Shown: positions 1 to 32,501 of the stretch, piece after piece
How the letters are laid out: each line of letters opens with the position of its first letter
How positions within the stretch are numbered: the first letter of the stretch is position 1
Source of the DNA: a virus
DNA: 32,501 nucleotides
Direction: 5' to 3' (one strand)
IMG/VR virus record: IMGVR_UViG_3300040809_000839
Location: 1 to 32,501 of that record
The notes under the pieces: generated by a model
The model's database searches: none
What the model was told of the DNA's origin: nothing
The model's input: only the letters and a program-made list of their open reading frames with translations
Program-made: the position numbers and the translations under genes

Positions 1-706
1 CCTCTACTTTCGATGTTGAAGCATTTGGATCGGGATTATCAGGAGTTGTTGTTATTGAAGCCGAAACAGTAAAATTAGCATTTGTTAAATTACTATAGTT
101 ATGTAAAGCATCTACTAAAGTAAAAGAAGTATCGGAAACATATGTTGCTATTTTTGCGGCTTGAAAGAGAACTAACTCCCAATTTGCTGCGGATCCAAAA
201 CCCCGTCGTATAGGAAGACTGTACATTGTGATTGTATTAGTACTACTATTCCAATAACTATATCCACCATATTTTCTACCAGTAACGGTATTTCTAACTA
301 TGGTATAGTATTTATCTAATTCATAGTTCTGCCAATTACTATTTAGAGTAGTTGAAGGAGTAATTGTAGTTACCGTAACAGGCACATAACTACCACTAGC
401 TGCTTGAGTTATAGATGAAACACTAGATGTCTCTACTTCTATATGAGCAATTTTACCTACATCTGTTTCTTGTATTGTACCATTAGTTACTGTCATTGCA
501 GTAGAGGAAGTAGGAGTTAAAGTAAGAGAAAGAGCACTTCCTGAATCTGTAAGACTTCCTACTAGAGTTGCATTTTCAAAAGGAACATCATTAATGTAAA
601 CATCATTCATACCTTTTTCAAGGCCATAAATAGGGCCTTCACAAAGCATATCAACAACACCAATGTACTGTTTACTAGATCCTGTTAAGTTGGTTGTATT
701 TGCCAT
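1..706 (-). CDS. J: Central tail-tip hub / host specificity protein (lambda gpJ-like), N-terminal part only
   Basis: An open frame starts at the ATG at 704-706 and stays open to the left window edge, giving about 235 residues; the rest lies outside. After the start (MANTTNLTGSSKQYIG) comes a segment with VDMLCEGPIYGL followed by VYINDVPFENA. This matches the opening of lambda gpJ-type hub proteins, where a SEGPI-like turn precedes a 'VYLN-TP' strand. In lambda, gpJ forms the tail tip and contacts the receptor. The gene directly follows the gpI-like gene (13 bp gap), the expected place. The domain that would define the receptor is not in the window. The remaining visible part is Ser/Thr-rich beta sequence. 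The family call rests on the N-terminal motif plus gene order. Confidence 0.85.
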   Translation of the reverse strand, partial: MANTTNLTGSSKQYIGVVDMLCEGPIYGLEKGMNDVYINDVPFENATLVGSLTDSGSALSLTLTPTSSTAMTVTNGTIQETDVGKIAHIEVETSSVSSITQAASGSYVPVTVTTITPSTTLNSNWQNYELDKYYTIVRNTVTGRKYGGYSYWNSSTNTITMYSLPIRRGFGSAANWELVLFQAAKIATYVSDTSFTLVDALHNYSNLTNANFTVSASITTTPDNPDPNASTSKVE

Positions 707-719
707 TTATAATTATTCC

Positions 720-1448
720 TTAATCAAACTCTGGACTTGATAATTTATCATCATTAGGGGATGGTCCGCCTCCGCCTCCGCCGCCTCCGCCGTCGCCATT
801 ATTTTGAGGAGGAGTCCAATCTTCACTAGGCTCTACAAAATCAACAAACTGTCTCTCAGAGTTTTTAATTTCGAAAGATATAGGGCGACCCGGTATTCTT
901 AGTTGTCCATACAAAATGGGAACGGGGTCTCCTTCTAAAATTGTTTGTCCTGAACCTTGAAATAGGTAGCTTTCGTCTTGTTGTATCCCATCAGTTGATG
1001 GATCCGGGGCCATTAATTGTTGAATACCTGCAATTGCTAAGTTTATAGCTAATCCAACTACCATTGACCCAGCAAGACTTAATCCTCCACCTGCCGCCAT
1101 TGCCCAGCCTCCGGCAGCAAATCCTCCTGTAAAGTAAACAACTGCTATAATGGCGATTGCTGCAAAAATTTTACCTAAAGCTGATTTTGATCCTGCTGGA
1201 ATAGCAACAATAGTAAAACTACCTTCATTTTGTTTTAGAAAGAGCTCTTCTTCCATTTCTAGAGGCTTTCCTTCTACTGCGCAAGTAAATCCGATTCCTT
1301 TTTCATGACACTCAAGCATGTAATCTCTAAAACCTTCTAGATTTGTTTCAAAGCATGAGACTGCTTCCTTAAAGGTAGAAACATCCATAGAAAACTCAGA
1401 ACCGAATTTTTCTGCAATTTCTCCTTCTAAATATACTTTACGCAACAT
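720..1448 (-). CDS. I: Tail assembly protein, lambda gpI-like
   Basis: This 242-residue protein has an N-terminal alpha/beta domain (about 1-85), a hydrophobic Ala/Gly-rich stretch (about 90-147), then YLFQGSGQTILEGDPVPILYG (160-181, written here in part as a motif: F-x-G then G-x-P-V-P-I-L-Y-G). That last motif is typical of lambda gpI relatives. The tail end has a run of nine glycines (about 220-228). gpI acts in assembly of the tail initiator complex and is thought not to remain in the mature tail. It sits between the gpK and gpJ homologues and overlaps the gpK stop by 11 bp, so translation is probably coupled. Confidence 0.85.
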   Translation of the reverse strand: MLRKVYLEGEIAEKFGSEFSMDVSTFKEAVSCFETNLEGFRDYMLECHEKGIGFTCAVEGKPLEMEEELFLKQNEGSFTIVAIPAGSKSALGKIFAAIAIIAVVYFTGGFAAGGWAMAAGGGLSLAGSMVVGLAINLAIAGIQQLMAPDPSTDGIQQDESYLFQGSGQTILEGDPVPILYGQLRIPGRPISFEIKNSERQFVDFVEPSEDWTPPQNNGDGGGGGGGGGPSPNDDKLSSPEFD

Positions 1449-2124
1449 ATCTATAAATTCCTGTTAAATTCTCCGCCCAAAAAGGATATAAATTTTCTCT
1501 ACAAGAGATTCTATTTTCTGCATGATGAAAGAAAATGTCATTACCCAGGTACACTCCACAATGATTTGCAACTTTATTTCTTATTGTAAAAATTAACACA
1601 TCATTTTTCTCTAAAGTGTTTACTTTTTTATGGTTCCAGTTTTTAATATTTTCTTCTGTAAAATAGTCCAACCCTCTAATCCACCAATCATCTTCAAAAG
1701 GTTCTCGAGGTGGAATATGAATATTTTCTTTTGCAAGCCAATCTCTCATTGCTTCGAAGCAGTCTAGTTTTCCAAACTGGTATTCTCTACCAATAAGAGG
1801 ATAAGCTTTTGTTTTTGGTTCTATAATATTTAATTCCATTTCTGGATAACTAAATATATAATAGGGAATTCCGAGAGCATTGCAACAGTCTATATCGTGT
1901 TGAGAAGGCTCATTTGTAGCGTCTGGATGACTATGTACAATTGCAAATATATCTGCTTTTCTTTTAATATCTAAGTACTCTAAAGAAGACATAACAAAAT
2001 TTTCATTTGTAGAAGCAGTATTCGTGCAAGGAAACCATTTCTTCTTTCCTTTAACTATTCCAATTACTCCACAGCCTTCGCGTGGATACTCTTTTTCAAA
2101 ATGTTTTTCTATCTCTTCAATCAT
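1438..2124 (-). CDS. K: Tail assembly protein with JAMM peptidase and NlpC/P60 domains, lambda gpK-like
   Basis: This 228-residue protein carries both halves of the gpK architecture. The N-terminal JAMM/MPN+ domain shows Glu16 and the metal-binding pattern H64-S-H66 ... S74-x-x-D77. The C-terminal NlpC/P60 domain shows Cys122 in a G-K-L-D-C-F context, His188 in N-H-C-G-V-Y-L-G, and further histidines at 200-201. The peptidoglycan-cleaving Cys/His pair is therefore apparently intact. In lambda-like phages gpK is needed for tail-tip assembly and may help DNA pass the cell wall. It overlaps the gpL stop by 4 bp and the gpI start by 11 bp. Confidence 0.92.
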   Translation of the reverse strand: MIEEIEKHFEKEYPREGCGVIGIVKGKKKWFPCTNTASTNENFVMSSLEYLDIKRKADIFAIVHSHPDATNEPSQHDIDCCNALGIPYYIFSYPEMELNIIEPKTKAYPLIGREYQFGKLDCFEAMRDWLAKENIHIPPREPFEDDWWIRGLDYFTEENIKNWNHKKVNTLEKNDVLIFTIRNKVANHCGVYLGNDIFFHHAENRISCRENLYPFWAENLTGIYRYVA

Positions 2125-3065
2125 CTGTACTTCTTCGATCCGGGGAATCCTCCAAAAGGTAATGGCACAGCTTGGTTTGCTGAAGCTCCATCTCCTTGGA
2201 ATCGAAGTTTACAAGCTGCCAATGTTTTTTGGCAAAGATCTATACGTTTCCAATACTTTCTATAATATCTAGGATCTTTTGCAGAAGTATGCGTAAAGAG
2301 AGCTTCCCATACTTCTAGTTTGCCATTAGTCGTTGTTTTACGAATAGCGCCCTGTGAGTATCCTTGGCTACTCCAAGCAGTTATAGAAGCAGGAGTTCCC
2401 AAATCTGTATTCTCTATATCATACAATTTCGTTTGTGTAGAATCATTTGCATAAGTACATCCTCCTCCAAGACCGTCTGCTCTTCCTTGATACTGCCAAG
2501 AACAATACCTACCAATTACCATTCTTGATGGAATTTGAGCACCTTCTATATCCATTGGAGAAGCTAATTCAAAAGTTACAACAATATTATTTTCGGAAGC
2601 AACTCTATCTATATAATAAGTTTGAGAGGGAAACTCTTCACCAGTACTCAGTTTACTTTTTAAAGTTTTTCTGTAGACTATCTTAGTACCAATTAGCTCG
2701 TCATTTCTTTCAAACGCATCGACTCCTGCCGTACCCGCTACTCTTAAATCTTGCAAAACTGCTTCATTATTTGTATCTAAAGTTTTTGTAAGATTAGGTA
2801 TGTTTGCAATCGCAAGACTAGGTCGAGCATAGGCCCCAGAAGAGTTAAATTCAATTCCGGTTATTTGAATTGGAATTGCTAAGTAAGTAGTTCCATTGAA
2901 AACAATATCTGTATTACCATCATTATTTTGGTCTGTTTCACTATTAGTAAGATAATATTTTCCCGCACCAGACGTAGAAGAATACCCGGGCAAAGTAATA
3001 TCAAATAATTCTATAAGTTCGTCATCAATTTCTGATAACTGTACTGTATCTATTAAGTCTGTCAT
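2121..3065 (-). CDS. L: Minor tail protein L (iron-sulfur tail tip protein)
   Basis: This 314-residue protein has four cysteines in its C-terminal half (Cys188, Cys203, Cys278, Cys285) and ends with L-P-F-G-G-F-P-G (302-309), the signature of the lambda gpL family. In lambda these cysteines bind a [4Fe-4S] cluster in the tail tip. The N-terminal part (about 1-185) is beta-rich, as expected for a hub-associated tail protein. It is longer than lambda gpL (232 residues). Its start overlaps the last base of the gpM stop, and it is followed with a 4-bp overlap by gpK. Confidence 0.92.
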   Translation of the reverse strand: MTDLIDTVQLSEIDDELIELFDITLPGYSSTSGAGKYYLTNSETDQNNDGNTDIVFNGTTYLAIPIQITGIEFNSSGAYARPSLAIANIPNLTKTLDTNNEAVLQDLRVAGTAGVDAFERNDELIGTKIVYRKTLKSKLSTGEEFPSQTYYIDRVASENNIVVTFELASPMDIEGAQIPSRMVIGRYCSWQYQGRADGLGGGCTYANDSTQTKLYDIENTDLGTPASITAWSSQGYSQGAIRKTTTNGKLEVWEALFTHTSAKDPRYYRKYWKRIDLCQKTLAACKLRFQGDGASANQAVPLPFGGFPGSKKYR

Positions 3066-3511
3066 TAGGGTTCGTAAACCTTTCTAAAATTTCCTGTTAA
3101 AGTATGAATATCGTTTTGTCCGTAGTTAATGTCATAGTTTTCGCAAACTACTTTTACCGTTTCCTCTGAAATTACTGCGTCAAAATTTAGTCCAGCTTTT
3201 ACATCTAAGAAAGCACTAAGAACTTCGATCTCTTCCCAAGGACGATTTTTAAAGGCAAAGTTAAAAGTAGTTTCTTGGGTATTTATTCCGTCTCTTACTC
3301 TTTGCTCATACCCATCTCCAAATTTTGCAACTAAAAGTCGATGTTTTACTCTTTTTGTAAAGCCTCTATCAAATGCAAAAACTTTTGAAGCAGCAGAATT
3401 TGGAAAAACTTCGTTTAAAAGTGCTGTTGCTGTTCCTGCACTTGGAAATCTTGCCGCTATTTCAGTAGATACTTCAGTTTTTAATACATCTATTTTAAAT
3501 ATTCTTGCCAT
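3065..3511 (-). CDS. M: Minor tail protein M, distal tail type
   Basis: This 148-residue protein matches the lambda gpM (phage minor tail) family in pattern: LLVAKFGDGYEQRV (about 78-91), then G-I-N-T-Q and F-K-N-R-P-W-E-E-I. It is thought to form the distal tail ring that links the tube to the tip hub. It lies directly between the tape measure gene and gpL, each junction overlapping by one base (stop/start TAATG style), as in lambda. Confidence 0.9.
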   Translation of the reverse strand: MARIFKIDVLKTEVSTEIAARFPSAGTATALLNEVFPNSAASKVFAFDRGFTKRVKHRLLVAKFGDGYEQRVRDGINTQETTFNFAFKNRPWEEIEVLSAFLDVKAGLNFDAVISEETVKVVCENYDINYGQNDIHTLTGNFRKVYEP

Positions 3512-6500
3512 TATGCTACTCCGTATGGATTAAGAATTCCACCCGAACGCTTTTGATTGAGAAGCTCTTGTTGTACTGCACCTGCAATTACTTTTCCTAA
3601 ATCCATCCCTTGTTGATCCCCCGAAGCATCTTGATTAGTATTTCCGCTAGAGTCTACTGTCACATTTACAGTAACGTTATTATTTTGTTGGCCTGCTCCA
3701 TTCATTGCAACAGGTATAGCTTTTCCATCAGGAAGAGGTACAATTGCTTCATTATGTCTGCCCTCTCCAACCATTCCAAGCGTTGGTTTATTTACAACTC
3801 CTCCTTTTGCAAATGCTCGGAAGCCGCCTGGGGCATAACCTCCTTTCGCGAAGAAGAATCCGGCAACCATACCAAGAATATCAGCGAAGCCACCACCGCC
3901 GCCACCACCGCCGAAAAGACCCATTATGCCATTAACAATATCTCCAAACATTTGATCAAAGCCACTTAAAGCTCCTCCAAACACATCGCCAAGACCTTTT
4001 AAGAAAGGAGCTTCTCCGCTAAATAAACGACCTAAAGAATCTACAAAGTTTCCAAAGATTCCTCCACTCACACCCCTCTCTGCCGTCATCCCCTCTCCAG
4101 AAGCGGTCGTTTTGCCCGCCCCAGATTTAAAGAAATAGTCAAAGATACTTCCACTTTTTACTTTCTCAAAAATGTTTGAAAAGAATCCTCCAATCTTTTC
4201 AAAAATTGTTTGCTCAACTCCTGCAGCGCCTCCTCCTGCAGGATCTGTAGTGTCTCCTCCTGGCAGTCCAGAATCTGTAGGGGGTTTAACTATATCTCCC
4301 AACCCTTCTGGGAGTGAGGATTCTGGGCATAGTTTCATACACCCCATTTCTCCCGTTCCGGGAATAGGAGCACCTCCAGGTCCTGGAACAGAAGTTGTTG
4401 CGCCTGAAGCACCTCTTTTCATTGCATTTTCAATATCAGTAGCAACTGTTTTGCCCGCAGACTCCATATTTGTTTGAATTTGCTGACCTCCGGCTTTTGC
4501 TGCTTTAGTCATAGCTTCTTGCATTTCTTCCGCAGGGCTCTTAATTCCTAAGAGTTTTTTCATTATTTTTGCAGTCATAATTGCTGCAAGTTGATCTGCA
4601 ATAGACTCTAAAATTCCTTTTGCAATGTTTAGAATCGCATCTTTTAAGCTACTTTCTTCACCTTTAATAAGAGCTGCAATATTTCTCTGAAGCCCGCTCT
4701 CTAATGCTTGGGCGGCTGCATCCCCTATTTGAGCAAGCTCGTCTTTTTGTCTTTTTAGAGCTTCGGTTTGCTCGTTTAAAACCATTAATTCAGCTTTTGA
4801 AATTTCTAAGGTGCGAAGCCTTGCTGCTTGGTTTTCGCTAAGTATTTGCGCTTTTTCACGGTCTTTTTCGTTAGTACTTGCCCCCAGCTTAGCAATGTCA
4901 GCTACTGCATTCTTGGACACAATATTTGCTTGAAAAATTTTCTGTTCAAGAGCATACTTTTTGTTTGCATTTTTTAGTAAGTCTGCTTCTATTTTAAGTT
5001 CTCTCTTAAGTAGAGAGGTTTTACCTCTAGAAGCCTTTAACTCTCCTGCAGTTATTAGTAAAGACTGCATAGCAACTTCATGTTCAGTATTAGCCAAGCT
5101 TTGTACTAACGCTAATCGTTGTTGTAAGAAAGCTATTCTCTTTTTTTCGGAGTCTATAGCGTCCGGATCTCCTTGAGTAGCTAGATTCGCTTTTGTTAAT
5201 CTTAGTTCCTCATTCATATTAATAAGAAGCTGATCATACTCAGATAACGGAAATACTCTTTGTTCCGCCCTATTTATTGCTTGAGAGTTTTCATTCTGTA
5301 ATCGAGTTAAATGAGTTATTGCAGCAGATAAAGCCATTACTTCGGTTCTCTGCTCCAATAATTGATCAATATCTACGTCTTGCTTATTATTTAGCTTATC
5401 GAGAGTTTCTAAGTAAGCAACTACTGTTTTATTTGCTTGGAATCTTGCATTATCTATTCCTACCAAAGCTTTTCTATCTTCTAGCAATACTCCGATACTT
5501 GTTTCTACAACATTTAAATTATTTTTATTTGCGTCTAAATAATCTCCTAATGTTTGTGTAGATCTTTCTCGTATTTGATTTAGTTCTTTTTCAATTACAG
5601 CTACTTCCCTTACAACTCTTCCCGAATCAGGGTCTACTGCAACTCCTTCTCTTCTAGCCTTTCTAGAAGCTGCGGCTGTGCCCGACCCGCTAGTTACTTT
5701 TCTGGATCTGTTTAACTCATCTTCTAGTTTCTTTAATTTATTAAGGTCGCGTTCAGTACTTGCTGCCATCTCTTTTATATACTGATTAACTAATCCATCC
5801 CCGGAACCTGCTCCTAAATCTTTTGCTAATTTAAAATTAGATACATTTGCAAGTCTTTTCCCGAACGCTTCTATTGCTTTATTTCCATTTTCAAACTCAG
5901 AGTTCATTATATTTTGCACTTTTATAAACTCTTCTGTTTCGGATTTTAAATCTTCAAGTTTACTTTTCATATAATCATACTTAGGTGCAGCTTTTTCCGC
6001 TTCGTCCCCTGATCGGAAAAAAGAAACTGCAAGAGCTCCTAAACTAATAATTAAGCTAACCCAAGATAATGCGCCAAGAGCAAGAGAAATTCCTGCAGCA
6101 GCTCTGCTTGCAAATGTAACCATACCGGCAAATACTCTCTTTGAAGTAACTCCAATGGCGGAGATAGAAGCTCTTACTTTTACTGACATTACAGCAAAAG
6201 CTCCCTCTATCTTTTTAGTGGTAAGTTTATTTGCTCGCTCCATTTCATTTAGAGTTCTATATACTTCTCCTCTAATTTGCTTATTTGCAATTTTGTACCC
6301 TCTAACTTGATTTTGAAGATTTAAACGAACTTGAGCAATTTGAGCATCACTTAACTGCTTACCATCTTTTAGTTTTTGCAATAAACTTCTTTTATGTGCT
6401 TGAACATCCTTTAAGCGAGTTTTTGCATTTTCTGCTACTTCTTTTTTTAGAGTTGCTTGTAAAAATGCTGAATTTTTTACAACTTCATCTTTTCCTAAGC

Positions 6501-7500
6501 TTTCTTGTAATGACTTTTTTGCTTTTGCTGAGCTTTTTTCTGCCCTATCTGCTAAGTCAGATAGACCTTCCCCAAGCTTACTCAAACTCGGAAGAGCCGC
6601 AGTCAATATTTGTGCGCCAAAAGGGGCAAATGCTAAAAATATTAATTCAGGAAATTTTTGTAAAGTTGTTGCAATTGGAGTTAAAAACTTTACTGCAAAG
6701 TCTCGTAATTTATTTACAATTTCTTCAAATGCTGTAGAAAGTTTAGCAAACTCATTTGCGCCCCCTCCTGTAGCTTCAAGCAATTTTCCATACTTTTCTT
6801 CTGCTTCTCCAAGAACTTTATTTGCTACAGCTTGGCTTCTCTGAAAAGAATTTAACTCTCCGGTAATTCCAAGTGCATCTTTATACTCTTGAGTTGCTTC
6901 TTCTAGTCGAAGAATAATACCTAATTCGTCAAGAAGTTCGGGCTCCGCTTTTGTAATACCACGAACAAGACGATTAAATGAGTCTGTAAGATCTCTGCCA
7001 AGAACAGTCGATGCGTCTTTTGCAGCTTTTGAAATCTGAGTAATTTGAGTAGGATCAAGGCCTGCTGCGGTTCCGATTGCTGCCGCCTGCGCAGCGTCTC
7101 GGAAGCCTAACTGAGCATCTGTTGCGGCCTGAATATCCTTTGTTAAAGAACGAAGAGAAGTACCTGTGGCTGCAGCGTATGCAGTTTGTCCTTCCTGAAG
7201 AAGTTTTAAACTACCAGCATCTTTCAAAAAGTTAAATGCGGCACTTACGGCAAAAACCTGAGCAGCAAGAGTAGCATACGCCGGTACAATGCCACCGGAG
7301 ATACCCTGTGCCATTTTAGAAAAGTTTTTGGTAGAGTTTGCAGAAGCCTGAGCAGCTCCTTTAAGATTTCGATCAGCAGTTCTAGCAGACTTTCCAGCTT
7401 TGTCCAGCCCCGCAGCAGCTTGTTCAGCTTTTTGACCAATAATTTTAAGGTTACCTTTTTCAGTAACCTTAATAGTTAAATTGATTTCATTTTTTGCCAT
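3511..7500 (-). CDS. H: Tape measure protein
   Basis: This is the longest gene in the window, 1,329 residues. It has extended helical, Ala/Lys/Glu-rich coiled-coil regions (about 10-430 and 500-1000) and a hydrophobic helix pair near 467-495. The C-terminal region is Gly-rich, and after it comes G-G-x-x-x-K-P-T-L-G-M-V-G-E-x-x-H-N-E-A-I-V-P-L, the usual C-terminal signature of tape measure proteins. The protein sets tail length and is ejected ahead of the DNA. By the common rule of about 0.15 nm per residue, the tail would be near 200 nm (inference). It follows the G/GT chaperone genes and precedes gpM. A run of eight glycines sits near 1230. Confidence 0.95.
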   Translation of the reverse strand: MAKNEINLTIKVTEKGNLKIIGQKAEQAAAGLDKAGKSARTADRNLKGAAQASANSTKNFSKMAQGISGGIVPAYATLAAQVFAVSAAFNFLKDAGSLKLLQEGQTAYAAATGTSLRSLTKDIQAATDAQLGFRDAAQAAAIGTAAGLDPTQITQISKAAKDASTVLGRDLTDSFNRLVRGITKAEPELLDELGIILRLEEATQEYKDALGITGELNSFQRSQAVANKVLGEAEEKYGKLLEATGGGANEFAKLSTAFEEIVNKLRDFAVKFLTPIATTLQKFPELIFLAFAPFGAQILTAALPSLSKLGEGLSDLADRAEKSSAKAKKSLQESLGKDEVVKNSAFLQATLKKEVAENAKTRLKDVQAHKRSLLQKLKDGKQLSDAQIAQVRLNLQNQVRGYKIANKQIRGEVYRTLNEMERANKLTTKKIEGAFAVMSVKVRASISAIGVTSKRVFAGMVTFASRAAAGISLALGALSWVSLIISLGALAVSFFRSGDEAEKAAPKYDYMKSKLEDLKSETEEFIKVQNIMNSEFENGNKAIEAFGKRLANVSNFKLAKDLGAGSGDGLVNQYIKEMAASTERDLNKLKKLEDELNRSRKVTSGSGTAAASRKARREGVAVDPDSGRVVREVAVIEKELNQIRERSTQTLGDYLDANKNNLNVVETSIGVLLEDRKALVGIDNARFQANKTVVAYLETLDKLNNKQDVDIDQLLEQRTEVMALSAAITHLTRLQNENSQAINRAEQRVFPLSEYDQLLINMNEELRLTKANLATQGDPDAIDSEKKRIAFLQQRLALVQSLANTEHEVAMQSLLITAGELKASRGKTSLLKRELKIEADLLKNANKKYALEQKIFQANIVSKNAVADIAKLGASTNEKDREKAQILSENQAARLRTLEISKAELMVLNEQTEALKRQKDELAQIGDAAAQALESGLQRNIAALIKGEESSLKDAILNIAKGILESIADQLAAIMTAKIMKKLLGIKSPAEEMQEAMTKAAKAGGQQIQTNMESAGKTVATDIENAMKRGASGATTSVPGPGGAPIPGTGEMGCMKLCPESSLPEGLGDIVKPPTDSGLPGGDTTDPAGGGAAGVEQTIFEKIGGFFSNIFEKVKSGSIFDYFFKSGAGKTTASGEGMTAERGVSGGIFGNFVDSLGRLFSGEAPFLKGLGDVFGGALSGFDQMFGDIVNGIMGLFGGGGGGGGFADILGMVAGFFFAKGGYAPGGFRAFAKGGVVNKPTLGMVGEGRHNEAIVPLPDGKAIPVAMNGAGQQNNNVTVNVTVDSSGNTNQDASGDQQGMDLGKVIAGAVQQELLNQKRSGGILNPYGVA

Positions 7501-8344
7501 TAGCCACGAACATTATGGGTATATGTCTTTCCACCCCCTGCAGCCTTAGTTTTACGCTGCTCTGCTTTTCTTCTATTTTCTGCTTCTTCTGCTTTATGGT
7601 TTACTACTATACCTTCATAAAGCTTTGCAAAGAAAAGTATGGTTTTTACATCTTCTAAATCGTATATTTTAAATATATGCTCTAAACTTGACCATTCCTT
7701 TCCTAGATACGTTCCTGACATTCCATCCCACCGATCTGGCAGAAGTCCAAACACAAAAAATGCCACTTGAACCTCTTCCGGAAAAGCAGAAGAATCGAGT
7801 GGCATTTTTTCTGGATCAGGTTCTTGACCTAATTGTTCACAAATAAGTAAATACTTATCTACATCTATTTGTGACGAAGATTCTTTTACTAGCCGTTCAA
7901 GTAGCCTTTGTATTTCGGCTACTTGCTGCTGGTAAAATTTTCAAGATCACCTACTGTTTCAGTTACCCAAGTATCGAAATCTCCTGCATTCTTCATTAGA
8001 AGCTCTGCATTCTCTTGAGTGTAGGCAAGCTCGTCATCTGGGTCCTGTTCAGAAATATCTACCAAAAGAAGCTCTTCTAGGTATCGAAATTTCAGTCCCT
8101 TCCACCCTTTGATAACTGCTTTGCAATATTCGGTTAAAAACTTTTCTTCATCAAGCTCTTCTTCAGGCTGTCGAGTTTTCTTGCTAAACTTTGTAGTTAC
8201 GCACTTTTTGCGTAGCTTTAGTAGTTCTTCTCGTGCCAAGTAGCATAGGTCTACAGACATATCAGCGCAGCCAGGGAAGTCGATTGTTACAGTTTTGCTC
8301 GGAGTCATAAGACTCGCAAGAGAAACAGGTTTTTTATCCGTCAT
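7500..8344 (-). CDS. GT: Tail assembly chaperone GT fusion made by -1 frameshift
   Basis: The downstream frame (first ATG at 7805, stop at 7500) is open far upstream, back past the end of the G gene, without any stop. A -1 slip on the heptamer at 7934-7940 moves ribosomes from the G frame to this one. The product would have 137 residues from G and 144 from T, 281 in all. The T part begins YQQQVAEIQRLLERL, a region not translated if one starts at 7805. In lambda, gpGT recruits the major tail protein to the tape measure while gpG coats the tape. The position immediately before the tape measure gene fits exactly. I did not treat 7500-7805 as an independent gene. Confidence 0.88.
7919..8344 (-). 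CDS. G: Tail assembly chaperone, lambda gpG-like
   Basis: This 141-residue acidic protein starts at the ATG at 8342-8344, just downstream of promoter P5, and ends shortly after a slippery heptamer. It is expected to be the abundant, unshifted product that coats the tape measure protein before tail tube polymerisation. No catalytic motif is visible. The assignment rests on size, position between the major tail protein and the tape measure, and the in-phase frameshift signal. A possible ribosome site (AAGGA) lies about 6 bases upstream. Confidence 0.85.
   Translation of the reverse strand: MTDKKPVSLASLMTPSKTVTIDFPGCADMSVDLCYLAREELLKLRKKCVTTKFSKKTRQPEEELDEEKFLTEYCKAVIKGWKGLKFRYLEELLLVDISEQDPDDELAYTQENAELLMKNAGDFDTWVTETVGDLENFTSSK
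7934..7940 (-). promoter_or_regulatory. Programmed -1 ribosomal frameshift site (A AAT TTT)
   Basis: Read on the minus strand in the G frame, codons are GAA AAT TTT ACC. The heptamer A-AAT-TTT fits the X XXY YYZ rule for simultaneous -1 slippage. It lies four codons before the G stop (three sense codons follow TTT). After the slip, reading continues TAC CAG CAG into the T frame, which is open to 7500. I did not identify a clear downstream pseudoknot. Confidence 0.85.
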
Positions 8345-8387
8345 ACATTTGTCCTTAAAAGAAAGTTGTTATTGATTTATACCACAT

Positions 8388-8416
8388 ATTATAACGAAAG
8401 GCAGCAAAAATGTCAA
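8388..8416 (-). promoter_or_regulatory. Sigma70 promoter P5 for the tail operon
   Basis: On the minus strand TTGACA (8411-8416) and TATAAT (8388-8393) are separated by exactly 17 bp, a perfect consensus. An A/T-rich block (TAAAAATATTTC) precedes the -35, as at P2. It is placed between the terminator after the major tail protein and the gpG start at 8344. Confidence 0.9.
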
Positions 8417-8440
8417 GAAATATTTTTACCACCTGGAAAG

Positions 8441-8464
8441 AAAAAACCCGCCGAAGCGGGTTTT
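8441..8464 (-). terminator. Intrinsic terminator after the major tail protein gene
   Basis: On the minus strand a 5-bp GC stem CCCGC/GCGGG with a TTCG tetraloop (8447-8460) is preceded by AAAA and followed by six T. It lies 17 bp past the stop of the major tail protein gene. The flanking A and T runs could let it work in both directions, but no converging gene is present. Confidence 0.9.
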
Positions 8465-8480
8465 GGTAGACTAAGTTAGA

Positions 8481-10073
8481 TTAGGGGTAGCTAGTTACTG
8501 CTCCACTATCCTCATTACCATAGTAGGTAAGTACGATTTCGTCCGCATTGTCGAAGTCATTCGTATAAGCACCAAATCCAGTCTCAAGAGAAATAACATC
8601 TTCTACTGAGTGTACTGGTACATCAATGTGTACTTTCGGCATACTTACATAAAGACGTGGATTCCCATCTACTGCTCCACCAATTTGGAAAGTTACTTGG
8701 AAATCGTTTACAACTTTATCCAAACCTTCGCCAGAAGTAGTCATGTTGTTAAACAATTCTACAGAAGAGCCTTTGTGAGTGCCATTCGCAGGATCTGCGG
8801 TAGTGTCAAGCGTCAAGTAGCAGTTAAAGTTACCTGTTACAGTTCGACCACCCGTTACACCTTCGATTGGAATGTTTACATTACCAAGTTCTTCCGGTAC
8901 CAGATAAGTAATGTTATTAGATACTGTTACGTTACCTCCGGTAAGAGTTAGGCTATAGTCGCCTGAAGGGAAGGCAGTAGTATCAGTAGTACTTACGATA
9001 CACTGAGTCAAACGATTTCGAATAAATGCTGAAGTTTGATCAACACCCGCATCGATTGCAAAATTAGCTGTAGTAGCCCCGGTAGCAATACCCATCTTCA
9101 AGTCAGCACTGCTATCAAGGAAAATATCCCCTGCAGTAGCGCCTGTAATAGTTGTACCAGATTGTACAGTTACCACGCCTGCGGACTGCTTATCTACAAT
9201 ATTCTTTGCAAAACCTGACCAGTTAATTGTAGCAATACCATCAACATCGAAGTCAATAGAAGCTTCGTTAATTTGAGCATTTTCCAGCTTGTATACCATT
9301 GGGTTGGTAGTGCTAGTTTCCATTACAAAATAAAGGTTACAGGTTGCAAGTACCGCACGGTTTGACTGACCAAAGTTAATAGTTTGTCCCGCATCGGTAG
9401 GCATAGCTACGGCACTGCCAAAGTCTGAGTTTGAATCCGCCTGAGAATTACGATAAAAACCAGTTGTTGCATCATCATCAATTGCATCAATGTCAATTGT
9501 AACAGACCCAGTACCATCACCAATCAAAGAGGCTGGAACAATAAAAGTTTGGGCAGCAGTATATCCTGTACCACCACTTACTATTTGTACATCGCTTGCA
9601 TTGCCTGCAGCATTAACAATAATTTGGAAAGTACCTGCAGTACCTCCATGAGTACCTGTTACAAGTGAGTTATCACTATCAATAATGTAGGTGCCGGGGG
9701 TTCGATCGCCTGCACTATCCGCAGAGCTGAAATCAAGAGTAGCCAAAGCACCTTGAGAGCCAATAGTTCCATACTTATCAGCACCGGCCATTACAGCCCA
9801 TAGAACTTCTTCTACAGCGTGATGCTCAGTACTCGTGTAGAACGGACGTACATATGTGCTAAAAGACCACTCAGCCGGAGCCAGAGAGTCTGTAAACAGT
9901 CGTCGACCACGACGGCTGATACCGTCTGCACCCTGCATTTCTGCGAGAGTAATATCAGACGTATTAGTAGACTGTGAGAAACTGAACCCGTCAAGAACTG
10001 GAACTTCCCACAACTTACTATCAAACTCTACATAGAGTTTTGAGTCTCTACTAAAGAATAATTGTTGTGCCAT
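8481..10073 (-). CDS. Major tail tube protein
   Basis: This 530-residue, beta-rich protein has few charged clusters. Its start reads MAQQLFFSRDSKLYVEF and the sequence is dominated by Thr, Ser, Gly, Val and Asp. It lies between the tail terminator-like gene and the G/GT chaperone genes, the place of lambda gpV. A strong terminator directly follows it, as expected for a highly expressed structural gene. It is about twice the length of gpV; the middle (about 120-340, Gly/Thr/Ala-rich) may be an inserted surface domain. The ATG at 10071-10073 has a good ribosome site (AGGAGATAAAC). Function is inferred mainly from order, size and composition. Confidence 0.8.
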   Translation of the reverse strand: MAQQLFFSRDSKLYVEFDSKLWEVPVLDGFSFSQSTNTSDITLAEMQGADGISRRGRRLFTDSLAPAEWSFSTYVRPFYTSTEHHAVEEVLWAVMAGADKYGTIGSQGALATLDFSSADSAGDRTPGTYIIDSDNSLVTGTHGGTAGTFQIIVNAAGNASDVQIVSGGTGYTAAQTFIVPASLIGDGTGSVTIDIDAIDDDATTGFYRNSQADSNSDFGSAVAMPTDAGQTINFGQSNRAVLATCNLYFVMETSTTNPMVYKLENAQINEASIDFDVDGIATINWSGFAKNIVDKQSAGVVTVQSGTTITGATAGDIFLDSSADLKMGIATGATTANFAIDAGVDQTSAFIRNRLTQCIVSTTDTTAFPSGDYSLTLTGGNVTVSNNITYLVPEELGNVNIPIEGVTGGRTVTGNFNCYLTLDTTADPANGTHKGSSVELFNNMTTSGEGLDKVVNDFQVTFQIGGAVDGNPRLYVSMPKVHIDVPVHSVEDVISLETGFGAYTNDFDNADEIVLTYYGNEDSGAVTSYP

Positions 10074-10137
10074 AGTTTATCTCCTATGAACTTTGAAAAG
10101 AGGCGAACGTGAATCCTTTGATTCGTGTCGCTCGTTT

Positions 10138-10599
10138 CTAGTATCGAACCTCTATAAGTATTTCTCCTACTCCTAAAGGATCTAATACACCTTCATCAGT
10201 ATCTATGCTGATGATTGTGATTTGGTGGGTAAATTTTAAGTCCCCTCGTCTATCATAGTATTCAAATCTACTATTATCTTCTAATACAGTTTCTACATCT
10301 TCCAGAAGCTCATCTAATGCTTCTACTGCATCTTCTTGATTCACATAACAACGAACAGTTATATTCAAAAAACGGTCTTTATAACCTCCGCCTTGATACT
10401 CTCGTCGCTCTGAACCTGCATTGAGATGAATAGCGGGAAACTCTTCTACCTCATCCCAAAATTTCAGTCTTGGACTTACTTCTGCTACAGAAGTTTGAAA
10501 ATAACCGGTACCATCTATAAGTTCTAGTTTATTTGCAAGTCCTTGCGTTATAGCGGCACGTCGGCTAGAAAATTCTCTGTTTTTTGTAACTACCGCCAC
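10138..10599 (-). CDS. Tail terminator / tail completion protein (gpU-like)
   Basis: This 153-residue alpha/beta protein contains F-P-A-I-H-L-N-A-G and a later segment in which YKDRFLNITVRCYV precedes an acidic helix (about 95-120). Such a layout is common in tail terminator proteins of siphoviruses, which cap the tube and bind the head connector. It begins in the stop of the upstream gene (1-bp overlap) and lies just before the major tail protein gene. The identity is inferred from position, length and this pattern; no catalytic function is expected. Confidence 0.68.
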   Translation of the reverse strand: MAVVTKNREFSSRRAAITQGLANKLELIDGTGYFQTSVAEVSPRLKFWDEVEEFPAIHLNAGSERREYQGGGYKDRFLNITVRCYVNQEDAVEALDELLEDVETVLEDNSRFEYYDRRGDLKFTHQITIISIDTDEGVLDPLGVGEILIEVRY

Positions 10600-11942
10600 T
10601 AAACTCTCCTAGTATAGAATCTTCCTATTGCCATTTGTGTTGCTAATTCTCTTATTGACGCATCAATAACCCTTCGAGGGTCTCTTTCAGGCGTTGCCCA
10701 GGGGGCTCTACCACTTCCCATTTCAAAAACTTGATAAGGGCTTTTATCGTAAGTATATCCCACACTTGGAAACCCTTTGTTAGTAGTTAATACATCTACT
10801 ACCCTAACACTACTAGCAAATCTTCCCGTTCTGCTCTCGAGGCCGGGCGCTCTCATATTCTTTTCTACTGTTTGCGGCAATTTTTGATTTAGCATTGCCA
10901 TTATTGCAAACATACTTCCCATATTCTGTTGTGGGGCTTTTCTAGAGGCTATTCGCCTTTTCTTTATAGGGCTGCCCGTACTTTTATCCATTACATTTTT
11001 ACTAGCTATTTTCTTTCTGCCAGGCGGCCCTTCTTTGATTTTTGTAGATTCGCTAGTAGTTTTTAAAGTTTTCTTGTCTTTAAAAGGGTCTATTAAAACT
11101 TTTAGCGTTTTTTTGCGCTGCCCTTCCGCTAAACTATCTGATCCTTGTATTTCTGCAATATTTAACTTTGCTACTGCTTCTTCTAATTTTTTCGCGAGGG
11201 CTTTTTCCTTTCCGCCACCCTGTATAGCGTTAAGAATCTGACTACCTAACACTACGTCAATTTTTCCGTCTTTTGAGTTTTTATAAATTTCTAAAATCAT
11301 TCCCAGCCCTTGGGATTCTAACTCTTTTTTAATTTCTGGAGTAATTGTAGAATCTCCATATGCTTCCATCAAAGCTTCGTGTACTCCATTATTTAAGAAT
11401 TCTTCAATGTTACTGCTTCCACCTTCATGCTCTAAGTTAAAAACTTGTCCTGCATTTTTTAAGTCCCGTGTTTCTCCTGGCTTACTGCTACTAGGACGAG
11501 TTAAGGGCTCCCCGAGCATTTTTATAAAATCATTATAAAATTTATCAAGAGGCTTTTTGTACATTTGATAAACTCTATCAAAGTTATTTTTAGAACCTCC
11601 GTCTACTTGTTCTACTACTGCTACTACTCCGCCCCTAATATTTTTTACAGTGATTCCTTTTGAGGGGTTGTGTCTTTTTCCAAAAGCTTTTCTAACATCC
11701 GTTGTTAAAGTAGTTATTAGTTTTGCTAACTTAGGCTCTATGTTTTTTAACGCCTGCCGCCCTTCTGCCGTGCCTCCCGAAGATCGATTTAATAAGTCAC
11801 GAATTGTCTGCTTAACTTTCGAACCTCTATATGTAAATACATGGGTTCTTTTATTTGCTACAACTCTTCTATAATCGTCCGAACTTTTTTTAAGCTCAGA
11901 ATCTAATTTAGTTAAAAACTGCGCTAGTTTAGGGCTACTCAT
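10599..11942 (-). CDS. Neck / tail completion protein with HK97 gp10-like C-terminus and long N-terminal extension
   Basis: This protein has 447 residues. The last about 110 residues (from M-R-A-P-G-L-E-S-R-T-G-R-F to the end) look like the HK97 gp10/lambda gpZ type: R-T-G-R-F-A-S-S-V, then Y-Q-V-F-E-M-G-S-G and R-D-P-R-R-V-I. Those proteins are normally only about 120-190 residues. The first about 330 residues are lysine-rich and helical, with no motif I recognise. The gene lies between the head-tail connector and the tail terminator and overlaps both by one base. The neck role is inferred from the C-terminal domain and position. Confidence 0.7.
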   Translation of the reverse strand: MSSPKLAQFLTKLDSELKKSSDDYRRVVANKRTHVFTYRGSKVKQTIRDLLNRSSGGTAEGRQALKNIEPKLAKLITTLTTDVRKAFGKRHNPSKGITVKNIRGGVVAVVEQVDGGSKNNFDRVYQMYKKPLDKFYNDFIKMLGEPLTRPSSSKPGETRDLKNAGQVFNLEHEGGSSNIEEFLNNGVHEALMEAYGDSTITPEIKKELESQGLGMILEIYKNSKDGKIDVVLGSQILNAIQGGGKEKALAKKLEEAVAKLNIAEIQGSDSLAEGQRKKTLKVLIDPFKDKKTLKTTSESTKIKEGPPGRKKIASKNVMDKSTGSPIKKRRIASRKAPQQNMGSMFAIMAMLNQKLPQTVEKNMRAPGLESRTGRFASSVRVVDVLTTNKGFPSVGYTYDKSPYQVFEMGSGRAPWATPERDPRRVIDASIRELATQMAIGRFYTRRV

Positions 11943-12532
11943 TAAAAGTTTTTATACAAATCTAGCACTCTTTTAATATGGTCAGGAAAAGCTACATTAT
12001 TTCTCTGACTAGTGCTTGCTTGGTTCTGTATACTGGCACCCGCAATAGTTCTTCGCTCTTTGTGCTCATCTTTTAAATAGTAAGTAACAAGATCTGTAAC
12101 TGCTAAACGAAGATCAACAGGAATACTTGCGTATCCTGCAGTATAAGTTATACGAACTGCTCCTGGGCCACGTCTCCAATTCTTATAACTACTTCCACCT
12201 GTTGTGCGAATAACACTATCTGTAACAGAATCAAGATAGTATTCATGCGCAGCAGTAGTTAAAATATTATAAGAATCTTCGTAAGTATCTCTTTCTTCTA
12301 CAGATACAATCGTATTTACAGGACTTTCAGTTAGTTGAACAATATGAGTGTCCCAGTCAATATTAATTGTATCTATTTTATTTGTAGAGTAGTAATCTAC
12401 AAAACTATTTCCACAATAAGTTTTTACTAATTGACTCACAGAAGGAATCAGATAATTTAAGCGCAAATCATCCTTGGGCTTTTCAATGCCTTCAGACTCT
12501 TTGTATTCTTCTACTGTTATCAAATTTGCCAT
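11942..12532 (-). CDS. Head-tail connector (HK97 gp6-like adaptor)
   Basis: This 196-residue protein starts MANLITVEEYKESEGI, followed by a helical region with LRLNYLIPSVSQLVKTYCG. That is the pattern of connector/adaptor proteins that form a ring under the portal. In the second half, V-R-I-T-Y-T-A-G-Y is followed by P-V-D-L-R-L-A-V-T-D-L-V-T-Y-Y, also typical of the family. It follows the capsid gene across a strong terminator and has no evident promoter of its own, so it probably depends on read-through. Confidence 0.83.
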   Translation of the reverse strand: MANLITVEEYKESEGIEKPKDDLRLNYLIPSVSQLVKTYCGNSFVDYYSTNKIDTINIDWDTHIVQLTESPVNTIVSVEERDTYEDSYNILTTAAHEYYLDSVTDSVIRTTGGSSYKNWRRGPGAVRITYTAGYASIPVDLRLAVTDLVTYYLKDEHKERRTIAGASIQNQASTSQRNNVAFPDHIKRVLDLYKNF

Positions 12533-12540
12533 ATAGAGTC

Positions 12541-12576
12541 AATTAATAAAAACTTGGGGAGGCGAACCTCCCCAGT
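12541..12576 (-). terminator. Intrinsic terminator after the capsid gene
   Basis: On the minus strand an 8-bp GC-rich stem TGGGGAGG/CCTCCCCA with a TTCG tetraloop (12555-12574) is followed by AGTTTTTATT. It begins 14 bp after the capsid stop at 12588 and ends just before the connector start. The loop and stem strength point to efficient, probably partial, termination. Confidence 0.9.
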
Positions 12577-12587
12577 TTATGCAGCAA

Positions 12588-13988
12588 TTAAGCTACTACG
12601 TCGAGTCGAACTACAGATACGTCAGCTGCAGTATCAGCTACGAGCTGGTTAAAGCCCAGAGACTGAGTAGCAACAATAACGTTACGCTGGTTCATTACTT
12701 CGTAATCTTGCTCAACATTTACACCACGCAGACGTGGGATTGCAAAGTTACGAACGTTGACTGCGAGACCAACACAAGCATCTTCAGCTTCCGCAGGGAA
12801 GTTGTCAGATACGATTACGGGCGTACCATAAATCGCACCTACTTGACCGGTCAGCTTGGTAGCAACGTCAGAACCTACATCAGTGATATCGGCAAAACCG
12901 GCATCAGCGATCAGATCGTAGTAACGCTTCTGAGATACAACATATACCAGCTCATCAGGCATCATGCCATACTTACCCATCAGCTTACGGGCTGAGAGGA
13001 AGTCGGCTGCGTCTACCGCAGTAGAAGCCAGAGCAGCAGCAGATACAGAAGTATCAAACGTATTCGTGCCAGCAAGCTTAATCAGACCATCAAAGTCATC
13101 AGAGCCGCCAGTAGCTACGTGGTTCAGCAGAGCATCGTCTACAGCGCGAGCGTGTGAACGTGCAACTGATTCTACGAGCATAGGCATCAGATTGATCAGG
13201 ATTTCCTCGTCAACGTGGTTATCCATCAACGTGGTTGAAATCAATCGGTAAGCCTTCAGAACTACCTGAGCAGGCTGAGGAGCAGCGCCGCCTCGAGTCT
13301 GCAAATTACCTGAAGTAGCTGCACCAGTCTGGAACGTAGCCAGACCTGTATCCTGTTGGATGGGCAGTACTTGAGCTTGAGAATTGATCTGGATCTCACG
13401 GAACGCACGAGCCAGTCGCAGTTCACGCATGATTTCCTTCTCAATTTGGCTAGATACTTCAGTAGCGATGTTAGGAGCAGAAGATGAATAAGTTACACCA
13501 GCTTTCTCAATGATACCGCGACCATAAGAAGTGCCTTCCATGCCCTTACCAGTCATTACACCCAGCAGGTGAGCGTGCATGAACTCTTTGCCCCACTTAG
13601 AAATGGTGTCGCCTTCTGAACGATCAGAGAATACACGCTTAGACTCACGCATCTTGGTGATTTCTTCGCTCTTCTCTTCCAGTTGCTTCTGATACGACAG
13701 AATTACTTCGTCGATCTTAGCATCCTTCTCAGACAGCTTAGCTTCGATGTCAGCCATCAGGCGCTCAGCACCTGACTCAACACCAACGCTTACAGCAGCC
13801 TTGACTTCTTCTTCTTGAGCAGCTTTCTCAGCAGCTTCAGCGGCCGCCTTCTCTTCTGCTTCTTGAGCTGCCTTTTCTTCGGCAGCCTTTGACTCAGCTT
13901 GCTTCATAGCGATCTTAGCAGCAGTCTCCTCTGCTACTTTCTTCGCAAAAGCTTCCAAGTCGACTTCGGGAGTTTGTACTTCCGACAT
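12588..13988 (-). CDS. Nested in-frame product: scaffold plus major capsid protein from internal start
   Basis: Within the fusion gene the ATG at 13986-13988 (MSEVQTPEVDLEAF) is preceded by GAGGAG at 13995-14000 with a 6-base spacer, a better ribosome site than many true starts here. It marks the exact border between the protease and the coiled-coil scaffold. The product would have 466 residues. This would give capsid precursor in large excess over protease, as needed for a shell of several hundred subunits. It is analogous in idea to the nested C/Nu3 genes of lambda, though there the nested product is scaffold only. Not proven from sequence alone. Confidence 0.72.
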   Translation of the reverse strand: MSEVQTPEVDLEAFAKKVAEETAAKIAMKQAESKAAEEKAAQEAEEKAAAEAAEKAAQEEEVKAAVSVGVESGAERLMADIEAKLSEKDAKIDEVILSYQKQLEEKSEEITKMRESKRVFSDRSEGDTISKWGKEFMHAHLLGVMTGKGMEGTSYGRGIIEKAGVTYSSSAPNIATEVSSQIEKEIMRELRLARAFREIQINSQAQVLPIQQDTGLATFQTGAATSGNLQTRGGAAPQPAQVVLKAYRLISTTLMDNHVDEEILINLMPMLVESVARSHARAVDDALLNHVATGGSDDFDGLIKLAGTNTFDTSVSAAALASTAVDAADFLSARKLMGKYGMMPDELVYVVSQKRYYDLIADAGFADITDVGSDVATKLTGQVGAIYGTPVIVSDNFPAEAEDACVGLAVNVRNFAIPRLRGVNVEQDYEVMNQRNVIVATQSLGFNQLVADTAADVSVVRLDVVA

Positions 13989-14597
13989 AATGATCTCCTC
14001 TTTCGCGGATTTTTCCGCTTCGTCCGGTGTTTCACTAGCTACCGATGAATTTTCATCCTTAGCCAGAGACTGACCGGCTAGATCTACACGATTGGTGAAA
14101 GTTTTCTTGAACTCATTATACTCTTCCATAGAGTCAAATGACTTCGCCAGAGAAAAAGTTGCTGCTTGATTACAGGGTACGGAAACAACCGACACCTCAA
14201 ACAACTCAGCATCCTTAATCTTTAATCCGTCAGTTTCCGTTAGATAATCAGCATCCTTGACTCGGAAACCAACAGAAAAAGCTCCAAGAATGCCTTCTTT
14301 TACAAGTTGCGCCACATGGTCAGGCGCGGATTTAGAAATTTTCGCCTTTAATTCAAGACCGTTTTCAGTGACTTTAAGTCCTGTTGCGCGTCCGATCGGC
14401 TTGTTATAGTCATGATTGAAAAGAATAATAGGATTCTTTTCAAAGTTGTTCAGACCACCCTTAGTCCACGCCTCTGCGTCAATTGTATCTCCAGCACGAT
14501 CAAAATCACTCGTACTCGCCATACCACAGATGTGAACTCCTCCATCATCCTCATCGAGAGCTTTGAAAGTGGAGGTAAGATTAAAAATCTTTTCCAT
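12588..14597 (-). CDS. Fused prohead protease - scaffold - major capsid protein (HK97 fold)
   Basis: The reading frame is continuous over 669 residues. Residues 1-165 form an HK97-type (U35) prohead protease with likely catalytic His62 (F-N-H-D-Y), Ser108 (G-A-F-S-V-G-F) and an acidic residue near 134 (L-F-E-V-S). Residues 204-330 are an Ala/Glu/Lys-rich coiled coil like the HK97 delta (scaffold) domain. From about 331 on is an HK97-fold capsid protein, ending in V-V-R-L-D-V-V-A. An ATG at residue 204 (13988) has a strong ribosome site, so capsid precursor could also be made alone. The portal and linker genes lie upstream, a terminator downstream. Confidence 0.9.
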   Translation of the reverse strand: MEKIFNLTSTFKALDEDDGGVHICGMASTSDFDRAGDTIDAEAWTKGGLNNFEKNPIILFNHDYNKPIGRATGLKVTENGLELKAKISKSAPDHVAQLVKEGILGAFSVGFRVKDADYLTETDGLKIKDAELFEVSVVSVPCNQAATFSLAKSFDSMEEYNEFKKTFTNRVDLAGQSLAKDENSSVASETPDEAEKSAKEEIIMSEVQTPEVDLEAFAKKVAEETAAKIAMKQAESKAAEEKAAQEAEEKAAAEAAEKAAQEEEVKAAVSVGVESGAERLMADIEAKLSEKDAKIDEVILSYQKQLEEKSEEITKMRESKRVFSDRSEGDTISKWGKEFMHAHLLGVMTGKGMEGTSYGRGIIEKAGVTYSSSAPNIATEVSSQIEKEIMRELRLARAFREIQINSQAQVLPIQQDTGLATFQTGAATSGNLQTRGGAAPQPAQVVLKAYRLISTTLMDNHVDEEILINLMPMLVESVARSHARAVDDALLNHVATGGSDDFDGLIKLAGTNTFDTSVSAAALASTAVDAADFLSARKLMGKYGMMPDELVYVVSQKRYYDLIADAGFADITDVGSDVATKLTGQVGAIYGTPVIVSDNFPAEAEDACVGLAVNVRNFAIPRLRGVNVEQDYEVMNQRNVIVATQSLGFNQLVADTAADVSVVRLDVVA

Positions 14598-14908
14598 TAG
14601 TCTTCACTCTTTTCTTCTGCCGGAGCAGCCTTGCTCAGAGCTTCTAGTGGATCTTTTTTAGGCTCTGGTGCAGGTTTCGGAGCAGGTGCTGGCTCCGGTT
14701 TCTTACCCAATTCGGGGTGCTTCAATTTAAGTGCATGAGTAAGGAACTTCCATGCCTTAAAACTTCTTTTTACCGAAATAGCGTGAATAGCATCTTTCGA
14801 TCCTACAATATTCATATATGATTTGTAGTCAATATCAAGAGGTAGCTCAAACTCTTTAAAGTGCTTATATGCTGTGTCCAGCACAAGTTGCTTTTGTCGA
14901 ACTGCCAT
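14597..14908 (-). CDS. Unknown small protein between portal and protease
   Basis: This 103-residue protein has an N-terminal helical part (about 1-68), in which FKAWKFLTHALKLKHPEL is the most amphipathic stretch. Its C-terminus is Pro/Ala/Lys-rich and low in complexity (about 70-103). It overlaps the portal stop by one base and the protease start by one base, so it is translated with the head genes. I do not recognise the family. A head-assembly or scaffold-related role is only a guess from the position. Confidence 0.75.
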   Translation of the reverse strand: MAVRQKQLVLDTAYKHFKEFELPLDIDYKSYMNIVGSKDAIHAISVKRSFKAWKFLTHALKLKHPELGKKPEPAPAPKPAPEPKKDPLEALSKAAPAEEKSED

Positions 14909-16095
14909 TAATCTTCTCCTTCTTCAATAGGGCGACCACCCTCGTCTGGATTTGTTGCACTTCCTGCAATATTTGCAGGTACTCTTAAGTCATCAAATCC
15001 TTCAATCAGCTCGAAGTTAAGTGCTTCACGAGCTTCGTTTGGACTAATAATGCCAGTATTAACAAGAGCTGAGTAATACTGTGCTTGATCTCGAAGTTCC
15101 GGCTGCAGTGCTGGAATTTCAGTCACGTCTTCGGTTAACTCAAAACCAAAATATCTTTCAAGAGCAAGGTTAATTTTTTGTACTATGGGAAGAATTGTCT
15201 CAAGGTAGTACATTCGCATATTTGGGCGAAGATTTGCATTATTACCTGAGTCAAGCATGATCGGGGGTATACCCAGAGCTTTTAGAATAATCTTCTCATT
15301 TTCAGAAATTGCCGCTTGAAAATCTAATTCTCTGAAGTTTACATTTGAGATGGAATCTACTTCAATTCCGCCATCAAGAATAAGAGGTCTACGACCCCCT
15401 GCATCAGGACGGTATCGGGCTGTCCAAGATTGAATCATGCGCTCTTTAATTTTTTCAGACAAGGTGTTAGGAGACTTAAGTACAAGACCCGGAACAGCTC
15501 CATTCTTAAAGAAGTTGTCTTGGAAGTCCCGCATATTCTTCATAAGAACCATTGTCCGGAGCGCAGGCTTCAATCGAGAAACTCCTCTATAGATTGAGTA
15601 GAAAGAGTTTTCCTTAATATGAATAATCTCACTTGGAGAATAATTCACAGCTTCATTATAAGTAAACTTATCAATATAAGTTGTTTCACTTGCATGAATA
15701 GTCATTTTACTTGCAGGCAAGTGATAAAGATGTACTCCATCGAAGTAAATAAAGACGTTTCCATCTATAATATAATCTGTAATTAGATTCCGACGAAATG
15801 TGCTAATATCCTGAAAAAGGTTTGGTTCTTTGTTCAAAAGAAGATTTACTCTTGAACGCTTAATGCCTTTTACTACACTATTCCCAGGAGATTGTAGTCC
15901 GACTTTTACATCTATCTCTGCACAATCGTCTACAATCATATTTACGCCACGATTAACGATTTCTAAATCTTCATACGCTCGCTCGTAGCTAAACGTAGGC
16001 TCTCGTGACGAGATAGTTTTCTCGGTAAAATATGGCTGTGCAGGATTTAACTTTTCCTCCACATCTTTATTCTGCCAAAAGTTATACCAAGCCAT
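14908..16095 (-). CDS. Portal protein (HK97 type)
   Basis: This 395-residue protein has the HK97-type portal pattern: N-V-F-I-Y-F-D-G (about 115), then Y-S-P-S-E-I-I-H-I-K and Y-R-G-V-S-R-L-K-P-A, and later A-L-G-I-P-P-I-M-L-D and P-I-V-Q-K-I-N. Its length is near the usual 400 residues. It forms the twelve-subunit ring through which DNA is pumped and to which the connector binds. It overlaps the HNH gene by 14 bp and lies upstream of the linker and protease-capsid genes. Confidence 0.93.
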   Translation of the reverse strand: MAWYNFWQNKDVEEKLNPAQPYFTEKTISSREPTFSYERAYEDLEIVNRGVNMIVDDCAEIDVKVGLQSPGNSVVKGIKRSRVNLLLNKEPNLFQDISTFRRNLITDYIIDGNVFIYFDGVHLYHLPASKMTIHASETTYIDKFTYNEAVNYSPSEIIHIKENSFYSIYRGVSRLKPALRTMVLMKNMRDFQDNFFKNGAVPGLVLKSPNTLSEKIKERMIQSWTARYRPDAGGRRPLILDGGIEVDSISNVNFRELDFQAAISENEKIILKALGIPPIMLDSGNNANLRPNMRMYYLETILPIVQKINLALERYFGFELTEDVTEIPALQPELRDQAQYYSALVNTGIISPNEAREALNFELIEGFDDLRVPANIAGSATNPDEGGRPIEEGED

Positions 16096-16447
16096 GCTTT
16101 CCTCTTTGAATCTCTACCCAACGTTTTTGTTTAGGCGCTGAATGTAGTGTTGGGTTACGCCCATAAATTGAATGCAATTTTAAGTGGTGCGCATGACATA
16201 TTGTGACAGTTTCATCATACAACTCTTCAATATGCTCGTTAATAAACTCATCTCTAAAGTCCCGAATATCCTCCATGTGGTAACCTTTTTCTTTAACCCA
16301 CTTTTGAAGGAGAGGACTCAAACTGTAATAGTGATGAAAGTCGAGTTCAGTATCTACGCCACAAATGTAGCACTCTGACCCTTTCTCATACCTTGCTTTT
16401 GCTTTGTCCCGAATATACTTTACGGGATCTCGTTTTAGCTCTGTCAT
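16082..16447 (-). CDS. HNH-like endonuclease, packaging-associated
   Basis: This 121-residue protein has Cys26-x-x-Cys29, His38-His39 in D-F-H-H-Y, and Cys84-His-Ala-His-His88 followed by L-K-L-H-S-I-Y-G. These form a small zinc-binding HNH-type core. Short HNH proteins next to terminase and portal genes are known to assist DNA packaging in several siphoviruses (for example HK97 gp74). Here the gene is the first of the unit driven by P4 and overlaps the portal start by 14 bp. It could also be a free-standing homing-type HNH; the packaging role is inferred from position. Confidence 0.78.
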   Translation of the reverse strand: MTELKRDPVKYIRDKAKARYEKGSECYICGVDTELDFHHYYSLSPLLQKWVKEKGYHMEDIRDFRDEFINEHIEELYDETVTICHAHHLKLHSIYGRNPTLHSAPKQKRWVEIQRGKHGLV

Positions 16448-16475
16448 CTTTGAATCTATTACTTTTAATAACGAA

Positions 16476-16504
16476 ATTATATCGTGAGGGAACTAAATTG
16501 TCAA
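16476..16504 (-). promoter_or_regulatory. Sigma70 promoter P4 for the head operon
   Basis: On the minus strand TTGACA (16499-16504) and TATAAT (16476-16481) are separated by 17 bp, a perfect consensus. It lies in the 79-bp gap between the large terminase stop and the HNH gene. The upstream A/T-rich block is present but differs in detail from P1, P2 and P5. Confidence 0.88.
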
Positions 16505-16526
16505 CTACTATTTTTCTGTGGTCCCT

Positions 16527-17831
16527 TCAGAAGCCCGTAGAAGAAGTTTCAAATGAATATAACGCATATCGAAGTGCATCTGCCATGTGTGATGCCATAT
16601 TGTGTTTTGGTTTTTCTCGTGCTAGATTTGGATTGGGGTCCCACTGATACTGGTCAAGAGCAGAAAGACTTTCCTTGCATCTTTGGTCTACTACCAATTT
16701 ATCATTGTCAACAATGCCAGCCACATGAGCAATACCATCAAGTACAGACTTCTTGGCATTTGTGGTAGTAATATCAAAGTTCTGAGCAAAGTCAAATCGA
16801 GTTTGCTGAGCCGCTGAGTCAATGAAGATATAATCAATATCCCACTTTTCCATAAGTCTACGAATCTCTGTCGCGTGTTGTTCAGTAGTTTTTTCAGCAT
16901 CTAAGTACTCGTCGAGTAAATAGTACTTTTCTTCGTCCCAGTCGTACGCCAAAACGCAAAAGGCAGTGGGATCTCTATACCCCACATCAAGCCCAGCGAA
17001 TATATCCATGTTTGAAATTTGGAATTCTTCCAAGTTCTCAATACACTCTTCGTGGTTAAAGTTCCAAATCTGTCCCTCATAGGTATTGAAATCGGCTTCA
17101 TATTCTTGTTTGAATTCGGCTTCGGACATACTTTTTCGAGCTTCCGAGATATCGCTTTCAGACATGCGAGGATTATCCTTATAAGTTGCTCGTATCGAAG
17201 CCCACTCTGGAAATTCATCTGTAAACCCCCTATTAAAAAATTCTGCAAACCAGTTATTTTTTCCTCGAGGAGTAGAAATAAAAAGTGCTTTTGAATTATC
17301 TTTGTCAAGTGTAGGACGTAGTGCAACATTGAAAGCTTCTTTTCCATCTGCCAACGCTGCTTCGTCAAATATAATAAGATCGTAACTTCTGCCTACACAG
17401 GAATCGACCTGATTGATGGATCCCATCCGAATGGTGGAACCGTTAGTTAGCTCAATTACTTTATCTTTCGCATTATCCTTTGCAACCTCTAAATCAAAAT
17501 GTTTGATAAGCTGTCGCTGAAGGTCGAAAGAAATCTGAGACAAGGCGTAGTTCGGAGACATAATTAATATGTGTGAACCAGGAACTAGTGATACTAGCTG
17601 CCCAATTATATTTGCGATATACGTTTTGCCTTGCCTTCGAGAAATAGCTGCCGTGACAAAACGGTATTTATTGTTATTAATCGCATTTATGATCGCCATT
17701 TGAGACGGAAGAGGTGTAACGCCGAGTAGATCCAAATAAGGATCTACTGGAAGTTTGAGAAACCTCGTCTCAGATTGAAAATCGACAATGTGCTCGGAGA
17801 TTAAATCTCTTCTACTTATTTCTACTGCCAT
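16527..17831 (-). CDS. Terminase large subunit
   Basis: This 434-residue protein has the two-domain layout of TerL. The ATPase has a Walker A-like R-R-Q-G-K-T (65-70), Walker B D-L-I-I-F-D-E-A (151-158) and a motif III S-T-P (187-189). The RNase H-like nuclease has Asp282 (G-L-D-V-G-Y), Asp338 (I-F-I-D-S-A) and Asp418 (H-M-A-D-A-L). It pumps and cuts the genome at the portal. It is the last gene of the P3 unit. Ribosome site AAGAAGG lies before the ATG. The small subunit is not adjacent but about 5 kb upstream at 22394-22855. Confidence 0.96.
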   Translation of the reverse strand: MAVEISRRDLISEHIVDFQSETRFLKLPVDPYLDLLGVTPLPSQMAIINAINNNKYRFVTAAISRRQGKTYIANIIGQLVSLVPGSHILIMSPNYALSQISFDLQRQLIKHFDLEVAKDNAKDKVIELTNGSTIRMGSINQVDSCVGRSYDLIIFDEAALADGKEAFNVALRPTLDKDNSKALFISTPRGKNNWFAEFFNRGFTDEFPEWASIRATYKDNPRMSESDISEARKSMSEAEFKQEYEADFNTYEGQIWNFNHEECIENLEEFQISNMDIFAGLDVGYRDPTAFCVLAYDWDEEKYYLLDEYLDAEKTTEQHATEIRRLMEKWDIDYIFIDSAAQQTRFDFAQNFDITTTNAKKSVLDGIAHVAGIVDNDKLVVDQRCKESLSALDQYQWDPNPNLAREKPKHNMASHMADALRYALYSFETSSTGF

Positions 17832-17840
17832 GTTACCTTC

Positions 17841-18017
17841 TTATTTTTCTTTGGCTTTTCCGATATTCAATGCAAATACATCAATCCACTTATAAAACTT
17901 TGCCCATAGTTTATCATCCATAGGCGTGGGAGTTGTTGCTGCAATTGCAGAACAAACACAACAAATTACAGGAAGTGCATATAGTATGTCAAACACTGTT
18001 AAAATAAAACTGATCAT
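17841..18017 (-). CDS. Small membrane protein of 58 residues next to large terminase
   Basis: The ATG at 18015-18017 overlaps the stop of the upstream gene (ATGA, 4 bp), and a TAA at 17841-17843 ends it. The 58 residues have one membrane segment (about 3-30, MISFILTVFDILYALPV then ICCVCSAIAA). A soluble tail follows, ending W-I-D-V-F-A-L-N-I-G-K-A-K. The tail motif resembles small conserved proteins I associate with marine phage terminase regions. Its function is unknown. The overlap and the 9-bp gap to TerL support that it is a real gene. Confidence 0.8.
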   Translation of the reverse strand: MISFILTVFDILYALPVICCVCSAIAATTPTPMDDKLWAKFYKWIDVFALNIGKAKEK

Positions 18018-18337
18018 TTCTTACCGCTCCATGCTTGGGCACCAAAAAAGGCAGCCACTAAGCCTGCGACAGCGACAAAGTATGTCGGTGCCATATCACC
18101 AAGAATGCTGGAAGCTTTTTCTAGCCCAGCAACATCAGCAATAACAACAGCGAAGGGATACAACAACATACCAGCAAGAGAGAACCAAGCCATATTTCGT
18201 TGTGCATCTCGCATTGCATCTTGATCTTCAAGTTCTTTACGTTTAAACTCAAGATACAATGCCTCTTCTTCGGGACTTACTTTGCCATCCCCATTTGAAT
18301 CTGCAGGATGAAAACTTTTTTCTTCACTCATTACCAC
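18014..18337 (-). CDS. Membrane protein with EF-hand calcium-binding loop, holin-like
   Basis: This 107-residue protein starts with a soluble part holding a canonical EF-hand loop D-S-N-G-D-G-K-V-S-P-E-E (about 13-24). A charged helix follows (about 27-50), then two membrane segments (about 51-68 and 82-102). Similar proteins with an N-terminal EF-hand and two or three membrane helices are found in large marine phages and are often labelled holin-like. A role in lysis timing is inferred from topology only. It overlaps the genes on both sides. Confidence 0.78.
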   Translation of the reverse strand: MVMSEEKSFHPADSNGDGKVSPEEEALYLEFKRKELEDQDAMRDAQRNMAWFSLAGMLLYPFAVVIADVAGLEKASSILGDMAPTYFVAVAGLVAAFFGAQAWSGKK

Positions 18338-18636
18338 TTCACCTTGTCAGCCCAGTATGCTGCCGACATCTTGCCCTTTGCAATGTTTCTACGATGACGA
18401 GCCTTAAAAGATGCACGCTTTTTCTTCATTGCTGTAGACTCTCCTTTCCTCGGCTTTCCTGCAGTTTTTGCTCCCTGCTGACCGAAACGAATAGTCTTAA
18501 TTTTTGACCCAACTTTTGCCACAACAATATGTGACTTTTTTGGATGGCTAGGAGTACGTTTTGGTTTATTAAACCCCGGTACTCCTGCTCTCTTTAAGCG
18601 AGGGTCTCGCTTTTTACCTTTTCTTTTTGCCGCCAC
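18331..18636 (-). CDS. Highly basic small protein of 101 residues
   Basis: About one third of the 101 residues are Lys or Arg. Recognisable landmarks are G-V-P-G-F-N-K-P-K-R-T-P-S-H-P near the start, I-R-F-G-Q-Q-G in the middle, and S-F-K-A-R-H then G-K-M-S-A-A-Y-W-A-D-K-V-K-W at the end. I recall this pattern from marine phages and some giant viruses, without a known function. The structured C-terminus argues against a simple disordered protamine. It overlaps the next basic gene by 23 bp. Binding to packaged DNA or RNA is a plausible inference. Confidence 0.8.
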   Translation of the reverse strand: MAAKRKGKKRDPRLKRAGVPGFNKPKRTPSHPKKSHIVVAKVGSKIKTIRFGQQGAKTAGKPRKGESTAMKKKRASFKARHRRNIAKGKMSAAYWADKVKW

Positions 18637-18907
18637 GTCTCATTCTCGCTTTCCGCTTGGTGAAAGTTTTCACCATAGTCGGCTTGCCACCTGGGTTACC
18701 TGCTGCTCTCTTACGACGAATCGCAGACCTTTTCTGCGCTTTTGTCATGCGAGCAGCTTTTGAAGCAGGCACACATTTAGGGTACTTTCCTTTTTTCGAA
18801 GTTTTACGGCCACAAGGCATATATCCCCCGCCCTTTTTTGGACGAGAGATATCTACCCACTTCTCTTTAAACCATTTTGTTAAACCACCACTTGGTTTAC
18901 GTGCCAT
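18614..18907 (-). CDS. Highly basic small protein of 97 residues with G-G-L..W..K-W motif
   Basis: About 36 percent of the 97 residues are Lys or Arg. The N-terminus reads G-G-L-T-K-W-F-K-E-K-W-V-D-I-S-R, then G-Y-M-P-C-G-R and Y-P-K-C-V-P with two cysteines (Cys32 and Cys45) that might bind metal. The C-terminal half is K/R-rich and likely disordered (R-R-K-R, R-M-R-R-G-G-K-K-K-R). I associate the N-terminal motif with marine phage and giant virus proteins of unknown function. It is one of four consecutive basic genes. Confidence 0.8.
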   Translation of the reverse strand: MARKPSGGLTKWFKEKWVDISRPKKGGGYMPCGRKTSKKGKYPKCVPASKAARMTKAQKRSAIRRKRAAGNPGGKPTMVKTFTKRKARMRRGGKKKR

Positions 18908-19066
18908 TTACTTTTTCCTGCGCTTCTTCATAATGGCTGCACGAAGTGCTGGAGGTAACTTTTTCTGCTTTGCAGTCAAACCTCCCATAGACTTTTTCTT
19001 TTTACCACCGCGCTTTTTGCCTTTCATTGGCTTTTTCTTTTTACCATGTCCATAATGTCCTGGCAT
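18908..19066 (-). CDS. Highly basic 52-residue protein, protamine-like
   Basis: The ATG at 19064-19066 overlaps the stop of the upstream gene by one base, and the TAA lies at 18908-18910. The 52 residues begin MPGHYGHGKKKKPMKGKKRG. About 42 percent are Lys or Arg. The C-terminal G-G-L-T-A-K-Q-K-K-L-P-P-A-L-R-A-A-I has a conserved look that recurs in marine phage micro-proteins. The frame, tight spacing and the like composition of its neighbours support a real gene. Binding to nucleic acid is likely; the exact role is unknown. Confidence 0.75.
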   Translation of the reverse strand: MPGHYGHGKKKKPMKGKKRGGKKKKSMGGLTAKQKKLPPALRAAIMKKRRKK

Positions 19067-19251
19067 TATTTACTCCCCATGCGGTATTTACCGCCTCGTG
19101 CCTTGTAAGTTTTCACAAGCCACCCATTTGCGTAAGCTGAAGGATATACCTTAAACTTCCTCTTTGCTTCCGCTTTCACTCTCGAGTACAACTTCTTGTT
19201 TGTCGGCACTGGTTTCTTTTTTGCCGTTTTACGTCTTCGACGAGCTGCCAT
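19066..19251 (-). CDS. Highly basic 61-residue protein
   Basis: About 36 percent of the 61 residues are Lys or Arg, and it begins MAARRRRKTAKKKPVP. The middle reads V-K-A-E-A-K-R-K-F-K-V-Y-P-S-A-Y-A-N-G-W-L-V-K-T-Y-K (shown as a motif), which looks folded. Y-P-S-A-Y-A-N-G recurs in phage and giant virus proteins of unknown function. It is the first of four basic genes in a row. Its 5' leader carries a 17-bp repeat of the upstream gene's coding sequence. Confidence 0.8.
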   Translation of the reverse strand: MAARRRRKTAKKKPVPTNKKLYSRVKAEAKRKFKVYPSAYANGWLVKTYKARGGKYRMGSK

Positions 19252-19264
19252 CTAGTTTCTCCAT

Positions 19265-19281
19265 GTAGCAATTATGCTTCT
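19265..19281 (+). repeat. 17-bp direct repeat, copy 1
   Basis: GTAGCAATTATGCTTCT at 19265-19281 is identical to 19328-19344. This copy lies mostly between the 69-residue gene and the 61-residue basic gene, overlapping the former's stop. Confidence 0.85.
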
Positions 19282-19489
19282 AGGGAAGATAAGAATACTT
19301 TTCTTTCCAGTGCTCTACTTCATCTAAGTAGCAATTATGCTTCTGGCTTTGAGCCCACGAAAGCTCTTGAATTAAACGATTATACCATTGTTTATCGTAT
19401 TCATTATGAGCTTTATTCATATCTTCCGAGAGCTGAGATATGCGAACCTCAAGATACTCGTAAATATCTGGTTGCCTACCGCGTCTCAT
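19280..19489 (-). CDS. Unknown 69-residue protein, helical
   Basis: This 69-residue protein has an amphipathic coiled-coil-like middle (IYEYLEVRISQLSEDMNK, about 9-26) and an aromatic, charged second half (W-Y-N-R-L-I-Q-E-L-S-W-A, then H-W-K-E-K-Y-S-Y-L-P). Proteins with this heptad-then-W pattern occur among small genes of marine phages, but I know no function. It follows the 102-residue gene directly (stop at 19490, start at 19489). The SQKHNCYLD codons repeat downstream of the stop. Confidence 0.75.
   Translation of the reverse strand: MRRGRQPDIYEYLEVRISQLSEDMNKAHNEYDKQWYNRLIQELSWAQSQKHNCYLDEVEHWKEKYSYLP
19328..19344 (+). repeat. 17-bp direct repeat, copy 2
   Basis: Second copy of GTAGCAATTATGCTTCT, 63 bp from the first and inside the 69-residue gene, where on the minus strand it encodes part of K-H-N-C-Y. 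Confidence 0.85.
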
Positions 19490-19798
19490 TTACCAAGAAA
19501 CGCCAGTGCCAGACGTAGGTGTAGCTTTCTCTGCGATCTGTGCATCAATAGCCGCCTCTGTAGCCGCTACTTGCTCGTCACCCAGAGCTGCCTTAGCCCA
19601 GCCAACAGCCGTAGCTTCAGTAATGTCAGCCCACTCTACAAACGACTCACCCGGAGCCTCAAGGCCAACAGTGCCATATGAAGAGCCAGAGTTATCTCCG
19701 TCCTCTTTAGATACACGCCAGTGTACGGTATTGACTACGTTGGTGTGTCCGTCTTGTGAAACGGTGTAGTCCATTGCTGATACAGTCCAGTTAAACAT
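19490..19798 (-). CDS. Small conserved phage accessory protein (102 residues)
   Basis: This 102-residue protein carries V-V-N-T-V-H-W-R-V-S (about 21-30), S-S-Y-G-T-V-G-L (about 38-46) and a later helix with A-V-G-W-A-K-A-A-L. It ends in G-V-S-W. This pattern is that of a small family found downstream of tail fibre genes in many marine phages, of unknown function. Here it again follows the fibre gene and an 84-residue gene. A good ribosome site GGAG lies upstream. No active site is visible; it may be a virion or fibre accessory protein. Confidence 0.75.
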   Translation of the reverse strand: MFNWTVSAMDYTVSQDGHTNVVNTVHWRVSKEDGDNSGSSYGTVGLEAPGESFVEWADITEATAVGWAKAALGDEQVAATEAAIDAQIAEKATPTSGTGVSW

Positions 19799-19828
19799 AG
19801 TTTATTCTCCTTTAAATAGCCGCAATAA

Positions 19829-20083
19829 TTAAGGCGTAGGTGCCTCTGCTTGTGCTGCTTGCCATGCTGAAATAATATCAGCAGTGTGTACAGCGGCGCA
19901 GATCGCCTGTACTTCTGCACTTTCATTTGTTGTATCATCGCCTGGATTTATTACGTGACGATGAAAACTTCTTGAAAGTTCTACATCGTCTCGCTCAATA
20001 ACCGTAGCTGTTCGTACTTGTACGTGCTTAAATGCGCCTATAATTTCGATTTTATCTTCTTCTGTTCTCTCTGTTAAAGCCAT
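19829..20083 (-). CDS. Unknown 84-residue protein after tail fibre
   Basis: This 84-residue acidic protein starts MALTERTEEDKIEIIG, continues with a beta-like region (F-K-H-V-Q-V-R-T-A-T-V-I), and ends in a helix (about 56-80). A strong AAAGGAGAA ribosome site lies before the ATG. Paired with the next 102-residue gene downstream of the fibre, it resembles small accessory pairs in other marine phages. No function is recognised. Confidence 0.72.
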   Translation of the reverse strand: MALTERTEEDKIEIIGAFKHVQVRTATVIERDDVELSRSFHRHVINPGDDTTNESAEVQAICAAVHTADIISAWQAAQAEAPTP

Positions 20084-20125
20084 TGCTTTTCTCCTTTGGT
20101 CCGCCCCAATCTCCGAGTGGGGTAA

Positions 20126-22186
20126 TTAAGTTCTTTGATATGTTGCATGAAAATCCAGTCTAGCTCCACTAACATCTGAATATCTTATTGCCTGATCCCC
20201 ATGTCTATAAAAAAGTACATTTGCTCCAGCGTTTTCAATTACAGATACAAGTGTGTCACCCATACTATCATTCATGTTAGTATAGCCATGTCCTCCATGG
20301 CCCGCATAAAAGCCATTAACATTTGAGGTAAACGGAATATTTAAAGCAACATTAGCAGTATTTGTTGTAGTTGGAAACACTATAGATGCACTGATATAAA
20401 CGAGAGATCCTATTTTAATATAATAACTTCTATTCGTAGCCACAGTCAGACCCTGTCCGCTCGCATCAGCAGCACTCCAAGTCCCTTCTTCGTAATCGTC
20501 TAACGCATTAGCGGCGGCTGTGTCGCCATTGAACTTCATCCCGTCTGCGTCAATTCGTGCTGCCTCACTGCTTCCCGTTACAAATTGGTGCGCTTTGTTG
20601 CTTGGAACCGTATATGTAATCGGATAGCCTGAATATAAGTGTAATCCTGTTGTGGCTCGAGTGTCATAAGGCAAGGTCAGGGAACCGAAAACAGTGGCAT
20701 CAGTATTGAACATCCATTGTATGCCGCCGTCTGTGCCAGTAGCACCTGACTTCAATCTATAATATGCTGTAGTTGAGTCGCCTAAAACTAAATGCCCCGA
20801 AGTGTTAAATCTGCCTACCTCTGAGCGCACGCCGGAGTGGTATTTTTGAATGACTAGTGGTGAAGCAGTGCCTGGTGTTGTATCTGTGTCACCGTATAAG
20901 ATGATTGACTTAGATACACCATTACCTGACGACAATAATTCTAAAATTGCGCTTCTATCATTAACAGAGTCAATAGCTCTTACAGATAGAGTTGTATTAC
21001 CGCTAGAATTTAATTGTAACGTTTTACTTGAAGAGATTACTGGTGATACTGAAGATACACCAATACTAACGTTGCCGCTGTCGTCGATACGCATACGTTC
21101 CGTTGAGGTATTTCCTGTAAAGAATTTTATAGATCGACCACCAACTCCTGGCCTACACTGAAGCACAAGGTCTCCAGAGCTAAAGTCAGTGACATTAGCA
21201 GCTGCTGAAAAAACACCTCCTAATCCTGCAGTAGGAACACCCGCAGTTAAATCGTAGCGAGCGACGACAAATCCTTGATTGTCTATTCCAAATGTTATAT
21301 TAGAATCCGGAGCCCCTGTACCAATATTAACTCCACCATCAGCGATACGCATGCGTTCTGTTCTATCGGTCGTAAAAATAACATCGTCTGGGCCGTCTGC
21401 GGCTACGTATAAATCGTAACCTGAAGTAGAAACGATTTGCGGCATTCCAGTTGCAGCACCGGGATTTGTTCTTGTACTACCTGCGCCTCGTATTATTAAT
21501 TGATTGGCAGAGTCGTTTTTAATTACAAGACCGGTCCCTGTGCTTGCGTCAGATTCTTCAATTAAAATATTTCCGTCATAGACATGAAGTAGTTCTACAG
21601 GATCTATACCAATGCCTAAGTTTTTATTAAATGACCATGCATCATTCGTAGATCCGTATGTAAGAGCTGCACTAGCACCATCAACTGTAATACCCGCTCC
21701 ATTTGCCGCCGCAGCATTTGCTGCTCCAGAAGCAAGAGTAATATTTAAATCATCTACAGTCATTGTAGTTGAGTTGATAGTTGTAGTAGTGCCATCAACT
21801 TGCAGATTGCCTGCAATTACAAGAGTTCCAGTATTGTCTCCTACTGCTGCAGGGTCGATAGTAAATGTAGAGGGGCCAGCGAGATAACCAGTAGTTGTAA
21901 TATTACCGTAAGTTCTATTACCTGAGATATATGTGGCAACATCAGAATCGCCATAGTTTGTTGCACTTGCAGCAATACCATCAAGTTTAGTACCATCTGT
22001 AGCAAGATCGCGTCCATCTACAGTTCCTGTAACAGTAATATTACCAGAGGAATCAATAGTAAGTGCAGTAGTACTGGCGTTATCATCAATACCAGTAGAG
22101 GAAAAATCAGTAAGAGGGTAGTCTAAATCGGCGGAGACAATTGTATCGTCTGGAATGCCGAGACTATTAATAGTAGTACGAGCCAT
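20126..22186 (-). CDS. Tail fibre protein
   Basis: This 686-residue protein has a conserved N-terminus (MARTTINSLGIPDDTI) and a beta-repetitive shaft. It contains LDGIAASATNYGD (68-80) and L-Q-V-D-G-T-T-T-T-I-N-S-T-T (128-141). The pattern T-E-R-M-R-I-x-D-x-G occurs twice (about 276-285 and 362-371). These are familiar fibre modules in marine tailed phages. The C-terminal part (about 560-686), with Y-Y-I-K-I-G-S-L-V-Y-I and H-G-D-Q-A-I-R-Y-S, is likely the receptor-facing tip. It overlaps the upstream coiled-coil gene by one base and lies in the terminase unit rather than with the other tail genes. Confidence 0.85.
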   Translation of the reverse strand: MARTTINSLGIPDDTIVSADLDYPLTDFSSTGIDDNASTTALTIDSSGNITVTGTVDGRDLATDGTKLDGIAASATNYGDSDVATYISGNRTYGNITTTGYLAGPSTFTIDPAAVGDNTGTLVIAGNLQVDGTTTTINSTTMTVDDLNITLASGAANAAAANGAGITVDGASAALTYGSTNDAWSFNKNLGIGIDPVELLHVYDGNILIEESDASTGTGLVIKNDSANQLIIRGAGSTRTNPGAATGMPQIVSTSGYDLYVAADGPDDVIFTTDRTERMRIADGGVNIGTGAPDSNITFGIDNQGFVVARYDLTAGVPTAGLGGVFSAAANVTDFSSGDLVLQCRPGVGGRSIKFFTGNTSTERMRIDDSGNVSIGVSSVSPVISSSKTLQLNSSGNTTLSVRAIDSVNDRSAILELLSSGNGVSKSIILYGDTDTTPGTASPLVIQKYHSGVRSEVGRFNTSGHLVLGDSTTAYYRLKSGATGTDGGIQWMFNTDATVFGSLTLPYDTRATTGLHLYSGYPITYTVPSNKAHQFVTGSSEAARIDADGMKFNGDTAAANALDDYEEGTWSAADASGQGLTVATNRSYYIKIGSLVYISASIVFPTTTNTANVALNIPFTSNVNGFYAGHGGHGYTNMNDSMGDTLVSVIENAGANVLFYRHGDQAIRYSDVSGARLDFHATYQRT

Positions 22187-22407
22187 TAGATTTTATCCAA
22201 TAGAGCTACGCCCATAGTGACAACTAGCCCGCTTAGAAAGATAATTACGCCACCAGCAACTTTCATCAGTTTGCCTTCGATTCTTTCTAGAGTTTCGTCT
22301 ATTTCTTCAAGCCGATTGAAGGTAGTTTTCCATCGTTCTTCGCATTGTGCATCATGTGTTGACATGAAGACTTCAAGCTTATGAACTTTCTCGTCAAGAT
22401 TCTCCAT
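22186..22407 (-). CDS. Small coiled-coil protein with C-terminal membrane anchor
   Basis: This 73-residue protein has a long helix with heptads (about 3-48) and one membrane segment (about 49-68, containing A-G-G-V-I-I-F-L-S-G-L-V-V-T-M-G-V-A). Such a shape is seen in haemolysin XhlA-like and other phage lysis accessory proteins. It overlaps the small terminase stop by 14 bp and the fibre start by one base. A lysis role is possible but not shown. Confidence 0.75.
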   Translation of the reverse strand: MENLDEKVHKLEVFMSTHDAQCEERWKTTFNRLEEIDETLERIEGKLMKVAGGVIIFLSGLVVTMGVALLDKI

Positions 22408-22855
22408 TTATTAATTTATCCATCAACTTTCCATAGTTGCCTTGGCCAAATGGAGTACTACCGTCGTTAATCTGAACATTTGTTTGATTACGAATATTTG
22501 TAGTGGCTTTTTCAGCATCCGCCTGGGCCTTGATCTCATCCATTCTCATTCTATGAGCCATTTGAAGAAGATCGGCTAAGTCTTTATTAGAATACATGCC
22601 AGTATCCTGTGCTTCTTCAAGTTTGGATTGTATCATCTCATCTAAGGCGGATGCAATATTATTCTTATTGCGAAAGCCCATGTCAAGATAAACTGTGTCA
22701 ATATACTTTTTAACTTCGCGTTTATTTAAAGCTTCTACAACCCTGTTTTCAGGAACCTGGAGATGTTCGCAAACGCCGCGAATATTCCCGAACTGTAAAT
22801 ACGAATTCGCAATTTCAAGTCCCTCTGGGGAAATTGTAGTTACTTCTTTACTCAT
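22394..22855 (-). CDS. Terminase small subunit
   Basis: This 153-residue protein has an N-terminal helix-turn-helix-like segment (about 13-45: A-N-S-Y-L, then V-C-E-H-L-Q-V-P-E-N-R-V-V-E-A-L), the DNA-recognition layout of TerS. A helical oligomerisation region follows (about 58-110), then a short tail. It recognises the packaging site and loads TerL. It is the first gene of the P3 unit. TerL lies eleven genes downstream, which is unusual. The call rests on the N-terminal pattern, length and being in the same unit as TerL. Confidence 0.75.
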   Translation of the reverse strand: MSKEVTTISPEGLEIANSYLQFGNIRGVCEHLQVPENRVVEALNKREVKKYIDTVYLDMGFRNKNNIASALDEMIQSKLEEAQDTGMYSNKDLADLLQMAHRMRMDEIKAQADAEKATTNIRNQTNVQINDGSTPFGQGNYGKLMDKLINGES

Positions 22856-22862
22856 AATGTGT

Positions 22863-22891
22863 ATTCTACCTTAAGAGGGTTAAAATGTCAA
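22863..22891 (-). promoter_or_regulatory. Sigma70 promoter P3 for the terminase-fibre operon
   Basis: On the minus strand TTGACA (22886-22891) and TAGAAT (22863-22868) are separated by 17 bp. The -10 has one mismatch from TATAAT. An A/T-rich segment precedes the -35. It lies in the 46-bp gap before the small terminase, only 8 bp from its start, so the transcript has almost no leader. Confidence 0.85.
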
Positions 22892-22901
22892 GAATTAATT
22901 T

Positions 22902-23420
22902 TCAGCTGGTTATAAAACTCGGAGGCGTTGGCCACGGTATTACATTTTCACTTGAATAATTTTCCGGGGTTGCTGCAATCATATTTGGTAGATTTCTCAG
23001 AGCTTGTCTGTATTCTCTTGCTTCTGCGATTTCAAGTTCGGTAAGGTCAGTATCCGGCATCTGTGTCCAATCACATACCGCTAGTTTATTATCTCTTAGA
23101 AATCTTATATAATTTAACCAAGCTGTTTGATCATACGTCCACTCAGACCCCGTCCAGACCCCTGCTATATTTGGGGGAGGCCCTCGATATTCCCAAGAAG
23201 AGGTGGAAAAATCCCAATAATAATTTTTTAGAAATCCACTTTGCTGAGAATCTTCAGGACCAAATACAGGCCAAACAAAATCAGAGTGAATATGAATAAT
23301 ATACTCTTCAGAGTTTGTTGGCGAAAGACCCTCTTCTGGATTATTGGGCATAGCCATGTCTAGTTGACTTATGTGACCAGTTGTAGGATGTACATAGGCT
23401 ATATGTGTTATATCAGACAT
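22902..23420 (-). CDS. Tail assembly chaperone-like protein (Phage_tail_APC type)
   Basis: This 172-residue protein carries R-D-N-K-L-A-V-C-D-W-T-Q-M-P-D-T-D-L near 109-126, then Y-R-Q-A-L-R-N-L-P (about 137-145). These are the hallmark of phage tail assembly chaperone (APC) and some tail fibre assembly proteins. The N-terminal two thirds are aromatic and beta-like (W-E-Y-R-G-P-P-P, W-T-G-S-E-W). It follows the two adhesin-like genes with an 8-bp overlap, so it probably helps fold or attach those proteins. It is the last gene of the P2 unit. Confidence 0.78.
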   Translation of the reverse strand: MSDITHIAYVHPTTGHISQLDMAMPNNPEEGLSPTNSEEYIIHIHSDFVWPVFGPEDSQQSGFLKNYYWDFSTSSWEYRGPPPNIAGVWTGSEWTYDQTAWLNYIRFLRDNKLAVCDWTQMPDTDLTELEIAEAREYRQALRNLPNMIAATPENYSSENVIPWPTPPSFITS

Positions 23421-24150
23421 TAAAAGTTTCTCCTTTTAAGATATTAGTAAAATTAATAATTGGTATTGTCCCAATAAAAGGCGCAGTATATAGATGCTTA
23501 TAATATACTCCGTTGTAGGGGCCTTGACTACCTCTATAATAATTATTTGCTACTGACCAACCTTCTAAAGAACTGGAGCCAACACCTCCTGAAACAAACC
23601 TAGACCAGTTTGTGCTATAATATAAAGATGTACCCCCTAAAAGAGCTTCCTGCTGAGCTCCCGTACCATTCTGAGGATCTGTATAAAGTCCATTTTGAGT
23701 GCCCCAACCTCTGCGAGAGTTATACCCAAAATAGCTGGTAGGCTCAAAGTTAGCATTTCCGAAAGTTCTACTATCTAGTACTAAAACATTGTTTGAGTTA
23801 TAAACTTGTAGTCCATAAGTTTGATTTGTGTCAGGAGATAGATTAGCCGAAGTAACTCCGTAAGAATTAATCGCGGGTCTTAGAAGCGCATAATCTAAAG
23901 AGGCTGCTGTTGTCGATCCTGTAAGTCGAATTTGTACTACTTCATTGTTTGTATTATCTGTTACTGTATGCTTATGGTACTCAACATGACTATTATTTGA
24001 AGGCGTAGGGAATTTTACAAATAAAAGTTCATCATTGTAAACTGTCCAAGAGCTTGCAGTTCCTATTTGAGCTAATTCATACTTCCATCCTTCGTCTGAG
24101 TCAAACTGAAGTATAGTATTGCTTGTGTCTACCCGTAATCCGTATCCCAT
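23413..24150 (-). CDS. Tail-associated protein with repeated Y-G-L modules
   Basis: This 245-residue beta-rich protein holds two copies of a module. The first is at the N-terminus (G-Y-G-L-R-V-D-T-S-N then L-Q-F-D-S), the second at about 111-128 (T-Y-G-L-Q-V-Y-N-S-N then L-V-L-D-S). A like module ends the 759-residue neighbour (A-Y-G-L-E-I). It is rich in Asn, Ser, Tyr and Gly, as in exposed tail proteins. It sits 4 bp downstream of that neighbour and overlaps the chaperone-like gene. A role in the fibre tip is inferred. Confidence 0.72.
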   Translation of the reverse strand: MGYGLRVDTSNTILQFDSDEGWKYELAQIGTASSWTVYNDELLFVKFPTPSNNSHVEYHKHTVTDNTNNEVVQIRLTGSTTAASLDYALLRPAINSYGVTSANLSPDTNQTYGLQVYNSNNVLVLDSRTFGNANFEPTSYFGYNSRRGWGTQNGLYTDPQNGTGAQQEALLGGTSLYYSTNWSRFVSGGVGSSSLEGWSVANNYYRGSQGPYNGVYYKHLYTAPFIGTIPIINFTNILKGETFNV

Positions 24151-24154
24151 AATT

Positions 24155-26434
24155 TTATCCTATTCTATGCACTTGATACCTAAAGGTTTGACTATATCCT
24201 GATGTATTTTCAAAACCTATGCGGCCATTATTTGCGTCTCTTATAGGTTTTATCATCAATTGACCGTCAAAAGGTGCGAGAACTAATATGCTTATTTTTG
24301 TTTCGTCGGATACTGCGCTTCCCAAGTTCGTCAACGCTGTGGGGTAAGTAGTAACTCCTGACCCAAGTGTTAGTTTACCTCCAGCAATTACATTAAAAGT
24401 TCTATGCCCCGGAGTAAATACTTTTGCTGTTCCATTTAATCCTCGTATTTCTAGCCCGTAGGCTCCGCTACCAGTACTAAGACTTCCTGAACCTCCACTT
24501 GATGACGATCCCTGAGAAGTGTCAGCAATTGTTACACTAGCTGAAGGGCTACCAGTGCTTGCATTATTACTATCTGTAGATGCTAAAGTTAAAGTTGCTG
24601 TTTCTGAGCCTTCTGTTGTAGCATCATTTGAAAAAGTAACTTGTACCGAACCTGTATTATTATTTATAGTAATAGTTCCTGTAAGGTTTCCTGTAATGTC
24701 TCCCGAAGTAATTCCACTAAGAGTATAGCCTACAGTTGTGCCATTTGCAACATTTGAAGTAGTTACCGTAAATGTTGTGCTTTGTCCTTCATTTATAGAC
24801 GTAGGGCTTGCAGAAACGCTGTAATTTGCGGGAGGCGGCTGTCGTGTTATTATAAAAGAATCGCCCGTATTTTGCCAAGTTCCCGAGCCCCCGTTAGTTG
24901 CAGGTATTCTTGCTTGACTAAAATATGTATAGTAATTTCCTGCGGAGGGTAATTCTGATTCACTATAACTAATTGTAAAACCAGCTTCTCCAGGGTTATA
25001 AGTGGAAACCCATCTAGGAATATCATTTGTGTAGAGTCTGTACTGAGTGCCCGAAGTATCTCCGGTAACATTTACAGTAGGATTAGTTGTTGTATCATTA
25101 TGAGTAAGACTAGTTGTACTTGGAGTTAGTGTAATAGAGGTGTCTGGTTGGTCAACTACATAGCTAGAACCTGTATAAGTCATGATTGTGCTGCTTTGAA
25201 TTGTAAAGCCTGTGGCACAAGCCCATATATAAACAGTGTCTGCTGTGCTATTCCCCGGTCCTGATATATTGGTTCCACTTGCAGAAGGTCCATAAAGTGT
25301 TCTACTACTGCTAGTATTATACGTTCTTCCCACTAAGCTTCCTAAGCTGCCATAAGTTGCTGTACTTCCTTGAGAAGCTCCTGCAGTATAAAATGCAAAA
25401 TATCTTGTAGTTGATCCACATCCAGTTAAACTATTTGTATAAGTTGTTGTACTTGAATTTAGAAGAACTGGATCTGTTCCTATAGAGATATTTAACTCCA
25501 ATGTAGGAGTTGTCGAGTCTGTAGTTACAGAAGTGGTCCCCTGGGAGCTAATTGCTACTCCATTTACCTGTCGAGCTCTTAAAGTATAAGTTGTACCTGC
25601 CGATAATCCTGTAAAAGTTTTTGGTGAAGTATACCAATTTGAGTTATTTATACTTACTTGTAAAGTTCCTACGTTTGGGGAGCCCGCAGTTGCAGTTCCT
25701 ACAAAACTTGTTTCTCCAATACTGCTTGCAGCAACACTTGGTTGCCCAGGAGTTTTATCAATAGTCACATATACAGGGCCAGCTACAATAGCTCCTGAAG
25801 TACTCCCAATCCTTAAAGTTGCTGCTGCTGCAGAAGTTTGAGCCCCTGAAAAAGAAGAAGATGCAGTAGCACTAAAGGTTCCCGAAGTTCCAGTTACTGT
25901 GCCCGTAGCACCTCCAAAGAAGGTACTATTATAGTAATATGTGCCACTAGTGGAGGCAGTCCAGCTAAACGTTACATTATTGCCACTAGCTACAGTAGTT
26001 GGGGATGCGCTAAGACTATAAGTAGTAGAAGAGCCTCCATCATCCCACTCTACTTTTACATTTCCTGATGTGCCAAAAGGATTGGAATTACTTGACCAAT
26101 TCCAAGATGTTCGATTATTACTACTATCATAACTATAGGTTGCGGCAGTTCTACTAAAAGTAGTGCTTCCGACTGTCATTGTAGCCCAGCCAGAATTAGC
26201 TCGATTTCCTGTTAATTGAAGTATAACAGACCCGGTACTACCTCCATCTGTAGTAGCCCAATTGCATATATAAACATCTGCTCCACTATATACAGAATCT
26301 AAATTAACATTTGAAGTACCTCCAGAGGTATTGGAAATAGTTCCTATGCTGGTAGCTGTATTAAAGCCATAGTTAGCTAGGCTACCGTATGTAAAAGCGC
26401 CTACAGCAACATATTTTGTTTGAAGAATTGCCAT
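24155..26434 (-). CDS. Large adhesin-like tail protein with FN3-like and Calx-beta-like domains
   Basis: I placed the start at the ATG at 26432-26434 (MAILQTKYVAVGAFTYGSL), sharing one base with the upstream stop, giving 759 residues. The longer upstream frame overlaps that gene by 72 bp. A Thr/Ser/Gly-rich chain contains Ig/FN3-like parts, such as L-S-A-G-T-T-Y-T-L-R-A-R-Q-V-N-G. Near 545-650 is a Calx-beta-like domain (S-I-N-E-G-Q-S-T-T-F-T-V, later T-E-G-S-E-T-A-T-L-T-L). The end has the Y-G-L module. Calx-beta repeats are common in surface adhesins and may bind calcium; here it may help bind host glycans or protein. Confidence 0.78.
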   Translation of the reverse strand: MAILQTKYVAVGAFTYGSLANYGFNTATSIGTISNTSGGTSNVNLDSVYSGADVYICNWATTDGGSTGSVILQLTGNRANSGWATMTVGSTTFSRTAATYSYDSSNNRTSWNWSSNSNPFGTSGNVKVEWDDGGSSTTYSLSASPTTVASGNNVTFSWTASTSGTYYYNSTFFGGATGTVTGTSGTFSATASSSFSGAQTSAAAATLRIGSTSGAIVAGPVYVTIDKTPGQPSVAASSIGETSFVGTATAGSPNVGTLQVSINNSNWYTSPKTFTGLSAGTTYTLRARQVNGVAISSQGTTSVTTDSTTPTLELNISIGTDPVLLNSSTTTYTNSLTGCGSTTRYFAFYTAGASQGSTATYGSLGSLVGRTYNTSSSRTLYGPSASGTNISGPGNSTADTVYIWACATGFTIQSSTIMTYTGSSYVVDQPDTSITLTPSTTSLTHNDTTTNPTVNVTGDTSGTQYRLYTNDIPRWVSTYNPGEAGFTISYSESELPSAGNYYTYFSQARIPATNGGSGTWQNTGDSFIITRQPPPANYSVSASPTSINEGQSTTFTVTTSNVANGTTVGYTLSGITSGDITGNLTGTITINNNTGSVQVTFSNDATTEGSETATLTLASTDSNNASTGSPSASVTIADTSQGSSSSGGSGSLSTGSGAYGLEIRGLNGTAKVFTPGHRTFNVIAGGKLTLGSGVTTYPTALTNLGSAVSDETKISILVLAPFDGQLMIKPIRDANNGRIGFENTSGYSQTFRYQVHRIG

Positions 26435-26973
26435 TATTCTACAGCCACATATGCTTTCATTACTTGAGGAATACTCTCTAAGCCATAGTACACTCCCCAA
26501 AGCCATACATCTGGCTCTACTTCAAGAGGTACAGGAAAAGTAATATTATTAGACTCAGCATATTGTTTTGCTTCTTGAATAGAAGTTGCAAAATAATAAT
26601 CTACTCCTACAAGCTCTCCTAGATTGTTGTGGGTAAGTGTTTTTGCATCATAAGTTCCAATGTAAGAACTATCTTCTGTTTTATATAACCTTTCTTGAGT
26701 TACTAGGTCAATTTTTATACCATAAACTGTTGTTGAGCCTTCTAAAGGTGTAATAGGAGATTCACCTAAAAGATATACACTTAAAGTCTGATTATTATAA
26801 AGTTTATAGGGAGCTGTAGACCCTGTCCAAAGAACAGGACTATCAAAGGTACGCCCTTCTAATAAATCTGCTGATTGCGAGGCGGACTTATCAATACGAA
26901 CGATTTGATTATTTGAATACACATGGTCTATAAAATGACCACTTGTATATCTTGTCATTGAATCCCAGCCCAT
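26434..26973 (-). CDS. Unknown tail-region protein (179 residues)
   Basis: This 179-residue protein is rich in aromatic residues. Landmarks are F-D-S-P-V-L-W-T-G-S (about 43-52), L-Y-N-N-Q-T-L-S-V-Y-L-L-G (about 58-70) and W-L-W-G-V-Y-Y-G-L (about 157-165). It lies 3 bp after the methyltransferase-like gene and overlaps the adhesin start by one base, so it is likely cotranslated with the fibre genes. I do not recognise the family. The first ATG lacks a clear ribosome site, and the ATG at residue 6 is an alternative start. Confidence 0.72.
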   Translation of the reverse strand: MGWDSMTRYTSGHFIDHVYSNNQIVRIDKSASQSADLLEGRTFDSPVLWTGSTAPYKLYNNQTLSVYLLGESPITPLEGSTTVYGIKIDLVTQERLYKTEDSSYIGTYDAKTLTHNNLGELVGVDYYFATSIQEAKQYAESNNITFPVPLEVEPDVWLWGVYYGLESIPQVMKAYVAVE

Positions 26974-26976
26974 CTT

Positions 26977-27588
26977 TTAGCCCCACTGATTCGCCATAGC
27001 TAAAGCGATGCCCATATAAGTTAATGAACGTTCTTTTGCGCGGTTAGGGGTGTTTGGTGTGTTGTCCCTACCACAATCATATTGATTAGCCCACCTCTGA
27101 TACTTGCGACCAGAAGGAGACTCGATTATTCGTGGTGGAATCTCATCGGTAGGTTCAAGTTTAGCCAAGCCCCTCATCCATAGCCCTGTCTTTTTGCTAG
27201 CATCATCTCCAAACATATAGGGATGAATATATTGGGGCTTGGGCATAAACTTGAGTCGAGTGTTGATACAACCGACTGGATTCTCAATAGCCACTTTTGG
27301 TATTGGTGCCTTCCAAAGGGTTGTAACAAATTCTAGCGCATCCTCTGTTAGAAGGGCTCGCTCGGGTCGTTTCTTATTCCAGTGCAAGCCAGAAGATGCT
27401 AAATATGTACAGGGAGGATGTGCGATCATCAAATCCCAGTTGTCGTCTAATACGTCAAGGACGTTGCCTTGGTAGTGAGGACCCTCACTCTCTGTCGGTA
27501 ATATATCACACGACATAGCGAAATGCCCACGCGCAGTAAATGCGTCTCGTACTCTTCCCGAATATTCACAAGCTACTAATACTCTCAT
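26977..27588 (-). CDS. Short DNA cytosine-methyltransferase-like protein
   Basis: This 203-residue protein has the SAM-binding motif V-A-C-E-Y-S-G-R-V-R (5-14) and P-P-C in A-H-P-P-C-T (56-61) with the nucleophile Cys60. Later it has I-E-N-P-V-G (101-106), where full enzymes have E-N-V. It ends in G-I-A-L-A-M-A-N-Q-W. That is the core of an m5C-type methyltransferase fold, but it is short, and no clear target-recognition domain is visible. Phages often carry such short relatives. It is the first gene of the P2 unit and lies among tail genes. It may protect phage DNA from host restriction; an alternative is a different base-modifying activity. Confidence 0.78.
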   Translation of the reverse strand: MRVLVACEYSGRVRDAFTARGHFAMSCDILPTESEGPHYQGNVLDVLDDNWDLMIAHPPCTYLASSGLHWNKKRPERALLTEDALEFVTTLWKAPIPKVAIENPVGCINTRLKFMPKPQYIHPYMFGDDASKKTGLWMRGLAKLEPTDEIPPRIIESPSGRKYQRWANQYDCGRDNTPNTPNRAKERSLTYMGIALAMANQWG

Positions 27589-27613
27589 TTGATTCCTCGA
27601 ATTTTAAGAGTAT

Positions 27614-27643
27614 ATTATAGCCTCATAGTACCTCGAATGTCAA
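27614..27643 (-). promoter_or_regulatory. Sigma70 promoter P2 for the methyltransferase-tail unit
   Basis: On the minus strand TTGACA (27638-27643) and TATAAT (27614-27619) are separated by 18 bp. The preceding TAAAAATATTTC block matches P5. It fills the 64-bp gap before the methyltransferase-like gene. Confidence 0.87.
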
Positions 27644-27652
27644 GAAATATTT

Positions 27653-28120
27653 TTAGCCTGCTATTATAGAAATGAATCCAATTACGATAACTAAGGTTAC
27701 AACGGTACCTATAACCACTGCAGCAATATCAATTATCATCGCTTTTTTCTCTGCTGCTTCTTTTGCTGCTTTTGCACGGGCGAGACGAATAGCTCTTCTC
27801 TCTTTCATCATATCTTCATAAAAGCCTATTTGACCTGTGTATATGAGATACTCGCGTAATTCTTTTTCGATTGCCATAATCTTATGACGAGCAGCAGTAA
27901 CTTCAAGAGCTTGAGCTTCTACACTTGAACCATTAAAAAGTTTTCCTACAAAGGATGAAGTAGTTGCTTTCATATTTGCTTCCGACAACTGGTCTTTTGC
28001 GTCAAAGAACTTTCCAAAGTATCCAATCATATCTTCTACTTCTTGACCAGTTTCCATCGCTTTTTTGATTGCTCCAAAAGCTGATGTTGCCATAGACACT
28101 GCTGCAGCTATTTCTATCAT
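27653..28120 (-). CDS. Membrane-anchored helical protein, exported-operon member
   Basis: This 155-residue protein has helices with K-K-A-M-E-T-G-Q-E-V-E-D-M-I-G-Y-F-G (about 19-36). A conserved-looking helix follows, E-K-E-L-R-E-Y-L-I-Y-T-G (84-95), then a basic run (R-R-A-I-R-L-A-R-A-K, about 107-116). One membrane segment lies at the C-terminus (about 130-153). It is the last gene of the P1 unit. The membrane-proximal charged run followed by a hydrophobic helix suggests a C-terminal anchor facing the cytoplasm. The family is unknown to me beyond an impression of similar proteins in large marine phages. Confidence 0.75.
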   Translation of the reverse strand: MIEIAAAVSMATSAFGAIKKAMETGQEVEDMIGYFGKFFDAKDQLSEANMKATTSSFVGKLFNGSSVEAQALEVTAARHKIMAIEKELREYLIYTGQIGFYEDMMKERRAIRLARAKAAKEAAEKKAMIIDIAAVVIGTVVTLVIVIGFISIIAG

Positions 28121-28227
28121 AAAAACGCTAGTCCTATTAAAAACCCTATATTCAGCCCAATTGAACAGACTAATACAAAGTCTTTACTAAAAGAATAAGG
28201 TACAAGCTCTTGTATATCATTGTTCAT
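28117..28227 (-). CDS. Tiny membrane protein (36 residues)
   Basis: An ATG at 28225-28227 overlaps the end of the upstream gene by 11 bp, and the stop TGA overlaps the next ATG (ATGA). The 36 residues begin MNNDIQELVPYSFSKDFV and end in one hydrophobic segment (about 18-36). The coupling on both sides supports translation. It is too short for a firm call. Confidence 0.55.
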   Translation of the reverse strand: MNNDIQELVPYSFSKDFVLVCSIGLNIGFLIGLAFL

Positions 28228-28696
28228 TCAGTGGGTTATCCAGTATAACTTGTATCTTTTCTTCCAAGTCTTTTCTCAGAGTGCGAAGATCATTATCAAG
28301 TGTACGGACTCGCTCATTCAGTTTTTGCTCCATTGCATAAACATCATCACGAACTTCTCGCTGGGTCTCAGCGGTCTTGTCGTCTACGCGACGTGCAAGA
28401 TCTTCTACTTTATCCATATCTTCGGAAAGGCTATCTTCAGCTTTCTCCACTTTTACATCAAGGCTTTCTACAAGCACTCGTAGTGATGCCATCTCTTCAC
28501 TTTGTACTGCGAGTTCCTGTTCAATTCCTGACATATCTGGAGCTACATACGACTCAATAGTCTCTTTCATATTTCTATAATCATTGTAAAATTCAAAAGC
28601 ACCCCAAGCTCCACCACCTAGAGTTGAGAGTGCAGTAAGGATGACAAACATTTTGCCACCTTTAAATGTCATTCCTGCAAATTCAAATTCTGCCAT
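28217..28696 (-). CDS. Membrane-anchored coiled-coil protein
   Basis: I chose the ATG at 28694-28696 (MAEFEFAGMTFKGGKMFVIL) with AGGAAG upstream, rather than a TTG further out. It gives 159 residues with one membrane segment (about 15-34). A long coiled coil (about 50-150) follows, with E-x-x-L-x-x-K heptads, for example D-K-V-E-D-L-A-R-R-V-D-D-K. The topology recalls an inner-membrane spanin or an envelope tether, but no cysteine/lipobox partner is seen. It overlaps the small genes on both sides. Confidence 0.75.
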   Translation of the reverse strand: MAEFEFAGMTFKGGKMFVILTALSTLGGGAWGAFEFYNDYRNMKETIESYVAPDMSGIEQELAVQSEEMASLRVLVESLDVKVEKAEDSLSEDMDKVEDLARRVDDKTAETQREVRDDVYAMEQKLNERVRTLDNDLRTLRKDLEEKIQVILDNPLNEQ

Positions 28697-28808
28697 ATCT
28701 GTGTGCTTCCTGTGCAATCTTTCTACAAGATGTAATAATTATGATACCTCCGTTCGGATCATACACCGTGTAGTAAATTAGATTGTCTTTTACTTCGGAC
28801 TTAATCAT
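28683..28808 (-). CDS. Small protein (41 residues) overlapping both neighbours
   Basis: An ATG at 28806-28808 lies inside the last codons of the upstream gene, and a TGA at 28683-28685 lies inside the start of the downstream gene. The product of 41 residues contains L-I-Y-Y-T-V-Y-D-P-N-G-G-I-I-I-I-T-S, a beta-hairpin pattern that recurs in tiny phage proteins. It fills the otherwise empty 100-bp gap. No function is known. Confidence 0.6.
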   Translation of the reverse strand: MIKSEVKDNLIYYTVYDPNGGIIIITSCRKIAQEAHRYGRI

Positions 28809-29232
28809 CTTGAAACTCCAGAGCTCTTAGTTGCTGTAACTCTCTTTCTAGCTTCATTACTTCAAGTCTCTTTTTCTTTAACTCAAGTTGGTAGAGTGTA
28901 TTACAGTTAAGTCTTTCTTTTGGCGCTCCAAGAGGAATTGTAATCTTTCCGTAAACACCAATATCCCTCATAAAATTATCATAGTTATAAGGCATATAAG
29001 GATCCCCGGCTGCTAGGTTATATGTTGGGTCTCCTTGATTTAATAATCCCACAACGCCAAACTCTACGTTTGTAGATGAGCCGATCGCTGCAGAACACTC
29101 TAAATCTCCCGCACGAATTCGATCAGATTGAAAATTCTGCGGAGACTGAGGCAATGTTAGATTTAACGACGACGATTGAGCAAATGCGAACATCGGAAAA
29201 AGTAACAGTAAAATTACCGTATTTTTGAACAT
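28801..29232 (-). CDS. Exported protein with signal peptide and C-terminal coiled coil (143 residues)
   Basis: The signal peptide is 1-18 (M-F-K-N-T-V-I-L-L-L-L-F-P-M-F-A-F-A, cleavage before Q). The mature part contains A-G-D-L-E-C-S-A-A-I-G (about 41-51) and V-E-F-G-V-V-G-L, then I-G-V-Y-G-K-I-T-I-P-L-G-A-P (about 91-104). A charged coiled coil ends it (about 113-139). Two cysteines (Cys46 and Cys109) could form a disulfide. It follows another exported-protein gene with a 19-bp overlap. The mature beta region followed by a coiled coil suggests an envelope subunit that pairs with a membrane partner. Confidence 0.78.
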   Translation of the reverse strand: MFKNTVILLLLFPMFAFAQSSSLNLTLPQSPQNFQSDRIRAGDLECSAAIGSSTNVEFGVVGLLNQGDPTYNLAAGDPYMPYNYDNFMRDIGVYGKITIPLGAPKERLNCNTLYQLELKKKRLEVMKLERELQQLRALEFQDD

Positions 29233-29585
29233 ATTCTCGAGCTTACCATATTTGTAGGAATTTCCTGTTTCAGAAACCTACTTCTTGAGCAAATATACAT
29301 TGCTTTAAAAAGCATCTCTTCTCGAATGAAAATCTGTACTTTCACTCTTTCTAAGTAGCTTGCTTTATAAATACGATTGGTAGAGACGAACGGGAGCTTG
29401 TTAAAGTCTTCGTCCGTAACCATCACTTCGAAATACTCTACATCTTCTCTTTTGTTAAAAAGTAACATCTCCGTTTCCAATACTTTATCCATATAAGAAG
29501 GTTTAAAGACTGGATATGTAGGAGTCCAAGAGTGGGCACTTGCGTACCCACTGAGGAATAAAAGAAGTAGTAAACTATTTCGCAA
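29214..29585 (-). CDS. Exported protein with signal peptide (123 residues)
   Basis: A TTG start at 29583-29585 lies inside the upstream gene's end; no ATG occurs before the signal peptide. The signal peptide runs to about 17 (R-N-S-L-L-L-L-L-F-L-S-G-Y-A-S-A). The mature chain begins H-S-W-T-P-T-Y-P, then carries beta-like V-E-Y-F-E-V-M-V-T-D and V-K-V-Q-I-F-I-R-E-E. It has C-S-R-S-R near 98-102 and ends S-S-R-I-C-S-K-I-R. The two mature cysteines (Cys98 and Cys119) likely pair in the periplasm. The V-x-V-T-D-E strand recalls Ig-like pilus chaperones, but this is only a resemblance. Confidence 0.75.
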   Translation of the reverse strand: MRNSLLLLLFLSGYASAHSWTPTYPVFKPSYMDKVLETEMLLFNKREDVEYFEVMVTDEDFNKLPFVSTNRIYKASYLERVKVQIFIREEMLFKAMYICSRSRFLKQEIPTNMVSSRICSKIR

Positions 29586-30066
29586 TGCAGTTGGCCTCTA
29601 CCATCGCTGTATAGTTACCTCCTGGAAATGGTTTATCGCCGCCATATTCTGCTTTCGATTCCATTTCAAACCAAGTACTGCCAGCAATTGTCAAATCAAA
29701 CTCAGTTGTAGCATTGTATTCGATTTTATTCGTATCATATGCTGACATACCTGCGTCCGATACCTCATGAACAGCAGCTGAGCCTGTCCACGCTACAGTA
29801 TCAGCAAGCCCAGGACTTTGAGAGAACGATGTGGGAGTAGTAATTACAGCTTTGTAATAATCTGCAAGAACTACATCATATCGTACAACTGGAAGAACAC
29901 CGCCATCCGTTGCTGCCGTTGACAGAACGTCTGCTGATGGGTTTCCATAAACTCCAGACGTGTCAGGAACTACAATGCAGTTGCCTTCGACGGTGCCATT
30001 GATAGGAACATTTTCCGCAGCTACGCTTGCAGAAAACACTGCACATACAAGAAGTTTTCGAAACAT
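29575..30066 (-). CDS. Exported protein with signal peptide, fimbrial-like beta domain (163 residues)
   Basis: I chose the ATG at 30064-30066 because it has AGGAG 7 bases upstream and is followed directly by a signal peptide (M-F-R-K-L-L-V-C-A-V-F-S-A-S-V-A-A). A longer frame upstream overlaps the prior gene. The mature domain starts E-N-V-P-I-N-G-T-V-E-G-N-C-I-V and ends M-V-E-A-N-C-I-A-K, so Cys31 and Cys160 probably pair. This spacing, with V-x-G-T-V near the N-terminus and V-E-A-x-C at the end, resembles pilin/spore-coat-U type exported beta domains. Homologous-looking proteins occur in marine phages without known role. Confidence 0.77.
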   Translation of the reverse strand: MFRKLLVCAVFSASVAAENVPINGTVEGNCIVVPDTSGVYGNPSADVLSTAATDGGVLPVVRYDVVLADYYKAVITTPTSFSQSPGLADTVAWTGSAAVHEVSDAGMSAYDTNKIEYNATTEFDLTIAGSTWFEMESKAEYGGDKPFPGGNYTAMVEANCIAK

Positions 30067-30076
30067 TAATAGTCTC

Positions 30077-30967
30077 CTATCTTTCGAACTGAGAGCGAAC
30101 AAGCGCTCGATGAAGTTTGTCTTGGGCATTGTTCATTCTAATCCCTCGACTCTGCCGTACTAAGGTTTTTACCAAAGTACCATTATCGGAAATATACGCT
30201 TTACTCACATACTCGGGAGAAGTAAGTGAGGCTGAATAAGCGCTTGGAAAAACATTCATATTTGCTAAAGCCATTTCTGTTGCGTTGTCCATGGCTGCGA
30301 GAGAAGACTCCATTGCAATTCCGAGTCTTTTTTCGAGCATCTGTTTTTCTAAGTCCTCTTCAGAACCTTCCACTACTCCTTCTCTTTCTTCCTCTTCATC
30401 TTCTTCGGATCTCATTACTGCTTTTCGATCAATTTCATCTTGTACATAATCATCTTCAAGAGGATCCGCAACTTCCGGTATATCTGGTATGTCTGGAATA
30501 AATCCTTCACAATCTGGGGAGGATTGTGGATTGAAACAGGGGTCAAAGCGATATGAGTAGACTATAAAAGGGTCATCTACTCTTCCTTCCCCTTCAACCA
30601 CAATTTCTCCGTCCCCGAAACGGCTTCCAAGAATTGCATTTACTGGAATACTCTTTGTAATTGTATTTCCTGGAAGTCCGCTCCAATCGTCTACAGAACG
30701 AAAAACATATTCGCCTTCATTTGCAGTATCTTCATTCTGCACATATACAATCATTCCGGTGTCCGGATCTTTTACCGCAGTATAGCGATATAAAACATTC
30801 GTAACTTCGAGACCCATTTGCTGCGGAAGCACATTTGTCATTACCCAGCGCATGCCGTCTGATGCGGCATTTAGTGATTGTCCGAAAACTATATCAGAGG
30901 AGTAAGAGAAGTGCGAGTAAAGCAGCGATACCACCGCCAGCGGTAGCAGTTTGTTTCTGCGTATCAT
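30077..30967 (-). CDS. Exported protein with acidic hinge, likely envelope or virion component (296 residues)
   Basis: The ATG at 30965-30967 starts a signal peptide (about 1-23: M-I-R-R-N-K-L-L-P-L-A-V-V-S-L-L-Y-S). The mature part is beta-rich (about 25-150, with V-F-R-S-V-D-D-W-S-G-L-P-G). A C-x-N-P-Q-S-S-P-D-C segment follows, then P-D-I-P-D-I-P-E and a strongly acidic run (about 185-210, E-E-D-E-E-E-E-R-E). A helical C-terminus completes it. The first 74 bp overlap the end of the upstream gene in another frame. Function is unknown; the acidic segment looks like a flexible hinge. Confidence 0.77.
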   Translation of the reverse strand: MIRRNKLLPLAVVSLLYSHFSYSSDIVFGQSLNAASDGMRWVMTNVLPQQMGLEVTNVLYRYTAVKDPDTGMIVYVQNEDTANEGEYVFRSVDDWSGLPGNTITKSIPVNAILGSRFGDGEIVVEGEGRVDDPFIVYSYRFDPCFNPQSSPDCEGFIPDIPDIPEVADPLEDDYVQDEIDRKAVMRSEEDEEEEREGVVEGSEEDLEKQMLEKRLGIAMESSLAAMDNATEMALANMNVFPSAYSASLTSPEYVSKAYISDNGTLVKTLVRQSRGIRMNNAQDKLHRALVRSQFER

Positions 30968-31481
30968 TCAAAAACTCTTTGTCTTCCTCTTTTGAAGAAG
31001 GACGCTCGCCATCGTCAGTGGCCCAGCCAGCTTTTGCAGCTTCTCCTATCATACCATTATAGGGGCAAGGTGTTCCCGCATGCATCATCGCATCGAAAAC
31101 TCGTTGATCTTGGCACATAACTGACACGGCTGCTACTTTCATGCCCATGTCATACAAGGTTTTTGCATTTTTGAGACGTTCACAGTTGTCATCCGTGAAT
31201 TGCGTGCCGGTTGAGATCCCTAGGATCTGGGTTTGCACCGCCCCTGCTACTCCAAATGTACATAAATCGGAGTTAGAAGTGTTAATTGTGGGAGAAATTG
31301 CTGAAGGAGGGGGACTTTTGAGTGTAGTCGTTGTACTTCCAGTAGTTGTGATAGTGCTATCCGTAGTGCTTTCAGTACGAATTACTTCTTGCGAGTTAGC
31401 TTCGGCTATAAAAAGGCCAAAAAATATAATTGCTATGCCTACAACTACAATTCTAGTCAGACTTGCATCTAAGTTATCCAT
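30894..31481 (-). CDS. Exported protein with signal anchor and C-terminal membrane segment (195 residues)
   Basis: The first gene of the P1 unit. The N-terminus has a hydrophobic segment (about 10-30: I-V-V-V-G-I-A-I-I-F-F-G-L-F-I-A-E-A) that may be a signal peptide or anchor. A Thr/Ser-rich linker follows (about 35-65). A cysteine-bearing domain comes next (about 70-150, with N-S-D-L-C-T-F-G-V-A-G-A-V-Q-T-Q-I-L-G and Y-D-M-G-M-K-V-A-A-V-S-V-M-C). The C-terminus is hydrophobic (G-G-G-I-A-A-L-L-A-L-L-L-L-L). Four cysteines in the domain suggest disulfides. It probably spans the envelope. Its ATG has no good nearby ribosome site; an unused AAGGAGG lies about 40 bases upstream. Confidence 0.77.
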   Translation of the reverse strand: MDNLDASLTRIVVVGIAIIFFGLFIAEANSQEVIRTESTTDSTITTTGSTTTTLKSPPPSAISPTINTSNSDLCTFGVAGAVQTQILGISTGTQFTDDNCERLKNAKTLYDMGMKVAAVSVMCQDQRVFDAMMHAGTPCPYNGMIGEAAKAGWATDDGERPSSKEEDKEFLNDTQKQTATAGGGIAALLALLLLL

Positions 31482-31521
31482 TTTTTAAGTTTTGGTAGTT
31501 TCCTACGCTTGAGTGAAAAAA

Positions 31522-31529
31522 TCCTCCTT
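31522..31529 (-). promoter_or_regulatory. Orphan ribosome-binding sequence in the P1 leader
   Basis: AAGGAGGA on the minus strand is a near-perfect Shine-Dalgarno sequence, but no usual start codon follows within the next dozen bases. The first gene's ATG is 40 bases further on and an in-frame stop lies between. Confidence 0.6.
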
Positions 31530-31546
31530 AGGTATTTTATGAATAA

Positions 31547-31575
31547 ATTATACCGAGGTTGGAGTCAAATGTCAA
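31547..31575 (-). promoter_or_regulatory. Sigma70 promoter P1 for the exported-protein operon
   Basis: On the minus strand TTGACA (31570-31575) and TATAAT (31547-31552) are separated by 17 bp, a perfect consensus. An A/T-rich block with ATTTC precedes the -35, as at P2 and P5. The predicted transcript starts near 31540, leaving a leader of about 60 bases. Confidence 0.88.
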
Positions 31576-31650
31576 GAAATTTTTTTAAGCACCCTTTCGG
31601 ATTTCACAAAAATACACAAGTTGTACATGAGGGGTAGCGCGCGCGAGCCA

Positions 31651-31669
31651 AATGAGAATGAGTCTCATT
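31651..31669. promoter_or_regulatory. Fur-box-like palindrome
   Basis: AATGAG AATGAG T CTCATT: two direct hexamers, one spacer base, and the inverted hexamer. This is the same F-F-x-R layout as the Fur consensus GATAAT GATAAT C ATTATC, with matches at hexamer positions 2, 3 and 5 each time. It also reads as a perfect inverted repeat AATGAGA/TCTCATT. It could instead be the operator of a phage repressor. Confidence 0.5.
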
Positions 31670-31700
31670 ACCGCCCCCTACCTGTCATCCCCTGGCGGAT

Positions 31701-31735
31701 TTTGTGAAATATTACCATTCTTTTCTGTTGCAATT
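31701..31735 (+). repeat. Composite operator/-35 element, copy 1
   Basis: TTTGTGAAATATTACCA, nine variable bases, then GTTGCAATT. The second copy at 31876-31910 has the same two blocks at the same spacing. The last block includes the TTGCAA -35. Confidence 0.75.
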
Positions 31736-31757
31736 GTAGCCCAGGATGGGATATAAT
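31728..31757 (+). promoter_or_regulatory. Rightward (early) promoter 1
   Basis: TTGCAA (31728-31733), 18-bp spacer, TATAAT (31752-31757), followed by a GGGAGG ribosome site and the small gene at 31787. The -35 has two mismatches from consensus. Confidence 0.65.
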
Positions 31758-31786
31758 GCTTGCATTGAATAAGGGAGGCGGTTGCC

Positions 31787-31882
31787 ATGATTTTAAATTT
31801 GCTTTGGGTTTTGGGCTTGGTTTCTTTTTTCGCCATTGTTGGCGGGATTATTTTAGCTGACTACTTTGACGGGAATTTGTGA
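31787..31882 (+). CDS. Small single-membrane-span protein (31 residues)
   Basis: The ATG at 31787 has GGGAGG 9 bases upstream and promoter 1 before it. The 31 residues are mostly one hydrophobic span (L-N-L-L-W-V-L-G-L-V-S-F-F-A-I-V-G-G-I-I) followed by the charged tail L-A-D-Y-F-D-G-N-L. Its end overlaps the second copy of the operator element. Small size limits certainty; the position and ribosome site support expression. Confidence 0.6.
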   Translation: MILNLLWVLGLVSFFAIVGGIILADYFDGNL

Positions 31883-31910
31883 AATATTACCACTATTAGG
31901 GGTTGCAATT
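31876..31910 (+). repeat. Composite operator/-35 element, copy 2
   Basis: TTTGTGAAATATTACCA, nine variable bases, then GTTGCAATT, at the same internal spacing as copy 1 and 175 bp from it. Confidence 0.75.
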
Positions 31911-31931
31911 CATGGGATTATTTGAGACAAT
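31903..31931 (+). promoter_or_regulatory. Rightward (early) promoter 2, weak
   Basis: TTGCAA (31903-31908), 17-bp spacer, GACAAT (31926-31931). The -10 is poor, so it may be weak, activated, or only a binding site. It would supply a transcript to the gene at 31984. Confidence 0.42.
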
Positions 31932-31983
31932 AGCATCATCGGTTAGGGGATGGGCCTCTACCGAAAACACTAGGGAGGGCATT

Positions 31984-32295
31984 ATGCCTTACACTGAAAA
32001 GCAGGTTGCGGCACTGCAAAACGCCGCTCAACAATATGGTACGCTCAACGGTGAGCTTGCCGCTAAACTCGCGGCCGATCTCGGCCAGTCAAAGCGTAGC
32101 GTGATCGCTAAGATCAAGTCGCTTGACTTGCCCTACGCTGTCGCGTCAAAGCCCGTAAAGGGCACTCGCTCCACTAGCAAGGCCGAATATGTCGCGGCCA
32201 TTGCTAAAGCGTTAGACGCTGACGCGTCTACCCTTGCGGGTCTGGAGAAAGCGACCGCGCTTTCTCTCTCCGGCTTGCTGGCGGCTATCCGATGA
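31984..32295 (+). CDS. Putative DNA-binding protein with HTH-like segment (103 residues)
   Basis: I chose the ATG at 31984 with TAGGGAGGG upstream; a frame extended to 31903 begins with a TTG inside the promoter element. The protein starts MPYTEKQVAALQNAAQQYG. An HTH-like stretch (A-K-L-A-A-D-L-G-Q-S-K-R-S-V-I-A-K-I-K-S-L-D-L) is at about 26-48. The C-terminus has L-E-K-A-T-A-L-S-L-S-G-L-L. The L-G-x-S-x-R-S-V-I-A-K pattern occurs in small phage proteins of unknown role. It may be an early regulator. Local G+C is clearly higher than in the leftward genes. Confidence 0.72.
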   Translation: MPYTEKQVAALQNAAQQYGTLNGELAAKLAADLGQSKRSVIAKIKSLDLPYAVASKPVKGTRSTSKAEYVAAIAKALDADASTLAGLEKATALSLSGLLAAIR

Positions 32296-32492
32296 TAGTC
32301 GCGCTTGCTTCTTGGATCGGGGCCGCTTGCATGATGGCGGCTCCTTTCATCATCGACACAAGCGCAGGAAAATATCTTGCGATCTGCGGTTTGGTATTAT
32401 TAACATTGCAAGCCATAGCCAATCGGTGCTATAATCTGGTTTTGCTTAACATCGTCGGAATTGGAGGATATTTTTATGCGCTTTATCTATGA
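32292..32492 (+). CDS. Small membrane protein (66 residues), two or three spans
   Basis: The ATG overlaps the upstream stop (ATGA, 4 bp). The 66 residues consist of hydrophobic segments at about 3-20, 28-43 and 48-65, joined by short charged loops (D-T-S-A-G-K and N-R-C-Y-N). Half-transporter-like (PQ-loop-type) proteins have this look, but nothing decisive is visible. It probably belongs to the early set, for example as an envelope modifier. Confidence 0.68.
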   Translation: MIVALASWIGAACMMAAPFIIDTSAGKYLAICGLVLLTLQAIANRCYNLVLLNIVGIGGYFYALYL

Positions 32493-32501
32493 TTTAGATC
32501 A
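32476..32501 (+). CDS. Start of next rightward gene (cut by window edge)
   Basis: An ATG at 32476 with GGAGG at 32463-32467 opens a frame, MRFIYDLD, to the window end. It overlaps the stop of the previous gene. Too short to identify. Confidence 0.55.

Follow-up and report, generated by a model that had tools for sequence, protein, structure and literature searches.

Chaperone-subunit pairs of the pilus type are known from bacteria, as machines that are made with an usher. Their subunits combine an incomplete Ig fold with an N-terminal donor strand. In PapD the C-terminus of the subunit is held by two cleft residues, R8 and K112, and FGL chaperones such as Caf1M carry a conserved cysteine pair on the last two strands. 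Phages are themselves described as carriers of curli (T8SS) genes, in pelagiphages and in Melnitz (PMC7029224, PMC9599517, PMC9004378); 'sibling capture' was proposed for the curli-bearing pelagiphages (PMC7029224) and no clumping was seen with Melnitz (PMC9004378). Here we analyse a set of ORFs at 27,653-31,481 of a 32,501-nt stretch of viral DNA (the window; IMG/VR record IMGVR_UViG_3300040809_000839), which includes a predicted chaperone-subunit pair.

Organisation and conservation of the cassette

As an earlier note on this DNA had described, nine tightly packed leftward ORFs of the lengths that it gave (P1 to P9; Table 1) are all carried by the minus strand, with successive intergenic distances of -74, 10, -11, -19, -8, -14, -11 and -4 nt. 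The promoter which it had placed before P1 proved to be a 12/12 sigma-70 site. Among 86 related loci, 11 likewise have such a site ahead of P1, as against 1/233 upstream of P3, P5 or P7 and 1/430 shuffles. The overlap between P1 and P2 measures 62-86 nt in all 79 locus pairs examined.

Table 1. Features of the cassette locus in the window (the beta-like and helix-like segments of P5 were assigned by eye from the alignment)
Feature	Position	Strand	Description
Sigma-70 promoter, 12/12	31547..31575	-	TTGACA-17-TATAAT, upstream of P1
P1, 195 aa	30894..31481	-	Signal peptide, Ser/Thr-Pro linker, compact four-Cys domain, hydrophobic C-terminal tail
P1/P2 overlap, 74 nt	30894..30967	-	P1 hydrophobic tail and P2 signal peptide in different frames
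P2, 296 aa	30077..30967	-	Signal peptide, N-terminal Cys-pair domain, acidic linker, C-terminal domain; both domains conserved
P3, 163 aa	29575..30066	-	Predicted pilin-like Ig-type beta sandwich; Cys30/Cys160; N-terminal V-x-I-x-G-x-V
P4, 123 aa, TTG start	29214..29585	-	Predicted single PapD-like chaperone domain; Cys99/Cys119; basic residue 121
P5, 143 aa	28801..29232	-	Exported; two conserved beta-like segments, one Cys pair, helix-like C-terminal tail
P6, 41 aa	28683..28808	-	Variable accessory
P7, 159 aa	28217..28696	-	N-terminal membrane segment, long coiled coil, conserved C-terminal NPL
P8, 36 aa	28117..28227	-	Membrane peptide (KD peak 2.42), variable accessory
P9, 155 aa	27653..28120	-	C-terminal membrane segment; variable accessory, position differs
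Second sigma-70 promoter, 12/12	27614..27643	-	After P9, before next gene downstream

The synteny of the first five genes, which the earlier note had proposed as a check, was borne out. Of 123 IMG/VR loci, 108 carried P1-P2-P3-P4-P5 in full and in this order; in the remaining 15 the set was cut off at the locus edge, and no locus had another order; a second set seeded with P5 gave the same order in all 68 loci with enough upstream DNA (35 new sequences and 33 that repeat sequences of the first set). This conservation of order exceeds chance. P7 is the usual sixth gene, found in 89/123 loci by a single-sequence search, and relatives of P6 (10 loci, placed between P9 and P7), P8 (14 loci) and P9 (26 loci, its place in the order varying) were also recorded. 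The idea that all nine genes build one apparatus finds no support: six recur and three vary.

Relatives of P1 occur at no fewer than 599 IMG/VR places and those of P5 at no fewer than 586; the module is a common one among phages, and many uncultured ones carry all five genes. P1 relatives were also found in 11 annotated phage records. PF03420, the T4-type prohead protease, was present in 8 of 49 contigs bearing the cassette or part of it. The window itself is siphophage-like, with a terminase 49.8% identical to that of the T5-like phage My1, and the commonest non-cassette neighbour was present in only 31/123 loci. Since the cassette thus occurs in T4-type and siphophage-like contexts with differing flanking genes, it is a conserved, laterally mobile module of five exported-type proteins, usually followed by the membrane-anchored coiled-coil protein P7. 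The 29 loci from genome contigs were labelled variously as Rhodobacteraceae, Bacteroidetes, Neomarinimicrobiota and others; these are likely to be phage contigs binned with bacteria, and for this reason we claim no host.

The five-gene form did not turn up in annotated phage records, P2 and P3 having no match among 50,697 (at an E threshold of 1e-5 for P2). No Pfam family scored above cut-off for P1-P9, for nine trio-type Vibrio phage proteins or for ten middle proteins, and a PDB sequence-profile search gave no significant match for P1-P5. Literature searches, of which not all were aimed at the cassette and whose scope left out most subscription papers, brought up no paper whose listing describes it.

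The earlier note had taken genes scattered singly in other phages as speaking against a complex. Parts of the cassette do occur apart, but as smaller sets, one consisting of P3, P4 and P5 and the other of P1, another exported protein and P7. The latter was found in the SAR11 phage HTVC115P and in seven MAG-binned contigs, and some P1 relatives had no detectable P7. The HTVC115P relative of P7 matched at 35.7% (1e-26), and a weak match was seen in ctXG6705 (L003). A wider kinship of P7 with pelagiphage-type coiled coils was rejected, as its value of 98.9% was inflated by the HTVC115P protein standing in both alignments; with this protein removed, comparison with the six others gave 27.3%, which is not significant, and we therefore claim kinship only for HTVC115P, weakly for L003, and for the MAG-binned contigs. 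The C-terminal part of P2 shows weak similarity to the C-terminal ends of the long middle proteins of L150 and L156 (8.7e-4 and 1.3e-4), and kinship with seven pelagiphage-type middle proteins failed at 16.5%.

Export signals and the predicted P3-P4 pair

A simple hydropathy count agreed with the hydrophobic N-termini which the earlier note had assigned to P1-P5, and these recurred in 430 of 437 relatives (P1 96/99, P2 87/88, P3 83/85, P4 86/86, P5 78/79). A lipobox was found in 4/437 (one in P1, none in P2 or P3, one in P4 and two in P5). The mature parts carry four cysteines in P1 and two each in P2, P3, P4 and P5, all invariant in alignments A1-A5; those reported earlier for the 195, 163, 123 and 143 aa products are thus present, while the two of P2 had been omitted. 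The membrane segments and coiled coils attributed to the later genes hold in full for P7 alone, where the coiled coil is evident; in P8 and P9 we found just the membrane segment, and in P6 none. Structural or tail-type genes neighbour the cassette in the window (our own reading) and its relatives in CRP-810 and in Thalassa, as would be expected if the exported proteins became part of the virion at the envelope as it leaves the cell. However, Sec-type signals and disulphide-type cysteine pairs fit the periplasm rather than cytoplasmic virion assembly, and the flanking genes vary, so that we regard a virion role as very improbable.

P4 was modelled by AlphaFold2 with a pLDDT of 92.4, and its best 27 Foldseek matches were all fimbrial chaperone entries (best 7.4e-5). 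By VIA it was superimposed on the PapD-like N-terminal domain with a Z of 10.8 (99 residues, 2.7 A), matching residues 1-114 of FimC and PapD or 9-141 of Caf1M only; in this comparison the second chaperone domain was absent from P4. MSP/VAP domains also have the PapD fold, as does a domain of a chitosanase (Z 10.7). The invariant C99 and C119 lie on the last two strands of the model. Position 121 is lysine in 54 and arginine in 10 of 64 relatives and corresponds to chaperone position 112 if the range ends align ungapped; at the cleft-arginine region P4 has T-P-T-Y-P in place of the arginine. A BFVD search gave two matches below 1e-3, both unnamed. CopC-type copper proteins, a further candidate kind in view of an invariant histidine at the predicted mature N-terminus, were absent among the 50 matches listed. 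P4 is thus predicted to be a single-domain PapD-type periplasmic chaperone, encoded beside P3.

The AlphaFold2 model of P3 reached a pLDDT of 90.7, and chaperone-usher pilins made up seven of its best 10 Foldseek matches, with a best E of 1.5e-3 and none below 1e-3; by VIA the pilins fell below Z 8 and other Ig-like adhesins ranked first. Its N-terminal V-x-I-x-G-x-V, an alternating motif, stands before the first strand, and G24 and C30, together with I/V/L at 22 and V/I at 26, were found in 62/62 relatives. P3 is accordingly predicted to be a pilin-like Ig sandwich, an assignment weaker than that of P4, and the fimbrial-type beta fold suggested earlier for the 163-residue protein finds support in Foldseek and weakly in VIA. 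A kinship of P3 with KVP40-like and jumbo phage proteins was rejected as weak, covering 47 columns of mostly signal peptide. That the 123-residue neighbour P4 is chaperone-like had not been suspected in the earlier note.

Cultured T5-like Vibrio phages carry relatives of the P3-P4-P5 trio (gp150-152 in Thalassa) a short way ahead of holin and endolysin, so that its function is directly testable. By hhalign the window proteins matched their Vibrio phage counterparts at 92.8% (P3), 98.5% (P4) and 99.2% (P5), and P5 relatives occur in 72 Vibrio phage records. The P4 profile matched Thalassa and pVp-1 exactly at the gene between the P3-like and P5-like genes; it left 15 of the 17 annotated phage records unmatched, including four Vibrio phages whose P4-like gene was assigned by place and alignment.

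Possible roles of the encoded proteins

We consider it about an even call that the cassette encodes an envelope or surface complex of the infected cell, with a pilin-like P3 and a chaperone P4. After Sec export, P4 would lend P3 its last beta strand and so keep the subunit assembly-competent; P3 would then join P5, and P1, P2 and the inner-membrane P7 may span the periplasm as a tethered scaffold, the assembled product being an envelope or surface complex that remodels the infected cell. What this would serve we infer rather than read from any tool result: superinfection exclusion, in which entry of a second phage is blocked, or a masking of the cell surface is the likeliest of all readings, if somewhat short of an even chance, and there is an appreciable, lesser chance that the role is another or unknown one.

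The pilin-like P3, with its motif ahead of the first strand, and the chaperone-like P4 would also suit a surface fibre, in which P3 would polymerise by way of its N-terminal strand and exit by a non-usher pore, the appendage aggregating or marking infected cells in a role comparable to the 'sibling capture' mentioned above (PMC7029224). We think this unlikely, as searches revealed no usher over cut-off, no CsgG and no identified pore, and the Melnitz report, with no clumping observed (PMC9004378), speaks against an aggregating fibre. The pseudopilus offered by the earlier note was not supported.

Ordered lysis, another of its proposals, was rejected as a general role. An endolysin-type gene lay within 3 kb downstream in only 5/42 cassettes and upstream in 6/56, although six single-sequence probes may undercount, and strong Rz-like matches outside the cassette were present in 10/44 contigs. 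An aid to lysis could nevertheless be envisaged, through outer-membrane disruption or a lysis-timing complex, with P7 as a spanin-like inner-membrane coiled coil and P1 and P2 as periplasmic or outer-membrane partners. The i-spanin-like topology of P7 is consistent with this, as are the position of the trio in Thalassa and pVp-1, where two small genes separate it from the annotated holin and endolysin downstream, and the P1-type genes found a few genes from an annotated lysozyme or peptidase M15 in ctXG6705, HTVC023P and HTVC033P. Set against the scarcity of endolysin-type neighbours, the separate Rz-like genes and the near absence of an o-spanin-like lipobox among P1-P5 relatives, this role seems quite improbable; to our knowledge, a pilin-chaperone pair is no known lysis component.

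Returning to the envelope or surface complex, a possible though rather doubtful form of it is an usher-independent chaperone-subunit pathway, in which a one-domain PapD-like protein would deliver a pilin-like subunit to a phage-made scaffold of P1, P2, P5 and P7, with parts of the pathway common to T4-like, T5-like and siphophage-like lineages. If true, such a pathway would lead to a surface or periplasmic structure that reprograms the envelope of the infected cell, and a module with half a chaperone and a pilin-like partner, but lacking an usher, would represent an unexplored viral way to rebuild the host envelope.

Comparison with known systems

The usher family PF00577 was found above cut-off in none of 50 records, many of them fragments and with a host usher outside the search, whereas the E. 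coli control was positive; a single match below cut-off (12.4 bits) contained two stops. CsgG (PF03783) was found in 0/49 cassette contigs, with 4/14 controls positive, and on this result curli, which had been suspected from the pelagiphage literature, was rejected. Judged from these searches, the cassette is neither chaperone-usher pili nor curli.

Phage curli (PMC7029224, PMC9599517, PMC9004378) resemble the cassette as a multi-gene exported envelope module common to phage families. Melnitz csgGF lies downstream of thyX (PMC9004378), and in 15 loci the cassette is found downstream of a putative thyX (our own reading), at a distance of 1.1-4.2 kb; the two differ in that the cassette contigs have no CsgG. 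Rz/Rz1 spanins are matched by the N-terminal membrane segment and coiled coil of P7, but separate Rz-like genes coexist with the cassette, and P1-P5 are nearly without an o-spanin-like lipobox. The PHROGs matched all lack an assigned function: phrog_20531 (P1, 4.6e-16), phrog_32327 (P9, 1.2e-8), phrog_25455 (P4, 0.0019, and the Vibrio P4-like protein), phrog_37374 (P5, 7.3e-6, and the Vibrio P5-like protein) and phrog_25895 (the Vibrio P3-like protein); P2 and P3 of the window had no PHROG match. With chaperone-usher pili (FimC, PapD, Caf1M or SafB and their pilins) the cassette shares an exported Ig-like subunit and a PapD-like periplasmic protein, as predicted, in one operon, P4 overlaying the N-terminal domain of the chaperone and its conserved cysteine pair being placed as in FGL chaperones such as Caf1M. 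In contrast to those pili, it has a single chaperone domain and no usher over cut-off in the 50 records, it adds P1, P2, P5 and P7, and it is borne by phages.

Gene order, promoters and spread

The window is a 32,501-base IMG/VR virus record whose late genes read as siphophage-type; terminase and NlpC/P60 domains were detected, and the terminase has 49.8% identity to that of the T5-like Pectobacterium phage My1. An ORF check found all nine genes of the earlier note (P1-P9) on the minus strand, and the promoter that it had placed ahead of the set was borne out, the nine genes being bracketed by two 12/12 sigma-70 sites. Such a site was present upstream of P1 in 11/86 loci, against 1/233 stretches upstream of P3, P5 or P7 and 1/430 shuffles, and thus an own consensus promoter is a feature of a subset. 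The export signals claimed for the first five products were matched by hydrophobic, export-type N-termini, which P1-P5 show both in the window and among their relatives (430 of 437). All 79 loci examined have a 62-86 nt overlap between P1 and P2; in the window this shared DNA encodes, in different frames, the hydrophobic tail of P1 and the signal peptide of P2.

IMG/VR was searched with P1 (best 80 of at least 599 matches) and P2, giving 123 loci, some of which share a contig. By single-sequence searches, P1-P2-P3-P4-P5 was complete in 108/123 loci, in the same order in all 108, while the remaining 15 were cut, holding an unbroken part of the series that stops 0-117 nt from the locus end. A second search with a P5 alignment (best 80 of at least 586 matches) yielded 78 new loci, 69 with the whole series; it was present in all 68 whose DNA ahead of P5 exceeded 2.6 kb, 35 of them being sequences absent from the first set. 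Together the two sets hold 112 distinct complete cassettes, as judged by the P5 C-terminus, and the conserved 195-296-163-123-143 residue order sought in other viromes was found. P7 was present in 89/123 first-set and 76/78 P5-seeded loci. P6, P8 and P9 are accessory, with relatives in 10, 14 and 26 IMG/VR loci, respectively, so that P1-P5 and usually P7 recur from the nine-gene set originally described. Flanking genes were not widely common, the top non-cassette neighbour occurring in 31/123 loci. PF03420, the T4-type prohead protease, was found in 8/49 contigs holding the cassette or part of it, indicating that the module resides in unlike phages.

Several neighbours were also recorded. A 203-aa gene, preceded by a 12/12 promoter of its own, matched no Pfam family over the cut-off; its HPPCTYLASSG stretch recalls a methyltransferase motif. 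Another protein combines a sub-threshold EF-hand match with hydrophobic segments, and has relatives in 31/123 cassette loci; SAR11 phage HTVC008M and OM43 phage Melnitz encode further ones, 67-68% identical over 79%. Small Lys/Arg-rich proteins form a series, related-looking ones lying near the cassette in other loci (clusters 12, 17, 38 and 39). Look-alikes of a divergent pair, matched by eye, occur upstream of the cassette on the opposite strand in 17 and 10 loci (clusters 15 and 26). In 15 loci, several of them on the same or near-identical contigs, the cassette is preceded at a distance of 1.1-4.2 kb by a gene read as thyX; in Melnitz, csgGF is likewise reported downstream of thyX (PMC9004378).

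Positions of the features discussed (in the window unless a locus is named)
Feature	Position	Strand	Remark
Sigma-70 promoter ahead of P1	31575-31547	minus	12/12
P1-P9	31481-27653	minus	gaps in order -74, 10, -11, -19, -8, -14, -11, -4 nt
P1 tail/P2 signal peptide	30894-30967		shared DNA
P4	29585-29214	minus	
Second sigma-70 promoter	27643-27614	minus	12/12; other end of nine-gene set
203-aa gene	27588-26977		
EF-hand-like protein	18337-18014		
Lys/Arg-rich series	18331-19251		
Divergent pair	31903-32492	plus	130-aa regulator-like and 66-aa membrane proteins
Middle protein with Cys-Pro-Gly-Tyr copies	L150:8579-10720		
Gene read as thyX	L016, L017, L021, L039, L040, L055, L096-L099, L103-L106, L110		upstream of cassette

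Parts of the cassette in other phages

P5 relatives in annotated phages came from 72 records, every one a Vibrio phage. Thalassa and pVp-1, both T5-like, have their P5 gene after P4-like and P3-like genes, and this trio is followed by two small genes and then holin and endolysin. Comparison of the trio with its Vibrio counterparts by hhalign gave 92.8% for P3, 98.5% for P4 and 99.2% for P5; the P4 profile matched the Thalassa (5.3e-6) and pVp-1 (1.9e-7) genes but had no match in the remaining 15 of the 17 annotated phage records. In KVP40-like and jumbo Vibrio phages a P4-like gene adjoins a P5-like one, followed by a third exported gene with weak kinship to P3. That the trio lies near lysis genes in the T5-like phages would fit a cassette serving lysis. 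However, with six probes, an endolysin-type gene was found within 3 kb in only 5/42 cases downstream and 6/56 upstream, and a strong Rz-like match (E below 4e-8) lay outside the cassette in 10/44 contigs; matches at 1e-3 (17/44 contigs) were not used, since the same profile matches 9/14 control genomes. Lysis was thus rejected as the general role.

P1 relatives were found in 11 annotated phage records, including six Pelagibacter and two Roseobacter phages, where the usual successors of P1 are a second exported-type (middle) protein and a membrane-anchored coiled coil. Only that of SAR11 phage HTVC115P is a clear P7 relative (35.7%, 1e-26), that of phage record ctXG6705 matching weakly (2.1e-4). 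Six other such coiled coils, although each closes with NPL followed by no more than a few residues, gave 27.3% against P7 by hhalign with the HTVC115P protein left out, the 98.9% obtained otherwise being inflated by one sequence present in both alignments. Among 29 loci on genome contigs, five had P1-P5 and P7, one had P1-P3, and in seven P3-P5 were missing and P1 was accompanied by a long middle protein plus P7. P2 showed no kinship to seven pelagiphage-type middle proteins (hhalign 16.5%); its C-terminal part matched middle-protein C-termini on genome contigs L150 (8.7e-4) and L156 (1.3e-4), which suggests that these proteins share a C-terminal domain while their N-terminal halves are exchangeable. 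The L150 protein carries many Cys-Pro-Gly-Tyr copies resembling the P2 Cys pair region.

Predicted folds of P4 and P3

The P4 model (pLDDT 92.4) is predicted to have a chaperone-domain fold. The best 27 Foldseek rows against PDB were all fimbrial chaperone entries or chaperone complexes, with MSP domains next; DraB was best at 7.4e-5, and 20/1990 matches reached 1e-3. VIA-align gave Z 10.8 for Caf1M and 10.7 for SafB, FimC and DraB, a chitosanase domain being tied at 10.7. The match spans the chaperone N-terminal domain only. In the predicted model the invariant pair C99/C119 falls on the final two strands, where FGL-type chaperones likewise carry a Cys pair, and residue 121, K or R in 64/64 relatives, corresponds to PapD/FimC 112 provided that the VIA-align range ends align gap-free. 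His18, located at the predicted mature N-terminus, is also invariant in 64/64 relatives; it could be a metal ligand of histidine-brace type, or purely structural.

For P3 (pLDDT 90.7), seven of the ten best Foldseek matches were chaperone-usher pilins (CfaB, the PapG pilin domain and a FimD-tip complex subunit among them), the best at 1.5e-3 and 0/887 at or below 1e-3, while VIA placed staphylococcal Ig-like adhesins first (Z 7.9 and below). On fold alone the P3 model is thus best termed 'Ig-like, pilin-like'; the pilin reading is raised by the adjoining PapD-like protein and an alternating N-terminal motif.

Proposed role and relation to known systems

P4 would cap P3 via donor-strand complementation, P7 may anchor a trans-periplasmic scaffold together with P1 and P2, and the cassette product would alter the envelope of the infected cell. 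On indirect grounds we prefer superinfection exclusion or surface masking as the likeliest role, because the module is mobile, accessory, generally unlinked to lysis and conserved across phages. Some members are known in databases only as families of unknown function, and no description of the cassette was found in the literature searched.

According to PMC10104325, the chaperone-usher minimum is a pilin, a periplasmic chaperone and an usher; such pilins lack their final strand and bear a donor strand at the N-terminus. The cassette has a predicted chaperone-domain fold in P4 and possibly a pilin fold in P3, but neither an usher nor a two-domain chaperone. Usher-built pili and curli were rejected, an usher being over the cut-off in 0/50 records and CsgG found in 0/49 cassette contigs. 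We file the cassette as akin to chaperone-subunit systems and phage envelope modules.
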